Shown piece after piece: positions 1 through 61,092 of a DNA stretch of 61,092 nucleotides. The notes beneath the pieces were generated by a model. That model saw nothing but the letters and a program-made list of their open reading frames with translations, was not told the origin of the DNA and ran no database searches. Made by a program: the position numbers and the translations under genes. This stretch comes from Piscirickettsiaceae bacterium CG07_land_8_20_14_0_80_44_28 (GTDB lineage: Bacteria > Pseudomonadota > Gammaproteobacteria > Thiomicrospirales > Thiomicrospiraceae), in assembly GCA_002779995.1 (NCBI GenBank), contig PEWX01000028.1:1-61092 (forward strand), given 5' to 3'. The first letter of the stretch is position 1, and every line of letters begins with the position of its first letter.

Positions 1-447
1 GTATTGGACGCCGTTTGTGAGGTGTGGGGCTCAGATCGCGTTGGTTTACGCCTGTCACCGCTGAATAGTTATAACAGTATGGTTGATAGCGATCCGGTTG
101 GATTGGTGCAGTGGTTATGCCAAAAACTGAACGATTATGATTTGGCATATTTGCATGTTATGCGCGGCGACTTCTTTGGTATCCAAAAAGCGGATGTGCT
201 TACCGTGGCGCACCAGGTATATCAGGGGAATTTGATGGGCAATATGGGCTATGATGCGGCAGAAGCGGAAACAGAAATCGCCAAAGGGACTTTAACGACC
301 GTGGCGTTTGGTGTCAGCTACTTGGCGAACCCGGATTTGCCGGAGCGTTTGGCGGCAGGCGCGGAACTGAACCAACCTGATCCGGATACTTTTTATAGCG
401 GCGGCGCTAAAGGCTATACTGATTATCCGTTTATGAGTGGTGAATAA
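1..447 (+). CDS. Old yellow enzyme family alkene reductase (NemA-like), C-terminal part
   Basis: The window opens inside this gene: the frame is open from base 1 to a TAA at 445-447, about 148 codons. The visible part is the C-terminal half of the FMN-binding TIM barrel. The RVGLRLSP segment near the left edge and the late AFGVSYLANPDLPERL segment (flavin-phosphate region) are typical of NemA/xenobiotic-reductase-type enzymes, which use NAD(P)H to reduce activated C=C bonds. The next gene overlaps or nearly abuts, so the two are probably co-transcribed. The N-terminus and catalytic His/Asn pair lie outside the window, so the exact subfamily cannot be fixed. Confidence 0.88.
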   Translation, partial: VLDAVCEVWGSDRVGLRLSPLNSYNSMVDSDPVGLVQWLCQKLNDYDLAYLHVMRGDFFGIQKADVLTVAHQVYQGNLMGNMGYDAAEAETEIAKGTLTTVAFGVSYLANPDLPERLAAGAELNQPDPDTFYSGGAKGYTDYPFMSGE

Positions 448-451
448 CTTT

Positions 452-1051
452 ATGTGGGATCAACGATACAGTGAGCCGGAATTTGCCTATGGTCAGCAAC
501 CCAATGATTTTTTGGTGGCCTGTTTGAATGCCATTCCGGCGAATAGTAAGGTGTTGTGTTTGGCAGAAGGACAAGGACGCAATGCCGTGTATTTAGCGCA
601 GCAGGGGCATGAAGTGACCGCGGTCGATCAGTCTGCGGTGGGGTTACAAAGAGCTGAACAACTGGCCGTTGAAAAAGGGGTGAGCATTCATACGGTGGTG
701 GCAGATTTGGCAGCGTTTGATTTAGGGGAAAATCAATGGGATGCGATTGTCAGTATTGCCGCCCATTTACCGCCAGCCGTACGCGAAAAACTACATCAGC
801 GAGTTAAAACCGCGCTCAAGCCTTCAGGGGTGTTTATTTTAGAGGCCTATTCGCCCGCGCATTTAGCCTTGCCGGGTATTGGTGGGCCGCCGCCGCATCA
901 GGCGGAGCTGCTAATGTCATTGGATCTTTTGCATCAAGAATTAGCTGGGCTAAACTTTGAAATCGCGCACGAAATTGAACGTCATCTTGAAGAAGGTCAA
1001 TACCATTGCGGTTTAAGTGGTGTGGTTCAGGTTCTGGCTCGAAAGCCTTAA
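452..1051 (+). CDS. Class I SAM-dependent methyltransferase (TehB-like)
   Basis: A protein of about 199 residues with a Rossmann methyltransferase fold. The SAM-binding motif I, VLCLAEGQGRNAVYLA, lies at about residues 34-49, followed by an acidic turn (VTAVDQS). I chose ATG 452 because the family typically begins MWD.RY; a GTG at 437 would overlap the reductase end. It resembles the tellurite-resistance/thiopurine methyltransferase-like group, and the substrate cannot be read from sequence. A strong intrinsic terminator starts at its stop codon, so the reductase-methyltransferase unit ends here. Confidence 0.85.
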   Translation: MWDQRYSEPEFAYGQQPNDFLVACLNAIPANSKVLCLAEGQGRNAVYLAQQGHEVTAVDQSAVGLQRAEQLAVEKGVSIHTVVADLAAFDLGENQWDAIVSIAAHLPPAVREKLHQRVKTALKPSGVFILEAYSPAHLALPGIGGPPPHQAELLMSLDLLHQELAGLNFEIAHEIERHLEEGQYHCGLSGVVQVLARKP

Positions 1052-1076
1052 AAATGCCCAGGCCTGGGCATTTTTT
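1051..1076 (+). terminator. Intrinsic terminator built on the CCAGGCCTGG palindrome
   Basis: Bases 1051-1074 form a perfect 24-base palindrome centred on AGGCCT, flanked by AAAA on the left and a six-T run on the right. It immediately follows the methyltransferase stop and faces the convergent bamE gene, so it can work in both directions. Confidence 0.85.
1058..1067. repeat. CCAGGCCTGG decamer
   Basis: Exact copy, intergenic, centre of the terminator after the methyltransferase gene. Confidence 0.95.
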
Positions 1077-1084
1077 ATGCGGCG

Positions 1085-1438
1085 CTAGCGTTTGATATTG
1101 ACGGTAGACTCGATTTGTTTCCAGTCAATCAAATATTGTTGGTCATCAAAATTGAGGACAAGGTGTTTAATGGCATCCGGTTGAAATTCCGGGTCAGTGG
1201 TGTAGAACACATATTCCCAGTGATTTGGGTCAAAGGGGTCTTGACCAAGCGGTGGGCCGAGTAATTCGACAACTTGATCCACCATTAGACCTGGTTGCAG
1301 GGCTTGCAATACCTCCGGGTTTACGACCGTACCTTGGGTGAGTGTGGGTTTGTAGGGTTCGAAATAAGCACAACCGGATACAGTTGAGACCAAAAGGATA
1401 GATAGCGTTAAGAGGGCTGTTTTCATAGGGTTTGTCAT
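1085..1438 (-). CDS. bamE: Outer membrane protein assembly factor BamE (SmpA/OmlA lipoprotein)
   Basis: A 117-residue lipoprotein. The signal peptide ends in the lipobox VSGC (Cys23), followed by the compact SmpA/OmlA fold (YKPTLTQGTVVNPEVL, then MVDQVVELLGPP). BamE is an accessory subunit of the BAM complex that folds beta-barrels into the outer membrane; bamD of the same complex is at 37.2 kb. The gene is divergent from fur, with 75 bp between them, a gammaproteobacterial arrangement. A second ATG at 1426 (MKTALL...) is an equally good start, and neither has a convincing Shine-Dalgarno sequence. Confidence 0.93.
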   Translation of the reverse strand: MTNPMKTALLTLSILLVSTVSGCAYFEPYKPTLTQGTVVNPEVLQALQPGLMVDQVVELLGPPLGQDPFDPNHWEYVFYTTDPEFQPDAIKHLVLNFDDQQYLIDWKQIESTVNIKR

Positions 1439-1513
1439 AGAATCTTTTATTTTAAATCAATTTTTCGTTTATTATACAGACTCAAAAATTTTTAATAAGG
1501 AATCTTAAATTCG

Positions 1514-1936
1514 ATGAGTAGTGCTGAGTTAAAGAAAAAGGGTTTAAAGGTTACCTTACCGCGTTTAAAAATATTAGAGATTCTAGAGCAAAAGGGCGAC
1601 GATCACCATTTAACGGCGGAAGATGTTTATAAAATTTTGATTGAGCAGGACGAAGATGTCGGCTTGGCGACGGTTTACCGGGTTTTAACTCAGTTTGAGC
1701 AGGCCGGCATTGTTCGGCGGTTAAATTTTGAAAATAACATTTCCGTTTTTGAATTGGATACGGGTGACAATCACGATCATTTAGTTTGCATTAAGACCGG
1801 TCGAGTCAAAGAATTTGTGGATCCTGTGATTGAGCAACGCATAATAGAAATTGCCAAAGAAAAAGGTTATGACCTATCCGCCCATTCGTTGGTGATTTAT
1901 GGCACCTATCAGAACAAAGACGGCTTGTCTGATTAG
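1514..1936 (+). CDS. fur: Ferric uptake regulator Fur
   Basis: A 140-residue Fur protein: N-terminal winged helix (KKKGLKVTLPRLKILEIL; recognition region LATVYRVLTQF near 51-61) and C-terminal metal/dimer domain (HDHLVC near 87-92). It represses iron-acquisition genes when loaded with Fe2+. The first Cys of the classical CxxC zinc pair is present (Cys92) but the second position is Thr95, so the structural zinc site seen in E. coli Fur is incomplete. The start is supported by TAAGGA upstream. The gene is convergent with selO, sharing four bases at the stop codons. Confidence 0.96.
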   Translation: MSSAELKKKGLKVTLPRLKILEILEQKGDDHHLTAEDVYKILIEQDEDVGLATVYRVLTQFEQAGIVRRLNFENNISVFELDTGDNHDHLVCIKTGRVKEFVDPVIEQRIIEIAKEKGYDLSAHSLVIYGTYQNKDGLSD

Positions 1937-3375
1937 CTGGAGCAACTGAGCTGAAATCCTTTTTGATGTGCTAAGGGTGGTTGTTGGTATTTACTCAGTG
2001 CGCGGTGCGCTTTAAATGGCGATTGCAGTGCTTTAAGCCAATGATGTAATGGTTCGGTGTTGCCGTGTTCAGCGGCGATAATAATATCTTGGGCAATATA
2101 GTTTCTTAAAATCACGCTCGGGTTGCGTTGTTGAATCCGTTGCAGCCAAACCGAATCGGTGATCTGTTCTTGTTGAATCCGTTTTTCCAGCGAGTTTAAC
2201 CAATCGGAAAAAGCTTCCGGCTCGGGGAGCAGGTGAAAGAAACTGAATTCGGATTCGGTTTGCCACAGCGCCAGCCGTCTAAAAAACAGTGAATAGTCGA
2301 TGGCATAGCGGTTGAGTCTTTCTAATAATTCGATAATCAATGTCATATCTGTTGATTGGGTCGTGTCCAATCCCAATCTATGGAGCATCTGCTGGCGATA
2401 GTGCTGGTAATAGTTATCAACAAACGCTTGTAATGACTGCTCCAGTAGACCGTTATCCACCCAATCTGCAAAACTACCTGCGAGTATTTTGCAATTCCAT
2501 AATCCAATATTAGCTTGCTGGTTATAGCCGTATCGACCTTCATAATCTGAATGGTTGCAGATGAAATCGGCTTGATAGTCATCCAAAAAAGCATAAGGGC
2601 CAAAGTCAAAGGTTTCACCCAGTATTGACATATTGTCGGTATTCATCACGCCGTGATTAAAGCCAAAGGATTTCCATTGTGCTAACAGCTTAGCGGTGTT
2701 TTGGCAGGCCTGGTCAAAAATTAACCAGGCCTGATGCTGAAATGGATGGATTTGCCATTGCGGAAAGTGTTTTTGAATCACGAATGCCACGAGTGCTTTA
2801 AAATGCTTTTCGCCTTGATTGGCTGCCCATTGAAAATGACCAAAGCGAATATGACTGGGGGTAACACGAATCAAGCTGGCTCGCGGCTCTAGCATTTCTC
2901 GTTTAACCTTTTCTGAGCTGGTCGCGATGGTTAGGGCGCGTGTCGTGGGAATGCCTAATCCATAGAGCGCCTCGGAGGCTAAAAATTCGCGGATGCAGGA
3001 GCGCAATACTGCTCGCCCATCTCCTTGTCTGGAATAGGGGGTGCGCCCGGCGCCTTTTAGGTGAAAGTCCCAGGCCTGGTCATTTTTATCGTGCCATTGG
3101 CCTAATAATAAGCCACGGCCATCCCCCAAGTCGGGATTGTAATAGCCAAATTGGTGACCCACATATTTTTGCGCAAGCGGTTGGCAGTCAACTTGTTGGA
3201 GGGTGCCTGCGGTTAAATCTAATAACTCAGTGGCATTAAGCGTGCAATTCAGTTGAGAAAGTAATTGATTATTTTGAATTATCAGTTGTGCATGGGGTTG
3301 GGGTTCAGGCAGTTGGTGACTGTAAAAGTCCGCTGGAAGTTGGGTGAAATCTTGTAAAAGGTGCGACTTTAACAT
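1933..3375 (-). CDS. selO: Protein adenylyltransferase SelO (YdiU)
   Basis: A 480-residue SelO/YdiU pseudokinase, which transfers AMP to protein hydroxyls. The family's GHQFGYYNPDLGDGRGLLLG block and KGAGRTPYSRQGDGRAVLRS nucleotide-binding block are intact. The protein ends in CSS; eukaryotic SelO has selenocysteine-Ser-Ser at this tail, while bacteria have Cys. Length matches E. coli YdiU. Three copies of the AGGCCTG repeat lie inside it (2705, 2725, 3070), mostly read as Gln-Ala-Trp. It is transcribed convergently with fur. Confidence 0.95.
   Translation of the reverse strand: MLKSHLLQDFTQLPADFYSHQLPEPQPHAQLIIQNNQLLSQLNCTLNATELLDLTAGTLQQVDCQPLAQKYVGHQFGYYNPDLGDGRGLLLGQWHDKNDQAWDFHLKGAGRTPYSRQGDGRAVLRSCIREFLASEALYGLGIPTTRALTIATSSEKVKREMLEPRASLIRVTPSHIRFGHFQWAANQGEKHFKALVAFVIQKHFPQWQIHPFQHQAWLIFDQACQNTAKLLAQWKSFGFNHGVMNTDNMSILGETFDFGPYAFLDDYQADFICNHSDYEGRYGYNQQANIGLWNCKILAGSFADWVDNGLLEQSLQAFVDNYYQHYRQQMLHRLGLDTTQSTDMTLIIELLERLNRYAIDYSLFFRRLALWQTESEFSFFHLLPEPEAFSDWLNSLEKRIQQEQITDSVWLQRIQQRNPSVILRNYIAQDIIIAAEHGNTEPLHHWLKALQSPFKAHRALSKYQQPPLAHQKGFQLSCSS
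2705..2734. repeat. Two one-mismatch decamer copies, side by side
   Basis: In selO: GCAGGCCTGG starting at 2704 and CCAGGCCTGA starting at 2725, twenty-one bases apart, read Gln-Ala-Cys and Gln-Ala-Trp. Further one-mismatch copies lie at 20984 (fumC), 30884 (lipoprotein) and 34989 (sucD). Confidence 0.85.
3070..3079. repeat. CCAGGCCTGG decamer
   Basis: Exact copy inside selO, read Gln-Ala-Trp on the minus strand; followed by TCATTTTT. Confidence 0.95.
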
Positions 3376-3495
3376 AAAGGTGTGTCCGTTAATAAAAATA
3401 TCCTACTAATTTACTAGGTTTTTGTTTAAAATGCACTGATAAATTAAAGTCCCTTGGATGGATAAAGTTCTGATAATGAGATAAGGAGCGTAATA

Positions 3496-3744
3496 ATGGA
3501 TATTGGATCAACGCAACATCAGTCGTTGCTGTATAAAACAATATGGAAAATGGTGTTTAAAACCAGTGCATTGGCGATTGTTTTGGGCGGGTTTTTGATG
3601 TTGCCGTCATTATTGCGCGAAAATGCGTTTTCAGCGGCGACACTGATGTTAGGCTATGTCGTTATGATAACGGGCATAGGGTATGCCTTGTGGGTGGGTT
3701 GGAAAAAGCATCGCGCTATTCAAAAGACCATCAAGTCGATTTAA
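3496..3744 (+). CDS. Small two-helix membrane protein, unknown function
   Basis: 82 residues with an AAGGAG ribosome site eight bases upstream of the ATG. Two hydrophobic segments, at about residues 22-41 and 47-66, flank a short polar loop, and the C-terminus is basic (KKHRAIQKTIKSI). I do not recognise a family. It stands alone: divergent from selO, convergent with the PAS-GGDEF gene. A short AACCGC/GCGGTT hairpin sits at 3752-3767 between the two convergent stops, without a clear T-run. Confidence 0.7.
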   Translation: MDIGSTQHQSLLYKTIWKMVFKTSALAIVLGGFLMLPSLLRENAFSAATLMLGYVVMITGIGYALWVGWKKHRAIQKTIKSI

Positions 3745-3765
3745 ATTCGGCAACCGCTTTTGCGG

Positions 3766-4683
3766 TTACAGAATTTTGGTTCTTTCACGGGTGCCGTCAA
3801 GTGATTTGATGGCTTTGTTTGCCCGTTTGAGCAGCGTTTGGCTGTCATCATCTTCAGTACGGATTTCCGTTACCCCGGCGTGACTGGTTAAGCAAGTGGT
3901 TTCGCCTTCTTCCAGGTGAATGGTTTGTGCCGAAATGGTTTCTTGCGCTAATTTGGTAATGCGGAATGCATCGACCGCTTTTATTTCAGGCAGTACCACC
4001 ATAAATTGATCGCAACTCATTCGGCCGATATAGCCTAAATCTTTGACAACCTTAGAAATGGCATTGGCTGCGGTCAAAATGGCCTTGTCTCCCATTTCAT
4101 GACCGTAAGCATCGGTAATCCGCTTAAAGCAATCTAGGCTGATTTTGGTTAATGAAAGCGCTCTGTTGTTCAGTCGAGCTTTGTTGACCTCTTCATCGAC
4201 AATGCCCATAAAATAATCGCGATTATAGAGGTCGGTTAAAGGGTCATGAGCCGAGAGTTTTTCAATTTGCTCTTCCATGTGCTTGCGACTGGTAATGTTA
4301 ATCGCAAGCCAGATGGCAGCAGGCTGGTCATAGGCGTCTTCATTGAGGGGATAGACTCGGGCTTCATACCATTGGCCTTCAGTCGTGGAGAGGGGTTCTA
4401 TACCTTGTACTTCGGTGTCCGCCAATTGGTATTCAATTTCTTGCAAAGTCCGGCTTTGAATTGCTTTGCGCACCACTTTTAAGAAGCGCTCCGCCATTTT
4501 TTCGGGTAACACATCAAAGTAGTTTTTGCCAATCAAAGCGTGGCCGTCGGCATAAAGCGTGCGTTCCTGCCCACCAATGACATCCAAATAGGTTCCATCC
4601 TGACCCATGACAAAAATGGGATCGGGCATTGCATTGGCAATGGCTTCGATATGAGAATGCATTTTGTCATATTGTGCTGCCAT
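3766..4683 (-). CDS. PAS-GGDEF protein with degenerate active site
   Basis: 305 residues, no membrane segment. A PAS sensor domain (about 10-132) leads into a GGDEF domain (about 140-305) that starts with the usual HDPLTDLYNRDYF linker. Where an active diguanylate cyclase has GG(D/E)EF, this protein has SCDQF at 223-227. The magnesium/GTP motif is therefore destroyed and cyclase activity is unlikely; it may instead bind GTP or c-di-GMP, or act as a protein partner. No EAL domain. It is downstream of ettA on the same strand with 35 bp between, so it may be co-transcribed. Confidence 0.88.
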   Translation of the reverse strand: MAAQYDKMHSHIEAIANAMPDPIFVMGQDGTYLDVIGGQERTLYADGHALIGKNYFDVLPEKMAERFLKVVRKAIQSRTLQEIEYQLADTEVQGIEPLSTTEGQWYEARVYPLNEDAYDQPAAIWLAINITSRKHMEEQIEKLSAHDPLTDLYNRDYFMGIVDEEVNKARLNNRALSLTKISLDCFKRITDAYGHEMGDKAILTAANAISKVVKDLGYIGRMSCDQFMVVLPEIKAVDAFRITKLAQETISAQTIHLEEGETTCLTSHAGVTEIRTEDDDSQTLLKRANKAIKSLDGTRERTKIL

Positions 4684-4718
4684 GTGATTTTCCTTTTACT
4701 TGAGTGTTGGAACTAAAA

Positions 4719-6389
4719 TCAGTTTTTCATTACGGGTTTATATTTTATGCGATGCGGTTGTGCGGCATCTGCCCCTTTACGGCGCTTTAGATCTTCTTCG
4801 TAGTCTGAGAAATTGCCTTCGAACCATTCTACATGCGAATCGCCTTCAAAGGCGAGCATGTGGGTGGCGATACGATCCAAGAACCAGCGGTCATGGGAGA
4901 TGACCACCGCGCAGCCGGCAAAATCCAATAGCGCTTCTTCTAACGCGCGCAATGTTTCGACATCTAAATCATTGGTGGGTTCATCAAGCAATAACAGATT
5001 TCCGCCACTACGCAGGGTTTTGGCTAGGTGAACGCGATTGCGTTCGCCACCCGATAGTTGGCTAATAAATTTCTGTTGGTCATTGCCTTTAAAGTTAAAG
5101 CGACCACAATAAGCACGCGCATTGATTTCAATATTGCCGACCATAAAAATATCATCGCCACCGGAAATTTCTTCATAGACGGTTTTATTGTCGTCAAGCG
5201 CATCTCGGGACTGATCCACATAGGACAGTTGTACGGTTTCTCCAAATTCAATGCTGCCGGAATCCGGTTGTTCTTGACCCGTTAACATTTTGAAAAGCGT
5301 TGATTTCCCCGCGCCATTGGAACCGATAATGCCAACGATGCCGCCAGGTGGTAGCTTAAAATTAAGGTCGTCAATCAGTAGACGATCATCAAAGCTTTTG
5401 TTTAGATGAGACACTTCTACCACTTTATCGCCGAGTCGTTCAGCAACCGGGATAAAAATTTCTTTGGTTTCATTGCGTTGTTGAGATTCTTGACTACTGA
5501 GTTCTTCAAAGCGCGCTAAACGGGCTTTGGACTTAGCATGACGGCCTTTGGCATTGGAGCGCACCCATTCTAATTCGTGTTGAATGGTTTTCATGCGCGC
5601 ATCTTCTTGCTTAGCTTCCATTTCTAAGCGTTTTTCTTTTTGCTCTAACCAAGATGAATAGTTGCCTTCATAAGGGATACCTTGACCGCGATCTAGCTCT
5701 AGAATCCATTGGGCGGCATTATCCAGAAAGTAGCGGTCATGGGTAATGGCCACCACAGTTCCACTAAACTCGAGTAAGAAGCGTTCTAGCCAGGCAATGG
5801 ATTCGGCATCTAAATGGTTGGTCGGCTCATCCAGTAATAGCATATCCGGCTTTTCAAGTAACAGTTTGCACAAAGCAACCCGACGGCGTTCGCCGCCGGA
5901 TAGTTTGGTGACATCAGCATCCCAAGGTGGAAGCCTTAAGGCATCGGCAGCGATCTCTAAAGTTCTTTCTAAGTTGTGGCCATCTTTGGCTTGAATCAGG
6001 TCTTCAATTTCAGCTTGTTTTTTAGCCAGCGCATCAAAGTCGGCATCGGGTTCTGCATAGGCGGCATAAATGCCATCCAGTTCTACTAAGGCATCTTTAA
6101 TCTCTTTAACCGCCAGTTCGATATTCCCTTTGACATCTAGTTCCGGGTCGAGCTGCGGTTCTTGGGGTAGGTAGCCTACTTTGATACCCGGTTGTGGACG
6201 TGCTTCACCAATAATGTCTTGATCGATACCCGCCATGATTTTTAAAAGGGTCGATTTTCCCGCACCATTCAAGCCAAGTACGCCGATTTTGGCGCCAGGA
6301 AAAAAGGATAATGAAATGTCTTTTAAAATGTATTTATTGGGGGGAACCACTTTTCCAACACGGTTCATGGTGTAAACAAATTGTGCCAC
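4719..6389 (-). CDS. ettA: Energy-dependent translational throttle protein EttA (ABC-F ATPase)
   Basis: Two ABC ATPase domains in one soluble chain, each with a Walker A ([16 protein letters not shown]), signature ([23 protein letters not shown]) and Walker B ([22 protein letters not shown]), with the charged ABC-F linker between them. EttA binds the ribosomal E site and gates the first peptide bond according to ATP level. I place the start at GTG 6389 ([12 protein letters not shown]), preceded by GAGGTGA, giving 556 residues as in E. coli; the frame continues 28 codons upstream to an ATG, but that extension is unlike the family. Confidence 0.96.
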
Positions 6390-6579
6390 GCGCTCACCTC
6401 TAATCGAATAATTGTTTGCTTGGTTTGTTTGTAGAATGCTGTGACGATACAAACGTCGTTCAGTAAAAAACATAACTTTACCGAAAAAGTTTCGTTTAAT
6501 AAAGTTTTATCCGTTGAAGAATGGGTTTAAATTCAGCTTCGCTTGATAAACTGTGTGGTTTGTTTAGTGTTAATTTTGG

Positions 6580-6589
6580 CCAGGCCTGG
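6580..6589. repeat. CCAGGCCTGG decamer
   Basis: Exact copy between ettA and glyA, extended to GGCCAGGCCTGGGC; 11 bases left of MITE copy 1. Not part of a T-run terminator. Confidence 0.95.
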
Positions 6590-6599
6590 GCGCTATGGT

Positions 6600-6759
6600 G
6601 AGACCTTTGCACCAGATGGAGGCACGAGTAAAAATGGTTAAAAACCACCTGTTTTTCGTTGAAAACCTTGCCCATAGCTCGCTATTGCCTGCGATTTTCG
6701 CCTGAATCAGTCAGTTTTTTGCTGATTTTTTCACCGTGCCCCACTGGTGCAAAGGTCTC
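6600..6759. mobile_element. MITE-like element, full length (copy 1)
   Basis: 160 bp bounded by GAGACCTTTGCACCAG and its inverted copy. The imperfect terminal repeats reach about 30 bp inward (GGCACG, then an A-rich stretch on both sides). The 5-bp sequence ATGGT is duplicated directly outside both ends (6595-6599 and 6760-6764), the mark of a transposition event. There is no coding capacity. Its inner part differs from the copies at 44.2 and 48.3 kb. Confidence 0.85.
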
Positions 6760-6808
6760 ATGGTAATTAATTAAACGATATAACTGGCTTTGCAGTGGTT
6801 AAAGCGAC

Positions 6809-6829
6809 AGAGAATTGGTAAAATTCTCT
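6809..6829 (+). promoter_or_regulatory. Hairpin in the glyA leader
   Basis: AGAGAATT and AATTCTCT are exact inverse repeats around a five-base loop, ending 33 bases before the glyA ATG and followed by a short T-run. It could be an operator or a weak attenuator; the sequence alone does not say which. Confidence 0.35.
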
Positions 6830-6862
6830 TTTCGTAATTTTTTTGTTTGGAGACTTAAACGC

Positions 6863-8134
6863 ATGTTTGATAAGAATATGACCATCGCTGGATATGATGA
6901 CGTTTTGGCAGAAGCCATGAATGCAGAAGCACAACGTCAGGAAGACCATATTGAATTGATTGCTTCCGAAAACTATACCAGCCCCAGAGTGATGGAAGCC
7001 CAGGGATCGGTATTGACGAATAAATATGCGGAAGGGTATCCGGGAAAACGGTATTACGGTGGCTGTGAATATGTTGATGTGGTTGAGCAGTTGGCGATTG
7101 ATCGTGCTAAGACTTTGTTTGGCGCTGATTATGCCAATGTACAACCGCATTCAGGTTCTCAAGCCAATGCACCCGTTTATATGGCCTTATTACAACCCGG
7201 CGATACGGTGTTAGGCATGAGCCTTGCGCATGGCGGTCACTTAACCCACGGCTCTCATGTGAGTTTTTCGGGAAAAATTTATCACGCGGTTCAATATGGA
7301 TTGAATGCCGAAACCGGTGAAATTGATTATGACGAAGTGGCAAGATTGGCTGAAGAGCACAAACCTAAGATGATTATTGCTGGCTTTTCGGCTTACTCTC
7401 AAGTCGTAGATTGGCAAAGATTTCGTGAGATTGCCGATGCGGTTGGCGCTTATCTCATGGTGGATATGGCACATGTGGCCGGTTTGGTTGCCGCAGGTAT
7501 TTATCCAAATCCGGTGCCCATCGCGGATGTGGTGACCACCACCACCCACAAAACGCTCAGAGGCCCAAGAAGTGGCTTGATTCTGGCGAAATCCAATCCT
7601 GAAATTGAAAAGAAACTGAATTCGGCAATCTTCCCGGGTGCTCAGGGTGGCCCGTTGATGCACGTTATTGCTGCGAAAGCCGTTGCGTTTAAAGAAGCCA
7701 TGGAGCCGGAATTTAAAACCTATGCTAAGCAGGTGGTGGTCAATGCCCAAGCGATGGCCAAGGTGTTTATGGATAGAGGCTATGATGTGGTGTCTAAAGG
7801 GACGAAAAACCATTTGTTCTTAGTGAGTTTTATTGAGCAAGGTTTAACGGGTAAATTGGTGGATGCTGCTTTAGGTGCAGCCCATATTACCATTAATAAA
7901 AACTCTGTCCCGAATGACCCTATGTCACCTTTTGTCACCAGTGGGATTCGAGTCGGAACCGCAGCTTCAACAACGCGTGGCTTTACTGAAGCCGATTCGA
8001 TTGAATTGGCGAACTGGATGTGTGATGTGATTGACAGTTGTGAGCAGTCAACCGAGTCTTGGAATGAGACGGTGGTTGCAGAAGTGCGTGAAAAAGTGAA
8101 AGCCTTGTGTGCTCAACGTCCGGTTTACGGTTAA
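6863..8134 (+). CDS. glyA: Serine hydroxymethyltransferase
   Basis: 423 residues. GlyA interconverts serine and glycine with tetrahydrofolate, supplying one-carbon units. The PLP-binding lysine is K230 in [16 protein letters not shown]; the [14 protein letters not shown] start and the GGHLTHG block are intact. I chose ATG 6863, preceded by TTTGGAGA; an in-frame start 48 bases earlier adds a basic tail not seen in the family. nrdR follows after 33 bp, the usual gammaproteobacterial order glyA-nrdR-ribD. Confidence 0.97.
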
Positions 8135-8167
8135 GCTGAATTTCTGTTAATAACGTAAGGCGGTTAA

Positions 8168-8632
8168 ATGCATTGTCCTTTTTGCAGTACACCGGATACC
8201 CGTGTGATTGACTCACGTTTGTCGATGGAAGGCATGCAAGTCCGCCGCCGTCGGGAATGTATGAGTTGCGGTGAACGCTTTACCACCTATGAAACGGTGG
8301 AATTAAGTTTACCAAGAGTTATTAAATCTGATGGGAATCGCGAAAGGTTTGATGAATCGAAAATCCGTCGTGGCCTAATCAAGGCATTGGAAAAACGTCC
8401 GGTGGAAAGCGATGCGATTGAGCAGGTGGTGAACCGCATTGAAAAACAATTGACCTCCGAAGGGGTTAGAGAAATTGCTTCATCACAAATCGGCGAGTTA
8501 TTGATGGATGCCTTACGAGAACTCGATCAAGTGGCGTATGTCCGGTTTGCATCCGTTTATCGATCGTTTCAGGATGTGAATGCCTTTCGAGAAGAGATTG
8601 AAAAACTGGTTGCTGCCACCAAATCGCGTTAA
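8168..8632 (+). CDS. nrdR: Transcriptional repressor NrdR
   Basis: 154 residues. A zinc ribbon (C3PFC6 and C31MSC34) is followed by an ATP-cone domain (about 49-139) that senses ATP/dATP. NrdR represses ribonucleotide reductase genes by binding NrdR boxes. It sits between glyA and ribD, with ribD starting 26 bp downstream, so it is probably the lead part of the riboflavin transcript. Confidence 0.97.
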
Positions 8633-8658
8633 TCCCGTCAGGGATGACAAGGAGACCT

Positions 8659-9813
8659 ATGCGCTTTTCGGAATGGGATGAAAAAATGATGCGTCGAGCG
8701 CTGAGCTTGGCTAAGCAGGGGCAGTTTTCTGCTAGACCCAATCCGGCGGTTGGTTGTGTGATTACCCGGCAACATCGTGTGATTGCAGAAGGTTGGCACC
8801 AAAAAGCGGGTGAACCCCACGCGGAAAGAGTCGCTTTGGCGTCAGCTTCTGAATCGGTTAAGGGCGCTACCGTTTATGTGACGTTGGAGCCTTGTAGTCA
8901 TTTCGGACGAACCCCTCCTTGTGCGGATGCATTGGTTGAGGCTTCGGTTTCAAGAGTGGTGGTGGCGATGCAGGATCCAAACCCGCAAGTTTCAGGGACA
9001 GGGATTCAACGATTACGGGATGCCGGCATTCACGTTGATGTTGGATTATTGGCGTTTGAAACTGAGGTTTTGAATAAAGGCTTTAACTTTGCCATGCGAC
9101 ATCAACGGCCTTTGGTGCAGTTGAAGATGGCCAGCAGCTTGGATGGGCGCACGGCAATGGCCAGTGGTGAGAGTCAGTGGATTACCGGGGCAGAATCTCG
9201 TCAAAAAGTGCAATGGCTTCGAGCGGAACAAGATGCGATGCTGACAGGTATTGGCACGGTTTTGCAAGATGATCCCAGTTTGACGGTTCGGTTGGATCAG
9301 GCGAGTTTAGATGCACAGCGATGTTATCGGAATGCAGCGCATCAGCCAATTCGGGTTATTTTGGATTCGGATTTGCAACTTCCCTTGACGGCAAAAATAA
9401 TAGATCTACCGGGTCAAGTCGTGGTCATGACGGCCGAATTGACTTTGACAGCCCAGCCACAAAAACTGCTGCAGTTACAACAAAAAGGCGTGGCAGTGCA
9501 TGGCGTTGCCAAACAGCAAACAGGACAATTAGATTTAAAGGCTGTTTTGGCTATGTTGTGGCAGTGCTATGATGTACAACGCTTGATGGTTGAAGCGGGA
9601 GCAACGCTTGCAGGTGCTTTGATTCAAGCTGATTTGGTTGATGAATTGCACCTGTTTAAGGCGCCAGTCTTATTGGGGGATGGTGCGAGACCTTTGTGTT
9701 TTCTACCAGGCCTGGTCAAAATGGCAGATAAAATTCAATGGAATTTGCAGTCAGTTGAAATGTTGGGTTCGGATATTTATTTGCAGTTGACGCCCAATCA
9801 TAAACCCCAATGA
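8659..9813 (+). CDS. ribD: Bifunctional riboflavin deaminase/reductase RibD
   Basis: 384 residues with two domains. The N-terminal deaminase carries the zinc site H54-A-E56 plus C79 and C88 (PCSHFGRTPPC); the C-terminal reductase (about 150-380) uses NADPH. It performs the second and third steps of the riboflavin pathway. ATG 8659 has AAGGAGA just upstream; an ATG at 8644 is in frame but has no such site. A CCAGGCCTGG copy at 9706 is read Pro-Gly-Leu. The ribE gene starts 7 bp after the stop. Confidence 0.96.
   Translation: MRFSEWDEKMMRRALSLAKQGQFSARPNPAVGCVITRQHRVIAEGWHQKAGEPHAERVALASASESVKGATVYVTLEPCSHFGRTPPCADALVEASVSRVVVAMQDPNPQVSGTGIQRLRDAGIHVDVGLLAFETEVLNKGFNFAMRHQRPLVQLKMASSLDGRTAMASGESQWITGAESRQKVQWLRAEQDAMLTGIGTVLQDDPSLTVRLDQASLDAQRCYRNAAHQPIRVILDSDLQLPLTAKIIDLPGQVVVMTAELTLTAQPQKLLQLQQKGVAVHGVAKQQTGQLDLKAVLAMLWQCYDVQRLMVEAGATLAGALIQADLVDELHLFKAPVLLGDGARPLCFLPGLVKMADKIQWNLQSVEMLGSDIYLQLTPNHKPQ
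9706..9715. repeat. CCAGGCCTGG decamer
   Basis: Exact copy in ribD, read Pro-Gly-Leu-Val; followed by TCAAAAT. Confidence 0.95.
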
Positions 9814-9820
9814 GGAAGTT

Positions 9821-10474
9821 ATGTTTACAGGAATTATCGAGTCGGAAGGCAAACTGAAAAAAATCGAACCTGTTAAGGGCGACTATCGCATGACGATTCA
9901 GGTGGGGAAAATGTCGCTTGAAGATGTCAAAATCGGTGACAGTATTGCCTGTAATGGCGTTTGTTTAACGGCGATTGCGTTGGAACAGAATGCTTATGTG
10001 GCCGATGTTTCGGCAGAAACCTTAAAAGTCACCACGCTTGGACAGTTGCCATTAGGTGCTCCTGTTAATTTAGAAAAAGCCTTGCGGTTACAAGATCGCT
10101 TAGGCGGGCACTTGGTGAGTGGTCATGTCGATGGGGTCGGTGAAGTGGTTGCGATTGAACAAGATGCGAGATCTTGGCGTTATCAAATTCGTGCGCCTAA
10201 ATCGTTAGGCCGCTATATTGCTGCGAAAGGCTCTATCTGTATCAATGGCATCAGTTTGACGGTCAATCAGGTTGATGGCGATGTGTTTGATGTCAATATC
10301 GTACCGCATACCCGACAAGAAACCACCATTCGCACCTTTCACGTTGGGACTCAAGTCAATTTAGAAGTGGATTTACTTGCACGCTATATTGAGCGTATGT
10401 TGACCCATGATGCAGATATGTCACAAAAAACCGCGATCACACGTGAAAAATTAGCAGAAAACGGGTTTTTATAG
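9821..10474 (+). CDS. ribE: Riboflavin synthase, alpha subunit
   Basis: 217 residues made of two tandem lumazine-binding barrels: the first begins MFTGIIES, the second carries the GHLVSGHVDGVGEV motif, and a C-terminal helix mediates trimer formation. It converts two molecules of dimethyl-ribityllumazine into riboflavin. The E. coli name is ribC. It lies between ribD and ribB in the riboflavin operon with an AGGAAG ribosome site. Confidence 0.96.
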   Translation: MFTGIIESEGKLKKIEPVKGDYRMTIQVGKMSLEDVKIGDSIACNGVCLTAIALEQNAYVADVSAETLKVTTLGQLPLGAPVNLEKALRLQDRLGGHLVSGHVDGVGEVVAIEQDARSWRYQIRAPKSLGRYIAAKGSICINGISLTVNQVDGDVFDVNIVPHTRQETTIRTFHVGTQVNLEVDLLARYIERMLTHDADMSQKTAITREKLAENGFL

Positions 10475-10531
10475 CGGGTTAGCAAGCGACTGTCGTAAAA
10501 TGCACTTAAATTGAATAACAAACGAGAATAC

Positions 10532-11665
10532 ATGATGGAATTAAATACCACCGAAGAGCTGATCGAAGATTATCGGCGTGGCAAGATGATTATCTTAATG
10601 GATGATGAAGATCGTGAGAATGAAGGGGATTTGATGATTCCTGCCAGTGCGATTACCCCAGAACATATTAATTTTATGGCACGTTATGGTCGGGGTTTAA
10701 TTTGTTTGACCTTGACCAAAGAGCGTTGTCAACAACTGCATCTGCCGCTCATGACGCGTCATAATGACGATTCTTTGGGTACCAGTTTTACGGTTTCGAT
10801 TGAGGCGGCAGAGGGCGTGACCACTGGCATTTCTGCTGCGGATAGAGCCAAAACTATCTTAGCAGCGATTGGTTCCGATGCCAAACCGTCTGATATTGTG
10901 ACCCCGGGTCATGTGTTCCCTATTATGGCAAAACCGGGTGGTGTGCTTGAGCGCGCTGGTCATACTGAATCCGGCTGCGATCTTTCTCGTTTAGCCGGTT
11001 TGGAGCCGGCATCTGTCATTGTTGAGATTATGAATGAAGATGGCACCATGGCAAGGCGGGATGACTTGGAAATTTTTGCCAAGGATCATGGTTTGAAGCT
11101 CGGTACGGTTGCGGATTTAATTCAATATCGTTTGAAAAATGAAAAGACCATTGAGCGAGTTTCGGAATGTCAATTGCCGACTGAATATGGGCAGTTCCGT
11201 TTGATTGGTTATGAAGATATTTTAGAGCATCGTGCACATATGGCATTGGTGCATGGCAAGCTTGATCCGGAAAAGCCTACTTTGGTTCGTGTTCATATGC
11301 TGGATACGTTATGTGATTTGTTTGACTCTAAACGCAGTGAATGCGGTTGGTCACTCAGTGCTGCGATGAAGCAAATTGCGCAAGCGGAAGCGGGCGTTAT
11401 TGTCATCTTACGTAAACATGAGGAAGGGGCAGAATTACTGGATAAAATCCAGCAATATCAGCTGAAAGATCGCGGTATTCACTCGCCTGAAAGCCATGAT
11501 GAGGACGATACCAAAACCTATGGTTTGGGCGCGCAAATTTTATCAGACTTGGGGTTGACCAAGCTTAAAGTTATCGGCTCTGCTTGGCGGATGAGTGCTT
11601 TAAGTGGATTTGGATTGGAAATCGTTGGAAATGTAGATAAACAGATAAGTAAAAATGAGGCATAA
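10532..11665 (+). CDS. ribB: 3,4-dihydroxy-2-butanone-4-phosphate synthase fused to a degenerate GTP cyclohydrolase II-like domain (RibBX type)
   Basis: About 377 residues. The N-terminal half is a complete RibB domain ([10 protein letters not shown] at 24-33, GHTESGCDL later). The C-terminal half has the fold and length of RibA, but the zinc ligands are gone: the HSEC segment is replaced by HMLD and CDCG by SECG. It should therefore make the four-carbon precursor but not open the GTP ring. This matches the RibBX variant known from many proteobacteria, and a separate ribA is expected elsewhere. I chose ATG 10532 (GAGA upstream) over an upstream TTG. Confidence 0.93.
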
Positions 11666-11667
11666 AA

Positions 11668-12129
11668 ATGAACATAATTGAAGGCCACCTAACAGCGGAA
11701 GGCATGAAAATTGGACTGGTTGTTGGACGTTTCAACAGTTTTATCGTGGATAGTCTGGTTAAAGGTGCTATTGACACCATCGTTCGTCACGGTGGGAGTC
11801 TCGATAATATTGACCAGGTGTTGGTGCCAGGTGCGTTTGAAATTCCTGTGGTCGCCAAAAAAATGGCCGAATCGGGGCAATATGATGCCGTCGTCGCTTT
11901 AGGGGCGGTTATTCGTGGCGGCACGCCGCATTTTGAGTATGTGGCGGGCGAATGTGTTAAAGGGATTGGACAGGTAGCCTTAAACTCCGGCGTGCCCATC
12001 TCTTTTGGCGTTTTAACGGTCGATTCAATCGAGCAAGCCATTGAGCGTGCGGGTACCAAAGCCGGCAATAAAGGGGAAGAATCGACTTTGGCTGCCATTG
12101 AAACGGTTAATGTGTTAAAGCAACTATAA
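11668..12129 (+). CDS. ribH: 6,7-dimethyl-8-ribityllumazine synthase
   Basis: 153 residues, the usual length. [33 protein letters not shown] and [16 protein letters not shown] are the conserved substrate-binding blocks. It condenses the product of RibB with the product of the RibD branch to make lumazine, the substrate of RibE. It starts 2 bp after the ribB stop, so translation is probably coupled. Confidence 0.97.
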
Positions 12130-12143
12130 GGCTGTTATGCTCA

Positions 12144-12632
12144 ATGAAGTTATCGGATATTAAGCCTGGTGAAGGTGAAGAAGTAGTAGAAGAGGAAGTC
12201 TCAGTCAGTCTTAGGACTCAGACGCGACGGGTTGCTTTGCAGGCATTGTATCAGTGGCAGGTAAATCGCTCTGACGTGTTGGATATTATTAAACAATTTT
12301 CTGAAGCGGGTCGTCTTGATGCTATTGATGTGGCGTTATTTCAGGATATTGTTAATGGGGTGGTTAGGCAGTCAGATACATTAGATGCCCTGTATCAACC
12401 CTACTTGGATAGAGCCGTAGCGATGATTGACCCCGTCGAAAAAAATATTTTGCGGATGGGGGTGCAAGAGTTGCAGGATAAAATTGAAATTCCTTATCGG
12501 GTGGTGATTAATGAAGCGGTTGAATTGGCGAAACGATTCGGTGCTGAAGAGAGTCATAAATATATCAATGGTATTTTAGATAAGGTGGCGCTTGATTTGA
12601 GAACGCTAGAACGAGGCCAACCCAAGGCGTAA
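12144..12632 (+). CDS. nusB: Transcription antitermination factor NusB
   Basis: 162 residues. The all-helical NusB domain starts at about residue 25 (TRRVALQALYQWQ) and ends with EESHKYINGILDKVA. NusB with NusE binds boxA RNA and suppresses termination in rRNA operons. The first 22 residues form an acidic extension (GEGEEVVEEEV), longer than in E. coli NusB. ribH-nusB-thiL is a standard order; a strong terminator after the gene probably separates it from thiL. Confidence 0.96.
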   Translation: MKLSDIKPGEGEEVVEEEVSVSLRTQTRRVALQALYQWQVNRSDVLDIIKQFSEAGRLDAIDVALFQDIVNGVVRQSDTLDALYQPYLDRAVAMIDPVEKNILRMGVQELQDKIEIPYRVVINEAVELAKRFGAEESHKYINGILDKVALDLRTLERGQPKA

Positions 12633-12677
12633 GCGCACTGTTAGCTAATCAAGGTGCCCAATGGTCACCCTTGTTGA

Positions 12678-12701
12678 GCCAGAGTTTCCTCTGGCTTTTT
12701 T
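12678..12701 (+). terminator. Intrinsic terminator after nusB
   Basis: A perfect 7-bp stem, GCCAGAG/CTCTGGC, with a TTTC loop, followed by six T. It closes the glyA/nrdR/rib/nusB transcript. Confidence 0.92.
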
Positions 12702-12748
12702 ATGCGTCGTCCGATAAAAACAGGTTATGTTGCTAAAGGAAAGCTATT

Positions 12749-13747
12749 ATGACCCATGAATTTGAAGTGATTCACCAGTTTTTTAAGCCGTTATCCCATT
12801 CAAAGCAATTGTGCGCTTCGTTGGATATGGGGATTGGTGATGATGGTGCTGTTTTATCTTGTCGACCTGATTCGCAACTGGTTGTGGTAACGGATACATT
12901 GATAGAGGGGATCCACTTTCCGTACGGAACTGATGCTTATGATATTGCTTGGAAAGCGTTGGCAGTGAATCTCAGTGATTTGGCTGCAATGGGGGCGGCA
13001 CCGGGCTTTTTTTCTTTGGCATTAACCTTGCCTAAGTCGTTATTGTCAGCAAAAAATAGCCAGGCCTGGCTAAAATCCTTTAGTCAGGGTTTGGCAGATT
13101 TGGCAGAGTTGTACGATATGGCTTTAGTGGGTGGGGATACCACGCATGCTGAACATTTGTCGATTACCATTACTGCTCAGGGTTGGGTTGAAATCGGTCA
13201 AGCCATTACCCGAGGTCATGCTCAACCAGCAGAAGATATTTATGTGTCCGGACTGATTGGTGAGGGGGGGCTGGGACTCAAGATTGTGCAAGCTCAAACA
13301 GACGTTGTTGCGGATTGTAACGAGCATCCTGCCGTCATCAAATTAAATCGTCCACACCCTAGGGTGGCTTTAGGGCTTGCTTTAAAAGGGGTTGCCAGCA
13401 GTGCGATTGATGTTTCAGATGGTTTATTGGCCGATCTAAGCCATATTCTTGAAGCTTCTGAAGTGGGCGCGGTGATTGAAACGACAGCCATTCCGGTTTC
13501 TGCTGCAATGCAGCAATATCTTCAAAAGACTGAAGATTGGATGTTTCCATTTCGTTGTGGTGATGACTATGAGTTGTGCTTTACCGCACCGTCGGATAAG
13601 GCGAATCAGATTGCTCAACTGGCTGAATCCTTAGGTCTGTCTTTGACCCAGATTGGCAAAATCCATGCAGAAGCGGGGAAGTTAACGCTGCTAAAATCCG
13701 GGCATGAGATAAAAGTGCAATCCACACTGGGCTTTGAACATTTTTAG
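12749..13747 (+). CDS. thiL: Thiamine-phosphate kinase
   Basis: 332 residues of the AIR-synthase-like fold. The early GIGDDGAVL block, the TDTLIEGIHF metal-binding block and the later SAIDVSDGLLADLSHI segment fit ThiL, which phosphorylates thiamine monophosphate to the active diphosphate cofactor. AAAGGAAAG precedes the ATG. A CCAGGCCTGG copy at 13060 is read Gln-Ala-Trp. It follows nusB after a terminator, so it probably has its own promoter in the 47-bp gap. Confidence 0.95.
   Translation: MTHEFEVIHQFFKPLSHSKQLCASLDMGIGDDGAVLSCRPDSQLVVVTDTLIEGIHFPYGTDAYDIAWKALAVNLSDLAAMGAAPGFFSLALTLPKSLLSAKNSQAWLKSFSQGLADLAELYDMALVGGDTTHAEHLSITITAQGWVEIGQAITRGHAQPAEDIYVSGLIGEGGLGLKIVQAQTDVVADCNEHPAVIKLNRPHPRVALGLALKGVASSAIDVSDGLLADLSHILEASEVGAVIETTAIPVSAAMQQYLQKTEDWMFPFRCGDDYELCFTAPSDKANQIAQLAESLGLSLTQIGKIHAEAGKLTLLKSGHEIKVQSTLGFEHF
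13060..13069. repeat. CCAGGCCTGG decamer
   Basis: Exact copy in thiL, read Gln-Ala-Trp; A-rich DNA within four bases on both sides. Confidence 0.95.
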
Positions 13748-13763
13748 TGCGAGGTACCCGGTT

Positions 13764-14831
13764 TTAGCCTTTTGCTAGACGTCTTGCTTGAACACCGTCG
13801 GCTAAAGTTTGTAGCACGGAAACACTGGCATCCCAATCAATGCAGGCATCGGTAATGCTTTGGCCATAAACAAGTGGTTGATTGGGTTGTGGGTCTTGGC
13901 GCCCGCCAATAAGGTGGCTTTCAACCATGACGCCCATAATATGATCTGACCCTTTCGCCAGTTGTGCTTTAACCGATGCGGCCACTTCAATTTGCTTTTC
14001 ATGTTGCTTGTTGCTGTTTGCATGGCTGCAATCAATCATCAGTTTTGACTGAACGCGCGATTTTTTAAGTTGTAAAACAGCTTCTTGAACACTGGCTTCA
14101 TCATAATTTGGACCGTCATTGCCACCGCGTAAGATCACATGACAATCAGGGTTGCCAGAGGTAGAGAAAATCGCCGAGTGCCCCATTTTAGTGAGTGACA
14201 TAAAAATATGGGGGTTATTGGCTGCCCGTATCGCATCAACCGCAATCTTGAAACCACCATCTGTACCGTTTTTAAAGCCAACCGGGCAGGATAGCCCTGA
14301 AGCTAACTCGCGATGCCCTTGACTTTCAGTGGTACGGGCACCAATAGCGCCCCATGAAATTAAGTCGGCGATATACTGTGGGGAAATCAAGTCTAAAAAC
14401 TCAGTGGCACAGGGCACGCCCATATCATTGATAGTGACCAGTAGTTCACGAGCGGTTTCTAGCCCTTTATTGATTTCAAAAGATTCATTGAGATTGGGAT
14501 CGTTAATGAGTCCTTTCCAACCAACGGTTGTCCGGGGTTTTTCAAAATAAACGCGCATGACGATGAGTAAATCTTGCTGATGCTCAGCAATTTGTTGTTT
14601 TAAGCGTTGTGCATATTCTTTGGCGGCGATGGGGTCATGGATGGAGCAGGGACCGATGACGACTAAAATCCGATCATCTTCACCCATGAGAATATTGTGG
14701 ATTTGCTGACGGGTGTTATAAACGGTTTCTGTGGTTTTTTCAGACATTGGGAATTGTTCATGGAGTGCCTGAGGCGCGCGCACTTCAGTAATGCTTCGAA
14801 TTCGTAAGTCATCCGTTTGGTAGGTCGTCAT
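13764..14831 (-). CDS. aroG: 3-deoxy-7-phosphoheptulonate synthase (class I, AroG-type)
   Basis: 355 residues with high similarity to E. coli AroG from the start (YQTDDLRI) through VVIGPCSIHDP, the EKPRTTVGWKGLINDP metal/substrate block and GARTTESQGHRELASG. It catalyses the first step of the shikimate pathway, PEP plus erythrose 4-phosphate. Which aromatic amino acid inhibits it cannot be read safely. It is convergent with thiL, with 16 bp between the stops. Confidence 0.95.
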   Translation of the reverse strand: MTTYQTDDLRIRSITEVRAPQALHEQFPMSEKTTETVYNTRQQIHNILMGEDDRILVVIGPCSIHDPIAAKEYAQRLKQQIAEHQQDLLIVMRVYFEKPRTTVGWKGLINDPNLNESFEINKGLETARELLVTINDMGVPCATEFLDLISPQYIADLISWGAIGARTTESQGHRELASGLSCPVGFKNGTDGGFKIAVDAIRAANNPHIFMSLTKMGHSAIFSTSGNPDCHVILRGGNDGPNYDEASVQEAVLQLKKSRVQSKLMIDCSHANSNKQHEKQIEVAASVKAQLAKGSDHIMGVMVESHLIGGRQDPQPNQPLVYGQSITDACIDWDASVSVLQTLADGVQARRLAKG

Positions 14832-15047
14832 GTTACTTCTCTATCGGTTTGATTTAGGTGGCAGATTAAAAAGCGATATTATGCCATTTTTTCATTTACC
14901 TAGGCGGCAAAATTGCTTGTCAAATTCACAGTTAGATAAAAACTGAAAATATAACGACGGTAAAGCTGGTTTATAAGGTGAGTTATGCTAGAATTTGCCG
15001 CTAGATAAATATTCAATCGAATAGAACCTTATTTGGAAGATTATTCA

Positions 15048-15344
15048 GTGGAACATTGCAGATATATTATTGAAAGTTATACGGAAGATGGTCGGAAATT
15101 CCGCCCCAGCGATTGGATTGATCGAATTGCCTCTTTGGATGCTTCTTATGGCGCATTTCAGAGATTGGTTTATTCAGACATGCTGTACCCAGAACTTTAT
15201 CAAGGCCAAATGACCTTAATTATTGATACCGGTCTAGAAGATGTGAATCCGGATTTATTTTCTTATGTCATGAATTTTGTGAAATCCAATCATTTAAAAA
15301 TGAGTAAAGTTTGTGAAGTAATTGAAAAACAATTAGGCAGTTAG
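15048..15344 (+). CDS. DUF3579 family protein
   Basis: About 98 residues. The start YIIESYTEDGRKFRPSDW and the block YPELYQGQMTLIIDTGLEDVNP are characteristic of DUF3579, a small cytosolic family of unknown function in beta- and gammaproteobacteria. I favour GTG 15048, with GGAAGA eight bases upstream; an in-frame TTG at 15033 would add five residues. It is convergent with pilD, three bases apart. Confidence 0.8.
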   Translation: MEHCRYIIESYTEDGRKFRPSDWIDRIASLDASYGAFQRLVYSDMLYPELYQGQMTLIIDTGLEDVNPDLFSYVMNFVKSNHLKMSKVCEVIEKQLGS

Positions 15345-15347
15345 GTA

Positions 15348-16148
15348 TCAAATTCTTTGAATGATATCGGCACCAAAAAATAACGTAACGCCGCCACCTA
15401 GCCCTAAATAAGGGCCAAAGGGCATGGGGTCGTTTAAATTTCTGAGCTTGAATAGGCTTAGCCCGCCGCCGATAATCAAACTGCTAACAGAAGCGATCAA
15501 AATAATTTGTGGGATTGCCAAAACACCAAACCAGGCGCCCAATGCCGCAAGCAGTTTAAAATCACCATATCCCATCCCTTCTTTTCCGGTGATGAATTTA
15601 AAGGTATGGAATAATCCCCACAATAATAGATACCCGGTTATGGCGCCTAGAATAGCTTGGTTGGGTGTGGTGATTTCTGAATAAAGACTAAAGAGTAATC
15701 CCAACCACAGTAGTGGCAAGCTTAAATTATCCAAAATCAATTGATGTTCTATATCAATGATAACGATCGCCAGTAATAGCCATGCAAATCCAAAAAACAC
15801 CAAAGTGTTCAGGCTTTGACCAAATTGCCAAGCAATCGCTAAGGTTATCAGGCTACTGCTCAGTTCAATCAGTGGGTAACGAATGGAGATGGCCGTACCG
15901 CAATGCCGGCACTTTCCACGGCTAATGATCCAGCTGAAAAGTGGGATAAGTTGATTCGCATTTAATGGCCGGTGACAATGCGGACATTCCGAGCGGCTAA
16001 AGGTTAGGGATTTGAGCTGTTTTGATGCAGGCTGTGCTTGTAAAAACATTCTGGGCAGCCGCCAAGAAAGCATTGACAAAAAGCTGCCCATTAATAGTCC
16101 CAGTAGCGCGCTAATCCATAGCCATTCTGTTGCAGAAACAGCAAGCAT
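15348..16148 (-). CDS. pilD: Prepilin peptidase / N-methyltransferase PilD
   Basis: 266 residues, mostly membrane helices. The cytoplasmic loop carries two CxxC zinc pairs (CPHC and CRHC). The two catalytic aspartates of A24 aspartyl proteases are in VIIDIEHQLILD and GMGYGDFKLLAALG. PilD cleaves and N-methylates type IV pilins and pseudopilins. No other pilus gene lies in the window. It follows queD on the same strand with 32 bp between. Confidence 0.95.
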   Translation of the reverse strand: MLAVSATEWLWISALLGLLMGSFLSMLSWRLPRMFLQAQPASKQLKSLTFSRSECPHCHRPLNANQLIPLFSWIISRGKCRHCGTAISIRYPLIELSSSLITLAIAWQFGQSLNTLVFFGFAWLLLAIVIIDIEHQLILDNLSLPLLWLGLLFSLYSEITTPNQAILGAITGYLLLWGLFHTFKFITGKEGMGYGDFKLLAALGAWFGVLAIPQIILIASVSSLIIGGGLSLFKLRNLNDPMPFGPYLGLGGGVTLFFGADIIQRI

Positions 16149-16180
16149 CTTAGTTCCCGTCCGCTTGGCGTAAGACCGAA

Positions 16181-16558
16181 TTATTCACTATAGATAACAC
16201 AATTACGATCATTTTCCCAGACGGTTAAACGGTGCATTTTTAAGTTGTCAGAGGTTATACGGCTCTGTAGAGCACGAAAAATGTATTGGGCAATGTTTTC
16301 GGCGGTTGGATTACGATCTGAAAAGTAGGGGTGATCGTTTAAAAAACTGTGATCGAGTTCCTCAATGACCGCTTTGGCATGACGTTTAATGTCTTTAAAA
16401 TCAATTAACATACCGATTTCATTAAGGGTTTCACCGATTACTTCCACTTCGATTTTCCAGTTATGGCCGTGTAGTTTTGCACAGTCCCCCGGGTAGCCTC
16501 TTAGACTGTGAGCAGAAGCGAAATCAAGCAAGGTTTTGAGTACGAATTGTTGTGCCAT
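16181..16558 (-). CDS. queD: 6-carboxytetrahydropterin synthase QueD
   Basis: 125 residues. The zinc site is H17, H30 and H32 (SAHSL and KLHGHNW), with the catalytic Cys26 four residues before the HGH motif. QueD makes 6-carboxytetrahydropterin from 7,8-dihydroneopterin triphosphate in queuosine/preQ0 synthesis. No other queuosine gene lies nearby. A PTPS-like enzyme with another pterin product is possible, but the C-x3-HGH motif supports QueD. Confidence 0.92.
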   Translation of the reverse strand: MAQQFVLKTLLDFASAHSLRGYPGDCAKLHGHNWKIEVEVIGETLNEIGMLIDFKDIKRHAKAVIEELDHSFLNDHPYFSDRNPTAENIAQYIFRALQSRITSDNLKMHRLTVWENDRNCVIYSE

Positions 16559-16660
16559 GGCGAAAAAAACTGTCTAAAGAAAATAAAGCGCTATTGTATC
16601 AAATTAACCCTTTACAAAGGTGACAAACATGACCCCTTTTAATGTGGGTATTTTCAAGGG

Positions 16661-17554
16661 TTAATGCTGTCTTGAGGCGAGGTATTGAATCAGCGCTTTT
16701 AAAAATAAACTGTCAATATTCAAGGCGTTCAATGCATCTGTAATTAACTGGTCACGATAGTGTTTTGCGGCTTCCAATCCAAGTAACTTTGGGTAGGTTA
16801 ACCGATTTGCCGCTTCATCACTGCCTTGTGGTTTTCCCAGTATTTCTGTGGGTTGTTCGATGTCTAAAATATCATCATGGACTTGAAATGCTAAACCGAT
16901 TTTTTCGCCTAAAATAGCCAGGCCTGGTCGTTTTTCTGCAAATTGTGGGGATTGTACAGCACCCATTAATAAAGCACATTGAATTAACGCACCTGTTTTA
17001 AGCTGATGCATGGTTTCTAATGTCGCTAGGCTATTGGGTTGGTCTTTTGCTTGAATGTCGAGCATTTGTCCCGCAATCATACCTGTCATACCGCTGGCTT
17101 CTGTGAGTAATTGTAAGAGGGTGATTTTATGCCCATCTAAAATTAACGGATCCTGTAACACCACTTGATAAGCCAGTGTTTGCTGTGCATCGCCAACGAG
17201 CATTGCGGTGGCTTCATCATATTGGATATGGCAAGTGGGTTGGCCTCGACGTAAGTCATCATCATCCATCGCCGGTAAGTCATCGTGAACCAGTGAATAG
17301 CTGTGTATCAGTTCTAGCGCACAGGCTGAACTGTCGAGTTTGTGTAACGGGATTTGTAAGGCTTCACCAACGGCATAGAGCAGCGCCGGGCGGAGCCGTT
17401 TGCCATTATTGAGTGTGGCATAACGCATGGCTTCAATCAGTTTTGGGGGCGTAGAGGGGGAAGACGTTAAAATGTCGGAAAGTTGTTGGTGAATGCGGTC
17501 TTGGTATTGGGCAAGCTGTGATTTCAAGGGAAACCCTAATGTGAAAGCTAACAT
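16661..17554 (-). CDS. ispA: Polyprenyl (farnesyl) diphosphate synthase IspA
   Basis: 297 residues. The first aspartate-rich motif is HDDLPAMDDDDLRRG (about 90-104) and the second is DDILD (227-231), with GKRLRPALLY for pyrophosphate binding. It elongates DMAPP/GPP with IPP to farnesyl diphosphate for quinones and undecaprenyl carriers. The usual partners xseB and dxs are not adjacent here. A CCAGGCCTGG copy at 16918 is read Pro-Gly-Leu. An outlet to geranylgeranyl product cannot be excluded. Confidence 0.92.
   Translation of the reverse strand: MLAFTLGFPLKSQLAQYQDRIHQQLSDILTSSPSTPPKLIEAMRYATLNNGKRLRPALLYAVGEALQIPLHKLDSSACALELIHSYSLVHDDLPAMDDDDLRRGQPTCHIQYDEATAMLVGDAQQTLAYQVVLQDPLILDGHKITLLQLLTEASGMTGMIAGQMLDIQAKDQPNSLATLETMHQLKTGALIQCALLMGAVQSPQFAEKRPGLAILGEKIGLAFQVHDDILDIEQPTEILGKPQGSDEAANRLTYPKLLGLEAAKHYRDQLITDALNALNIDSLFLKALIQYLASRQH
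16918..16927. repeat. CCAGGCCTGG decamer
   Basis: Exact copy in ispA, read Pro-Gly-Leu on the minus strand; preceded by CTAAAATAG. Confidence 0.95.
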
Positions 17555-17558
17555 AAAT

Positions 17559-17582
17559 AACGGGGAATGGATCTTCCCCGTT
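17559..17582 (-). terminator. Hairpin after the peroxiredoxin gene
   Basis: AACGGGGAA and TTCCCCGTT form a perfect 9-bp stem with a six-base loop between the peroxiredoxin stop and the ispA start. The following stretch on the minus strand (ATTTATG) is only weakly T-rich, so termination may be partial, letting some transcripts continue into ispA. Confidence 0.55.
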
Positions 17583-17606
17583 AATCATGACAGGATAAAT
17601 GATAGA

Positions 17607-18209
17607 TTACAGTTCATTACCGTGTTTTGATAGGTAATCCGCAACGCCTTCAGGGGTATCCTTCATGCCTTCATCGCCTTTATTCCAACCGGCAGGGCAT
17701 ACTTCGCCATTTTCTTCATGGAATTGTAGGGCTTCGACCATACGAATCATTTCGTCTACATTTCGACCAAGCGGTAAATCATTAACCACCTGGTGACGAA
17801 CCACACCATTTTTGTCAATTAAGAAGGCCGCACGCAGGGCAACATTGTCAGGATGGGCAATCCCATAGGCATTCATAATAGATCCTCCAATATCTGCAAC
17901 CAATGGGAAGTTGACAGGCCCTAATCCGCCTTCGTTCACTGGCGTATTGCGCCATGCATTGTGGGTGAATTGTGAATCAATTGAAATCCCAATCACTTCA
18001 ACACCCATTTGTTTAAAGCGATCAACACGGTGATCAAAGGCAAGAATTTCTGAAGGACAAACAAAGGTAAAGTCTAATGGATAAAAAAAGACAACACTAT
18101 ATTTGTCCTTGATGTGGCTTTTTAAGTTAAAGTTGTCAACGATGGTGCCATCGGCCAAAACAGCCGCCGCCGTAAAATCTGGTGCAGTTTGGGTAACTAA
18201 TACCGACAT
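17607..18209 (-). CDS. Typical 2-Cys peroxiredoxin (AhpC/Tsa family)
   Basis: 200 residues. The peroxidatic Cys51 lies in DFTFVCPSEILAF and the resolving Cys171 in GEVCPAGWNKGDEGM, so this is a typical 2-Cys enzyme that reduces hydrogen peroxide and organic peroxides. The C-terminus is the longer Prx1/Tsa form. No AhpF reductase gene is adjacent; thioredoxin is the likely electron donor (a thioredoxin-like gene lies at 20.1 kb, though nothing ties them together). AAAGGAAAG stands before the ATG. Confidence 0.95.
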   Translation of the reverse strand: MSVLVTQTAPDFTAAAVLADGTIVDNFNLKSHIKDKYSVVFFYPLDFTFVCPSEILAFDHRVDRFKQMGVEVIGISIDSQFTHNAWRNTPVNEGGLGPVNFPLVADIGGSIMNAYGIAHPDNVALRAAFLIDKNGVVRHQVVNDLPLGRNVDEMIRMVEALQFHEENGEVCPAGWNKGDEGMKDTPEGVADYLSKHGNEL

Positions 18210-18365
18210 AGCGCTTTCCTTTTTAAATTAATTTGATTGATGAACATGAAATTATGAAAGCATCTATTTTAACGAAATTTTGACTTGGATGTATAGCCGC
18301 TTTGATGAAAGATTTGCAGTTTTCATCTGAAATGCCGATATAGTTTTTAACAAACACAGAAAACA

Positions 18366-18440
18366 GGACACCTCGATTAACGCCCAGCGAAGCTTGGTTA
18401 GATCCTGCAAAATTTTTTCAGGGATTAATCGAGGTGCCCT
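18366..18440 (+). ncRNA. Candidate structured RNA (three-way junction) in the leader of the CBS-domain gene
   Basis: An exact 12-bp outer stem (CACCTCGATTAA at 18369-18380 with TTAATCGAGGTG at 18425-18436, plus a few further pairs outward) encloses two hairpins: CCAGC-GAA-GCTTGG at 18384-18397 and CCTG...CAGG at 18404-18422. It ends about 35 bases before the GTG start of the CBS gene and has no T-run, so it is not a simple terminator. It does not match a riboswitch class I can name. A protein-binding inverted repeat is the alternative. Confidence 0.45.
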
Positions 18441-18474
18441 CCGTCATAGTTGAACCAGTCAGGGAGGTTGCGTT

Positions 18475-19095
18475 GTGTTTATAGTTTATTCTCCGGAAGG
18501 GCGTAATCGGGTGACTTCAGCACAAGGGTTCCCAAAGTTAAAAGTGGATCCTACCAAGGAGACGCTGGCGTTGGGTGAATCTGAAATGGATCAATTGCCA
18601 TTGAACCCTGTCCAAAAGCGTGAAGGACGTTCCCAATCAGCGCTGAAACAATATCAAGCCGTTCAACATCCTCCCAGAACGCCTGTTGTTAAAATTTCAG
18701 AAATGATGGTTTCCCCTGTTATTACCATTGAACAACATCAAACCATTGAAGATGCTTGGAAATTGATCAAAAATGCGAAAATTCATCATTTGCCCGTGCT
18801 GAATGAGGATGGCCGTTTGGTCGGGCTGTTGACTAGCCATGATTTGCTTTCGCTTAAATATGAAGCGAATCCCAGTGTCCGTGACAATGAGATGATCGTG
18901 TCTGATTGGATGAAAAAAGAGGTCGTAACCACTAAAGCGGATACCGATATTCGTCGGGTCGCTTATGTCATGAGCGAATATAATTTGAGTTGTTTACCGA
19001 TCATGTCAGAATTGGATGAGGTGGTGGGGATGGTCACTCAGTCTGATATTGTTAGGCGTTTGGGTCAGTCTCCACCACTCGAAGTCTATGCTTGA
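18475..19095 (+). CDS. CBS-domain pair protein
   Basis: 206 residues. After a polar, probably disordered N-terminal 70 residues come two CBS domains: one opening with MMVSPVITIEQHQTIEDAW (about 76-130) and one with WMKKEVVTTKADTDIRRVA (about 145-200). Such Bateman modules bind adenine nucleotides and sense energy state or regulate partners. There is no fused effector domain. GTG start with GGGAGGTT upstream. The unusual leader suggests expression is controlled after transcription starts. Confidence 0.88.
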   Translation: MFIVYSPEGRNRVTSAQGFPKLKVDPTKETLALGESEMDQLPLNPVQKREGRSQSALKQYQAVQHPPRTPVVKISEMMVSPVITIEQHQTIEDAWKLIKNAKIHHLPVLNEDGRLVGLLTSHDLLSLKYEANPSVRDNEMIVSDWMKKEVVTTKADTDIRRVAYVMSEYNLSCLPIMSELDEVVGMVTQSDIVRRLGQSPPLEVYA

Positions 19096-19119
19096 AGTGG
19101 TGAAGCTTGTTATGGCAAA

Positions 19120-20049
19120 TTAGCCATCCGCATTAATGGTTTGAATTAACGCTGGTAATACCTGATCGGCTTTGTCGTTGTCTATTTGGCAAGTGCCTGC
19201 AGCTTGATGACCTCCCCCGCCATATTGCAAACACAAGGCACCTACATTGGTTTTTGAGGTGCGATTTAAGATGGATTTACCGATTGCAAAGACTGTGTTT
19301 TGTTTTTGAAACCCCCATAATACATGGATTGAAATATTGCATTCTGGATAAAGCGCGTAGATCATAAAGCGGTTAGTCGGGTGAATAATGTCTTCATTTC
19401 TTAAATCCAGTACGACTAGATTCTGATGAACTTGAGAGCACTTTTGTAATTGTGCTTTTGCTGCTTGCTCATGTTCAAAGTAAAGATCCACGCGTTCCTT
19501 GACATCAGGAAGGTTTAATATTTGTTCGATGGAGTGATCGCGACAATAGTCAATCAGTTCCATCATTAATTGATAGTTGGAAATTCGGAACGTTCGAAAG
19601 CGACCCAAGCCGGTACGCGCATCCATTAAGAAGTTGAGCAAGGGCCAGCCGGTTGGATTCAGCACTTCTTCTCGATTAAAGTCAGCCGCATCGCCTTTAT
19701 CAACGGCTTCCATTAAATCCACATCAACTTTCGGAAAGGCTTTGGCTCCGCCATAGTAGTCGTACACCACTCTAGCCGCTGAGGGGGCTTTAGGGTCGAT
19801 AATATAATTATCGGCGGCCTCATTTCGCAAGCTTTCACTTAAGTGATGGTCGAATGCCAAATGGCATTGTGGCACATACGGCAAATTGGTGGTAATGTCC
19901 TTATTGGTAATTTCAATCTTTTGGTCTTGCATGTCCTTTGGGTGAACAAACAAGATATCTTCGATAAGGTCGAGTTCTTTAAGAAGAACGGCGCAAACCA
20001 GTCCGTCAAAATCACTGCGGGTAACCAATCTAAATTTTTCTGCTGACAT
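19120..20049 (-). CDS. DHH/DHHA1 family phosphoesterase (exopolyphosphatase-like)
   Basis: 309 residues. TRSDFDGLVCAVLL and AFDHHLSES are DHH metal-binding motifs, and the C-terminal GGGGHQAAGTCQI is the DHHA1 substrate motif. The family includes NrnA-type oligoribonucleases, pAp phosphatases and exopolyphosphatases; the substrate cannot be fixed. No membrane segment. It is convergent with the CBS gene and stands alone on its strand; the thioredoxin-fumC pair lies upstream with its own spacing of 67 bp. Confidence 0.87.
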   Translation of the reverse strand: MSAEKFRLVTRSDFDGLVCAVLLKELDLIEDILFVHPKDMQDQKIEITNKDITTNLPYVPQCHLAFDHHLSESLRNEAADNYIIDPKAPSAARVVYDYYGGAKAFPKVDVDLMEAVDKGDAADFNREEVLNPTGWPLLNFLMDARTGLGRFRTFRISNYQLMMELIDYCRDHSIEQILNLPDVKERVDLYFEHEQAAKAQLQKCSQVHQNLVVLDLRNEDIIHPTNRFMIYALYPECNISIHVLWGFQKQNTVFAIGKSILNRTSKTNVGALCLQYGGGGHQAAGTCQIDNDKADQVLPALIQTINADG

Positions 20050-20116
20050 ATCTGTTCCTTTATTTTCTTAAATTGTTTGAAGACTGTATCTTTCTGTTTG
20101 TATTTCCAGTATTGAA

Positions 20117-20491
20117 TTAGGAGGAATTTACTTTTTGCGCTTTTGCGTAGTCCTGGTGAACTTTTTTCATATCGAGCACCGTTAATTTTTTGAGTTGCTG
20201 CGTCAACTCATCCGCAGAAATGAGTCCTGCATTGGCGAAAATAACGATTTTTTCGCGTATAAAAACCAGCGTGGGAATTGAGCGAACTTGCAGTGACTTG
20301 GCCAACTCAGGCTGATCTTCTATATCGATTTTTGCAAAGAGCACATCCGGGTGGGTTGCCGCGGCGGCATCGATAATTGGCAATAATGGTTTACATGGGG
20401 CACACCAAGGTGCCCAAAAAACTAAAACTACCATTTTATTTTTGTTCATCTTACTGTCAAATGTTTCGATTGTTAAGTCGATAATGCGCAT
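20117..20491 (-). CDS. Thioredoxin-family protein
   Basis: 124 residues of thioredoxin fold with the active site WCAPC (29-33) in a slightly variant form (classical thioredoxin has WCGPC) and the cis-proline loop RSIPTLVF. No signal peptide, so cytosolic. The C-terminal 20 residues extend past the fold. It starts 13 bp after the fumC stop on the same strand, suggesting co-transcription with fumarase. Confidence 0.9.
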   Translation of the reverse strand: MRIIDLTIETFDSKMNKNKMVVLVFWAPWCAPCKPLLPIIDAAAATHPDVLFAKIDIEDQPELAKSLQVRSIPTLVFIREKIVIFANAGLISADELTQQLKKLTVLDMKKVHQDYAKAQKVNSS

Positions 20492-20504
20492 TTGATTTCC
20501 TTTG

Positions 20505-21887
20505 TTAAGGATTGCCTCCTTCTGTTAGCAAGGCAGGGTTGAGGTGTTTTTTTAAGGTGGTTTCATCAAGGTTTGTCATCTGCTTTGCAACCTCTAAAAC
20601 TGGCTGGCCTGATTCGTAAGCCTTTTTGGCAATCGCTGCCCCCATCTCATACCCCACAATCCGATTTAAAGCCGTCACTAAAATTGGATTGGTTGCTAAA
20701 GTTTCTTCGATCTTGTTTTGGTTGACTTGAAACCCGGCAATCGCCTTTTCGGCTAATACCTGAGAAGCATTGCCGGCAATTTCTAGGCTTTGCAGTAGAT
20801 TTAGAGCAATCATTGGCAACATGACATTCAATTGAAAATTACCCGATTGGCCACCAATCGTAATGGCGGTATGATTCCCCATAATTTGCGCCGCGACCAT
20901 ACAGACTGCTTCGGGGATGACCGGGTTCACTTTTCCAGGCATAATTGAGCTACCGGGCTGTAAAGCCGGTAATTGAATTTCAGCCAGGCCTGCTAAGGGG
21001 CCAGAGTTCATCCATCGTAAGTCATTGGCGATTTTCATTAAGCTGGTCGCCAGTACATTGAGTTGACCACTTAATTCCACTGCCGTGTCTTGAGAACTTA
21101 ATCCGACAAATAGATTTGGCATGGGGTCAAAGTCAATAGCGGTAATGGTGCTTAAATTCGCACAGACTAGGCGGCCAAATTGAGGATCGGCATTAATACC
21201 GGTTCCAACAGCCGTTCCACCCTGAGGCAGCCTGTGCAGTCTTTTTTGAGTTTCGCGCAACCTTTCAATGTTATCTTGGATGAGCTGGCGCCAAGCAGAA
21301 ATCTCCTGGTCTAGTCGAATAGGGGTGGCATCCATCAGGTGTGTTCGACCTGTTTTTACAATGCCTTTGACAGCTGCTTCTTTGGCAGCCAAGGTGTTGA
21401 CTAAGGTTTGTAAAGCGGGCAGTAATTGTTCTTCTAAAGCGATGGCTGCTGCCAAGTGAATCGCGGTTGGGATAACGTCATTGGAGCTTTGGCTCATATT
21501 GACATCATCATTCGGGTGAATTGCCATTCCGCTTTTTTGCTGTGCTAGATGGGCAATCACTTCATTGGCATTCATATTGGTGCTGGTGCCGGAACCGGTT
21601 TGAAAAACATCAATCGGGAAGTGCGCTAGATGTTTCCCTTCAATTAATTCACTGGCAGCCGTTTGAATGGCTTCGGCTTTTTGGGGGGATAGCAATCCTA
21701 ATTCCAAATTACTTTCTGAGCAAGCAAATTTAATTAAGCCTAAGGCTTTAATAAAAAGCGCCGGCATAGGGGTGTGACTCATTGGGAAATTGTTTATGGC
21801 CCTTTGAGTCTGTGCACCATAAAGGGCATTTTGGGGAACTTCCAAGCTACCCATGCTATCTTTTTCGGTTCGAGTTTTTTGCGTCAT
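20505..21887 (-). CDS. fumC: Fumarate hydratase, class II
   Basis: 460 residues, the iron-independent fumarase. The superfamily signature GSSIMPGKVNPV, the GSGTSTNMNANEV block and the TGRTHLMDATP block are present. It interconverts fumarate and malate in the TCA cycle; sucCD of the same cycle is at 33.4 kb. A near-copy of the decamer repeat at 20984 is read Ala-Gly-Leu. The iron-free enzyme class is expected to tolerate oxidative stress, which fits its thioredoxin neighbour. Confidence 0.96.
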   Translation of the reverse strand: MTQKTRTEKDSMGSLEVPQNALYGAQTQRAINNFPMSHTPMPALFIKALGLIKFACSESNLELGLLSPQKAEAIQTAASELIEGKHLAHFPIDVFQTGSGTSTNMNANEVIAHLAQQKSGMAIHPNDDVNMSQSSNDVIPTAIHLAAAIALEEQLLPALQTLVNTLAAKEAAVKGIVKTGRTHLMDATPIRLDQEISAWRQLIQDNIERLRETQKRLHRLPQGGTAVGTGINADPQFGRLVCANLSTITAIDFDPMPNLFVGLSSQDTAVELSGQLNVLATSLMKIANDLRWMNSGPLAGLAEIQLPALQPGSSIMPGKVNPVIPEAVCMVAAQIMGNHTAITIGGQSGNFQLNVMLPMIALNLLQSLEIAGNASQVLAEKAIAGFQVNQNKIEETLATNPILVTALNRIVGYEMGAAIAKKAYESGQPVLEVAKQMTNLDETTLKKHLNPALLTEGGNP

Positions 21888-22141
21888 ATAAATTGGATCT
21901 CAAAATAATCAAAATAAAAAGGGTTTCGTTTAATGACCGCTATGATTGCGCTCTGGAATTCTGTAAAATCATTGTTATTCTATCTTATTCAATAACCAAA
22001 ATCAGACCTTTAAATGGGCGTTTTTTCTAGGTGCCAGTATTAAATATTAATCTAGCCCCCTATCAGGGCTGTGGTTTTTAAGTGGCAGACTCGGTGTGAA
22101 AATGTTCGAAATCCTCAATTAATAAAGATGTTTTAATCGCT

Positions 22142-24082
22142 ATGCTTTTATCAAAAACCTTTCCAAGCCATTTGTTAGAACACAGTTTGTGGTGGCAGCT
22201 GGTGTCGTCAGAAACGGATGATGCAATAACCGTTTCTAAAAAATTGGAAACCTTGCTTGGAAAAAAGGTGACGGATATTGAAACCTTTCTAATGTGCTTA
22301 TTGCCAGAAAGTCGCACCTTGTTAATGAACCAATTGGCTTCTATTCGACAGAAGGGGGCTGCCGGCGAACGATTTTTAGTGGGGGTTGCACAACCAGACC
22401 ACCCACTATGGTTAACCCATGAACTACACCTTAATAAGCAACAAGCGCATCCTGTCATCACTGCAATTTGTAACGACCTGACAGATATAGCCGAATTAAC
22501 GGCAAACTCGACTGAATTTCAAAAATATCAGCCCCCAAAAGACGCCACTCGGAATGAGGCGTCGTTATTACAGCAACAATTTCAGAATCAAACGCAATTC
22601 TTAGCCATGTTAAGTCATGAGTTGAGGTCACCCTTGATGGGGTTGAATAGCATGCTGAATATTGTCAAACAAAAACTTTCCGGCGCTCAGAATGAAAAGG
22701 TGGCTGAAGAATTAAAAGTGATGAAAATGACCATTGATCAGATGAACTTTTTAATCAATGATATTTTGACTTATGCACAAACAGAATTTAATCAAATTCG
22801 TTTGAATCCAACCGTATTCGATTTGCATGAAATGGCGGATTATGTCTGTCACCTAACCAAATCGATTGCTTCGGAAAATGGCATTGATGTCCATTTTTCG
22901 GTGACGACACAAAATGATTGTTTTTATGGTGACCTCGTTCGCTTGTCGCAGGTGTTGGTGAATTTAATTGTGAATGCCATTAAATTTACTCAGCAGGGCG
23001 GTGTCGAAGTGATGATTAATGAAGAGGATGAATTTATTGAATTTCATGTGGCCGATTCCGGTGAAGGCATTGATGAGTCGGAGTTGGCGTCTATCTTTAC
23101 GCCATTTAAACAGTTGGATTCAAAGGGCGGCGAACAATATGTGGGGTCTGGCTTAGGCTTGTCAATTGTTAAAACCTTAGTGGATTTAATGGGGGGGATT
23201 TTAGAAGTTAAATCCAAGCGAGGCGAGGGAACGGATTTTTCATTTGTGATTCCCATGCGCTCAGGGGGGTGCCCAGATTCAGCACTGCCACAATCACAAC
23301 CGCAACCGCTTCCTGGACTCAGCCATATCAATTCATGTGAGTTTGAAATTTTGGTGGCGGATGATTCGGTGATTAATCGTAAAGTCATGCAAGCTTTTCT
23401 AGAGGAGTTGGGGTGTCATGTCGATCAGGCAGAAGATGGCACCCAGGCCTGGCAAAAATTTCAACAAAAACCCTATGATTTTGTGTTTTTGGATATTCAA
23501 ATGCCTGGATTAAATGGTATGGAAGTTTGTCAGAAAATGAGACAACTTCCGCAACAGCAAACGCATTCCCTCAAAGGAATTTTTGCACTGACCGCACCAC
23601 ATACTGAGGCAGAGGTGCTTGGCGCCGGCACTTCTATTGATAAGAGTCTATTTGATGCCTGGTTAGAAAAACCCGCCTCACAAGATAAAATCATCCACCT
23701 ATTGCACTGCCAATCCTATTCGGATACGGATTCAGTCAGTTCGAGCGAAGGAGGTCAAAGTGAAAAAGAGTCGAGTGAAGTCATGACGAACCCTTCGAAA
23801 AATATGCCAGAAGGCTTGGTATCGTTAATGCCACAGCTAAAAGAGAATGTTGATCAGGATCTTGCCGATTTTGAAAGCGCGCGCGCGCATAACGACTTGT
23901 CAAAAGGGCAGGCCGCCTTGCATCGGCTCAAAGGAAATCTAATGTTGTTTGAGTTGACCGATGCGGTGGACTTGGTTAGGCTTTTGGAATCTTTAAAAAC
24001 CTATGACGATGCAGAAAAAATTAATAAAAAATTAAAAAGACTTGAAAAAAAACTCAATGACATCTATAAAGTTTATCTATAA
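22142..24082 (+). CDS. Soluble hybrid sensor histidine kinase (HisKA-HATPase-REC-HPt)
   Basis: 646 residues without membrane helices. An unassigned N-terminal region of about 140 residues is followed by HisKA (phospho-His159 in MLSHELRSP), HATPase_c (VNLIVNAIKFTQQGG and SGLGLSIVKTL), a receiver domain (acidic pair in VADDSV, phospho-Asp451 in VFLDIQMPG) and an HPt domain (His594 in LHRLKGN). The layout gives a full BarA/ArcB-style relay, ready to pass phosphate to a separate response regulator; the regulator gene directly downstream is the obvious candidate. No PAS signature is evident. Confidence 0.93.
   Translation: MLLSKTFPSHLLEHSLWWQLVSSETDDAITVSKKLETLLGKKVTDIETFLMCLLPESRTLLMNQLASIRQKGAAGERFLVGVAQPDHPLWLTHELHLNKQQAHPVITAICNDLTDIAELTANSTEFQKYQPPKDATRNEASLLQQQFQNQTQFLAMLSHELRSPLMGLNSMLNIVKQKLSGAQNEKVAEELKVMKMTIDQMNFLINDILTYAQTEFNQIRLNPTVFDLHEMADYVCHLTKSIASENGIDVHFSVTTQNDCFYGDLVRLSQVLVNLIVNAIKFTQQGGVEVMINEEDEFIEFHVADSGEGIDESELASIFTPFKQLDSKGGEQYVGSGLGLSIVKTLVDLMGGILEVKSKRGEGTDFSFVIPMRSGGCPDSALPQSQPQPLPGLSHINSCEFEILVADDSVINRKVMQAFLEELGCHVDQAEDGTQAWQKFQQKPYDFVFLDIQMPGLNGMEVCQKMRQLPQQQTHSLKGIFALTAPHTEAEVLGAGTSIDKSLFDAWLEKPASQDKIIHLLHCQSYSDTDSVSSSEGGQSEKESSEVMTNPSKNMPEGLVSLMPQLKENVDQDLADFESARAHNDLSKGQAALHRLKGNLMLFELTDAVDLVRLLESLKTYDDAEKINKKLKRLEKKLNDIYKVYL
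23443..23452. repeat. CCAGGCCTGG decamer
   Basis: Exact copy in the receiver domain of the hybrid kinase, read Gln-Ala-Trp; followed by CAAAAATT. Confidence 0.95.
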
Positions 24083-24134
24083 AGGCTTATAATTTGTAGC
24101 TAATTTGTTCATTTTAATAAAAAAGGATTTTCGC

Positions 24135-24833
24135 ATGGCAAAGGCAAAACCTAAAGTGCTTTTAGCAGAAGACCATGATTTGGTTCGTGCTGGGTTTAAA
24201 TCAATTTTGGATATGGATGGCACAGTCAAAGTTGTTGCTGAAGCCCAAGATGGTGAAGCCACGTTGGAACTTGTCTCTTCTGAAAAGCCCGATATACTGA
24301 TTATTGACTTATCGATGCCAAAATTGAGTGGTATGGCTGTCATAACCCAGTTAAAAAAGCAAAAGAATCCCATCAAAATTATCGTGTTAACCGCAGCAGA
24401 AGCGCCTAATGTCTGGAAAGAAGTGGTTGACTTAGGCGTTGAAGGCATTGCCTTAAAATCCATTTCTAAATCGGAATTGGTTACGGGGATTAAAGCCGTG
24501 GTTGCCGGTAAATCTTTTATTCACTCTGAAATTCAACCAGGCCTGGATGCTTATTGCGCAGAACAGGCACAAAAACCGGCTGAAACAGAGGATTCTGAAG
24601 AAACGCCCAAACGCCGAAGAAAAATCTCTATTCGAGAAAAACAGGTGATTAAGCTGGTTGCAGAAGGTTATAAAACTAAGGATATTGCTGAAATTTTAGG
24701 AATCAGCGATCGCACGGTTTCCAAGCATCGTGAGAATATTATGACTAAATTAGATCTGTCTGCTTCAGCTGAATTAGTTAATTACGCCAGTCATATCGGT
24801 TTGTTAAAAGTGGGTATTGACGAAATCCGCTAA
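24135..24833 (+). CDS. LuxR/NarL-family response regulator
   Basis: 232 residues: receiver domain with phospho-Asp58 (DILIIDLSMPK) and a C-terminal LuxR helix-turn-helix (ISIREKQVIKLVAEGYKTKD, then DRTVSKHRENIMTKLDL). A Glu/Lys-rich linker near 150-170 joins them. I chose ATG 24135 with AAAGGAT upstream; an in-frame start 30 bases earlier is unlikely. It begins 52 bp after the hybrid kinase and is its probable output. The receiver has AEDHD and a Lys in LKSISK, so it should be phosphorylatable. Target genes unknown. Confidence 0.94.
   Translation: MAKAKPKVLLAEDHDLVRAGFKSILDMDGTVKVVAEAQDGEATLELVSSEKPDILIIDLSMPKLSGMAVITQLKKQKNPIKIIVLTAAEAPNVWKEVVDLGVEGIALKSISKSELVTGIKAVVAGKSFIHSEIQPGLDAYCAEQAQKPAETEDSEETPKRRRKISIREKQVIKLVAEGYKTKDIAEILGISDRTVSKHRENIMTKLDLSASAELVNYASHIGLLKVGIDEIR
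24537..24546. repeat. CCAGGCCTGG decamer
   Basis: Exact copy in the linker of the LuxR-type regulator, read Pro-Gly-Leu. Confidence 0.95.
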
Positions 24834-24854
24834 AATATCACTTTTTGGTTTTTC

Positions 24855-24884
24855 AAAAGGGTAACTCAATGAGAGACCCTTTTT
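24855..24884 (+). terminator. Intrinsic terminator after the response regulator
   Basis: AAAAGGGT and ACCCTTTT pair around a small inner stem (CTC-AAT-GAG). The 3' side runs into TTTTTG and, a few bases on, an eight-T stretch. Confidence 0.8.
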
Positions 24885-24903
24885 GTTCCTTTTTTTTACA
24901 TAT

Positions 24904-24981
24904 GAACCCTTTGCATGAGTGGGACACGAAACAAAAATTTTGACCCTTTTTATTCGTGACGCCTTCTCGTGCAAAAAGTTC
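24904..24981. mobile_element. MITE-like element, short deleted form (copy 2)
   Basis: 78 bp with ends GAACCCTTTGCATGAG and GAACTTTTTGCACGAG (inverted). It joins the two end types (TGGGACACGAA and AAGGCGTCACGAA) directly and lacks the central palindrome of the 160-bp form. The directly repeated ATAT (24900-24903, 24982-24985) is a possible target duplication. It lies between the regulator and mgtE. Confidence 0.75.
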
Positions 24982-25080
24982 ATATACCTTATCAGTCACA
25001 GCAATCAAACCTATGTAAACCCATTTTTTCTATAGCCGCTAGTGACGGAAGCTAACGATATTGATTTGAGGACATCCTGA

Positions 25081-26451
25081 ATGGATAAGACCCCCCCGTT
25101 AGAGATGACCGGATTGAGTGCGGAAGAAAAGCTGGTTTTTTTACAAGCTTTGGTTGCTGAACATCGCCAATCTGAAATTATTGAGTTTTTTGCTTCCTTA
25201 ACCGGTTCTGAAATAGCCAATTTAATTGAATCCTTTCCTTATGACGCTCGAGACGCTTTATGGGAAGGGCTTTCTGATGATCAAAAAGGTGAGGTGCTGT
25301 CATCATTAAATGAAAGTGCACGTGCTCATCTGATAAAGAATTTAGATGCATCAGAAATTTGTGAAGTTACCCATCATTTAGACGCTCAAGATACGGCGGA
25401 TATCTTGGACTCTTTGCAGGATAAACGTGGTGAAGATGTCATTGATATGATGGCGTTATCGCGCCGGGATGAAATCAATCAGGTGCTGGCTTATGAATCT
25501 GACGCTGTTGGGCGTTATATGCATACCGATGTGGTGCGCATTCGTGAGAATATTAAGCTGGAAGTGGTTCAGCGATATTTACGAATCAAGGGTGAAATTC
25601 AAAAAAACACTTTAGAGTTAATGGTGGTTGATGGAGAGCATCATCTATTAGGCACTTTGCATGTAGTGGAGTTATTAAGATATGATCCATCACTGTTGGT
25701 GGCGGATATTATGGAAACCCCCGAAAAGGTATTGGATACTATGAATGCGATTGAAGCAGCGAAACTGCTTCGATTTAAAAATCAACATTTCGCGGCAGTG
25801 GTCAATGAATCCGGGGTATTGGTTGGTCAATTAACGGCGGCTGATGTGCTGGAATTAACGGTGGAAGAAGGCGATCAAACGGTTCGTCATTTAGCTGGAC
25901 TTGAAAACGAAATCGACTTATTTGCGCCAGTTCGCAAAAGTGTCAATGCCCGTACTTTGTGGTTAGGCATTAATTTGGCGACAGCTTTTTTAGCTGCGGC
26001 TGTCATTGGGCAATTCGAAGCGGTGATTGCTCAGGTTGTGGCTTTGGCGGTATTAATGCCGGTTGTTGCCAGTATGGGGGGAATAGCCGGTAGCCAAACC
26101 CTAACCTTAACCATCCGTGGTTTGGCGATGGGTAAAGTCATAGGGTCTAATCAAAGCGTTTTATTTAACAAAGAATTTGCGATCGGATTAATCAACGGAG
26201 CAATTTGGGCACTGGTGGTGGCTTTGATTTCACAAATTTGGTTTCAAGATGTGATGATTAGTTTGGTGATTGGTACCGCCATTTTAATTAATATGATCGC
26301 TGCGGGGATTGCTGGGGTGTTGATTCCACTGGTTTTAAAAAGACTGGGTCAAGATCCTGCTTTATCCGGGGCGGTTATTTTAACCACGGTAACGGATGTG
26401 GTCGGATTTTTATCTTTTTTAGGTTTGGCAACGATGCTGATCCTTAAATAA
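25081..26451 (+). CDS. mgtE: Magnesium transporter MgtE
   Basis: 456 residues in MgtE order: N-terminal superhelical domain (about 10-130), two CBS domains (about 135-255) acting as a Mg2+-sensing plug, then five membrane helices (about 285-455) with the conserved PVVASMGGIAGSQTLTLTIRG pore segment. GAGGAC stands 10 bases before the ATG. There is no obvious Mg2+-riboswitch-like structure in the leader, which is mostly occupied by the short MITE. The next gene begins 13 bp downstream. Confidence 0.95.
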   Translation: MDKTPPLEMTGLSAEEKLVFLQALVAEHRQSEIIEFFASLTGSEIANLIESFPYDARDALWEGLSDDQKGEVLSSLNESARAHLIKNLDASEICEVTHHLDAQDTADILDSLQDKRGEDVIDMMALSRRDEINQVLAYESDAVGRYMHTDVVRIRENIKLEVVQRYLRIKGEIQKNTLELMVVDGEHHLLGTLHVVELLRYDPSLLVADIMETPEKVLDTMNAIEAAKLLRFKNQHFAAVVNESGVLVGQLTAADVLELTVEEGDQTVRHLAGLENEIDLFAPVRKSVNARTLWLGINLATAFLAAAVIGQFEAVIAQVVALAVLMPVVASMGGIAGSQTLTLTIRGLAMGKVIGSNQSVLFNKEFAIGLINGAIWALVVALISQIWFQDVMISLVIGTAILINMIAAGIAGVLIPLVLKRLGQDPALSGAVILTTVTDVVGFLSFLGLATMLILK

Positions 26452-26464
26452 AAGGCTTAATCGT

Positions 26465-26893
26465 TTGAGTGATAAAGTTGGCTGGAGAGAATGGGTTAAG
26501 TTACCTGATTTAGGGATTAAGCGCCTTAAATGTAAAGTGGATACGGGCGCGAAAAATTCAGCCCTACACACGTTTGAATTGATAAACTTTGAAAAAAATG
26601 GGCAGCAATGGGTTCGTTTTAGTATTCATCCAGATGAATATGATTTGTCTAAAGTTCAGCAGTGCGAAGCTAAGATACAAGACGAGAGAGCCGTAACCGA
26701 CTCAGGCGGAAATGTGACTGTTCGATATTTTATTGAAACGACGATAGAAATTGGAGGTCATAAAATTCTGGCGCCAGTTTCTTTAACCAGTAGAGATTCA
26801 ATGGTGTTTAAAATGTTATTAGGTCGTTCGGCATTGCGGAAAGCAAAATTAACAGTGAATCCTACCAAATCATTTCTACAAGGAAGAAAATAA
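26465..26893 (+). CDS. RimK-associated putative zinc/aspartyl protease (PF05618-type, RimB-like)
   Basis: 142 residues. The motif [16 protein letters not shown] (Asp26) resembles the retropepsin-type active site of the family named ATP-dependent zinc protease, which travels with rimK. TTG start with AAAGG upstream. It overlaps rimK by one base (TAATG), so translation is coupled. In Pseudomonas, RimB-type proteins trim glutamate tails that RimK adds to ribosomal protein S6; a similar counter-role here is inference. Confidence 0.85.
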
Positions 26894-27807
26894 TGAAAAT
26901 TGCCATTTTATCAAGAGGGCCAGAGCTTTATTCTACGCGTCGTCTCGTTGAGGCTGCAAAAGAGAGAGGGCATGATGTTCGGGTGATTGATGCACTACGA
27001 TGCTATATGAATATTAATTCAGTTTCCCCGGAAGTGCATTATAAAGGCGAAATTTTAGAGGGGTTTGATGCGATTATTCCTCGTATTGGTGCCTCAGTCA
27101 CTTTTTATGGCACCGCAGTGTTGCGTCAATTTGAAATGATGAACGTATTTCCTTTAAATGAATCCGTTGCGATATCCCGTTCACGCGATAAATTAAGAAG
27201 TTTACAACTCCTCTCTCGTAAAGGGGTTGGCTTGCCTGTTAGCGGTATTGCACACTCACCGGACGATGTAGATGATTTATTAAAAATTGTCGGTGGCGCC
27301 CCGGTCGTTATTAAACTCTTAGAGGGAACGCAAGGCGTGGGCGTGGTATTAGCTGAAACCAAATCGGCCGCTACCAGTGTTATCCAGGCCTTTCATGGCT
27401 TAAAGGCGAATATTCTTGTCCAAGAATTTATAAAGGAAGCGGGAGGGGCAGATATTCGTTGCTTTGTGGTGGGTGGTAAGGTTATTGCAGCAATGAAGCG
27501 CCAAGGGAAAGAGGGTGAATTTCGATCTAATCTGCATCAGGGCGGTTCAGCAAATTTAATCAAAATCACAGCCTCTGAGCGTGCAACGGCGGTGAATGCA
27601 GCTAAAATTATGGGACTCAATGTCTGTGGAGTTGATTTGCTTCGCTCTAATCATGGCCCGGTGGTGATGGAGGTGAACTCTTCTCCTGGGCTAGAAGGGA
27701 TTGAAGGGGCAACCGGTAAGGATATTGCTGGCATGATCATTGGCTTTATTGAAACCAATGCCAATAAAAAAACCGTCAACCGAACCAAAACGGTTGGAAA
27801 AGGTTAA
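26893..27807 (+). CDS. rimK: RimK-family alpha-L-glutamate ligase
   Basis: 304 residues. A pre-ATP-grasp domain ([18 protein letters not shown]) precedes an ATP-grasp domain (about 95-290) with [35 protein letters not shown] and the metal-binding [12 protein letters not shown]. RimK adds glutamate residues to the C-terminus of ribosomal protein S6. The S6 encoded here at 50.1 kb ends KRRGDK rather than in E. coli's Glu-Glu tail, so the natural target deserves checking. Middle gene of a three-gene operon. Confidence 0.94.
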
Positions 27808-27810
27808 GTC

Positions 27811-28890
27811 ATGGCGACTAAAGTGATTCGAAATAAAGCCATTACCATTGATGGCGTGATCGTTCATCCGGGCGAAAAAAAAACCATTGATTTAAAGGTG
27901 GGGAAATTGTACACCCATAGTGAACTGTCGATGCCCGTTCAAGTGTTGTGCGGTCATCAGGCCGGACCGGTATTGTTTATCAGTGCGGCTATTCATGGAG
28001 ATGAATTAAATGGGGTTGAAATTATTCGTCGGTTATTAAAGGTAAAATCTTTGAACCGTCTCAAAGGTACCTTGATTGCGGTTCCAATTGTGAATTTGCA
28101 TGGCTTTATTAACCACAGTCGTTATTTACCGGATCGCCGTGATTTAAATCGTAGTTTTCCCGGCACCCAGACCGGGTCGATTGCTTCTCGTCTAGCCCAT
28201 ATTTTTTTAACCGAAATTGTTAATAAAGCAACCCATGGCATTGATTTGCATACCGGCGCCATAAATCGATCCAATTTACCGCAAATCCGTGCCAATTTAG
28301 ATGACGAAGAAACCCACGCTATGGCTGAAGCATTTCAAGCCCCGTTAATTTTAAATGCCAATTTACGTGATGGTTCTTTGCGGGCTGCGGCGGTAAAAAA
28401 GAAAATTCCCATATTGCTTTATGAAGCAGGTGAAGCCTTGCGATTTGATGAGATGTCAATTCGAGCAGGTGTTCGTGGCATCATCAATGTGATGCGATAT
28501 TTGAAAATGCTGCCAAAAACACGTGCTAATCAACGGGGATCGAAAAGTAAATCGGCCAAAGCACGTTCGAGTTATTGGGTTAGGGCTCCGCACAGTGGGA
28601 TTTTGCGTTCACTGGTGTCTGATGGTGAAAGGGTTAAAGCAAATGATACCTTGCTGGGCGTGATTGCCGATCCGTTTGGTGAGTCCGAACAGGAAGTCTA
28701 TGCGCCTAGCAGTGGTATTGTAATTGGTCAAATGCGCATGCCATTGGTGAATGAAGGAGAGGCTCTTTATCATTTAGCAAAGTTTGCTAGAACGGATTTG
28801 GCAGAAGGACATGTAGAAGGATTCCATGAGGAAATGCAGGATGAGTCATCGTTACCTTATCCTGTAGATGATATTCCCACCTTGACCTAA
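27811..28890 (+). CDS. Succinylglutamate desuccinylase/aspartoacylase-family metallo-enzyme with C-terminal lipoyl-like domain
   Basis: 359 residues. The AstE/AspA-type zinc site is H62-x2-E65 (AIHGDELNGVE) plus H147 (GIDLHTGA); the NRSFPG motif is intact. After residue about 265 comes a barrel-sandwich (biotinyl-lipoyl-like) domain with APHSGILRSLVSDGERVKAN, without a modifiable lysine in the usual hairpin. It starts 3 bp after rimK, suggesting a shared task in glutamyl or N-acyl amide processing. The substrate is unknown. Confidence 0.87.
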   Translation: MATKVIRNKAITIDGVIVHPGEKKTIDLKVGKLYTHSELSMPVQVLCGHQAGPVLFISAAIHGDELNGVEIIRRLLKVKSLNRLKGTLIAVPIVNLHGFINHSRYLPDRRDLNRSFPGTQTGSIASRLAHIFLTEIVNKATHGIDLHTGAINRSNLPQIRANLDDEETHAMAEAFQAPLILNANLRDGSLRAAAVKKKIPILLYEAGEALRFDEMSIRAGVRGIINVMRYLKMLPKTRANQRGSKSKSAKARSSYWVRAPHSGILRSLVSDGERVKANDTLLGVIADPFGESEQEVYAPSSGIVIGQMRMPLVNEGEALYHLAKFARTDLAEGHVEGFHEEMQDESSLPYPVDDIPTLT

Positions 28891-28923
28891 ACAGTCTTGA
28901 TTCACTTAGCGATTTGTCGACGT

Positions 28924-30048
28924 TTATTTATATTGGCGTAAGTACCAATATTCAAAAAAGCGTTTGGCATAGTGCATTAAACGACATTTCGGTAACATGA
29001 TCGTCCCTTTTTCGGTGCGGCGAATTAAGATGCCGTGCGAAAGGGTATCAACAATGCATAAGAGTTCATGCTTGAAGGGTTTAAAATCGTCGCGATGTTC
29101 AAGTTCAGCGACCAGATTGTGAGTGGCCGTTTTAGCCTGTAAGTCAGCCATATGACCTTGTTTGGCTTGCCAGTCTGGCCCAGGATAACTGCCTGAATCA
29201 CCCGCGACATAGGTTTTTGAAAGACCATCTACCTGACAATATTCATTGGCTTTGATTAACCCCCCGTCTGACTTGGCAATCTCACTGTTCGCTGACCAAG
29301 CAGGGCCGGTCATTCCCGGCATAAATAGAATTAGATCGGCTGGTATCTCTCCCCCTTCCGTTATGACACGATCATTTTTAAATTCGACCAGTTTGTGGCC
29401 TAAATGGGTCTCAATATTGAGTTTTTTCATCAATTTGAGTACTTGGTCTGGAACCTTGTCGCCCAAACGTTTCCCCGGTTTTGGGGCAGGGTTAAAAAAG
29501 ACCAGCTTAAACTGTTGGCGGCGATTTTGTTGTCTTAGTAAAGTGTCGATACCAAACAAAAATTCAAACATGGGGCCGCCACGCATGGCTGAGGGCTCTT
29601 TAGGGTTACCGCCGAATCCGATGGCAAGGGTGCCACCCCTGAGTTCTTGCAGTTTTTGTTGAATGGTTTCTGCCGCAGTAATCCCTTCACAAGGGGTAAT
29701 AGCATATTCAATTCCGGGCAGTTTTTTAATAAAACGTCCGCCAGAGGCTATGATTAAACCATCATTACTAAAGTCGCCGGCATCGGTCTTGACGGTGCGG
29801 CCATTGTCTAAAATATCAAGCACATTGGCTTCAATGTGTTCAACCCTTTGACGGTTAAAAAAGTTGGTTAGGTCGATTTTTAAGGAATCAGCAGTCCGCA
29901 AACCGGCCGGAATCCAAATAATGCTTGGCAGATACACAAAAGTTTTTGTGGGGGAAATAACCGTGATTCTGGATAGTGGGAGCTGTTTGCGCAGATTTTT
30001 TATCGCCGTTAGGGCGGCAAAACCACTGCCGATAATCATGATATTCAT
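28924..30048 (-). CDS. FAD-dependent NAD(P)/sulfide:quinone-type oxidoreductase
   Basis: 374 residues of the disulfide-reductase superfamily. N-terminal FAD site IIGSGFAALTAIKNL, a second Rossmann segment, and a late flavin motif TYVAGDSGSYPGP. No redox-active CxxC. Single cysteines occur in ITPCEGI and near the C-terminus (LPKCRL), and the last 15 residues (KRFFEYWYLRQYK) form an aromatic amphipathic tail as in membrane-bound SQR/NDH-2 enzymes. It is therefore SQR- or NDH-2-like, probably quinone-reducing; which one cannot be decided from sequence alone. Confidence 0.82.
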   Translation of the reverse strand: MNIMIIGSGFAALTAIKNLRKQLPLSRITVISPTKTFVYLPSIIWIPAGLRTADSLKIDLTNFFNRQRVEHIEANVLDILDNGRTVKTDAGDFSNDGLIIASGGRFIKKLPGIEYAITPCEGITAAETIQQKLQELRGGTLAIGFGGNPKEPSAMRGGPMFEFLFGIDTLLRQQNRRQQFKLVFFNPAPKPGKRLGDKVPDQVLKLMKKLNIETHLGHKLVEFKNDRVITEGGEIPADLILFMPGMTGPAWSANSEIAKSDGGLIKANEYCQVDGLSKTYVAGDSGSYPGPDWQAKQGHMADLQAKTATHNLVAELEHRDDFKPFKHELLCIVDTLSHGILIRRTEKGTIMLPKCRLMHYAKRFFEYWYLRQYK

Positions 30049-30406
30049 ATAGAGAGCATTCCTTAAAAAATAGTTACAATCGAACTGATCTAGAATTATA
30101 TAAGAAAATGGTTATTATCTAAACGCTAAGGGGTTAATAATGATTAACACATTATGGCAATAGTTTTATTTTTTATGGGATCTTTGTATGGGTGGGACGC
30201 GAAAAAAAATGTGGGAAATTTTAACCCTTTTTATTCGTGTAGCCATCTCGTGCAAAGCTCTCTCTAGGTCGCTAGGATAGGGCAGGTTTTTAATCTGGGT
30301 TTATTAGATGTTCCCTAAAGTGTAAAATAGCTTTTCTGGGGATCTTGACGCAAAATACGGCGATGAGGTTCTTGACGTTACTTATCAATGACCACAAAGG
30401 AAGAAT
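30049..30406. other. Intergenic region with a MITE
   Basis: 358 bp between the divergent flavoprotein and lipoprotein genes. It holds a short MITE (30177-30262) and otherwise AT-rich DNA; ATATAAG near 30100 could serve the flavoprotein promoter. No other structure seen. Confidence 0.6.
30177..30262. mobile_element. MITE-like element, short form (copy 3)
   Basis: 86 bp. The left end reads GGGATCTTTGTATGGGTGGG and the right end, inverted, GAGAGCTTTGCACGAGATGG. The inner part keeps AATGTGGGAAATTTTAACCC but no central palindrome. No clear target duplication remains and the left end has drifted, so it is probably an old insertion. Confidence 0.7.
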
Positions 30407-30697
30407 ATGAAAAAACGCTTATTGGCATTAACCCTTCTGACTTTACTGGCAACGTTAGGGTGTGAAAAGGTTTCTAATTCCGCCAAAAATATTCAATCCG
30501 ATTGGGTTGGTTTAGATCGAAAAATTGAAATCTATAGTTGTCATACGGGTCAATTGTTAAAAACCTATCTAGGGAGTGTGCGCTTAAACCCAGATGATAA
30601 AATTGCCGGATCCACTTCTTTTTTAGTGGACGGCAAAAAATTACATACTAACTTATGTTATGTGGTTTCAGAAATTGGCTTAAAAGAAGCGCCATAA
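30407..30697 (+). CDS. Small putative lipoprotein, unknown function
   Basis: 96 residues. A signal peptide with the lipobox LATLGC predicts acylation at Cys19. The mature part has two further cysteines (YSCHTG and NLCYVV) that could form a disulfide. I do not recognise a family. AAGGAAG precedes the ATG. It is bracketed by two short MITEs (30177 and 30704), so it is transcriptionally isolated from the next lipoprotein. Confidence 0.72.
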   Translation: MKKRLLALTLLTLLATLGCEKVSNSAKNIQSDWVGLDRKIEIYSCHTGQLLKTYLGSVRLNPDDKIAGSTSFLVDGKKLHTNLCYVVSEIGLKEAP

Positions 30698-30703
30698 TTA
30701 AAA

Positions 30704-30792
30704 GAAACCTTTGCTCGAGATGGCGTCATGAATAAAAAATGGTTAAAATTTCCCCGCATTTTTCTTTCGCGACTCACGCATGCAAAGGGCGC
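30704..30792. mobile_element. MITE-like element, short form, inverted orientation (copy 4)
   Basis: 89 bp between GAAACCTTTGCTCGAGATGG and the inverted right end GCGCCCTTTGCATGCGTGAG. A perfect 5-bp target duplication, TAAAA, flanks it (30699-30703 and 30793-30797). Opposite orientation to copies 2 and 3. It begins six bases after the lipoprotein stop codon. Confidence 0.8.
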
Positions 30793-30841
30793 TAAAAAAT
30801 AATGCCAAACGGCAAGTGTCTAAACCTTAAATTGAGATGTT

Positions 30842-31210
30842 ATGAACCCTATTTTATTTTCAGTATTATCCTTATCCTTCCTGTCAGGCCTGGTCGTTTT
30901 GCTTTCGGGTTGCAGTGGTTTTAATGATGTCAAAGTCACTCATAAAACGACCGCCCCAGCGGAGGTTTATGTGTTGCAGACAGAATATAATGCGCCCGTT
31001 AATTTTTCGAGTCGAGCTATGGTAGATCAAGCCAAAAAAGTCTGCCCAACGGGATACGAAATGCTGGCGCAACAAGCGATTAAATCAGCCGAGTTTGCAC
31101 AAGAAGACGCCAGCTGTGCAGCAGGACAGAATTGCCATTATTTGCTTGAATGGCATATTCAATGTGTCGAAAAACCTAAAGAAGAGAAGTCGATTTTTGG
31201 AAAAACCTAG
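30842..31210 (+). CDS. Putative lipoprotein, unknown function
   Basis: 122 residues. Signal peptide and lipobox LLSGC (Cys24). The mature domain has four cysteines (KVCPTG, ASCAAG, QNCHYL, IQCVEK), so two disulfides are plausible in the periplasm. No family recognised. Its stop lies 19 bp before the start of the GGDEF gene on the same strand, so the two may be co-transcribed. A near-copy of the decamer repeat (30885) lies in the signal-peptide codons. Confidence 0.72.
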   Translation: MNPILFSVLSLSFLSGLVVLLSGCSGFNDVKVTHKTTAPAEVYVLQTEYNAPVNFSSRAMVDQAKKVCPTGYEMLAQQAIKSAEFAQEDASCAAGQNCHYLLEWHIQCVEKPKEEKSIFGKT

Positions 31211-31229
31211 TTTTGTGTCATAAACCTGT

Positions 31230-32432
31230 ATGTATTTGAGACATCTTATTTGGTTAAGTCTTCTGACGTTCGCTGCCGTTTGGTCGCTGGATTGGGTGGC
31301 TTCTGAGATAAATACTTTGCAGCCATTTCTGCCATTCTTTCCTTTTTTAATGGGTGGCAGTGCTGTTTTTATCAGTTTGTTTTTAAATCAGTTTCAACCT
31401 ATCCTGATATCGTTAACGCTGTTGCTGCTGAACACGGCTGTTTATTATTTTATGCCTGCAGGGGCTCTGGACTTAACCACACTGACCCTGTTTCCCTTGG
31501 TGTCCTTATTATTTCCGGTGAATGTCTTATTATGGGCTTGGTTACCGGAAAAAGGATTGCATGATAAAGGATATGTTCTCTTTCAGGGTGTCGTGCTATT
31601 GGCTCAAATTTTAGCGGTGTATGGCTTTATGGTTTATCTGCCTTTGGATGGGTGGCAATGGATTTTAATGTCGTTTGATACCAAGGCACACCAAATTACC
31701 TTGCCTGCGCTATTAGCCTTTATCGGGGTTGCCGGGCTGATGCTGTTTCGAATCGCATTGCTCCGACACGCGAAGGTATTGGATTTAGCATTGTTATTTG
31801 TCTTGTTGTTAATGGGCATTGGACTGGATTTGGCACATCAACCGGGGGTTATTGCCTGGTTGTCCACCTTCGCCGGGTTAATCATACTGTTTTCTCTGGT
31901 GTTTGATGCCCATCACTTAGCCTATACCGATCAGTTGACCGGGCTTAAAGGTCGAAGAGCTTTAATGGAGACCTTTTTAGGGTTAAGACGGCGTTATTCG
32001 ATTGCGATGATGGATATCGATCATTTCAAGTCTTTTAACGATCGATATGGCCATGAAGTGGGTGATCAGGTATTACGTGAAGTGGCGGAAGTCTTGCGGC
32101 ATATTTCGATAGGCAAAGTCTTTCGTTATGGCGGAGAAGAATTTACGGTGGTTTTTAAAAATAAATCGCTTGCAGAGGTGATGGCTGAGGTTGAAACTAT
32201 TCGCCAAAAAATCGCCAGTCTGACCTTAAAAGTAAAACAGAAAAAGCGGGTTATTGAAACAAACGTGACGGTAAGTTTTGGCGTGGCAGAAAAAACACCG
32301 GCTTTGAAAACACCCGACGCGGTGATGAAGGCAGCTGATGAAGCGCTGTATCAGGCTAAAAAAGCAGGCCGAAATCAAACGATCGCTATCGGTAAATCGA
32401 GTCCCAAAAAAAACAACCATAAAACTGTCTAA
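31230..32432 (+). CDS. Membrane-bound diguanylate cyclase (GGDEF)
   Basis: 400 residues. About seven hydrophobic helices (5-225) form an MHYT/7TM-like sensor of unknown ligand, followed by a GGDEF domain with HHLAYTDQLTGLKGRRALM and the active-site GGEEF at 301-305; the metal-binding MMDIDHFKSFND is intact. It should make c-di-GMP. There is no RxxD product-inhibition site five residues before the motif. Start at ATG 31230 with weak ribosome-site support. Confidence 0.9.
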   Translation: MYLRHLIWLSLLTFAAVWSLDWVASEINTLQPFLPFFPFLMGGSAVFISLFLNQFQPILISLTLLLLNTAVYYFMPAGALDLTTLTLFPLVSLLFPVNVLLWAWLPEKGLHDKGYVLFQGVVLLAQILAVYGFMVYLPLDGWQWILMSFDTKAHQITLPALLAFIGVAGLMLFRIALLRHAKVLDLALLFVLLLMGIGLDLAHQPGVIAWLSTFAGLIILFSLVFDAHHLAYTDQLTGLKGRRALMETFLGLRRRYSIAMMDIDHFKSFNDRYGHEVGDQVLREVAEVLRHISIGKVFRYGGEEFTVVFKNKSLAEVMAEVETIRQKIASLTLKVKQKKRVIETNVTVSFGVAEKTPALKTPDAVMKAADEALYQAKKAGRNQTIAIGKSSPKKNNHKTV

Positions 32433-32440
32433 GGAAAAAC

Positions 32441-32887
32441 ATGACTGAATCAACTGTTTTAACTGTGCAAGAACACAGTCATATTGAAATTCGTTTTAAG
32501 CTAACGTTAGTCGATGGCACTGTGGTTGACCAAACAGAGGATGACGAAGTTTTTGCTTTCCAAGTGGGCGATGGACAATTGCTTAATCGTTTAGATGCGT
32601 TGTTGATTGGTTTAGAAATTGGCACCACAGCAAAATTTACATTAATGCCGGAACAAGCTTTTGGATTGCCGGATTCAAGTAATTTTCAAGTGCTTCCGAA
32701 AGCCGACTTCCCAGAAACGATGATTTTGAAAGAAGGGTTGGTCATTGGGTTTACAACCCCAACTGGAACAGAAGTGCCCGCGACGGTTTATGAAATTAGA
32801 AACGATGAGGTGGTGATAGATTTTAACCACCCCTTGGCTGGACAAGCCTTGATTTTTGAGGCTAAGATTGAACACATTGACCCTTAG
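32441..32887 (+). CDS. fkpB: FKBP-type peptidyl-prolyl cis-trans isomerase, SlpA/FkpB-like
   Basis: 148 residues. The FKBP fold starts VEIRFKLTLVDG-like (HIEIRFKLTLVDGTVVDQ) and contains the inserted-in-flap domain typical of SlyD/SlpA (PEQAFGLPDSSNFQVL). No signal peptide and no His-rich SlyD tail, so FkpB/SlpA is the better label. It usually neighbours ispH or lspA; here it follows a GGDEF gene. Convergent with the next gene, with stops overlapping by four bases. Confidence 0.88.
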   Translation: MTESTVLTVQEHSHIEIRFKLTLVDGTVVDQTEDDEVFAFQVGDGQLLNRLDALLIGLEIGTTAKFTLMPEQAFGLPDSSNFQVLPKADFPETMILKEGLVIGFTTPTGTEVPATVYEIRNDEVVIDFNHPLAGQALIFEAKIEHIDP

Positions 32888-33120
32888 CCTGTGTGATTTT
32901 TGGATTGAGAATAATGCTTGTCTGAACAATAATACTGTCCCGGATTTTCAGCATCTTTGATGGCTTCTTCTTTAGGGAGGTGTATGCCACAATAGTCACA
33001 GGAAACCATTTGTTTGGTATCGCTTACAGCGTTGGATTCTGGTGTCGGGCGGCGATTAAAGAGCCAACGAATCAGTAGAAAAATGACAATAATTAAACCA
33101 AAAAATAATAGTGCGCGCAT
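32884..33120 (-). CDS. PP0621-family small zinc-binding membrane-anchored protein
   Basis: 78 residues: an N-terminal membrane helix (about 3-19), a short linker, then a treble-clef-like cysteine motif (VSCDYCGIHLPKEEA ... YYCSDKH) characteristic of the PP0621 family. In many gammaproteobacteria it lies near pilus-sensor or nucleotide genes; the function is unknown. The cytoplasmic side should hold the metal site. Confidence 0.78.
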   Translation of the reverse strand: MRALLFFGLIIVIFLLIRWLFNRRPTPESNAVSDTKQMVSCDYCGIHLPKEEAIKDAENPGQYYCSDKHYSQSKNHTG

Positions 33121-33447
33121 AATTGTATTTCCATTGTGTCAGTAAGGCGATAATGGCTGTTGGTGCGAGTCAAACCGCTGCATTTTAGAATTTGCCCAAT
33201 GCGTGCGAATTCAAGCAATTAAAAATAAAAAACGTTGTAGCATGCAATCAATGAACAAAAAAACAGCTATAATTTTCGCATTTCAGGGTTAATAGTGACT
33301 ATTCACTAGTTCCCCAATCGTTTGATCAACAGTTTGATTGAAAGTCGCAAACATTTTAACATGCTTTTCTTTCGTAACTGATGGGCGCAAACAGACCAAC
33401 CCAATTGCAATGAGAAGCCAAAGGCAACCATTTTAAAAAGGATTGTA
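33121..33447. other. Intergenic region upstream of sucC
   Basis: 327 bp. It holds an AT-rich stretch with GCTATAATTT near 33273 (possible -10), a short inverted repeat TAGTGA-CTAT-TCACTA at 33293-33308 that could be an operator, and repeated TTTGAT motifs at 33320-33340. The sucC ribosome site AAAAAGGA is at the right end. No small gene or RNA recognised. Confidence 0.5.
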
Positions 33448-34620
33448 ATGAATTTACACGAATATCAAGCCAAAAATCTTTTTCAACACTATCAGATTCC
33501 GGTTCCCAAGGGGCGGGTCATTGATGACTTAATGGATTTAGAGTCGGCATTGGCCGAGGTTAAATCCAGTGGTTGGGTCATTAAGGCACAAATCCATGCA
33601 GGTGCTCGTGGTAAAGCGGGGGGGGTTCAGTTGGTCTCGGATGAAGCAGAAGCCAAGGTGGTGGCGAAAAGGTTATTAGGCAGTCATTTAGCAACGATAC
33701 AAACGGCAGGCAAAAAACTCCCTGTTAATGCTTTGTTGATTGAGGAAACCTTGACGATTCAGCAAGAGTTTTATCTGAGCTTATTGGTGGATCGTGCCAC
33801 CAAACGGCATACGTTTGTTATTTCAGCGGCCGGTGGGATGGATATTGAATTGGTTGCTGAAGCATCCCCCGAAAAAATCTTAACCGTGTCAGTTGACCCA
33901 GTGGTGGGGCTAATGGCTTACCAATGCCGTGAAGTCGGATTTGCATTGGGTTTAACGGGCAATGCCTTTAAACAATTGTCAACGATTATGAAGGGGTTTT
34001 ATCAATTAGCTTTAGACAAGGATGTTGCGCTTTTAGAAATTAACCCTTTGGTGTTAACCAATAATAATGAACTGATTGCGCTAGATGCGAAAGTGAATAT
34101 TGATTCAAATGCACTCTATCGGCAAGCTGATTTGGTGGCCATGCGTGACATCCGTCAAGAGGATGAACGTGAGGCGAAAGCAGCAGATCATCAGCTAAAT
34201 TACATCGCTCTGGAGGGTAATATTGGTTGTATGGTCAATGGTGCAGGTTTGGCGATGGCGACGATGGATTTAATTAAACTCAATGGCGGAGAACCTGCAA
34301 ACTTTTTAGATGTTGGGGGGGGTGCGACACCGGATAGGGTTGCAGAAGCCTTTAAACTGATATTGTCATCGCAAGAGGTAAAATCGATATTGGTCAATAT
34401 TTTTGGGGGGATTGTGCGTTGCGATTTAATTGCTGAAGGGATTATTCAGGCAGTACAGGATGTCGGTTTGACCATTCCTGTGGTGGTTCGTTTAGAAGGA
34501 ACGAATGTGGCATTAGGCAGACAAAAATTAGCCGATAGTGGACTGAGTATCATCACAGCGAATGGCTTAGCAGAGGCGGCTGAAAAGGTGGTGGCTTTGG
34601 CAAAGGAGCATCAGCAATGA
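33448..34620 (+). CDS. sucC: Succinate-CoA ligase (ADP-forming), beta subunit
   Basis: 390 residues. [12 protein letters not shown] opening, ATP-grasp domain with [20 protein letters not shown], and the C-terminal CoA-ligase domain ([44 protein letters not shown]). It makes ATP (or GTP) from succinyl-CoA in the TCA cycle. Strong AAAAAGGA ribosome site. Its stop overlaps sucD by four bases (ATGA). SucAB/dlst genes are not adjacent. Confidence 0.97.
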
Positions 34621-35504
34621 GTATTTTAATTGATCAAAACACCAAAGTGATTTGCCAAGGTTTTACGGGTAAACAAGGGAGTTTTCATTCTGAACAAGCG
34701 ATGGCGTATGGTACTCAAATGGTGGGCGGCGTCACACCCGGAAAAGGCGGGTCTGAACACCTGGGTTTGCCTGTGTTTAATACCGTTAAACAAGCGGTGG
34801 CGGCAACAGGTGCCACAGCGTCAATGATTTATGTGCCACCCGCCTTTGCTGCGGACTCTATTATTGAAGCCATTGATGCAGGTATTAAAGTCATAACCTG
34901 TATTACCGAAGGCATTCCCGTGGCGGACATGTTAAAAGTGAAAGCCGTATTGACACAATCAGATGCCTATTTAATTGGCCCCAATTGCCCAGGCCTGATT
35001 ACACCGAATGACCATGGGTCGGGCTGTAAAATTGGTATTATGCCAGGTCATATTCACTTGGCTGGGCGAGTGGGCATTGTTTCCCGCTCAGGGACGCTAA
35101 CCTATGAAGCGGTTCATCAAACCACCCAAAATGGGTTAGGCCAGTCAACCTGTATTGGTATTGGTGGCGACCCCATTCAAGGAATGGATTTTATTGATTG
35201 TTTGCGCTTATTTGAAGAAGATCCGCAGACAGAAGGCATTATTTTGGTGGGTGAAATAGGTGGACAGGCAGAAGAAGAGGCTGCTGAATTTATTCAACAA
35301 CAGGTGACTAAGCCTGTGGTCGCTTATATTGCAGGCGTCACTGCACCAGCCGGTAAACGGATGGGGCATGCGGGTGCGATTGTCAGTGGCGGTAAAGGAA
35401 CGGCGGGAGCAAAATCTGAGGCTTTAGAAGCGGCAGGGGTGACCGTGGTTGCCTCGCCAACGGATATGGGCTCTGCAATGCTAACACGTTTAAATCGACG
35501 TTAA
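34617..35504 (+). CDS. sucD: Succinate-CoA ligase (ADP-forming), alpha subunit
   Basis: 295 residues. CoA-binding N-terminal domain ([20 protein letters not shown]), the [10 protein letters not shown] loop, and the phospho-histidine in [13 protein letters not shown]. It forms the catalytic heterodimer with SucC. A near-copy of the decamer repeat (34989) lies in the Pro-Gly-Leu codons of the NCPGLI loop, so conserved protein sequence may partly explain that copy. Confidence 0.97.
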
Positions 35505-35528
35505 ATAAGTCGTAAAGGATAGTCGATT

Positions 35529-37172
35529 ATGTCTGAGCAACTCAATCTTATTATGGCGCAAATCAATCCGGTGGTGGGCGACATCGACGGGAATGTTGCG
35601 CTCATTGTCGAAACCGCTCAACAGGCAAAGCAACAGTACCAAGCGGATATTGTTGTCTTTCCTGAAATGACGTTAACCGGTTATCCTCCCGAAGATTTAT
35701 TGTTTCGCCCCGCGCTCTATGATCAAGTTGAAAAAGCACTTTCACAGCTTTGTAATCAGGTTAAAGATGTGGTGTTGGTGGTTGGGTATCCGATGATGGA
35801 TGAGCTTGGCGAGCGCTTTAATATGGCGGCTTGGATTGGAAACGGCATGATTCAAGCCTGCTACATTAAACAAAACCTACCCAATTATAGTGTGTTTGAT
35901 GAAAAACGTTATTTTTCTTCGGGTGAGTTACCGTGTGTTGTGGATTATAAAGGCATTAAGTTTGGTTTGTTGATTTGTGAAGATATTTGGAAGTTATCTC
36001 CAACGGATCAATCGGTCAAAGCGGGGGCAGATGTGTTACTGAGTTTGAATGCCTCGCCTTTTTCTCAAGAAAAACACCAAGACCGCATTGAGGTTGTTCA
36101 ACGTCGAGTAAAAGAGGTGAAGCGCCCTGTTATTTATGTCAACCAAGTGGGTGGGCAAGATGAATTAATATTTGATGGTGGTTCATTTGCAACCTGTGCC
36201 GAAGGTGAAGTGCAAGTGCAAGGACCAGAATTTCAGACAGGATTGATTCCGGTCACCTTGTTAAAACAAGCGGGTGCGGTTGCGGTACAACCAGGAGTGC
36301 AAGCGCCACTTTATGAAAATGAAGCAAGAATTTACCAGGCTTTGGTCATGGGGGTTCGCGATTATGTGCATAAGAATGGTTTTAAAGGGGTATTGTTGGG
36401 CTTGTCGGGCGGGATTGATTCGGCACTCACACTCGCTATTGCTGTTGATGCACTGGGCGCTGATCAAGTGGAAGCCGTAATGATGCCGTTTCGTTATACG
36501 GCGCCTATTAGTCTAGAAGATGCAGCGAAACAGGCGCATGATATGGGGGTTTGTTACCGATCAATTTCCATTGAGTCAATTTATAGTGCTTCTGAAGCGG
36601 CCTTATCCGAAGCTTTTGCCGGTTTAGAAAAAGATGTGACAGAAGAAAATATGCAAGCCCGTATTCGAGGGATGTTGTTAATGTCGTTGTCGAATAAAAC
36701 CGGGAAGTTGGTACTTGCAACCAGTAATAAATCTGAGGTAGCCGTAGGGTATTCAACCCTGTATGGCGATATGGTCGGTGGTTTTTCACCTTTAAAGGAT
36801 GTACCAAAAACATGGGTATATCAATTGGCAACCTATCGTAATGGCATCGGTGAGGTGATTCCTGAAAGGGTAATTGTTCGAGCGCCTTCAGCGGAATTAC
36901 GCCCAGAACAAACCGATCAAGATTCTTTGCCTGAGTATGCAGAATTGGATGTGATTATTCAAGCTTTTGTGAGTGAAGATAAAAGTCCAATAGAAATCGC
37001 TTCCACTTTTGGGTTTGATTTAGAAGAAGTACAGCGTGTTACAACAATGATTACGCGTAATGAATACAAGCGCCGCCAAGCTGCACCCGGGGTTCGCATT
37101 TCGCTACGTGCTTTTGGTAGAGATCGACGTTATCCAATTACCAGTCGCTATCGGGAAGTAGAGACACCATAG
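35529..37172 (+). CDS. nadE: Glutamine-dependent NAD+ synthase
   Basis: 547 residues with two domains. The N-terminal carbon-nitrogen hydrolase (glutaminase) has the Glu-Lys-Cys triad in FPEMTLTGYPPEDLL, IKQNLPNYSVFDEKR and LLICEDIW. The C-terminal NAD synthetase has the PP-loop GLSGGIDSALTLAIA. It amidates deamido-NAD+ in the last step of NAD synthesis; nadC of the same pathway is at 42.1 kb. It starts 24 bp after sucD with AAAGGAT upstream, so it may share the sucCD transcript. Confidence 0.96.
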   Translation: MSEQLNLIMAQINPVVGDIDGNVALIVETAQQAKQQYQADIVVFPEMTLTGYPPEDLLFRPALYDQVEKALSQLCNQVKDVVLVVGYPMMDELGERFNMAAWIGNGMIQACYIKQNLPNYSVFDEKRYFSSGELPCVVDYKGIKFGLLICEDIWKLSPTDQSVKAGADVLLSLNASPFSQEKHQDRIEVVQRRVKEVKRPVIYVNQVGGQDELIFDGGSFATCAEGEVQVQGPEFQTGLIPVTLLKQAGAVAVQPGVQAPLYENEARIYQALVMGVRDYVHKNGFKGVLLGLSGGIDSALTLAIAVDALGADQVEAVMMPFRYTAPISLEDAAKQAHDMGVCYRSISIESIYSASEAALSEAFAGLEKDVTEENMQARIRGMLLMSLSNKTGKLVLATSNKSEVAVGYSTLYGDMVGGFSPLKDVPKTWVYQLATYRNGIGEVIPERVIVRAPSAELRPEQTDQDSLPEYAELDVIIQAFVSEDKSPIEIASTFGFDLEEVQRVTTMITRNEYKRRQAAPGVRISLRAFGRDRRYPITSRYREVETP

Positions 37173-37226
37173 CCTTAGATTATTGCGTTAAATCATTACA
37201 AACTAGGCTATCTTGTTGTCGTTTCT

Positions 37227-37979
37227 TTAAGGGGTTTGTATCATGTTATCTGAGTCGGCGGCATTGAGTTGATAGACCTTTTCAGCATTCCTGGCATTTT
37301 CAATCATTCCCAGCTTTTCATAGGATTGTTTTAGGAGTGCCAAGGATTCAACGTTAACTATGGCTTTAGGGAAATTCTCTAACACGGCTTTTGCACGGTT
37401 TGCGGCCGCAAGATAAGCGTGGTGTTTATAGTAAAATTGTGCGACCTTCAGTTCATTTCGAGCCAAGCGGTTATTTAATATCATTAAGCGTTGACGGGCT
37501 TTATCGGAATAACGACTATTGGGAAATTCGTTTAATAAAATCAAATAGGCATTATACGCTTCTTGCGTGGACTTCATATCGCGGGTGGCGGGATCGGTTA
37601 GCCATTTATCTGTCCAGCTTTTGTTAATAGAGTCAACCGCTAAGGCACGAAGATAAAGTGCGTAAGCAATGTGTTTGTGTTTGGGGTAAAGCCTTAGGAA
37701 ATCTTCTAATTCTCGTTTGGTTGATTCAGGTTCATCAAAACGATAATAAACATAAGCCAGATCTAAATAAGCCTGCTCCGCATATTCCCCATAGGGATAA
37801 TAGGCTTTGAGTTCCTCATAAAGCTGGATGGCCAGGCTCCAGTTTTGAGATTCTTTTGCCTCTGCCGCACGTTCATAATAATCTTTCGCATCCCACTCAT
37901 CCTTGGGTTTGTCAATTAAAGAACAGCCTTGTAGGCTAAACAGAAATATCAGTAATAATGGTTTGATCAGTTTCTTCAT
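37227..37979 (-). CDS. bamD: Outer membrane protein assembly factor BamD
   Basis: 250 residues. Lipobox SLQGC (Cys19), then tetratricopeptide-like helices: YYERAAEAKESQNWSLAIQLYE, the proline-marked YYPYGEYAEQAYLDLAYVYYRF, LNEFPNSRYSDKARQRL. BamD is the essential lipoprotein partner of BamA. The gene is divergent from rluD, the standard gammaproteobacterial order bamD/rluD-pgeF. Confidence 0.95.
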   Translation of the reverse strand: MKKLIKPLLLIFLFSLQGCSLIDKPKDEWDAKDYYERAAEAKESQNWSLAIQLYEELKAYYPYGEYAEQAYLDLAYVYYRFDEPESTKRELEDFLRLYPKHKHIAYALYLRALAVDSINKSWTDKWLTDPATRDMKSTQEAYNAYLILLNEFPNSRYSDKARQRLMILNNRLARNELKVAQFYYKHHAYLAAANRAKAVLENFPKAIVNVESLALLKQSYEKLGMIENARNAEKVYQLNAADSDNMIQTP

Positions 37980-38217
37980 AGATGGATGCTTGTCAACGAG
38001 TAAATCAAGAAGCCGAACGGAAAACGGCCAATGATTGCATGTAAAAGGCCTTTTTTATAAAAGCATAGACTTTTAAGGTGATTAAATCCGATGGTTTCTG
38101 AGCGTTAAAATTAAAGAAGATATGATACCATAGGTCAAAATAATAAATAGATAAATGGGGTTTACAATGCCATGACTCAGTGAATGGTCATGGTTTCTGA
38201 CCCCTTTGGAGCACGGA

Positions 38218-39282
38218 TTGAGTCGTCAACAGTTAGAAACTCGGATTACCCACGATAAAGCAGGAAAAAGGTTGGATGCTGTTCTTGCAGATGCCTTTAG
38301 CGATTATTCTCGAACCCGCATTCAGGATTGGATAAAAGCGGGGAATGTTACCTTGGATGGGCAAATTCAAACCAAACCCAATTTTAAAGTCTTCGGCGAT
38401 GAGAAAGTACAGTGTCACGCTGAGCTAGAAGATGAAGTGGATTTTATCGCACAAGATATTGAATTGGATATTGTTTATGAAGATGACGATATTTTGGTCA
38501 TTAATAAACCCGCAGGTTTGGTGGTGCATCCTGGTGCAGGCAACCCGGATGGTACCCTATTAAACGCTTTACTGTATCATTATGAAGCGATTCGAGAAGT
38601 GCCACGTGCCGGGATTGTGCACCGTTTGGATAAAGAGACCACCGGGTTGATGGTGGTTGCTAAAACGGTACCCGCCCAGACGCATTTGGTTGAGCAGCTT
38701 CAGCGTCATGCTGTGGAGCGAGTTTATGATGCAATCGTTGTCGGTAAGATGATTTCAGGCGGAACGATTTCAAACGCGATTGGTCGGCACCCAACAGATC
38801 GTAAGCGAATGGCCGTGCTAAAAATTGGTGGCAAACCAGCGACATCCCACTATCGGGTATTAGAACGCTTTCGTGAGCATACGCACGTACGAGTCCAATT
38901 AGAAACGGGGCGAACCCATCAAATCCGTGTGCATATGGCTTATTTGGGGTTTCCATTATTGGGGGATCCTGTTTACGGTGGGCGTTTGCGCATTCCTCAG
39001 CAAATGATGCCAGAGTTTGTTGACTATTTGCGAGGCTTTAAACGACAAGCCTTGCATGCGGGACAACTTTCTTTAACCCACCCCAAAACGGCAAAAAAAA
39101 TGAAGTGGAAAACGCCGATGCCGGATGATATGTTGGCCTTGGTCGATATTTTGAGAGACGATATGGAAGACTTCAAAGCGACCAGACTCTCGGACATGGG
39201 GTATGACGATTATGACTATGATAAAGAAGATCATGGTGTTGAGGTGGAATGGGTAACGGATGCCGATATTCCGTCGGAATGA
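38218..39282 (+). CDS. rluD: 23S rRNA pseudouridine synthase RluD
   Basis: About 354 residues. An S4 RNA-binding domain (RLDAVLADAFSDYSRTRIQD) precedes the RluA-type catalytic domain; the catalytic Asp is about residue 138 in GIVHRLDKETTGL. RluD modifies helix 69 of 23S rRNA (positions 1911/1915/1917). No ATG fits; I favour TTG 38218 with TTTGGAG six bases upstream, while an in-frame TTG at 38206 lacks that spacing. The acidic C-terminal tail (YDDYDYDKEDHGVEVEW) is longer than usual. Confidence 0.93.
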   Translation: MSRQQLETRITHDKAGKRLDAVLADAFSDYSRTRIQDWIKAGNVTLDGQIQTKPNFKVFGDEKVQCHAELEDEVDFIAQDIELDIVYEDDDILVINKPAGLVVHPGAGNPDGTLLNALLYHYEAIREVPRAGIVHRLDKETTGLMVVAKTVPAQTHLVEQLQRHAVERVYDAIVVGKMISGGTISNAIGRHPTDRKRMAVLKIGGKPATSHYRVLERFREHTHVRVQLETGRTHQIRVHMAYLGFPLLGDPVYGGRLRIPQQMMPEFVDYLRGFKRQALHAGQLSLTHPKTAKKMKWKTPMPDDMLALVDILRDDMEDFKATRLSDMGYDDYDYDKEDHGVEVEWVTDADIPSE

Positions 39283-40039
39283 TTTAAGGTTGATTCAACC
39301 TGACTGGCCGATGACTAAAAGCGTCAAGGCTTATACGACGACCCGAATCGGAGATGGGAGTCGGCCACCTTTTGATGGCTTTAATCTTGCCATGCATGTT
39401 GGGGATGATCCTCGTCAAGTCCTTGCCAATCGTCAGCATCTTGCTGAGGTGTTAGCCTTGCCAACCGAACCTTATTGGTTAGATCAGTTGCATACGGATA
39501 TTGTTGTCAAGGCCTCAAATATCAATGTTGAGGATGCGATTCCGCAAGCAGATGCCAGTTGGACAGATGAGCCCAATCGTGTTTTAGCTGTGATGACGGC
39601 AGATTGTTTGCCGCTTTTAGTGAGTGATGTTTCTGGAAAAATGGTGGCAGCGATTCATGCCGGCTGGAAAGGCCTCTTGAATGGCATTATCCCTAAAACG
39701 ATTGCACATCTGCCTGTCTCAAATGATCAATTAAGGGTTTGGATTGGCCCGGCGATTGGCCGGCAATACTTTGAAGTCGGGACTGAAGTCTATGAGGCAT
39801 TTATGGCAGCAGATCAGCGTTATCAGCCATTTTTGACGCAACAACCTGTCAACCCGCTTAAATGGCTGGTAAATTTACCAGGCCTGGCAGAATTTCAGTT
39901 AAATCAATGCCATATAGCTACTGTTTTTCAGAGTCAGTTATGCAGTTATCATCAAGCAGACTGGTTTTATTCTTATCGTCGTGATGGACAAACCGGGCGT
40001 ATGGCATCCTTGATTTGGATCGAGGATAAAACTGATTAG
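39260..40039 (+). CDS. pgeF: Peptidoglycan editing factor PgeF (YfiH, laccase-domain)
   Basis: 259 residues. The zinc/copper ligands are H78 (DQLHTD), C116 (TADCLPLL) and H133 (AAIHAGWKG). PgeF removes misplaced amino acids from UDP-MurNAc peptides; the family was earlier called polyphenol oxidase. It overlaps rluD by 23 bases in another frame, typical of this gene pair. A CCAGGCCTGG copy at 39878 is read Pro-Gly-Leu. The start might be a few codons further in (MTKSVKAY at residue 18). Confidence 0.93.
   Translation: MPIFRRNDLRLIQPDWPMTKSVKAYTTTRIGDGSRPPFDGFNLAMHVGDDPRQVLANRQHLAEVLALPTEPYWLDQLHTDIVVKASNINVEDAIPQADASWTDEPNRVLAVMTADCLPLLVSDVSGKMVAAIHAGWKGLLNGIIPKTIAHLPVSNDQLRVWIGPAIGRQYFEVGTEVYEAFMAADQRYQPFLTQQPVNPLKWLVNLPGLAEFQLNQCHIATVFQSQLCSYHQADWFYSYRRDGQTGRMASLIWIEDKTD
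39878..39887. repeat. CCAGGCCTGG decamer
   Basis: Exact copy in pgeF, read Pro-Gly-Leu; preceded by AAATTTA. Confidence 0.95.
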
Positions 40040-40110
40040 CATCTTGATCAGTCTATGATGCCGGCTGGTTTTGAGACTCGTTATTGCCCGTTTTTGATTA
40101 AGCGCTATGA

Positions 40111-42093
40111 TTAGTGGCCAGTATTAATAAAATATTCCAGCTTACCGATGTTTTCGGGGAGCCCTTGTACGATTAAAACATCCTCGAACCGCAATCGTGT
40201 ACCAGCATCCGGGTCATCTCCTTTAACCGAACCACGCTTAATTGATTTTACGATAATTTTTAAGTCATCGGCCGGTAGGTCGGCTAGGCATTTGCCAATG
40301 GCAAACGCATCTTCATGAATGTGAATGGGCTGGATGACCTCGCCCAGTTGATGTTGTTCGAAGGGAATATGATCCGACTCACCCGGGTAAAGACCATTTA
40401 ATAAATGATAGCGACCTTCTCTTGCCATTCTAGTTTGCTTTAACACCTGACTGGGTGGTTTACCAACCATTAATAGTAGGTGGGACGCTAGCATAATACT
40501 GGATTCAAAGGTATCGGGAACCACTTCAGTGGCTCCGGCTTTCGTCAGTTCATTGATATGGGTATCATCGAGCGATCTGACCAAAACGGGAATATTCGGT
40601 GCCACATTATGCATACTTTGTAGGGTTTTTATGGCAGCATGATAATCATGGAAGGTAATAATGGCGACTTTTGCCTGTTCAATATTGGTTGCTCGAATAA
40701 TGCTTTGTTTGGCGGAGTCACCGAAATAGACCGGCTCACCACTTTGTTGGGCTTCTCTAACCCGCTTAATGTCCATATCCAGTGCCACAAAAGGGATATG
40801 CGCTTGTACGAGAAATTTCGCGGTGGTTTGTCCAACGCGGCCAAAGCCAAATAGCACGACATGGTTCGATAGGTGTTTACTGTCTTCCTGAATCACATTT
40901 TCCATTTCAGAAAAATTGGTTTGATAACTTTTGCGACACAGACGATTGGCTATGCGACCATTAAATTTAATCAACACAGGGGTGAGCATCATACTAATAA
41001 CGGCTGCGGTTAAGAGGATTTGTCCAAGCTGTTCTTCAAGGACTTTATAGGACAATGCCAGCGTTAACAGCACTAAACCAAATTCACCAACCTGTGACAA
41101 GGGAATCGCTGTCCTGAGGCTGATGCCTTCAGCTTTTTTAAAGGCACGCATAACGAAAAAGATGACCAATGCTTTTAATAGCATAATACCGATTGCCACC
41201 CCAATAATTATCATAAAGTGATTGCCGATTAACTCAGGGGAAATCATCATGCCGACAGTAATAAAAAATAATCCCAACAGAATATCTTGGAAGGGGCGAA
41301 TATCCGCTTCAATTTGGTGACGGTATTCGGTTTCACCGAGCATCATGCCGGCTAAAAAAGCGCCGAGTGTCATGGAAATGCCCATTTCTTCGGTAAAGGC
41401 AGCCGCGCTGAGTACCACTGTCAGGACGGTCAGGGTAAATAATTCCTGTGATTTGGAGGTCGCGACTTCATTAAAGAGCGGTCGTAATAAGTAACGCCCT
41501 GCAAACAGCATCACCACAACCACTATGGCGCCTTTAAAAAAGGCAATCCCTAATTCTGATAAGAGTGAATCCCCTGTGGCCGACCCCAGTGCCGGAATTA
41601 AAATCAACAAAGGAATGGCCATAATATCTTGGAAAATCAAAATGCCGACCGTTGAACGACCATGACGGGTTTGAATTTCAGATTGTTCGGTGAGTTGTTT
41701 GATGACAATCGCCGTTGAAGACAGTGCAAAAGCACTGGCAATGACAATACTAGACTCAGCTGAAAGCCCAGCTAAATACGCGGTGAGAAAAATCAGAATG
41801 CCTGTTACAAAAACCTGGAAACTTCCAAAACCAAATACAATTCTGCGCATGGCTACCATCTGTGTTAAAGAAAACTCCAAGCCGATGGCAAACAATAAAA
41901 ACACAATACCAAATTCAGCCAAAAAGCTGATACTTTGCTCGCTTTGAATAATGGCAAATCCAAACGGTCCCACAATGATACCGACAATAATATAGTTCAA
42001 AATAGGCGGAAGATGAATACGACGCGACAGCGAGACCAGTCCGACGGTAATGAGTAGTAAAAAAACAATGTTTAATAAAATGTGGTCAAACAT
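40111..42093 (-). CDS. Kef-type monovalent cation:proton antiporter (CPA2 family) with RCK domains
   Basis: 660 residues. Twelve or so membrane helices (1-385) of the Na+/H+ exchanger fold, including ALSSTAIVIKQL and FLAGMMLGETEYRHQIE; then a TrkA-N/RCK nucleotide-binding domain (GFGRVGQTTAKFLVQ, about 413) and a TrkA-C domain (about 570-655). It resembles YbaL/KefB-type K+ efflux systems. No KefF/KefG ancillary gene is nearby. It begins four bases after the nadC stop on the same strand. Confidence 0.9.
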   Translation of the reverse strand: MFDHILLNIVFLLLITVGLVSLSRRIHLPPILNYIIVGIIVGPFGFAIIQSEQSISFLAEFGIVFLLFAIGLEFSLTQMVAMRRIVFGFGSFQVFVTGILIFLTAYLAGLSAESSIVIASAFALSSTAIVIKQLTEQSEIQTRHGRSTVGILIFQDIMAIPLLILIPALGSATGDSLLSELGIAFFKGAIVVVVMLFAGRYLLRPLFNEVATSKSQELFTLTVLTVVLSAAAFTEEMGISMTLGAFLAGMMLGETEYRHQIEADIRPFQDILLGLFFITVGMMISPELIGNHFMIIIGVAIGIMLLKALVIFFVMRAFKKAEGISLRTAIPLSQVGEFGLVLLTLALSYKVLEEQLGQILLTAAVISMMLTPVLIKFNGRIANRLCRKSYQTNFSEMENVIQEDSKHLSNHVVLFGFGRVGQTTAKFLVQAHIPFVALDMDIKRVREAQQSGEPVYFGDSAKQSIIRATNIEQAKVAIITFHDYHAAIKTLQSMHNVAPNIPVLVRSLDDTHINELTKAGATEVVPDTFESSIMLASHLLLMVGKPPSQVLKQTRMAREGRYHLLNGLYPGESDHIPFEQHQLGEVIQPIHIHEDAFAIGKCLADLPADDLKIIVKSIKRGSVKGDDPDAGTRLRFEDVLIVQGLPENIGKLEYFINTGH

Positions 42094-42097
42094 GGCG

Positions 42098-42952
42098 TTA
42101 ATTTAATTCCTGTTGGAGATGAAAACGCATTGAAAAATCAATGGCATGCAGGTGTTTTGTGATGGCTCCCGTAGAAATGTAATCAACGCCTGTGAGTGCT
42201 AATGCCATTAAATCTACGGATTCAACATTACCGGAGACTTCTAATAAACAGCGTTTATTAACCCATTTTACAGCCTGTTGAATGGCTTCAAGAGAAAAAT
42301 TATCGAGCATAATAATATCTGTATTTGCGTTGACAGCTTGTTGGACTTCATCAAAATTTTCGGTTTCTACCTCAACTAATTTATCCGGGTGTTGTTGTCT
42401 GGCTTTATCAATGGCTTTTGCAATGCTACCAGCCGCCATGATGTGGTTTTCTTTAATTAAAATGGCATCGTACAAGCCAATACGATGATTTTTACCACCA
42501 CCACAGTGGACGGCATATTTTTGTGCCAGCCTTAGACCCGGAAGGGTTTTACGGGTGTCTAATAATTGTGTATGGGTATTTTGTAATAGATCAACATACT
42601 GGCGCGTTTGGGTTGCTGTGCCAGATAAGGTTTGCAAAAAATTCAGTGCGCTGCGTTCAGCGGTTAGTATCGAGCGTGCCGCGCCCTTTAACGTACAAAT
42701 CGTGTCTCCCGTATCAACTGATTGACCTTCTGAAACATGCCATTTGATGTCAATATCAGAATTAACCGCCTGCATGACCGCATCAAACCATGGGCGGCCA
42801 CAAATAATAGCCGGTTCTTTGGTAATGACCGTTGCAGTTGCTTGTTGCTTTGGTGCGATAAGGTCGGCTGTTAAATCGCCAGCGCCAATATCTTCTTGTA
42901 AAGCGGCTTGAATGTTGGCGGTTAAGTCTTGAAAATAATTTATTGAAGTCAT
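42098..42952 (-). CDS. nadC: Nicotinate-nucleotide pyrophosphorylase (quinolinate phosphoribosyltransferase)
   Basis: 284 residues. EDIGAGDLTADLI near the start, TLSGTATQTRQYV, LLDTRKTLPGLRLAQKYAVHCGGGKNHRIGL and the ITKHLHAIDFSMRF end match NadC, which turns quinolinate and PRPP into nicotinate mononucleotide. ATG 42952 (MTSINYFQDL) is the family start; the open frame continues 33 codons upstream but that would overlap the gene before it. nadE at 35.5 kb is the last pathway step. Confidence 0.95.
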   Translation of the reverse strand: MTSINYFQDLTANIQAALQEDIGAGDLTADLIAPKQQATATVITKEPAIICGRPWFDAVMQAVNSDIDIKWHVSEGQSVDTGDTICTLKGAARSILTAERSALNFLQTLSGTATQTRQYVDLLQNTHTQLLDTRKTLPGLRLAQKYAVHCGGGKNHRIGLYDAILIKENHIMAAGSIAKAIDKARQQHPDKLVEVETENFDEVQQAVNANTDIIMLDNFSLEAIQQAVKWVNKRCLLEVSGNVESVDLMALALTGVDYISTGAITKHLHAIDFSMRFHLQQELN

Positions 42953-42986
42953 GATTCTAATTCTGATTAGGGTTAATTCGTTGAGT

Positions 42987-44051
42987 TTAATCTGGTGTTT
43001 TAATCGTATTGCGGCCAGATTTTTTGGCTTGATAGAGTAGTGTGTCAGCACGTTGAACAGCTAATTTTAAGGGTTCATTTTTTGAAACCTGAATTAAGCC
43101 TGCACTAAATTGGATAGAACGGTCATAGCTGGTGTTGGGAAAATCGAGTTGATTGGTTAATTGTTTTAACTCAGATAAAGCCGCAGACAATGGTCGAGTG
43201 AATAGCACCAAAAATTCTTCTCCACCATGTCTTGAGACCATTTTACCTTCTTCAGCGGTCAGTTGTTGCAGGGCTTCTGCAAAAGCCACTAAAACCTTAT
43301 CGCCTGTTTCGTGACCATATTGATCATTAAAGGTTTTAAAATAGTCAATATCTAAAATCGCTAAACACAATTGTGGGTGTCGCTGTTGCGCTAAAGTATA
43401 TATTTTAGAAAAAGCTTGACGATTATAGAGCTGTGTTAAAGAATCTCTTTCAGCTAATACCTTGAGTTGTTGGGCATACTCTTCGGATTTTTGTTTTTCC
43501 AGTTGATAGCGTTTGCCCATCATATTCATAATTAAAATACAGATCCATATTGCTAATACATAACTAAACAGGTTGTCATAAAGTCGGGTTGTCTCATCAG
43601 GGTATTGGTAAATCCAGTGCTTGGTCATCGGTTCTGAGAGGATTAATATGACTGGGATAATGGTTAACAAAACATAAAAGGCGATTTTTGTGTGCGGCTC
43701 TTCATGGAACAATGTTTGAATATAGGTAATGGCAATAAAAGAAAGGATGAGGCTTGGTCCCAGTGATCCAGCATTAAAAAACCAGTTTAACGGGATAATA
43801 AACACTACCGATATCAGAATAAAAAGAATTGCCATGGCATCAAACTGATTGTAAAAGCGTGAGCGGTACCAGATAAATAAATGGATCGGTGCGATCACCC
43901 CAATTAAAAAATAACTGAAATAAGGGTCACCAGTGGCAAATTGCAAATTAAACAGTCCAGCGGATAAATACATAATGACGCCACCGAGTAACACGGCGTG
44001 GTGAGTATAGTGAAAGGGATTGTCCTTGTTTCCGAGTAGCCAGTGAAACAT
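42987..44051 (-). CDS. Membrane-bound diguanylate cyclase (GGDEF)
   Basis: 354 residues. Six hydrophobic helices (about 20-175) of an unclassified sensor, a short coiled linker, and a GGDEF domain beginning LAERDSLTQLYNRQAFSK. The active site GGEEF is at 276-280 and the metal loop LDIDYFKTFNDQYGHETGD is intact; no inhibitory RxxD upstream. It should produce c-di-GMP. It lies 34 bp before nadC on the same strand, possibly sharing a transcript. Confidence 0.9.
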   Translation of the reverse strand: MFHWLLGNKDNPFHYTHHAVLLGGVIMYLSAGLFNLQFATGDPYFSYFLIGVIAPIHLFIWYRSRFYNQFDAMAILFILISVVFIIPLNWFFNAGSLGPSLILSFIAITYIQTLFHEEPHTKIAFYVLLTIIPVILILSEPMTKHWIYQYPDETTRLYDNLFSYVLAIWICILIMNMMGKRYQLEKQKSEEYAQQLKVLAERDSLTQLYNRQAFSKIYTLAQQRHPQLCLAILDIDYFKTFNDQYGHETGDKVLVAFAEALQQLTAEEGKMVSRHGGEEFLVLFTRPLSAALSELKQLTNQLDFPNTSYDRSIQFSAGLIQVSKNEPLKLAVQRADTLLYQAKKSGRNTIKTPD

Positions 44052-44376
44052 TTAGTTGAATATGCCCTTAAGAGTAAAGTGGTTGCATTATTGTTAAAAT
44101 CAATCATTATTATAGAAGATTCTTTAAAAGGATTTAGAAGTGAATTTTTATAAGAGACCTTTGCATGCGTGGGGCGCGAAAGAAAAATGTGGAAAAATTC
44201 TCATATTGAGGCAAAAAACGCAGCGAATAGCCGGCTATTGGCTCGTTTTTTAACAAAAATATGGGGAATTTTAATCATTTTTATTCGTGATGCCATCTCG
44301 TGCAAAGGTCTCTATAAATACTATGTTTTTTTAATAATGGGGTTTCAACGAAAATTTTGGGTTGAGGAGGGGGGGA
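44052..44376. other. Intergenic region with a full MITE upstream of ampD
   Basis: 325 bp between the divergent GGDEF and ampD genes; half of it is the 159-bp MITE. Right of the MITE, an AT-rich stretch leads to the ampD ribosome site. No other structure seen. Confidence 0.6.
44154..44312. mobile_element. MITE-like element, full length (copy 5)
   Basis: 159 bp from GAGACCTTTGCATGCG to CGTGCAAAGGTCTC. A perfect 5-bp target duplication, TATAA, flanks it (44149-44153, 44313-44317), so the insertion is recent. The centre (44213-44251) is a long inverted repeat around AATAGCCGGCTATT with A-run and T-run outer edges, able to form a two-way terminator. End sequences match copy 7. Confidence 0.9.
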
Positions 44377-44970
44377 ATGAGTTTACAAAAGCCACAAACA
44401 CTCAGTATCGATTTGCACCGCCATCTTATTCGTGAGGCACGCTATGTACCCAGCCCGAATCAGGATGACAGGCCTGATGAATCTGATTTAGCGTTAATTG
44501 TGATACATGGCATTAGTCTGCCGCCTGGGAAATTTGGCGGACAAGGTGTAGAGCAATTGTTTACCAACCAGCTTGACCCTTCCGAAGATCTTTATTTTGC
44601 CGAAATTGCGGGGTTAAAAGTATCGTCACATCTTTATATTCAGCGTTCGGGTGCCTTGACGCAGTTTGTGCCATTTAATCAACGTGCTTGGCACGCAGGG
44701 GAATCCTGTTTTGAAGGGCGGGATGCTTGTAATGATTTTTCAATTGGTATCGAGTTGGAAGGGACGGATACAACGCCTTATACGGCAAGCCAATATCATA
44801 CATTACGAGAGGTTATTAAGGTCTTGTTGGCAACTTATCCCAGTTTGTCCGCACAGGCTATTTTGGGGCATAGTGATATTGCACCTCAACGGAAAACGGA
44901 TCCAGGCATTGCTTTTATGTGGCAGGTGATTGATTCATTGAAAGCGGAAATTAAGCTATCCAACCGTTAG
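44377..44970 (+). CDS. ampD: 1,6-anhydro-N-acetylmuramyl-L-alanine amidase AmpD
   Basis: 197 residues of the amidase-2 fold. Zinc ligands H44 (IVIHGISLP), H165 and D175 (GHSDIAPQRKTDPG), plus the catalytic Lys173 region. AmpD cleaves anhydro-muropeptides during cell-wall recycling and keeps ampC-type beta-lactamase control silent. ATG 44377 follows a strong GAGGAGGGGGG site; an in-frame TTG at 44362 is less likely. Convergent with the next gene, with coding ends overlapping by about 20 bases. Confidence 0.94.
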   Translation: MSLQKPQTLSIDLHRHLIREARYVPSPNQDDRPDESDLALIVIHGISLPPGKFGGQGVEQLFTNQLDPSEDLYFAEIAGLKVSSHLYIQRSGALTQFVPFNQRAWHAGESCFEGRDACNDFSIGIELEGTDTTPYTASQYHTLREVIKVLLATYPSLSAQAILGHSDIAPQRKTDPGIAFMWQVIDSLKAEIKLSNR

Positions 44971-45175
44971 CGTTGTTTGAGGACTTGCGTTGGTTTGTTT
45001 TTGGGGAGAATTTTAAGCAATCGTGTCCAGAGGTTTCAAAAACCAATGTACTGGGCATAAATTTGGTTTTAAAGCGAAACGCTTTACAGCCTTTGGGTTG
45101 GTTGGCATCCCAGGTGATATAGAAATGACGGCATTTAAAGCAATCTATAGGTGTTGATGAATTAGTTTTACTCAT
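44951..45175 (-). CDS. Small conserved cysteine-rich protein, unknown function
   Basis: About 74 residues. The pattern IDCFKCRHFYITWDANQPKG, then C-KAF and later HDCLKF, gives four cysteines and a histidine well placed for zinc. I recall the same C-x2-C-x-HFY-x-TWD-x4-P-x-GC pattern in other proteobacterial small proteins but know no function. ATG 45175 is chosen; the open frame begins further upstream. It overlaps the end of ampD on the opposite strand. Confidence 0.7.
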   Translation of the reverse strand: MSKTNSSTPIDCFKCRHFYITWDANQPKGCKAFRFKTKFMPSTLVFETSGHDCLKFSPKTNQRKSSNNANGWIA

Positions 45176-45336
45176 TAGGTTCGATAAAATTTTTAGGGGT
45201 TTAAATATAATTAAATCATGATATGATTCGTGCAAAATCTTTACTGATTGCAACTGGAGATTCCCAGCCGTTTTTCGTATACTTTGAAGCCGAGTTTATT
45301 TTACAAGAAACCATCACATTATATAAAGGGTAAAAC

Positions 45337-45852
45337 ATGAGTCAAGTTGGATTATTCTACGGTACTGACACGGGCAACACTGAACGCGTAGCAGATATGA
45401 TTAAAGATAAGATCGGCAGTGATCTGGTTGATGTTTATGATATTGCAACGGCCAGCCCGGAAGATTTTGCAAAGTATGACAAGATTATTCTAGGACAACC
45501 GACTTGGTATTATGGCGAGTTGCAAAGCAGTTGGGATGACTTTTGGGATGACTTTAAAGAAATCGATTTCACCGGCAAAACCTTTGCCTGTTTTGGGTTA
45601 GGGGATCAAGCCGATTATGCCGAGTATTTCCTGGATGCAATGGGTCTGATGCATGATATTGCATTGGAAAATGGCGGCATTCCGGCAGGTTATTGGCCAA
45701 CCGATGGCTTTGAGTTTGATGAGTCAAAAGCAGTTACTGAAGATGGTGAATTTTTTGTAGGGCTTGCCATTGATGAAGATCAACAACCTGAAATGACCGC
45801 CGAGCGTGTTGATACTTGGGTTGATCAGATCAAAGAAGAAATGGAATTATAA
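45337..45852 (+). CDS. fldA: Flavodoxin FldA (long-chain type)
   Basis: 171 residues. The FMN phosphate loop GTDTGNTERVADMI opens the protein; PTWYYGELQSSWDDF and FGLGDQADYAEYFLDAMG surround the flavin, and the inserted strand of long-chain flavodoxins is present. It is a low-potential electron carrier replacing ferredoxin under iron limitation. Acidic throughout (EEMEL end). AAAGGG ribosome site. A perfect palindromic terminator follows. Confidence 0.95.
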   Translation: MSQVGLFYGTDTGNTERVADMIKDKIGSDLVDVYDIATASPEDFAKYDKIILGQPTWYYGELQSSWDDFWDDFKEIDFTGKTFACFGLGDQADYAEYFLDAMGLMHDIALENGGIPAGYWPTDGFEFDESKAVTEDGEFFVGLAIDEDQQPEMTAERVDTWVDQIKEEMEL

Positions 45853-45886
45853 TCGCTTTAGAGCACATAAACCCAATAAACCTTTC

Positions 45887-45913
45887 AAAACCACCCAGGC
45901 CTGGGTGGTTTTT
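45887..45913 (+). terminator. Intrinsic terminator built on the CCAGGCCTGG palindrome
   Basis: Bases 45887-45912 form a perfect 26-base palindrome: AAAACCACCCAGG and its exact complement, ending in five T. It follows fldA by 34 bases and, with A-run and T-run edges, can also serve the convergent glycosyltransferase gene. Confidence 0.88.
45895..45904. repeat. CCAGGCCTGG decamer
   Basis: Exact copy, intergenic, centre of the fldA terminator. Confidence 0.95.
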
Positions 45914-45916
45914 ATT

Positions 45917-45997
45917 TCCGGCTATCCGCTGCGTTTTTTGCCTCAACATGAAATTTTTCCGCATTTTGCTTTCGCGTCCCATGCATGCAAAGGTTTC
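45917..45997. mobile_element. Half of a MITE-like element (copy 6)
   Basis: About 81 bp matching the right half of the 160-bp form, from the central CCGGCTATcCGCTGCGTTTTTT through TTTCGCGTCCCATGCATGCAAAGGTTTC. The left half is missing, replaced by the fldA terminator. Its outer end falls on the stop codon of the minus-strand glycosyltransferase. Confidence 0.75.
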
Positions 45998-47139
45998 TAT
46001 TGATGTTTTTGGCGAAATTGCTGAAAGGAATTCGCAATATCATAATTTAGCATATGCGCTCGACTTTTAGCGTGCCATTGCTGTCGAATATTTTGATCCG
46101 TTAGCACGTCATATAAAGCCTGTTTCCAGACTACTTGATCATTGGCTTTTAAAATCCATCCGGTTTCATTGTCTTTGATTAGGCTTTGCGGCCCACCGAT
46201 ATCCGATACCAAACAGCCCAGACCACTGGCTTGCGCTTCCATAATGACTTGCCCCAAGGTGTCGGTGGTTGATGGAAAGACAAAGACATCCGACGAGGCA
46301 TAAAGTTGCGATAGTGCAAGGCCTTGCACGGGGCCTAAAAAGTGCACCTGATAAGGCTGGTATTGGGTGGCAAACTTACGAAATCTCCCTTCACCTACCA
46401 ACACCAGATCAGCAGTCAGTGTTGGATATTTTTCCATTAACGCTTGCCAGGTGTTCAGTAAAAACAGGATATTCTTTTCAATATTGATGCGGCCAACGTA
46501 TAGGACTTTAGCGCGCTGGTCAGACAAACCAAATTGAGACCAAATGGTGTTTGACTGGTGTTGTGGGTGGAATCGCTCTAAATTGGTTCCGGGAATCAAA
46601 GTAGAGATTTGCTCAGACCGAAGCTGAATATCCGTTTTCATGATCGGTAAATAAGCATTTGAGCGTGAAAAAACATGATCAAACTGTCGATAAAATTTTG
46701 CCATGATTTGGTTGGTTTGCTTTTTTAACCAGCTTGATTGAGTCAGGTCAAACAGATAGGCGGGGAAATCCGTGTGATAGGTACCCATTAGCGGAATGTT
46801 GAGTTTTTGTGCTTCGGTTTTCGCCACCCAACCAAATGGTCCCGGGGTTGAAATATGTACTTTGTCAGGCTGTTGAAGTTCTAGAAATTGTCGAATCTTT
46901 TTTCGGTTCGGCCAAACCAAATCAAGCTCTTGGTAAAAGGGGACAGCCATTTTAAATCGAACATCGAGATTATGGATGTAAGGCTGTTTTGGAATTGGTT
47001 TACGCGTTGCGGTGACGATATGCAGTTCAAAATCGTCTAGTTGATTTGGCGCCAAAAAAGCCTGCTCGCCCATGTCTTGAATAAAACGCGCAACGCCATT
47101 TAAATCGCCTAACGTATCGGTGAATAAACACACCTTCAT
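45997..47139 (-). CDS. GT4-family glycosyltransferase
   Basis: 380 residues, GT-B fold. The start CLFTDTLGDLNGVARFIQ is the acceptor-loop pattern of lipid-linked GT4 enzymes; the C-terminal half has VLYVGRINIEKN and the nucleotide-sugar E-x7-E region FVFPSTTDTLGQVIMEAQAS, then GPQSLI. No membrane helix; such enzymes bind the inner face of the inner membrane. It lies 9 bp after the other GT4 gene. Its stop codon TAG uses the terminal G of a MITE fragment, so the C-terminus may have been set by that insertion. Confidence 0.88.
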   Translation of the reverse strand: MKVCLFTDTLGDLNGVARFIQDMGEQAFLAPNQLDDFELHIVTATRKPIPKQPYIHNLDVRFKMAVPFYQELDLVWPNRKKIRQFLELQQPDKVHISTPGPFGWVAKTEAQKLNIPLMGTYHTDFPAYLFDLTQSSWLKKQTNQIMAKFYRQFDHVFSRSNAYLPIMKTDIQLRSEQISTLIPGTNLERFHPQHQSNTIWSQFGLSDQRAKVLYVGRINIEKNILFLLNTWQALMEKYPTLTADLVLVGEGRFRKFATQYQPYQVHFLGPVQGLALSQLYASSDVFVFPSTTDTLGQVIMEAQASGLGCLVSDIGGPQSLIKDNETGWILKANDQVVWKQALYDVLTDQNIRQQWHAKSRAHMLNYDIANSFQQFRQKHQ

Positions 47140-47148
47140 AAGTTTTTC

Positions 47149-48207
47149 CTATTTTTGTTGGCTGTGGTAGTGGGTCGGTTCAATCCATGCGAGATGGTTT
47201 AAAAATTGTTGGGTTGCCCCTTGCCAAGTGTATTCCGGGATAGAGTGTGCAATTTTTTCAGGATGCTTTTTGAGCGTAAGGGCTTGTTCAATAGCGAACC
47301 TTAAATCTTTATGTAAAATGCCATTAATGCCGTTTTTAATAATGTCTTTAGGTCCTGTCACCGGAAAAGCTGCAACGGGCGTGCCACAGGCGATGGCCTC
47401 CAAATTGACGACCCCAAAGGTGTCGGTTAGCGAGGGAAAGACAAACACATCGGCGCTGGCATAATAATGAGCCAACTCCTGACCGTATTTAGGGCCGGCA
47501 AAGACCACCTCCGGGTAACGTTGTTGTAATTTTGACAAATCGGGTCCTTTTCCCACCACCACTTTTTGACCCGGTAAGGTTAAGTCCAAAAACTGACGAA
47601 TGTTCTTTTCCGGCGCAATGCGACCCACGTATAAATAGATAGGCTTTTTAAATCCCAAATCGATTGCGGCCTGTGGATTCAAGTGTTCGGTATCCACACC
47701 GCGACTCATTAATACCGTGTTCGCAAATCCCTGTTGTTTTAATTCTTTTAAAATGGAAGGAGCCGGCACAAAGGTATTTTTGGCCGGGTGATGAAATTGA
47801 CGCAAGATCGCGTAAATCCAGCTTTTTGGAATGGGAAATCGTTCATGAATATATTCCGGATATTTGGTGTGATAGGCGGTGGTAAAGGGCAATTTATGTT
47901 TGAGGGCAATGCGTCTTGCTTTCCAGCCTAATCCGCCTTCGGTTGCAATATGAATCGCATGGGGTTCAAACTGTAATATCCGTTTTTCTAATCCCTTGCT
48001 TCGCAACACTAAAGGAATTTCAGCGTAGGTGGGCAGGGGGATATGTTGATAATCATTGGGTTCAATCACATCCACATCAATCTCCAGGCCTTGCAAATGC
48101 TTTACCAGTTGTGACAAGGTGGTGACAACCCCGTTGACTTGGGGTTTCCAAGCATCAGTCACTAGGGTAACTCGCCGAATGGTTGTTATAGGATGTGAGT
48201 CCGACAT
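47149..48207 (-). CDS. GT4-family glycosyltransferase (SqdX/MgtA/Agt-like)
   Basis: 352 residues. VTLVTDAWKPQVNGVVTTLS is the typical N-terminus of GT4 enzymes that glycosylate diacylglycerol or polyprenol lipids (SqdX, MgtA, PimB). The donor site has YLYVGRIAPEKNIRQFLDL and FGVVNLEAIACGTPVAAFP. First gene of a two-gene operon with the next GT. Opposite it, across a MITE, lies a PlcP-like phosphoesterase and then dgkA, which points to glycolipid synthesis from diacylglycerol. Sugar and lipid cannot be named. Confidence 0.88.
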   Translation of the reverse strand: MSDSHPITTIRRVTLVTDAWKPQVNGVVTTLSQLVKHLQGLEIDVDVIEPNDYQHIPLPTYAEIPLVLRSKGLEKRILQFEPHAIHIATEGGLGWKARRIALKHKLPFTTAYHTKYPEYIHERFPIPKSWIYAILRQFHHPAKNTFVPAPSILKELKQQGFANTVLMSRGVDTEHLNPQAAIDLGFKKPIYLYVGRIAPEKNIRQFLDLTLPGQKVVVGKGPDLSKLQQRYPEVVFAGPKYGQELAHYYASADVFVFPSLTDTFGVVNLEAIACGTPVAAFPVTGPKDIIKNGINGILHKDLRFAIEQALTLKKHPEKIAHSIPEYTWQGATQQFLNHLAWIEPTHYHSQQK

Positions 48208-48294
48208 CTGGATTCCCTTAAAATCGTTTGATTAAACCTAACCTTACTCATCTTAAGTTTCATTTATGAAAATAATATGAATTTCCTATTAAAA

Positions 48295-48454
48295 GAGACC
48301 TTTGCACGAGATGGCTATACGAATAAAAAGGGTTAAAATTTCCGATATTTTCGTTAAAAAACCGGCCAATAGCCGGCTATTCGCTGCGTTTTTTGTCTCA
48401 AAATGAAAAAATTTTCCACATTTTTGTTTCGCGTCCCACTCATGCAAAAATCTC
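48295..48454. mobile_element. MITE-like element, full length, inverted (copy 7)
   Basis: 160 bp from GAGACCTTTGCACGAGATGG to the inverted end GAGATTTTTGCATGAGTGGG; orientation opposite to copy 5. The centre holds AATAGCCGGCTATT (48368-48381) with A-run and T-run shoulders. Left flank TAAAA and right flank TAACT agree at only three bases, so the target duplication has decayed or was never exact. Confidence 0.87.
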
Positions 48455-48462
48455 TAACTAAT

Positions 48463-48501
48463 CAGTCAAAACCAGTCATTTAATTGTCAATAAAGCGTCA
48501 T
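48463..48501 (+). promoter_or_regulatory. Candidate PHO-box array upstream of the PlcP-like gene
   Basis: Four 7-mers, CAGTCAA, CAGTCAT, TTGTCAA and GCGTCAT, begin at 48463, 48473, 48484 and 48495, i.e. 10-11 bases apart with AT-rich spacers. The PhoB box is CTGTCAT repeated every 11 bases. The match in spacing and in the GTCA core is good, though no unit is a perfect CTGTCAT. It would place the phosphoesterase under phosphate-starvation control. Confidence 0.45.
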
Positions 48502-48559
48502 CAACGAGACTTGTCTCGTCGTTAAACTGAGCCAAAATTTGATTAATTGGATAGGGTTA

Positions 48560-49396
48560 ATGAAAGATACCTCTTTATCGTTGATGCCGGACTGGATGGA
48601 AAATATTGAAGCGGATGATCTGATTGTTGCTGAAAATGATCATCAAATTAAGCATTTTCGCAGTATTTTTATTTCCGATATTCATCTCGGATCTAAGGGG
48701 GCTAAAGCAGATTTTTTATCAGAATTTTTGAAATATAATCACTGCGAAAAGTTGTATTTGGTTGGTGATATTATTGATGGTTGGCGCCTTCGCAAACGTA
48801 TCTTTTGGCTGCAAGCCCATACCAATGTCATTCGACGTATTCTCACTAAAGCAAAACGGGGTACCGAAGTTATTTTTGTAACCGGCAATCATGATGATTT
48901 TCTCAGGCGTTATTCAGGTGTGGATTTTGGCAATATTAAACTCACAGATGAAGCCGTTCACCTCTGTACTAATGGTGACAAACTCATGGTGGTTCATGGT
49001 GATAAATATGACAGTGTGATTCAAACGCAAAAATGGTTAGCGGTGCTGGGCGATTGGGGGTATGAATCTTTAGTGGTGCTGAATCGCCACTTTAACCGAG
49101 TGCGTCGTAAGTTTGGTATGGGGTATTGGTCTTTGTCTTCCTATGTCAAACAAAAGGTGAAATCGGCTGTGTCGTTTATTTCGGCTTATGAAGAAGCCGT
49201 GGTGGAGGATTGTCAAAAAAAGGGTTTTAAAGGGGTTGTCTGTGGTCACATTCACCATCCGGAAATTCGTGAAATCAATGGTATTGACTATTACAACTGC
49301 GGCGACTGGGTTGAGTCTTGCACCGCCATTGTTGAAACCCAGTCAGGTGAAATGAAATTGTTACAATGGGTTGAAATCAATCACCAAAACAATTAA
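48560..49396 (+). CDS. Calcineurin-like metallophosphoesterase, PlcP-like (LpxH/UDP-2,3-diacylglucosamine diphosphatase family)
   Basis: 278 residues. The metal sites are D40-x-H42 (ISDIHLGSKG), GD70-x2-D73 (LVGDIIDGW), GNHD (109-112), MVVHGDKYD and GHIHHP. The longer N-terminus and the blocks YLVGDIIDGWRLRKR and VTGNHDDFLRRY match PlcP of rhizobia and marine bacteria, a phospholipase C that frees diacylglycerol under phosphate limitation, rather than classical LpxH. Such proteins are often labelled LpxH. ATG 48560 follows ATAGGG. Neighbours (two GT4, DgkA) and possible PHO boxes support the PlcP reading. Confidence 0.85.
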   Translation: MKDTSLSLMPDWMENIEADDLIVAENDHQIKHFRSIFISDIHLGSKGAKADFLSEFLKYNHCEKLYLVGDIIDGWRLRKRIFWLQAHTNVIRRILTKAKRGTEVIFVTGNHDDFLRRYSGVDFGNIKLTDEAVHLCTNGDKLMVVHGDKYDSVIQTQKWLAVLGDWGYESLVVLNRHFNRVRRKFGMGYWSLSSYVKQKVKSAVSFISAYEEAVVEDCQKKGFKGVVCGHIHHPEIREINGIDYYNCGDWVESCTAIVETQSGEMKLLQWVEINHQNN

Positions 49397-49492
49397 CCCT
49401 CTCGAATACCGATGGATGAATAATATGATCAAAAATAGAGGTAAACACACCGTTAGTATGATGACACCAATTGAGTGCCGGGTGATTCATTA

Positions 49493-49873
49493 ATGAAACC
49501 GGGGCATAGAGGGTTTGTTCGAATTTTTAAAGCAGCGGGTTATTCCTGGAAAGGGATAAAAGCTTGTTATCGCAATGAGTCGGCCTTTCGTCAGGAGTTG
49601 GGATTGTTGTTGGTGCTCAGCCCTTTGTCATTATGGTTGTCGAGCAATGCCGTAGAGTTTATTTTATTAATCGGTTCGGTGGTGATGCTATTGGTGGTAG
49701 AGCTGCTCAATACGGCTATAGAAATGGTGGTGGATCGTCAAGGTGACGAGTGGCATGAATTATCGGGGCTAGCAAAGGATTTGGGGTCGGCTGCGGTGTT
49801 TGTCATGCTGGGGTTGTGTGTTTTGGTGTGGGCAACCTTAATTATCTCCTATTTAAATTTAAGCCTATTTTGA
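49493..49873 (+). CDS. dgkA: Diacylglycerol kinase DgkA
   Basis: 126 residues, three membrane helices. The catalytic motif VVELLNTAIEMVVDR and the N-terminal ACYRNESAFRQE carry the conserved glutamates. It phosphorylates diacylglycerol to phosphatidate at the inner membrane. It lies 96 bp after the PlcP-like gene on the same strand, so the product of one is the substrate of the other. ATG 49493 with GGGTGA; an upstream in-frame start at 49475 is less likely. Confidence 0.94.
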   Translation: MKPGHRGFVRIFKAAGYSWKGIKACYRNESAFRQELGLLLVLSPLSLWLSSNAVEFILLIGSVVMLLVVELLNTAIEMVVDRQGDEWHELSGLAKDLGSAAVFVMLGLCVLVWATLIISYLNLSLF

Positions 49874-49893
49874 GTTGCTTCTAAACGTGTAAA

Positions 49894-49914
49894 CGGCCAG
49901 GCCTGGGCATTTTT
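49894..49914 (+). terminator. Putative terminator containing CCAGGCCTGG
   Basis: CGGCCAGGCCTGGGC followed by ATTTTT, 21 bases after the dgkA stop. Pairing is weaker than at 1051 and 45887 because the outer bases do not all match, so efficiency is uncertain. Confidence 0.5.
49897..49906. repeat. CCAGGCCTGG decamer
   Basis: Exact copy, intergenic, 23 bases after dgkA; followed by GCATTTTT. Confidence 0.95.
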
Positions 49915-49979
49915 ATTGAAATTTTAAGCCAAAAACTCTCTAAAAATAGCAAGGTGTTTTTCTAAGCAGTTGTTTTTAT

Positions 49980-50007
49980 TTGATTCTCATCGAGAAATCG
50001 TTATAAT
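49980..50007 (+). promoter_or_regulatory. Sigma-70 promoter of the rpsF operon
   Basis: TTGATT (-35, 49980-49985), 16-base spacer, TATAAT (-10, 50002-50007). It lies about 105 bases before rpsF, leaving room for the leader RNA. Confidence 0.65.
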
Positions 50008-50043
50008 ACCTGCCTTTCAGTCTTAACAATTCTGAATTTCCTT

Positions 50044-50083
50044 GCTTCACCGGCAAATTCGCACATCGAATTGGCTAGGAAGC
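50044..50083 (+). ncRNA. S6:S18-type ribosomal protein leader
   Basis: Outer stem GCTTC (50044-50048) with GAAGC (50079-50083) and inner stem AATTCG (50056-50061) with CGAATT (50067-50072), separated by an internal loop holding ACCGGC on one side and GGCTAG on the other. A CCG in a bulge above a short stem is the hallmark of the S6:S18 autoregulatory site, and the position directly before rpsF-rpsR fits. Confidence 0.65.
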
Positions 50084-50112
50084 TTACTTTATATCCATAA
50101 GGAGATTAATGA

Positions 50113-50457
50113 ATGCGTCATTATGAAGTCGTATTTTTAGTGCACCCTGATCAAAGCGAACAGGTTCCTGCCATGCTAGAGCGTTACCGCGGTCTTATCG
50201 AAGAAAATGGTGGAGCCATTCACCGTTTAGAAGATTGGGGACGTCGTCAACTTGCTTACCTAATCAATAAAGTCCATAAAGCCCATTATATTTTGATGAA
50301 TATCGAATGTGATCAGGCAACTTTGAGCGAGCTTGAAAACTTGTTTTATTACAATGATGCGGTTTTACGTAATATGTTTATTAAGCGTAAAGAAGCAGTC
50401 TCAGAGCCTTCAGTAATGGCTTCTCAGAAAGAAGATAAGCGTAGAGGAGATAAGTAA
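50113..50457 (+). CDS. rpsF: 30S ribosomal protein S6
   Basis: 114 residues. [18 protein letters not shown] opening, the [14 protein letters not shown] block and the [12 protein letters not shown] end match S6, which binds the 30S platform as a heterodimer with S18. The tail ends KEDKRRGDK, with no terminal Glu-Glu as in E. coli, where RimK adds glutamates. AAGGAG ribosome site. Its stop overlaps the rpsR start (TAATG). Confidence 0.97.
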
Positions 50458-50684
50458 TGGCTAGAGGTTTCGGAAGAAAAAAATTCTGTCGTTTCACAGT
50501 TGAAGGCGTTAAAGAGATTGATTATAAAGATCTTGATACGCTCAGAAGCTACATTACAGAAACAGGTAAAATCGTTCCAAGTCGTATTACTGGAACCAGT
50601 GCAAAATATCAGCGTCAGTTATCAACTGCAATTAAGCGCGCTCGTTATTTGGCATTATTGCCTTATACAGATCAACACAAATAA
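50457..50684 (+). CDS. rpsR: 30S ribosomal protein S18
   Basis: 75 residues. [18 protein letters not shown] and [20 protein letters not shown]-type blocks are diagnostic. A single Cys remains near the N-terminus. Partner of S6; the pair binds the leader RNA to regulate the operon. Followed by a membrane-protein gene before rplI, a gammaproteobacterial order. Confidence 0.97.
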
Positions 50685-50714
50685 GTTTGATTGTGGAGAA
50701 CAGAGGATAAACGC

Positions 50715-51599
50715 ATGCTAAGTGTTGCAAATTTTATTATGCGGGGTCCTAAACAGGCCTTCATAGCGACACTGATTTTATCCATTTTAACCGTTTGGAT
50801 TGCCCCTTTAGGGGTTTTGGTGGGCGCCATTATCGCCTTGGTAACATTACGAGTCAGTGTACAAGAAGGCTTTAAAGTTCTACTTGTTGCCATGGTCTCG
50901 GTATTGGCTGTCACCAGCTATTATGCCGGTTCTATGCTGCCGGGTTGGGTTGCGGTGTTTGAATATATGTTACCCATCTGGCTGTTGAGTTGGGTGCTGA
51001 GACAAACCGATTCATTGGCATTAAGTTTAAGCTTAAATATGTTGATGGTTGGTTTGGCCGTTATTGGCTTTCATTGGTTGGTCGGTGATCCGGTTAACTG
51101 GTGGCAACAAGTGTTTAAAGACTATTTGTTGCCCGTTTTTGAGCAAAGCGGCACTGCATATCCGCAGCAGATGCTAGAGAGTATCACAGAGGTCGCAACG
51201 CTACTACTGGCCATGTTTGTCGTGGTGTTATGGTTTAGTATCATTTTGTTAGGAAGATGGTGGCAGAGTAGACTGTATGCCCCAGGCCAATTCCAAGCAG
51301 ATTTTTATGATATTCGACTGCCCAAAAACATTGCTTTTTTAGCGGTGATTGTTGCCTTGCTTGGTTTGTTTACCCAAGTTATGTTGATTCAGGATTTATC
51401 CAGTGTGCTGATGGCAGGCTTGATGTTTCAAGGATTGGCGGTTGCACACCATTCAGCCAATAAACGCCAATTAAACGGCTTTTGGTTAGGTGGATTGTAT
51501 GTTTTATTATTTTTGTTTCCACAAACAATATTGATTTTAGCGACTATCGGTTTAATAGACACTTGGGTGGATATACGAAACCGTTGGTCTCAGTCCTAG
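50715..51599 (+). CDS. DUF2232 membrane protein
   Basis: 294 residues, about eight hydrophobic helices. Between rpsR and rplI many gammaproteobacteria have a DUF2232 (YybS-like) gene of this size, which fits both sequence character and place. The short loops are rich in Trp and Gln; the last helix ends VDIRNRWSQS. Function unknown; an ECF-transporter S-component-like fold has been suggested for the wider group. ATG 50715 with GAGGAT. Confidence 0.8.
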   Translation: MLSVANFIMRGPKQAFIATLILSILTVWIAPLGVLVGAIIALVTLRVSVQEGFKVLLVAMVSVLAVTSYYAGSMLPGWVAVFEYMLPIWLLSWVLRQTDSLALSLSLNMLMVGLAVIGFHWLVGDPVNWWQQVFKDYLLPVFEQSGTAYPQQMLESITEVATLLLAMFVVVLWFSIILLGRWWQSRLYAPGQFQADFYDIRLPKNIAFLAVIVALLGLFTQVMLIQDLSSVLMAGLMFQGLAVAHHSANKRQLNGFWLGGLYVLLFLFPQTILILATIGLIDTWVDIRNRWSQS

Positions 51600-51650
51600 G
51601 CTAACCAAACGTTAGTCTAAGGTGAGCATTTAACTTTAGAGGTTTTAACC

Positions 51651-52100
51651 ATGAATGTTATTTTACTTGAAAAAGTAGCCAACCTAGGAACACTAGGGGA
51701 TCAGGTGACGGTTAAGTCTGGATTTGCACGTAATTTTTTAATCCCTCAGGGCAAAGCAAAACCAGCAACCAAAGACAATATTGCTGAATTTGAAGCACGT
51801 CGTGTAGAGTTGGAAAAACAAGCTGCTGAAGCGCTTGCTGCCGCTCAGGCACTTTATGAGCAAATGAACGGAACCGTTGTGACCATTGAATCGGTTGCAG
51901 GGGATGAAGGCAAGTTGTTTGGTTCAATTGGAACAGCCGATATTGCCGATGCATTATCGGCTGCCGGCTTTGAAATTGAGCGTAAAAATATTCGCATGCC
52001 AGAAGGGTCTTTGCGTTTTATTGGTACGTTTGAATTTGATGTTGAGCTGCACTCGGATGTGATTGCTTCTATTACTGTAGAAGTGAAAGCAGCAGAATAA
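51651..52100 (+). CDS. rplI: 50S ribosomal protein L9
   Basis: 149 residues. [20 protein letters not shown] and [16 protein letters not shown] form the N-terminal rRNA-binding domain; a long helix joins the C-terminal domain ([16 protein letters not shown]). AGAGG lies 10 bases before the ATG. Last ribosomal gene of the operon; a strong terminator follows. Confidence 0.97.
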
Positions 52101-52119
52101 ATTAGGCTGTTTACGCTCT

Positions 52120-52148
52120 AAAAAGCGAGGTTGATCCTCGCTTTTTTT
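52120..52148 (+). terminator. Intrinsic terminator after rplI
   Basis: AAAAGCGAGG and CCTCGCTTTT pair perfectly around a TTGAT loop, with a run of seven T. It ends the rpsF-rpsR-DUF2232-rplI unit ahead of dnaB. Confidence 0.93.
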
Positions 52149-52305
52149 ATATCTGAATTTTGTTAGAAATTTTGTTACGAATAGCGTGACGTTGGCAATT
52201 CTGTTTAATGTTAATCGTTATTGGTCGTATAATATTTGATTCATTTATCTGCCGTAGGTTATGCTTTTTAACTTGCGAGGAACCCGACCGTTAATATGGA
52301 AATCT

Positions 52306-53727
52306 ATGAGTCAAGAAGCCTTATTTAAAACCCCGCCTCATTCTATTGAATCTGAGCAGTCTGTGATTGGCGGTTTACTGTTGGATAATGAAAAATTATC
52401 TGATGTTTCGGTTATTTTAAGAGAATTTGATTTTTATACTCAGGCTCACCAGTTGATTTATGGTGCGATTTTAACGCTTAATGAACGGAATAAACCCTTT
52501 GATGTGGTGACGATTATTGAGTATTTGGAATCCATTGGGAAATTAGCTGATGCCGGAGATAAAGCCTATTTGGTTGATTTGGTTTCAAATACACCCGGCT
52601 CGGTTAATATTGAGTTTTATGCGGATATTGTTCGTCAAAAAGCCATTCTACGAGCCTTAATAACCGTCTCAAATGAAATTTCTGAAGCCAGTTATTTTCC
52701 GCAAGGTCGGGAAATTAGCGAAGTGTTGGATTTGGCTGAATCAAAAGTAATGCAAATTGCTGAACATGGTTCCGGGCAGCAGCGTGACTACCAGACTATG
52801 CGAGACTTGCTTAATCAAGCTTTGACAACGATTGACGAACGGTTTAACTCAGATGGCACCATTACGGGTATGGCAACTAAGTTTAGTGACTTTGATGAAG
52901 TGACGTCTGGTTTGCAAAAAGGCGATTTGGTCATCGTTGCAGGCCGGCCTTCGATGGGGAAAACCACCTTTTCGATGAATATGGCAGAAAATATTGCTTT
53001 GCAAGGGGTTCCCGTAGCCGTTTTTAGTATGGAAATGCCCGGGTCACAACTGGTATTAAGAATGATTAGTTCATTGGGTCGAATTGAAGCCGACCGCATT
53101 CGTACCGGTAAATTACAAGATGAAGATTGGCATAATTTAAACCGTGCTGTCAGTCAATTGACCAGTGCCAATGTGTATATTGATGACTCCCCAGCATTAA
53201 TGATTACCGATTTGCGAGCCAGGGCAAGGCGTATTGATAAAGATGTTCGGGATGAGCAATATAAAGCGGCTGAAGCCGCTGGTGCAGAAGATCCTGCCGC
53301 TCAGGTGACAGGCTTAGGTTTAATTGTTATCGATTATTTACAGTTAATGCGAGGATCGACCAATACCGATAATCGTGTCAATGAGATTTCTGAAATATCA
53401 CGTGGTTTAAAATCGATTGCAAAAGAGTTGAATGTGCCGGTCGTTGCGTTATCTCAGTTAAGTCGTAATTTAGAGCAACGCCCCGATAAACGTCCTAAAA
53501 TGGCCGATTTACGTGAATCAGGGGCGATTGAGCAGGATGCAGATTTGATTATCTTTATTTATCGTGATGAAGTCTATCATCCGGATTCAGACGATAAAGG
53601 CACGGCTGAAATTATCTTGGGTAAACACCGTAATGGTGCCTTGGCGAATGTTCGTTTAACGTTTATTGGTCAGTACACTAAATTCGAAAATCATGCCGGT
53701 TTTAATGTGCCAGATGATCCTTATTAG
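52306..53727 (+). CDS. dnaB: Replicative DNA helicase DnaB
   Basis: 473 residues. N-terminal helical domain (PPHSIESEQSVIGGLLLDNE) and RecA-like C-terminal ATPase (Walker A GRPSMGKTTF; VIDYLQLMRG; SQLSRNLEQRPDKRP). Hexameric helicase of the replication fork. No intein. ATG 52306 (MSQEALF) matches family starts; the frame also opens at ATG 52261. The insert DVRDEQYKAAEAAGAEDPAA before the Walker B strand is longer than in E. coli. Confidence 0.96.
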   Translation: MSQEALFKTPPHSIESEQSVIGGLLLDNEKLSDVSVILREFDFYTQAHQLIYGAILTLNERNKPFDVVTIIEYLESIGKLADAGDKAYLVDLVSNTPGSVNIEFYADIVRQKAILRALITVSNEISEASYFPQGREISEVLDLAESKVMQIAEHGSGQQRDYQTMRDLLNQALTTIDERFNSDGTITGMATKFSDFDEVTSGLQKGDLVIVAGRPSMGKTTFSMNMAENIALQGVPVAVFSMEMPGSQLVLRMISSLGRIEADRIRTGKLQDEDWHNLNRAVSQLTSANVYIDDSPALMITDLRARARRIDKDVRDEQYKAAEAAGAEDPAAQVTGLGLIVIDYLQLMRGSTNTDNRVNEISEISRGLKSIAKELNVPVVALSQLSRNLEQRPDKRPKMADLRESGAIEQDADLIIFIYRDEVYHPDSDDKGTAEIILGKHRNGALANVRLTFIGQYTKFENHAGFNVPDDPY

Positions 53728-53760
53728 TCTCGTTTACACACAGCATCAAGGGGCATCTAC

Positions 53761-54840
53761 TTGGTTATGACGGCTTACCGACCTGTAAAAGCGCTTATTA
53801 ACCTTGCTGCGCTTTCTAAAAATCTGCAAGTGGTTAGAGGGTTTGCGCCCAATGCTAAAATTTTAGCGATTATCAAGTCGAATGGATATGGTCATGGCAT
53901 TGAACGGGTCGCAGCACAATTAACCAAGGCAGATGGCTTTGGTGTGGCTTGTATTGAAGAGGCGATTTTGCTTCGACAAAAAGGATTCTTGCATCGAATT
54001 GTATTATTGGAAGGGTTGTTTTCTGAAGCTGAATTGGCTGTAGCGATGCACCATCGCTTTGATTTTGTGGTGCACTCTTCGTTGCAACTTGAGTGGTTGA
54101 GCTCAGCTCAAAGCAAGGTTCCATTAAATATTTGGTTAAAAGTGGATACGGGGATGCATCGGCTGGGGTTTTTACCGGAGCAGTTTCCCGAGGTGATTAA
54201 ATCAGTGCATCAGCTAGCGATGCCGATTCAACTCTATTGCATGTCACATTTTGCATCCGCTGATGAATCTTATGATTTTACTCAGCAACAGCTGAACGTT
54301 TTTCATCAAACCACTGCTGAGATAGCCTGTGCTAAAAGTCTGGCCAATTCAGCAGCCATTCAACGATTTCCGGAAAGTCATTTGGATTGGGTGCGTCCCG
54401 GCATTATGCTGTATGGCGCCTGTGCAACATCAGACCGGGTCGCAGGTCTGCATCCTGTTATGACACTGATGTCTCAAGTGATTGCCTTAAAGTGGCTAGA
54501 TGCAGGAGAAACGGTGGGTTATGGTCAAACTTGGCGAGCATCACAGAAGGCGTTGATTGCGGTGGTGGCGATTGGCTATGGCGATGGTTATCCACGGCAT
54601 GCTCCAAATGGAACGCCGGTACTCATTCATGGTCAGCAGGTTCCCTTAGTGGGGCGGGTGTCGATGGATATGATTACGGTAGACGTGACCAAACTTGCCG
54701 GTCAAATGCGGATGGGCGACGAGGTTATTTTGTGGGGTAAGGGCTTGAGTGTGGACGTGATTGCTCAGGCGTGCGGAACCATTGGCTATGAATTATTATG
54801 CGGCGTGACCCAACGGGTGCCAAGAGTAGAGGAAGGCTAA
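53761..54840 (+). CDS. alr: Alanine racemase
   Basis: 359 residues. The PLP lysine is K39 in AIIKSNGYGHG; the catalytic tyrosine lies in TVGYGQTWRA, followed by IGYGDGYPRHAPNG and GRVSMDMITVDVT. It makes D-alanine for peptidoglycan. The start is TTG 53761, seven bases after AAGGGG, or ATG 53767. Gene order dnaB-alr is usual in gammaproteobacteria. The NUDIX gene starts two bases after the stop. Confidence 0.95.
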   Translation: MVMTAYRPVKALINLAALSKNLQVVRGFAPNAKILAIIKSNGYGHGIERVAAQLTKADGFGVACIEEAILLRQKGFLHRIVLLEGLFSEAELAVAMHHRFDFVVHSSLQLEWLSSAQSKVPLNIWLKVDTGMHRLGFLPEQFPEVIKSVHQLAMPIQLYCMSHFASADESYDFTQQQLNVFHQTTAEIACAKSLANSAAIQRFPESHLDWVRPGIMLYGACATSDRVAGLHPVMTLMSQVIALKWLDAGETVGYGQTWRASQKALIAVVAIGYGDGYPRHAPNGTPVLIHGQQVPLVGRVSMDMITVDVTKLAGQMRMGDEVILWGKGLSVDVIAQACGTIGYELLCGVTQRVPRVEEG

Positions 54841-54842
54841 AG

Positions 54843-55457
54843 ATGCAAACCGATTCGATCAAACAGTTTGAAATATCGACAGTGGAAAAAGTTTATGATG
54901 GCTTTTTCAAAATGCATCAGATCACTTTTCGCCACAGCCTTTATCAAGGCGGATGGACGTCGCCCTTAATTCGTGAGCTATTTGGACGGGGTCAGGCAGT
55001 CGTGGTTTTGTTATATGATCCAAAAGCGCAACAAGTGATTCTCATTGAACAAATTCGCGCGGGTACCTTACAGCATGCCGCCGACCAAAATGACCAGGCC
55101 TGGTTGATTGAACCGGTGGCCGGCATGATTGAAGCTGGTGAATCGAAGTTGTCGGCCTGTCAAAGAGAAACTCAGGAAGAAGCCGGTGTTGAAGTCAACA
55201 CATTTGAACCGATTTGTCACTTTTACCCCAGCCCGGGCGGCAGTGATGAGGTGCTTTATTTGTATGGTGCCGAGGTTGATGTGAATCAGTTACCGGATTA
55301 TGCCGGTGAGGCCAGTGAGATGGAAGATATTCGTATAATCAAAATGCCATTTCAAGATGCCAAAGCGAAATTGCTAAAAGCCGAATTTAATGTCGCCAGT
55401 ACCATTATTGGGTTGCAATGGTTGTTTTATCAAAAACTGGCGGTTTCGTGTCCATAG
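54843..55457 (+). CDS. nudF: NUDIX hydrolase, ADP-ribose diphosphatase (NudF-like)
   Basis: 204 residues. The Nudix box covers residues 94-116 (G94, E100, R108, E109, E112, E113, G115), and EVLYLYGAEVD and the early RELFGRGQAVVVLLYDP match ADP-ribose pyrophosphatases. It clears free ADP-ribose. A CCAGGCCTGG copy at 55094 is read Gln-Ala-Trp just before the Nudix box. ATG 54843 follows the alr stop closely; GAGGAAGG lies upstream. Confidence 0.9.
   Translation: MQTDSIKQFEISTVEKVYDGFFKMHQITFRHSLYQGGWTSPLIRELFGRGQAVVVLLYDPKAQQVILIEQIRAGTLQHAADQNDQAWLIEPVAGMIEAGESKLSACQRETQEEAGVEVNTFEPICHFYPSPGGSDEVLYLYGAEVDVNQLPDYAGEASEMEDIRIIKMPFQDAKAKLLKAEFNVASTIIGLQWLFYQKLAVSCP
55094..55103. repeat. CCAGGCCTGG decamer
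   Basis: Exact copy in nudF, read Gln-Ala-Trp. Confidence 0.95.
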
Positions 55458-55487
55458 CCAAAAAAGTATCCGACGGGAGAAGGCAAT

Positions 55488-55904
55488 TTGTTTAGTTTGT
55501 TTAAAAATAGTCGATTAGTTTATCCATTGAATTGGATTGTTTTGCTGTCCAGTCTATTTGGTGTGATCTATTGGTTGTATTTCGCCTTTATTGAAAAAGC
55601 TTTTTTAGACAGAGTGCTTGGCGGTACCGCTTTATTGGTGGATTTGTTACTGGGTTTGCCCGTTGTGCTGATTTTCGCATTGGTGGTATATGCGCTTATC
55701 TATTGGGGGCTAAAAGTTTTGGTGATTGTGTTGCTACCCAATAGGTTAGAACAAATTGAAGCACCAGACGCACAATTGAGTGACACGCTGGAAGATAATG
55801 ACCTGCCAGAAGCCTTGTCTGCTCTTGATGAAGATAAAGCCTCTCCTAAATCAACAACCGCCACACCTTCAAAGTCCGACTCAAATTCCAATCCGGATGA
55901 ATAG
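55488..55904 (+). CDS. Small membrane protein, unknown function
   Basis: 138 residues. Two membrane helices (about 12-32 and 44-78), then a soluble acidic, Ser/Asp-rich C-terminus (about 86-138) that looks disordered. TTG start with GGGAGAAGG. It overlaps the start of the MATE gene by eight bases, which suggests coupled translation. No family recognised. Confidence 0.7.
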   Translation: MFSLFKNSRLVYPLNWIVLLSSLFGVIYWLYFAFIEKAFLDRVLGGTALLVDLLLGLPVVLIFALVVYALIYWGLKVLVIVLLPNRLEQIEAPDAQLSDTLEDNDLPEALSALDEDKASPKSTTATPSKSDSNSNPDE

Positions 55905-57294
55905 TCTGTTGTTTACGTCAAAGTGGCGACCTTATCAACTTGAACTCAGTCAATTATTCCGCTTAGCGCTGCCGATTTTATTGGCACAGCTCGCCTTAAC
56001 CGGGCTGGGGGTGGTCGATACCATTATGGCCGGGCGAGTTGGCACCAAAGATTTGGCAGCGATTGGACTGGGAAGCAGTTTATTATTCCCGGTCTTTATG
56101 ATTGCCACCGGCATTTTACTGGCGTTAACGCCCTTGGTGGCTAAACAAAAAGGCCGCGAAAACTGGCGCGGCGTGAGTGCCTTATTGCATCAAGCCATTT
56201 GGGTTGCGTTACCGCTTGGATTGTCTTCATTGGTATTGTTAATGAACTTGCAGTGGGTGTTAAACGAATTGTCGCTTTCACCCAAGGTTTTTCAACTGAC
56301 AGATGATTATTTGTTTTACTGTGCGTTTGGTTTGCCGGGCATCGCGCTTTATCAAGCCTTTCGATTCTTTTGGGAAGGGCTGGGGATGACCTTGCCAACC
56401 TTGTTGATTAGTTTTTTTGCTTTATTGCTTAATATTCCACTGAATGCTTTATTTGTTTATGGTTGGGGGCCTGTTGAACCCTATGGTGCCGCAGGTTGTG
56501 GTATCGCCACGGCGATTGTGATGTGGTCTATGTTGGGGTTGGCGATTTGGTATGTTATTAAATCAAAGCAGACACGCCATTTGGTGAAACTCTCCTCCGG
56601 GCAATTTCAATCACCCAGTTGGACTAACGGGATCAAAGATCTGCTAAATTTAGGCATTCCCAATACCTTAGCATTACTATTTGAAATCAGTTTATTCAGT
56701 TTTATAGCCTTGTTTATCGCCCACATGGGGGCAGTGGTTATCGCTGCGCATCAAGTTACCATCAGTTACACCGGGTTGGCGTTTATGGTGCCACTCAGTT
56801 TTGCGATGGCGGTCACCGTGCGCAGCGGATTGGCTTATGGTCAAGGCAGTTTAAATGCATTGAGAAGAAGTTTACGAACAGGGATGGCGGTTGCTGTATT
56901 TATCAGTAGTGGCATTGCGCTATTTACGCTGCTGATGATGAACGAGATTGCGCAGCTTTACACTCAAGATAGTGACGTGATTGCGTTGGCTTCAACCTTA
57001 TTGCTGTTGGCTGCGACCTATCAGGTGTTTGATGCTATTCAAGTGGTTTCCGCCGGCGCATTAAGGGGGCTTCACAGCACCAAAGTAACCATGATCGTGA
57101 CGTTTATTAGCTATTGGCTGATCGGAATGGGATTGGGCGCCATCTTTGCCTTTACCGATTGGATTCTACCCGCCATGGGGGTCGCTGGATTTTGGTTAGG
57201 GATTGTTTTAGGGTTGGTGTTGGCAGCCGTGTTGTTGCAACTCAAACTTCGATATTTAATCAGGCGTTTAATCCGAACCGGTGAATTACAATAG
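55897..57294 (+). CDS. MATE-family multidrug/Na+ efflux protein (NorM/MdtK-like)
   Basis: 465 residues, twelve membrane helices. LALPILLAQLALTGLGVVDT and MAGRVGTKDLAAIGLGSSL are the MATE signature of the first two helices; AAHQVTISYTGLAFMVPLSFA is the matching segment in the second half. It should export cationic compounds against H+ or Na+. ATG 55897 is chosen because the upstream extension lies in another gene's frame. Substrate not predictable. Confidence 0.9.
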   Translation: MNSLLFTSKWRPYQLELSQLFRLALPILLAQLALTGLGVVDTIMAGRVGTKDLAAIGLGSSLLFPVFMIATGILLALTPLVAKQKGRENWRGVSALLHQAIWVALPLGLSSLVLLMNLQWVLNELSLSPKVFQLTDDYLFYCAFGLPGIALYQAFRFFWEGLGMTLPTLLISFFALLLNIPLNALFVYGWGPVEPYGAAGCGIATAIVMWSMLGLAIWYVIKSKQTRHLVKLSSGQFQSPSWTNGIKDLLNLGIPNTLALLFEISLFSFIALFIAHMGAVVIAAHQVTISYTGLAFMVPLSFAMAVTVRSGLAYGQGSLNALRRSLRTGMAVAVFISSGIALFTLLMMNEIAQLYTQDSDVIALASTLLLLAATYQVFDAIQVVSAGALRGLHSTKVTMIVTFISYWLIGMGLGAIFAFTDWILPAMGVAGFWLGIVLGLVLAAVLLQLKLRYLIRRLIRTGELQ

Positions 57295-57303
57295 GGAGGC
57301 AAT

Positions 57304-57687
57304 ATGTCTGAACTGTGTCCTTGTGGAACCAAAAAAAACTATGCTGATTGCTGTGAACCTTTGCATTTAGGACAAGCCACAGCAAAAACGGCCGAAGCCT
57401 TGATGCGTTCTCGTTATAGTGCTTATGTGTTTGAAAATGAAGCTTATTTGCTTAAAACTTGGTCAGAAACCACCAGGCCTGGTCAAATTTCCTTTGAAAA
57501 GGGGCTGGTTTGGAAAAAACTGCGGGTATTAAAAACCCAAAAAGGCCAAGCCAAAGATACCGACGGTAAAGTGTGGTTTAAGGCCAGTTATCAACTGGCG
57601 GATCAAAAAGGGATGATGAGCGAAAAAAGTTTCTTTATTCGAGATGCGCAATCACAATGGGTGTATGTCAGCGGGGAGCTACGTTAG
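57304..57687 (+). CDS. YchJ family SEC-C motif protein
   Basis: 127 residues. The N-terminal zinc SEC-C motif is CPCG...DCC (Cys5, 7, 16, 17), followed by an NTF2-like domain (EALMRSRYSAYVFENEAYLL, LVWKKLRVLKT). Family members in E. coli (YchJ) have no settled role. A CCAGGCCTGG copy (57473) is read Arg-Pro-Gly. Preceded by GGGAGG. Confidence 0.87.
   Translation: MSELCPCGTKKNYADCCEPLHLGQATAKTAEALMRSRYSAYVFENEAYLLKTWSETTRPGQISFEKGLVWKKLRVLKTQKGQAKDTDGKVWFKASYQLADQKGMMSEKSFFIRDAQSQWVYVSGELR
57473..57482. repeat. CCAGGCCTGG decamer
   Basis: Exact copy in the ychJ-like gene, read in the third frame (Arg-Pro-Gly); followed by TCAAATT. Confidence 0.95.
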
Positions 57688-57707
57688 TCCGTCACCATCG
57701 GTAACGC

Positions 57708-57878
57708 TTATTTTAGCGTTGTGTTATCGTCAGACTCAGGCTCAACAGCCTCATTAGAGTTCTTAAAAAAACGATACAGCCACCACATAGAAAGGCCGAC
57801 CACTAATGCACTGGCAACCAATAATGCCAATGTAATCAGTAACGCACTGCCAACATCATCTAAACCAATACTGTGCAT
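57708..57878 (-). CDS. Very small single-helix membrane protein
   Basis: 56 residues from ATG 57878, which has AAAGGAAAG just upstream. One hydrophobic helix (about 10-32) and an acidic tail (EAVEPESDDNTTLK). It resembles small transporter or pump accessory subunits in shape only. Convergent with ychJ and divergent from the SPOR gene; a real gene is supported mainly by the ribosome site and the helix. Confidence 0.55.
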   Translation of the reverse strand: MHSIGLDDVGSALLITLALLVASALVVGLSMWWLYRFFKNSNEAVEPESDDNTTLK

Positions 57879-58009
57879 ATCTTTCCTTTTTACGGATCCC
57901 CAATTCGTAGGGGGATCAATGTTCAAAACAATCACTTTGCAAAATCGATTTTACATTCTACAATACAAACACCTTAACCGTTTAAAATTTCCAGAGAAGT
58001 GTTCATCGA

Positions 58010-59164
58010 ATGGCGCAAACCATCTCAGAATTAGAAAAAGAAAGGGCCGAATTGCTGAAAGTCATTGAAAGCAAAGCCCAAAATATGTCCTCCTCACGAC
58101 CCAATGCACCTGAGGGGAAGTCTGAACATACATTAAACGACTGGTTAAATGCAGCAGAGGAAGTTATGCCAACACGTTCGTCTCGTAATTCATCAAATTC
58201 TCAACCCGAATCAACCCCCGCTCGTGCTAAACCCAATAAAGCTTCATTTTTTGGAGTCATTATTATGTTGTCACTGTTTTTAACCATTTTAGGGGTGGTT
58301 TTTATTGCCTATACCAATATCAACAGTGAACTTCAAAAAGCACTGGCAATCAACGAAGAGAATCAAAAAGAACTCTCAGAACTTAAGCAAACGATATCTG
58401 ATATTCAACAAACCAATGCCGCATCGGGGCAGGGCGAGCTTTTTGCGGCCTTGCAAAAAAGAGTTTTAATGCTTGAAACCCAGTTACAGACCTTAAAAGT
58501 GCAACAAGTTACATCGGTTCCGCAACAATCTGCTTCAGACGTTACAGCGCCCACCACAAAACCACTGGCATTAGAACAATTGCCATCAAATGTGGTTACC
58601 ACTGAAGTGTTAGAACAAAAATTGCAAGAATACACCAAAGGGATTGACCAAAAACTGGAAACCATTTTGGCTTACCTGAATAATGAAAAGCAATCTCCCG
58701 TACAGTTGAGAACGCCTCAGAAGCAGTCAACCGCATCAGCCGCTAAAGTAACGGAGCCTGAAATAACACAGCCGCAAGCACCTAAAGTCAAACCGATGGA
58801 TCAACCGGTGGTTCGACTGGTTCAAAAAATTACCTCACCCAAGGCGGCAGAAGAACCTTCAGACCCGCTGGAAAACTATACCGCCGATGTCAAATGGTTG
58901 GTTGAAGAACCCGCCTTTAACTACACATTACAACTGGCGAGTATGTCAGAACGTAGCTCGGTAGAAAAAATGATCGAGCAGAGCAAGCTACAAGGCGCGC
59001 GTATTATCCCCTTAAAGCGCAATGGAGAAGCTTATTATGTTTTGCTGTCGGGCAGTTATGAGTCACGATCTGAAGCAGATAAAGCCGCCCAGCGTTATAA
59101 AAACAATTTTGGCATATCGCCTTGGGTTAGAAAAATAAAGGATTTAAGTAGCAAACTTAACTAA
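58010..59164 (+). CDS. SPOR-domain membrane protein
   Basis: 384 residues. A cytoplasmic N-terminus (1-77, Ser/Pro-rich), one membrane helix (about 79-101), a coiled-coil with many Gln/Glu (about 102-160), a Thr/Pro/Gln-rich linker, and a C-terminal SPOR domain (about 303-380: FNYTLQLASMSERSSVEKMI, YYVLLSGSYESRSEADKAA). SPOR domains bind denuded septal peptidoglycan, so a cell-division role is likely. It resembles FtsN/DamX in layout but is not clearly either. No ftsN/argS neighbours. Confidence 0.82.
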   Translation: MAQTISELEKERAELLKVIESKAQNMSSSRPNAPEGKSEHTLNDWLNAAEEVMPTRSSRNSSNSQPESTPARAKPNKASFFGVIIMLSLFLTILGVVFIAYTNINSELQKALAINEENQKELSELKQTISDIQQTNAASGQGELFAALQKRVLMLETQLQTLKVQQVTSVPQQSASDVTAPTTKPLALEQLPSNVVTTEVLEQKLQEYTKGIDQKLETILAYLNNEKQSPVQLRTPQKQSTASAAKVTEPEITQPQAPKVKPMDQPVVRLVQKITSPKAAEEPSDPLENYTADVKWLVEEPAFNYTLQLASMSERSSVEKMIEQSKLQGARIIPLKRNGEAYYVLLSGSYESRSEADKAAQRYKNNFGISPWVRKIKDLSSKLN

Positions 59165-59187
59165 GCCGTAAAAACGCATGAAAGAGG

Positions 59188-59216
59188 TTGACTTCAATCT
59201 CGTCAATCTCTATAAT
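59188..59216 (+). promoter_or_regulatory. Sigma-70 promoter of the tRNA pair
   Basis: TTGACT (-35), exactly 17 bases, TATAAT (-10), then a GC-rich discriminator (CGCGC) of the kind linked to stringent control. The tRNA-Leu begins 20 bases past the -10. Confidence 0.88.
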
Positions 59217-59235
59217 TCGCGCATTCTTTTAGAAT

Positions 59236-59322
59236 GCCAGTGTGATGAAATTGGTAGACATGACGGATTCAAAATCCGTTGCTAGTAATAGCGTGGCGGT
59301 TCGAGTCCGCCCACTGGTACCA
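59236..59322 (+). tRNA. tRNA-Leu (anticodon CAA)
   Basis: 87 bases with encoded CCA. Acceptor GCCAGTG pairs with CACTGGT; the anticodon loop is TTCAAAA (CAA, decodes UUG); a long variable arm (TGCTAGTAATAGCG) marks the leucine class; the T-loop is GGTTCGAGTCC. Confidence 0.97.
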
Positions 59323-59341
59323 TTCTCGTATATCCCTATAT

Positions 59342-59418
59342 ACGACCGTAGCTCAGTTGGTTAGAGCACCACCTTGACATGGTGGGGGTCGGTGGTTCGA
59401 ATCCACTCGGTCGTACCA
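59342..59418 (+). tRNA. tRNA-Val (anticodon GAC)
   Basis: 77 bases with encoded CCA. Acceptor ACGACCG pairs with CGGTCGT; D-arm TAGCTCAGTTGGTTAGAGC; anticodon loop TTGACAT (GAC, decodes GUC/GUU); T-loop GGTTCGAATCC. It lies 19 bases after tRNA-Leu, so both come from one transcript. The 3' half of a tRNA is a common integration site, and CRISPR-linked DNA follows. Confidence 0.97.
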
Positions 59419-59491
59419 ATTTTTACTTTAAAATAAATTGATTAAATCTTAGGCCCTTGAAATAAGGTAAATACTTCAACTGCTACTGATT

Positions 59492-60631
59492 TTAACCAAA
59501 TTCGATTTGGTTGGGTTGAAGCTTCATGCCATTCGCCTTCTGTCCGGGTATTTTTTCAATGAGATAAGATGGGGCATTGACCCCAAGATATTGGGTTAGA
59601 ATTTCTTTAATTTCAACCTTCCTGTCATCAAAAAAACGCTTTTTTAAACCATTTTCAAAACGAGACTCTAGATCTTCTATGGCGGTGATATGTTCATCAG
59701 TGCCTTCCGCAAAGATTTCATCGACACATACAAATAGTTCGGCGCTATAGGTCATCGATACACTGTCTCCAGGTTCAAAATCGTAGCGAACCACACTCCC
59801 TTCAACGCATTTTTTTGCCATCCAATAATAGAAAATAAAATTCATTCGTGTCAAAGGAACGGTTACATTATTTACCTCAAGCGTTAAGTCTGAACAAATT
59901 AGCCTTACATGGTGATTCTCTTGGCGGATTTGGCGTTGCAGCAAGTTAACCATGTCATTAAAGTCTTCAATGTTTTCTAATAACTTGTCATCAATTGCAT
60001 GGCGCATGCGCACAAATGGCAAAAAAGCCAATTCAATAATGGCATCTTTTTTATCAATGTATACATCAGGCTGACGGCGTGATGGAAAGATTTCTGAATA
60101 AGGTGTCGGAAAATAGAAATCCAATTCACTTTCAAATTTTTCCTATACTAAAACATGTGACAGTTGGTCTTGATCGCGTCCAAACATTGAAAGCGCATAA
60201 CCAGCATAGAAGCCCATTGTTTTTCGACCACCAGCGATTGAAACATGCAAATCTACATGCGGGTCAGAGGTGAAATCTCGAATCATCCGACTAATTTGGT
60301 TAGCTACTGCACGATTATCTTCTGGGGTGCGAATATCTTGAATAATCTCATTTTGATCATTGCGAATACTAATCACATGTTTAGGCGAAAAAGCGATGCT
60401 GTTTAAATTATAAATTTGGCATAGTTTATTAAACCACCCTCCGTTTGCTTGAAATAAGCCTCGTATACATTGTTCAGCCCCAAACCCAGTGGTTAAAACA
60501 AATATCTCATCGGGAATAAATTTAGGATCATTTTGAGTGAGCGCATAAACCGTTTCAGTCAAAATTTGCGGAGAAGTCCCCAAAATTGAAAACAGTATTT
60601 TTTTTATCGGTTTGTTTGTTACATGAGCCAT
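59492..60631 (-). pseudogene. CRISPR-associated ring nuclease/Csm6-like protein, NE0113 family, interrupted by one in-frame TAG
   Basis: Two open parts lie in the same frame: residues 1-162 (60631-60146), a TAG at 60145-60143, six more sense codons, then 210 further residues to the end at 59492. Without the stop the protein would be about 378 residues, the size of the NE0113 family. The first part has the CARF core: FSILGTSPQILTETVYAL, TGFGAEQ, and VSIAGGRKTMGFYAGYALSM. The second continues with FYFPTP and AIIELAFLPFVRMR, as in family members. These proteins sense cyclic oligoadenylate from type III CRISPR systems. Base change, readthrough or sequencing error could explain the TAG. Confidence 0.8.
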
Positions 60632-60913
60632 ATTTTGTATCTTTTAAGTAATGAATTAAGTGTTTATTATTTCAAAAGTTTTTGCTGATTTTCCCTTCAC
60701 AAATTTGTAAAAGCGCTATCCTAGTTGTATTTAAAGTTTAATAGAGTCAATGTAAAAAAGTAGATTTACTTATAAAATTTTGATAGTTTAACAAAGTTGT
60801 TTAGATCAGCTCTCGTTTTTAATGTCCTTTTTAAATACGCTGTTGATTGACAATTAGCTAATAAGATCGTAAGTAAATTTTGTTTACGAATTTAATGTCA
60901 AGGGAAGGACACT

Positions 60914-61092
60914 TTGAATCATAGTAGTCATAAAACTGCGTTGCAAGAGGGCGAAAAGCTCACTGTATGGAACCAATATTTATATGCCGTCTTTGGAAAT
61001 AAAAAGCGCGCTCAGACAATCTTCTATATTTTAATCGTTTTAGTTCTTATCGTTAGTAGCGTGAGTTATTGTCAAATCTGGTGTATGGACTC
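60914..61092 (+). CDS. N-terminal fragment of an unknown membrane protein (runs off the window)
   Basis: Open for 59 codons from TTG 60914 to the window edge, with AAGGGAAGGAC directly upstream. About 35 polar residues lead into a hydrophobic helix (TIFYILIVLVLIVSSVSYCQ). A TTGACA at 60847 could be a -35 element. It is divergent from the broken ring-nuclease gene across 282 bp of AT-rich DNA. No family recognised; in this context a type III CRISPR ancillary membrane protein is possible but unproven. Confidence 0.55.
   Translation, partial: MNHSSHKTALQEGEKLTVWNQYLYAVFGNKKRAQTIFYILIVLVLIVSSVSYCQIWCMD

Follow-up and report, generated by a model that had tools for sequence, protein, structure and literature searches.

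An amber codon interrupts an NE0113-family gene for a predicted CARF–winged-helix regulator in a probably inactive type III-D locus

The interrupted gene and its type III-D locus

The window, the whole stretch of 61,092 nucleotides that was analyzed, is the complete contig C88 of a 2.28-Mb genome in 122 contigs. Its right-hand end carries an NE0113-family gene and the start of a divergent gene, with the following features.

59236 to 59322: tRNA-Leu gene near the locus
59342 to 59418, plus strand: tRNA-Val gene bordering the locus
59492 to 60631, minus strand: gene of the NE0113 family (CARF5) with 379 codons and a stop, broken by a single TAG, with PF09623 and TIGR02584 matches
60143 to 60145, minus strand: codon 163, an in-frame TAG whose alignment column is variable and directly follows the invariant LSHVLV
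60914 to 61062, plus strand: beginning of a gene for a putative membrane protein, start TTG assumed, hydrophobic by eye, with its 3' part at the right end of contig C4
61054 to 61062: 9-bp target-site duplication TAGTAGCGT, second copy at C4:12976-12984
61063 to 61092 (last 30 bp of the window): left-hand terminus of an insertion-sequence-like element whose right-hand terminus occupies C4:12985-13053

Read on the minus strand from 60631 to 59492, the NE0113-family gene comprises 162 codons beginning with ATG, the TAG, 216 further codons and a normal stop. As the original prediction had stated, the frame is intact on either side of the TAG, with no frameshift and no further stop found between 59492 and 60631, and family sequence resumes directly after it. 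TIGR02584 matched the first half alone at 160.4 bits (model positions 1-155) and the second half alone at 28.1 bits (157-209), and PADLOC CARF5 matched the halves at 229.4 and 110.1 bits. Read through the TAG, the frame scored 206 bits with TIGR02584 (cut-off 80.65), 127.3 bits with PF09623 (cut-off 23) and 357.2 bits with CARF5, placing it in the NE0113 family, with which it also shares the GGRK motif. Pfam gave a match for the first half and for the read-through frame, and none for the second half scanned alone. A dicodon score detected coding signal on both sides of the TAG; weaker, cruder codon scores did not pick the TAG up. These data confirm that one in-frame TAG splits the gene.

Aligning the family, a check proposed with the original prediction, placed the TAG in a variable column immediately 3' of LSHVLV, where Gln is found in 3 of 12 sequences from the same order, including the two nearest. 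LSHVLV was present in 79 of 80 related loci from named genomes and was followed most commonly by S (58), then by E (6), T (5), Q, N and D (3 each) and G (1). A stop codon within the matched part was found in none of the 80 relatives. Within the order, 12 of 14 NE0113 matches were stop-free, the exceptions being the window gene and a short remnant. The gene occurs in 2 of 11 genomes of the genus, counting this one, and in 11 of 62 genomes of the order, one of which has only the short remnant. A short decayed NE0113 remnant with a TAG lies at L053 (G016:C5:370235-370369), in another genus of the family.

Contig C4 (13,053 bp) of the same genome encodes Cas10, Csx10, Csx19, three Cas7 proteins, a Cas6-RT-Cas1 fusion and Cas2, together with a 14-repeat array. 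PADLOC scores of 230 bits for Cas10 and 226 for Cas10d, 288 for Cas5_IIId (Csx10) and 46.9 for Csx19 assign this gene set to type III-D; the NCBIfam Csx10 model scored 60 bits, below its cut-off of 177.3. The csx10 gene (L056:8519-10060, minus strand) is itself interrupted by a single in-frame TAG at 9641-9643 and is otherwise intact; in a set of 60 genomes from the order, the other five csx10 matches were free of internal stops. The fusion gene at 1637-4582 of C4 (L056) is uninterrupted and encodes 981 residues, with RT and Cas1 identified by profile. The remaining part of the fusion we take to be Cas6.

An insertion-sequence-like element appears to sit between the window and C4. The first 25 bases of its two ends form an inverted repeat with 21 matches, and rejoining the flanks without the insert yields an open frame of 239 codons. 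The gene broken by the insertion is the putative membrane-protein gene, with which the type III-D operon begins. In the relatives G036 and G048 the order is unbroken, with NE0113 divergent from the putative membrane-protein gene, which is followed by cas10, cas7 and csx10. Since the element ends share the same 9-bp flank and the relatives share this gene order, C88 and C4 appear to form one type III-D locus of the Hydrogenovibrio group, a join made from contig ends and gene order rather than from reads. Additional copies of the element ends were seen at C34:4545-4569 and C93:50-74, likewise near contig ends.

The locus resembles type III-D systems with Cas6-RT-Cas1 and differs in carrying three lesions in this genome: the NE0113 amber, the csx10 amber and the insertion in the neighboring gene. 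Both ambers, the insertion ends with their duplication and the gene order of the relatives are read directly from sequence. Several further lesions in the frame would have counted against the original prediction; none was found in the NE0113 frame, and two were found in neighboring genes of what is apparently the same locus. Because NE0113 is truncated, its neighbor is disrupted by an insertion and csx10 contains an amber, the type III-D locus is probably inactive in vivo in this strain.

Predicted architecture of the NE0113-family protein

Two domains were predicted in the read-through protein.

59969 to 60604, minus strand: CARF fold, the sensor, covering residues ~10-221 and spanning the TAG, from structure matches
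59495 to 59917, minus strand: residues ~239-379, predicted from structure and profile, not from Pfam, to form a winged-helix DNA-binding domain of the OmpR/PhoB type

The read-through protein was modeled with a pLDDT of 93.9, and its best structure matches were CARF proteins, as expected of a CARF fold. These included the CARF domain of Cad1 (9c6a; Z 14.2, rmsd 3.0, 163 residues aligned, model residues 10 to 221) and the ring nuclease Crn1 (7yhl; Z 13.4, rmsd 2.3, 147 aligned, residues 11 to 206). Since these matches run to residues 221 and 206, a stop at codon 163 truncates the predicted fold. The original prediction had placed the stop just behind the cyclic-oligoadenylate-binding core and had expected termination to release a CARF-only protein; in the model the TAG lies inside the CARF fold, and a product ending at residue 162 would lack its end. 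With translation ending at residue 162, this strain would lose both the last part of the CARF domain and the entire DNA-binding domain.

The C-terminal domain modeled alone reached a pLDDT of 96.2. In VIA, a second look at the matches from Foldseek, all 50 of the 50 matches listed were OmpR/PhoB/CadC/ToxR-type DNA-binding proteins, headed by BaeR (4b09) with a middling Z of 8.8 and an rmsd of 3.0 over 100 aligned residues. Foldseek itself gave a best E of 0.058 (ArlR), with unrelated proteins lower in its list. A profile of 49 family sequences compared with the PDB at E up to 10 returned eight matches, all response regulators; the best was KdpE at E 0.018, and none passed 0.001. A single-sequence PDB search with the C-terminal domain returned one unrelated match (E 0.28), and no Pfam winged-helix family was named in six C-terminal pieces at E up to 10. 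HEPN did not occur among the structure matches listed for this domain. A HEPN-like string noticed by eye in the C-terminal half was discarded once the models were made.

Consistent with this architecture, a 2014 study grouped NE0113 with Csa3 as CARF families without an effector domain that were predicted to regulate transcription (PMC4012209). Thus, on the domain models, the NE0113-family protein is most likely a transcription regulator predicted to respond to cyclic oligoadenylate, with binding of both ligand and DNA suggested by its folds. A regulatory role was already proposed in that study; its link to the palindrome described below is new here.

The archaeal CARF–winged-helix protein Csa3 (2wte) offers a close parallel in plan, a CARF sensor joined to a winged-helix DNA-binding domain. 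Csa3 matched the read-through model with a Z of 8.5, but at an rmsd of 16.1 over 195 residues, and no model named Csa3 was among the matches listed from the Pfam, NCBIfam and PADLOC scans. The window protein differs from Csa3 in the predicted OmpR/PhoB type of its winged helix, in its bacterial host and in its link to type III systems, whereas Csa3 has been linked to type I-A (PMC4012209). Csa3 sites have been described as palindromes (PMC8844856).

A candidate operator and the function of the family

The divergent region of the window contains two candidate sites.

60698 to 60709: CACAAATTTGTA, an operator-like palindrome in which one pair is imperfect, 66 bp 5' of the NE0113 ATG
60790 to 60801: AACAAAGTTGTT, a further operator-like site, also with one imperfect pair; its start lies 124 bp ahead of the divergent gene

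Little could be learned from aligning the divergent regions at the DNA level, except that the alignment first pointed to the palindrome CACAAATTTGTG. It precedes the NE0113 start by 66 bp in the window (one mismatch), 70 bp in G048 (exact) and 69 bp in G036 (two mismatches), and in G009 an exact copy lies 87 bp before the gene preceding NE0113. With random sequences of like composition, 25 of 2000 trials gave a 12-bp palindrome shared between the counterparts of this genome and G048, and 0 of 2000 gave one shared by these two and G009. No report of GCAAGCTTGC as an NE0113 site was found among the titles and abstract openings listed from the literature searched.

The 80 related loci, a set that overlaps the data in which the motif was found, were then scored for 12-bp palindromes with the core CAA-NN-TTG in the 300 bp upstream of the match. 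A perfect site was present upstream of NE0113 in 28 of the 80, where the remainder of the loci led one to expect 1.13, and a site with at most one imperfect pair in 48, where 3.26 were expected; the remaining 32 lacked a site even when one imperfect pair was allowed. When all 64 cores were compared, CAA accounted for 28 sites and the other cores together for 3. After thinning to less than 70% identity, 17 of 49 loci had perfect sites and 30 of 49 had sites with at most one pair off, against means of 0.08 and 0.66 under a Markov null. Within the gene, control regions contained few sites (perfect, 0/80; at most one pair off, 2/80), and downstream control regions contained 5/78 and 10/78, respectively. 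Like the domain models, this enrichment comes directly from the sequences, and its position at the NE0113 gene itself is as autoregulation would predict.

Elsewhere in the 80 loci there were 33 perfect sites, 21 of them intergenic according to a mechanical gene list. Twenty of the 32 genes beside these sites were scanned; 12 matched CRISPR genes (Cas2, 4; Cmr1-like, 3; Cas6, 2; Cas10, Card1-like and Csx16, 1 each), and the other 8 had no match at 1e-6. Outside these 20, cas10 in L082 lies 148 bp behind a palindrome site. In 484 kb of the genome studied here, 6 perfect and 33 one-pair-off sites were counted, and the 282-bp divergent region of the window holds two of the latter. If the palindrome is an operator of the family, the window would keep an imperfect copy of it beside a broken family member.

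NE0113 was also sought on mobile carriers. Phages gave no match at 1e-5, viral contigs one weak partial match, and plasmids 10 records; the NE0113 genes L184-L191 are carried by large plasmids from Allochromatium, Vibrio, Photobacterium, Aeromonas and Rhodothermus. Eight of the 10 plasmid records, which had not been used for motif discovery, served as an outside set, and in none of these eight did a site occur in the 300 bp upstream of NE0113. Three of the eight (both Allochromatium and Photobacterium toruni) had sites at gene or operon starts elsewhere, as judged by eye against the annotation, including one site 86 bp before csx16. Of the remainder, two had other sites and three had none.

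On balance, we favor the proposal that NE0113-family proteins are bacterial counterparts of Csa3 that respond to cyclic oligoadenylate, regulate their own gene and control type III promoters (cas10, cas6, cas2, cmr1-like, Card1-like and csx16) through NNCAA-NN-TTGNN; the NE0113 protein itself would read the palindrome. Under this proposal, Cas10 would synthesize cyclic oligoadenylate upon infection, and a dimer of the N-terminal CARF domain of NE0113 would sense and bind it. In the ligand-bound protein the winged helices would alter their grip on CAA-NN-TTG palindromes, and the NE0113 promoter and type III promoters would respond, upward or downward, coupling the sensing of infection to expression. 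If so, type III systems of many proteobacteria would contain a built-in switch that raises or lowers defense upon the Cas10 signal, and the concrete DNA site makes the role of the family testable.

The same palindrome might instead belong to another regulator or be a general promoter element, with NE0113 merely one of its targets. Such a reading would accommodate the sites that precede many cas genes, the perfect sites in 5 of 78 downstream control regions and the plasmid loci without a site directly upstream of NE0113. We nevertheless regard it as unlikely, given the strong enrichment at the NE0113 gene and a count of just 6 perfect sites across 484 kb of this genome.

We consider it quite improbable that NE0113-family proteins are ring nucleases or Csm6-like nucleases, in which case the TAG would release or destroy such an enzyme. 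The original prediction had called the gene ring-nuclease/Csm6-like, the NCBI name for the TIGR02584 family is "CRISPR-associated ring nuclease Csm6", and all eight of the plasmid NE0113 records examined carry the csm6 ring nuclease name. The matches of the CARF domain to Crn1 and Cad1 also suit a nuclease, as does the absence of a Pfam name for the DNA-binding domain. Further, CARF domains of effectors often cut their own ligand (PMC12409355), so ring-nuclease activity beside regulation is possible. Against a nuclease, the Crn1 profile NF040581 scored 21.5 bits for residues 1-162, against a cut-off of 125, and was absent among the matches listed for the read-through frame. Although Crn1 (Sso2081) resembles the window protein in its CARF fold, the matched chains of 168-184 residues have no room for such a DNA-binding domain. 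The C-terminal half, by contrast, resembles OmpR-type DNA-binding domains in both fold and profile, the 2014 study predicted a role in transcription, and an operator-like palindrome lies upstream of NE0113 genes. Thus, the NE0113-family protein is probably neither a ring nuclease nor Csm6, and the NCBI label finds no support in the predicted C-terminal domain. A widespread CRISPR accessory family therefore bears a name that its predicted second domain does not support.

Origin of the amber codon

In-frame stops were sought in 474 kb, comprising the window, C4 and a 400-kb sample, in a scan that is blind to frameshifts and insertions and was judged by eye. It returned 35 in-frame stops with coding signal on either side, of which 2 were clear splits, both in the type III-D locus, and 32 looked like adjacent genes. 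At L154:18368, an in-frame TAA between frames of 421 and 75 codons, with coding signal on both sides, was left undecided by eye. No Pfam family was found at three scan junctions, the sides of L154:18368 included. Because the lesions are clustered in one locus, and random errors would be spread, the TAG is read as a real nonsense mutation.

We therefore consider it likely that the TAG arose by genuine nonsense mutation in a type III-D locus undergoing decay and that the interrupted NE0113 gene would encode a CARF–OmpR/PhoB-type transcription factor binding the palindrome. A recent pseudogene was among the options of the original prediction, and these findings support it. While relatives of the NE0113 family (PF09623, TIGR02584; PADLOC CARF5) lie in type III loci, the window copy is set apart by its interruption. 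The amber itself would be ordinary decay, in a strain in which the switch, its neighbor and csx10 would all have been lost; the predicted switch and its candidate DNA site are the part of interest.

A sequencing or assembly error at a codon that is truly sense would fit a draft assembly of 122 contigs and a TAG only ~0.95 kb from a contig end. It is nonetheless very unlikely in view of the second in-frame TAG and the insertion with target duplication in apparently the same locus, the lack of any other clear split in the 474-kb scan of in-frame stops by eye, and a genome completeness of 99.99 with contamination of 0.05.

That the amber is programmed or suppressed, yielding short and full-length products on purpose, perhaps in two genes at once, is hardly credible: two single in-frame TAGs do fall in one functional system in frames that are otherwise intact, but RF1 is intact on contig C80 (552 bits, cut-off 423) rather than lost as recoding might require, TAG is an ordinary stop, used to terminate 56 of the 287 long frames sampled, no relative among the 80 has a stop in the matched part and only the remnant among the other order matches has one, the short product would miss the last part of the CARF fold, and the insertion in the neighboring gene suits decay. 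The search for a suppressor tRNA proposed with the original prediction likewise gave no support, as all 38 tRNA matches, from 150 of 179 candidates scored, had sense anticodons and none had CUA; this list is incomplete, since it contains no tRNA-Phe, and a missed tRNA is possible.

Elsewhere in the genome, uninterrupted genes for Csx16 and a Card1-like CARF nuclease lie on contig C97 (L168:8008-9662), near a tRNA Pro-Arg-His cluster and a contig end. No palindrome was found near these two genes, which may depend on the C88/C4 locus for their signal.

Self-targeting was considered as a cause of inactivation and rejected: comparison of the 13 C4 spacers with the window, the 400-kb sample and smaller loci gave one 14-base match, taken as chance. 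Within the 14-repeat array (L056, C4:1-1048), 3 of the 13 spacers share TTAACTAATGC, as if drawn from one repetitive source, and one viral contig, L170, contains TTAACTAATGCTAACTTAA.
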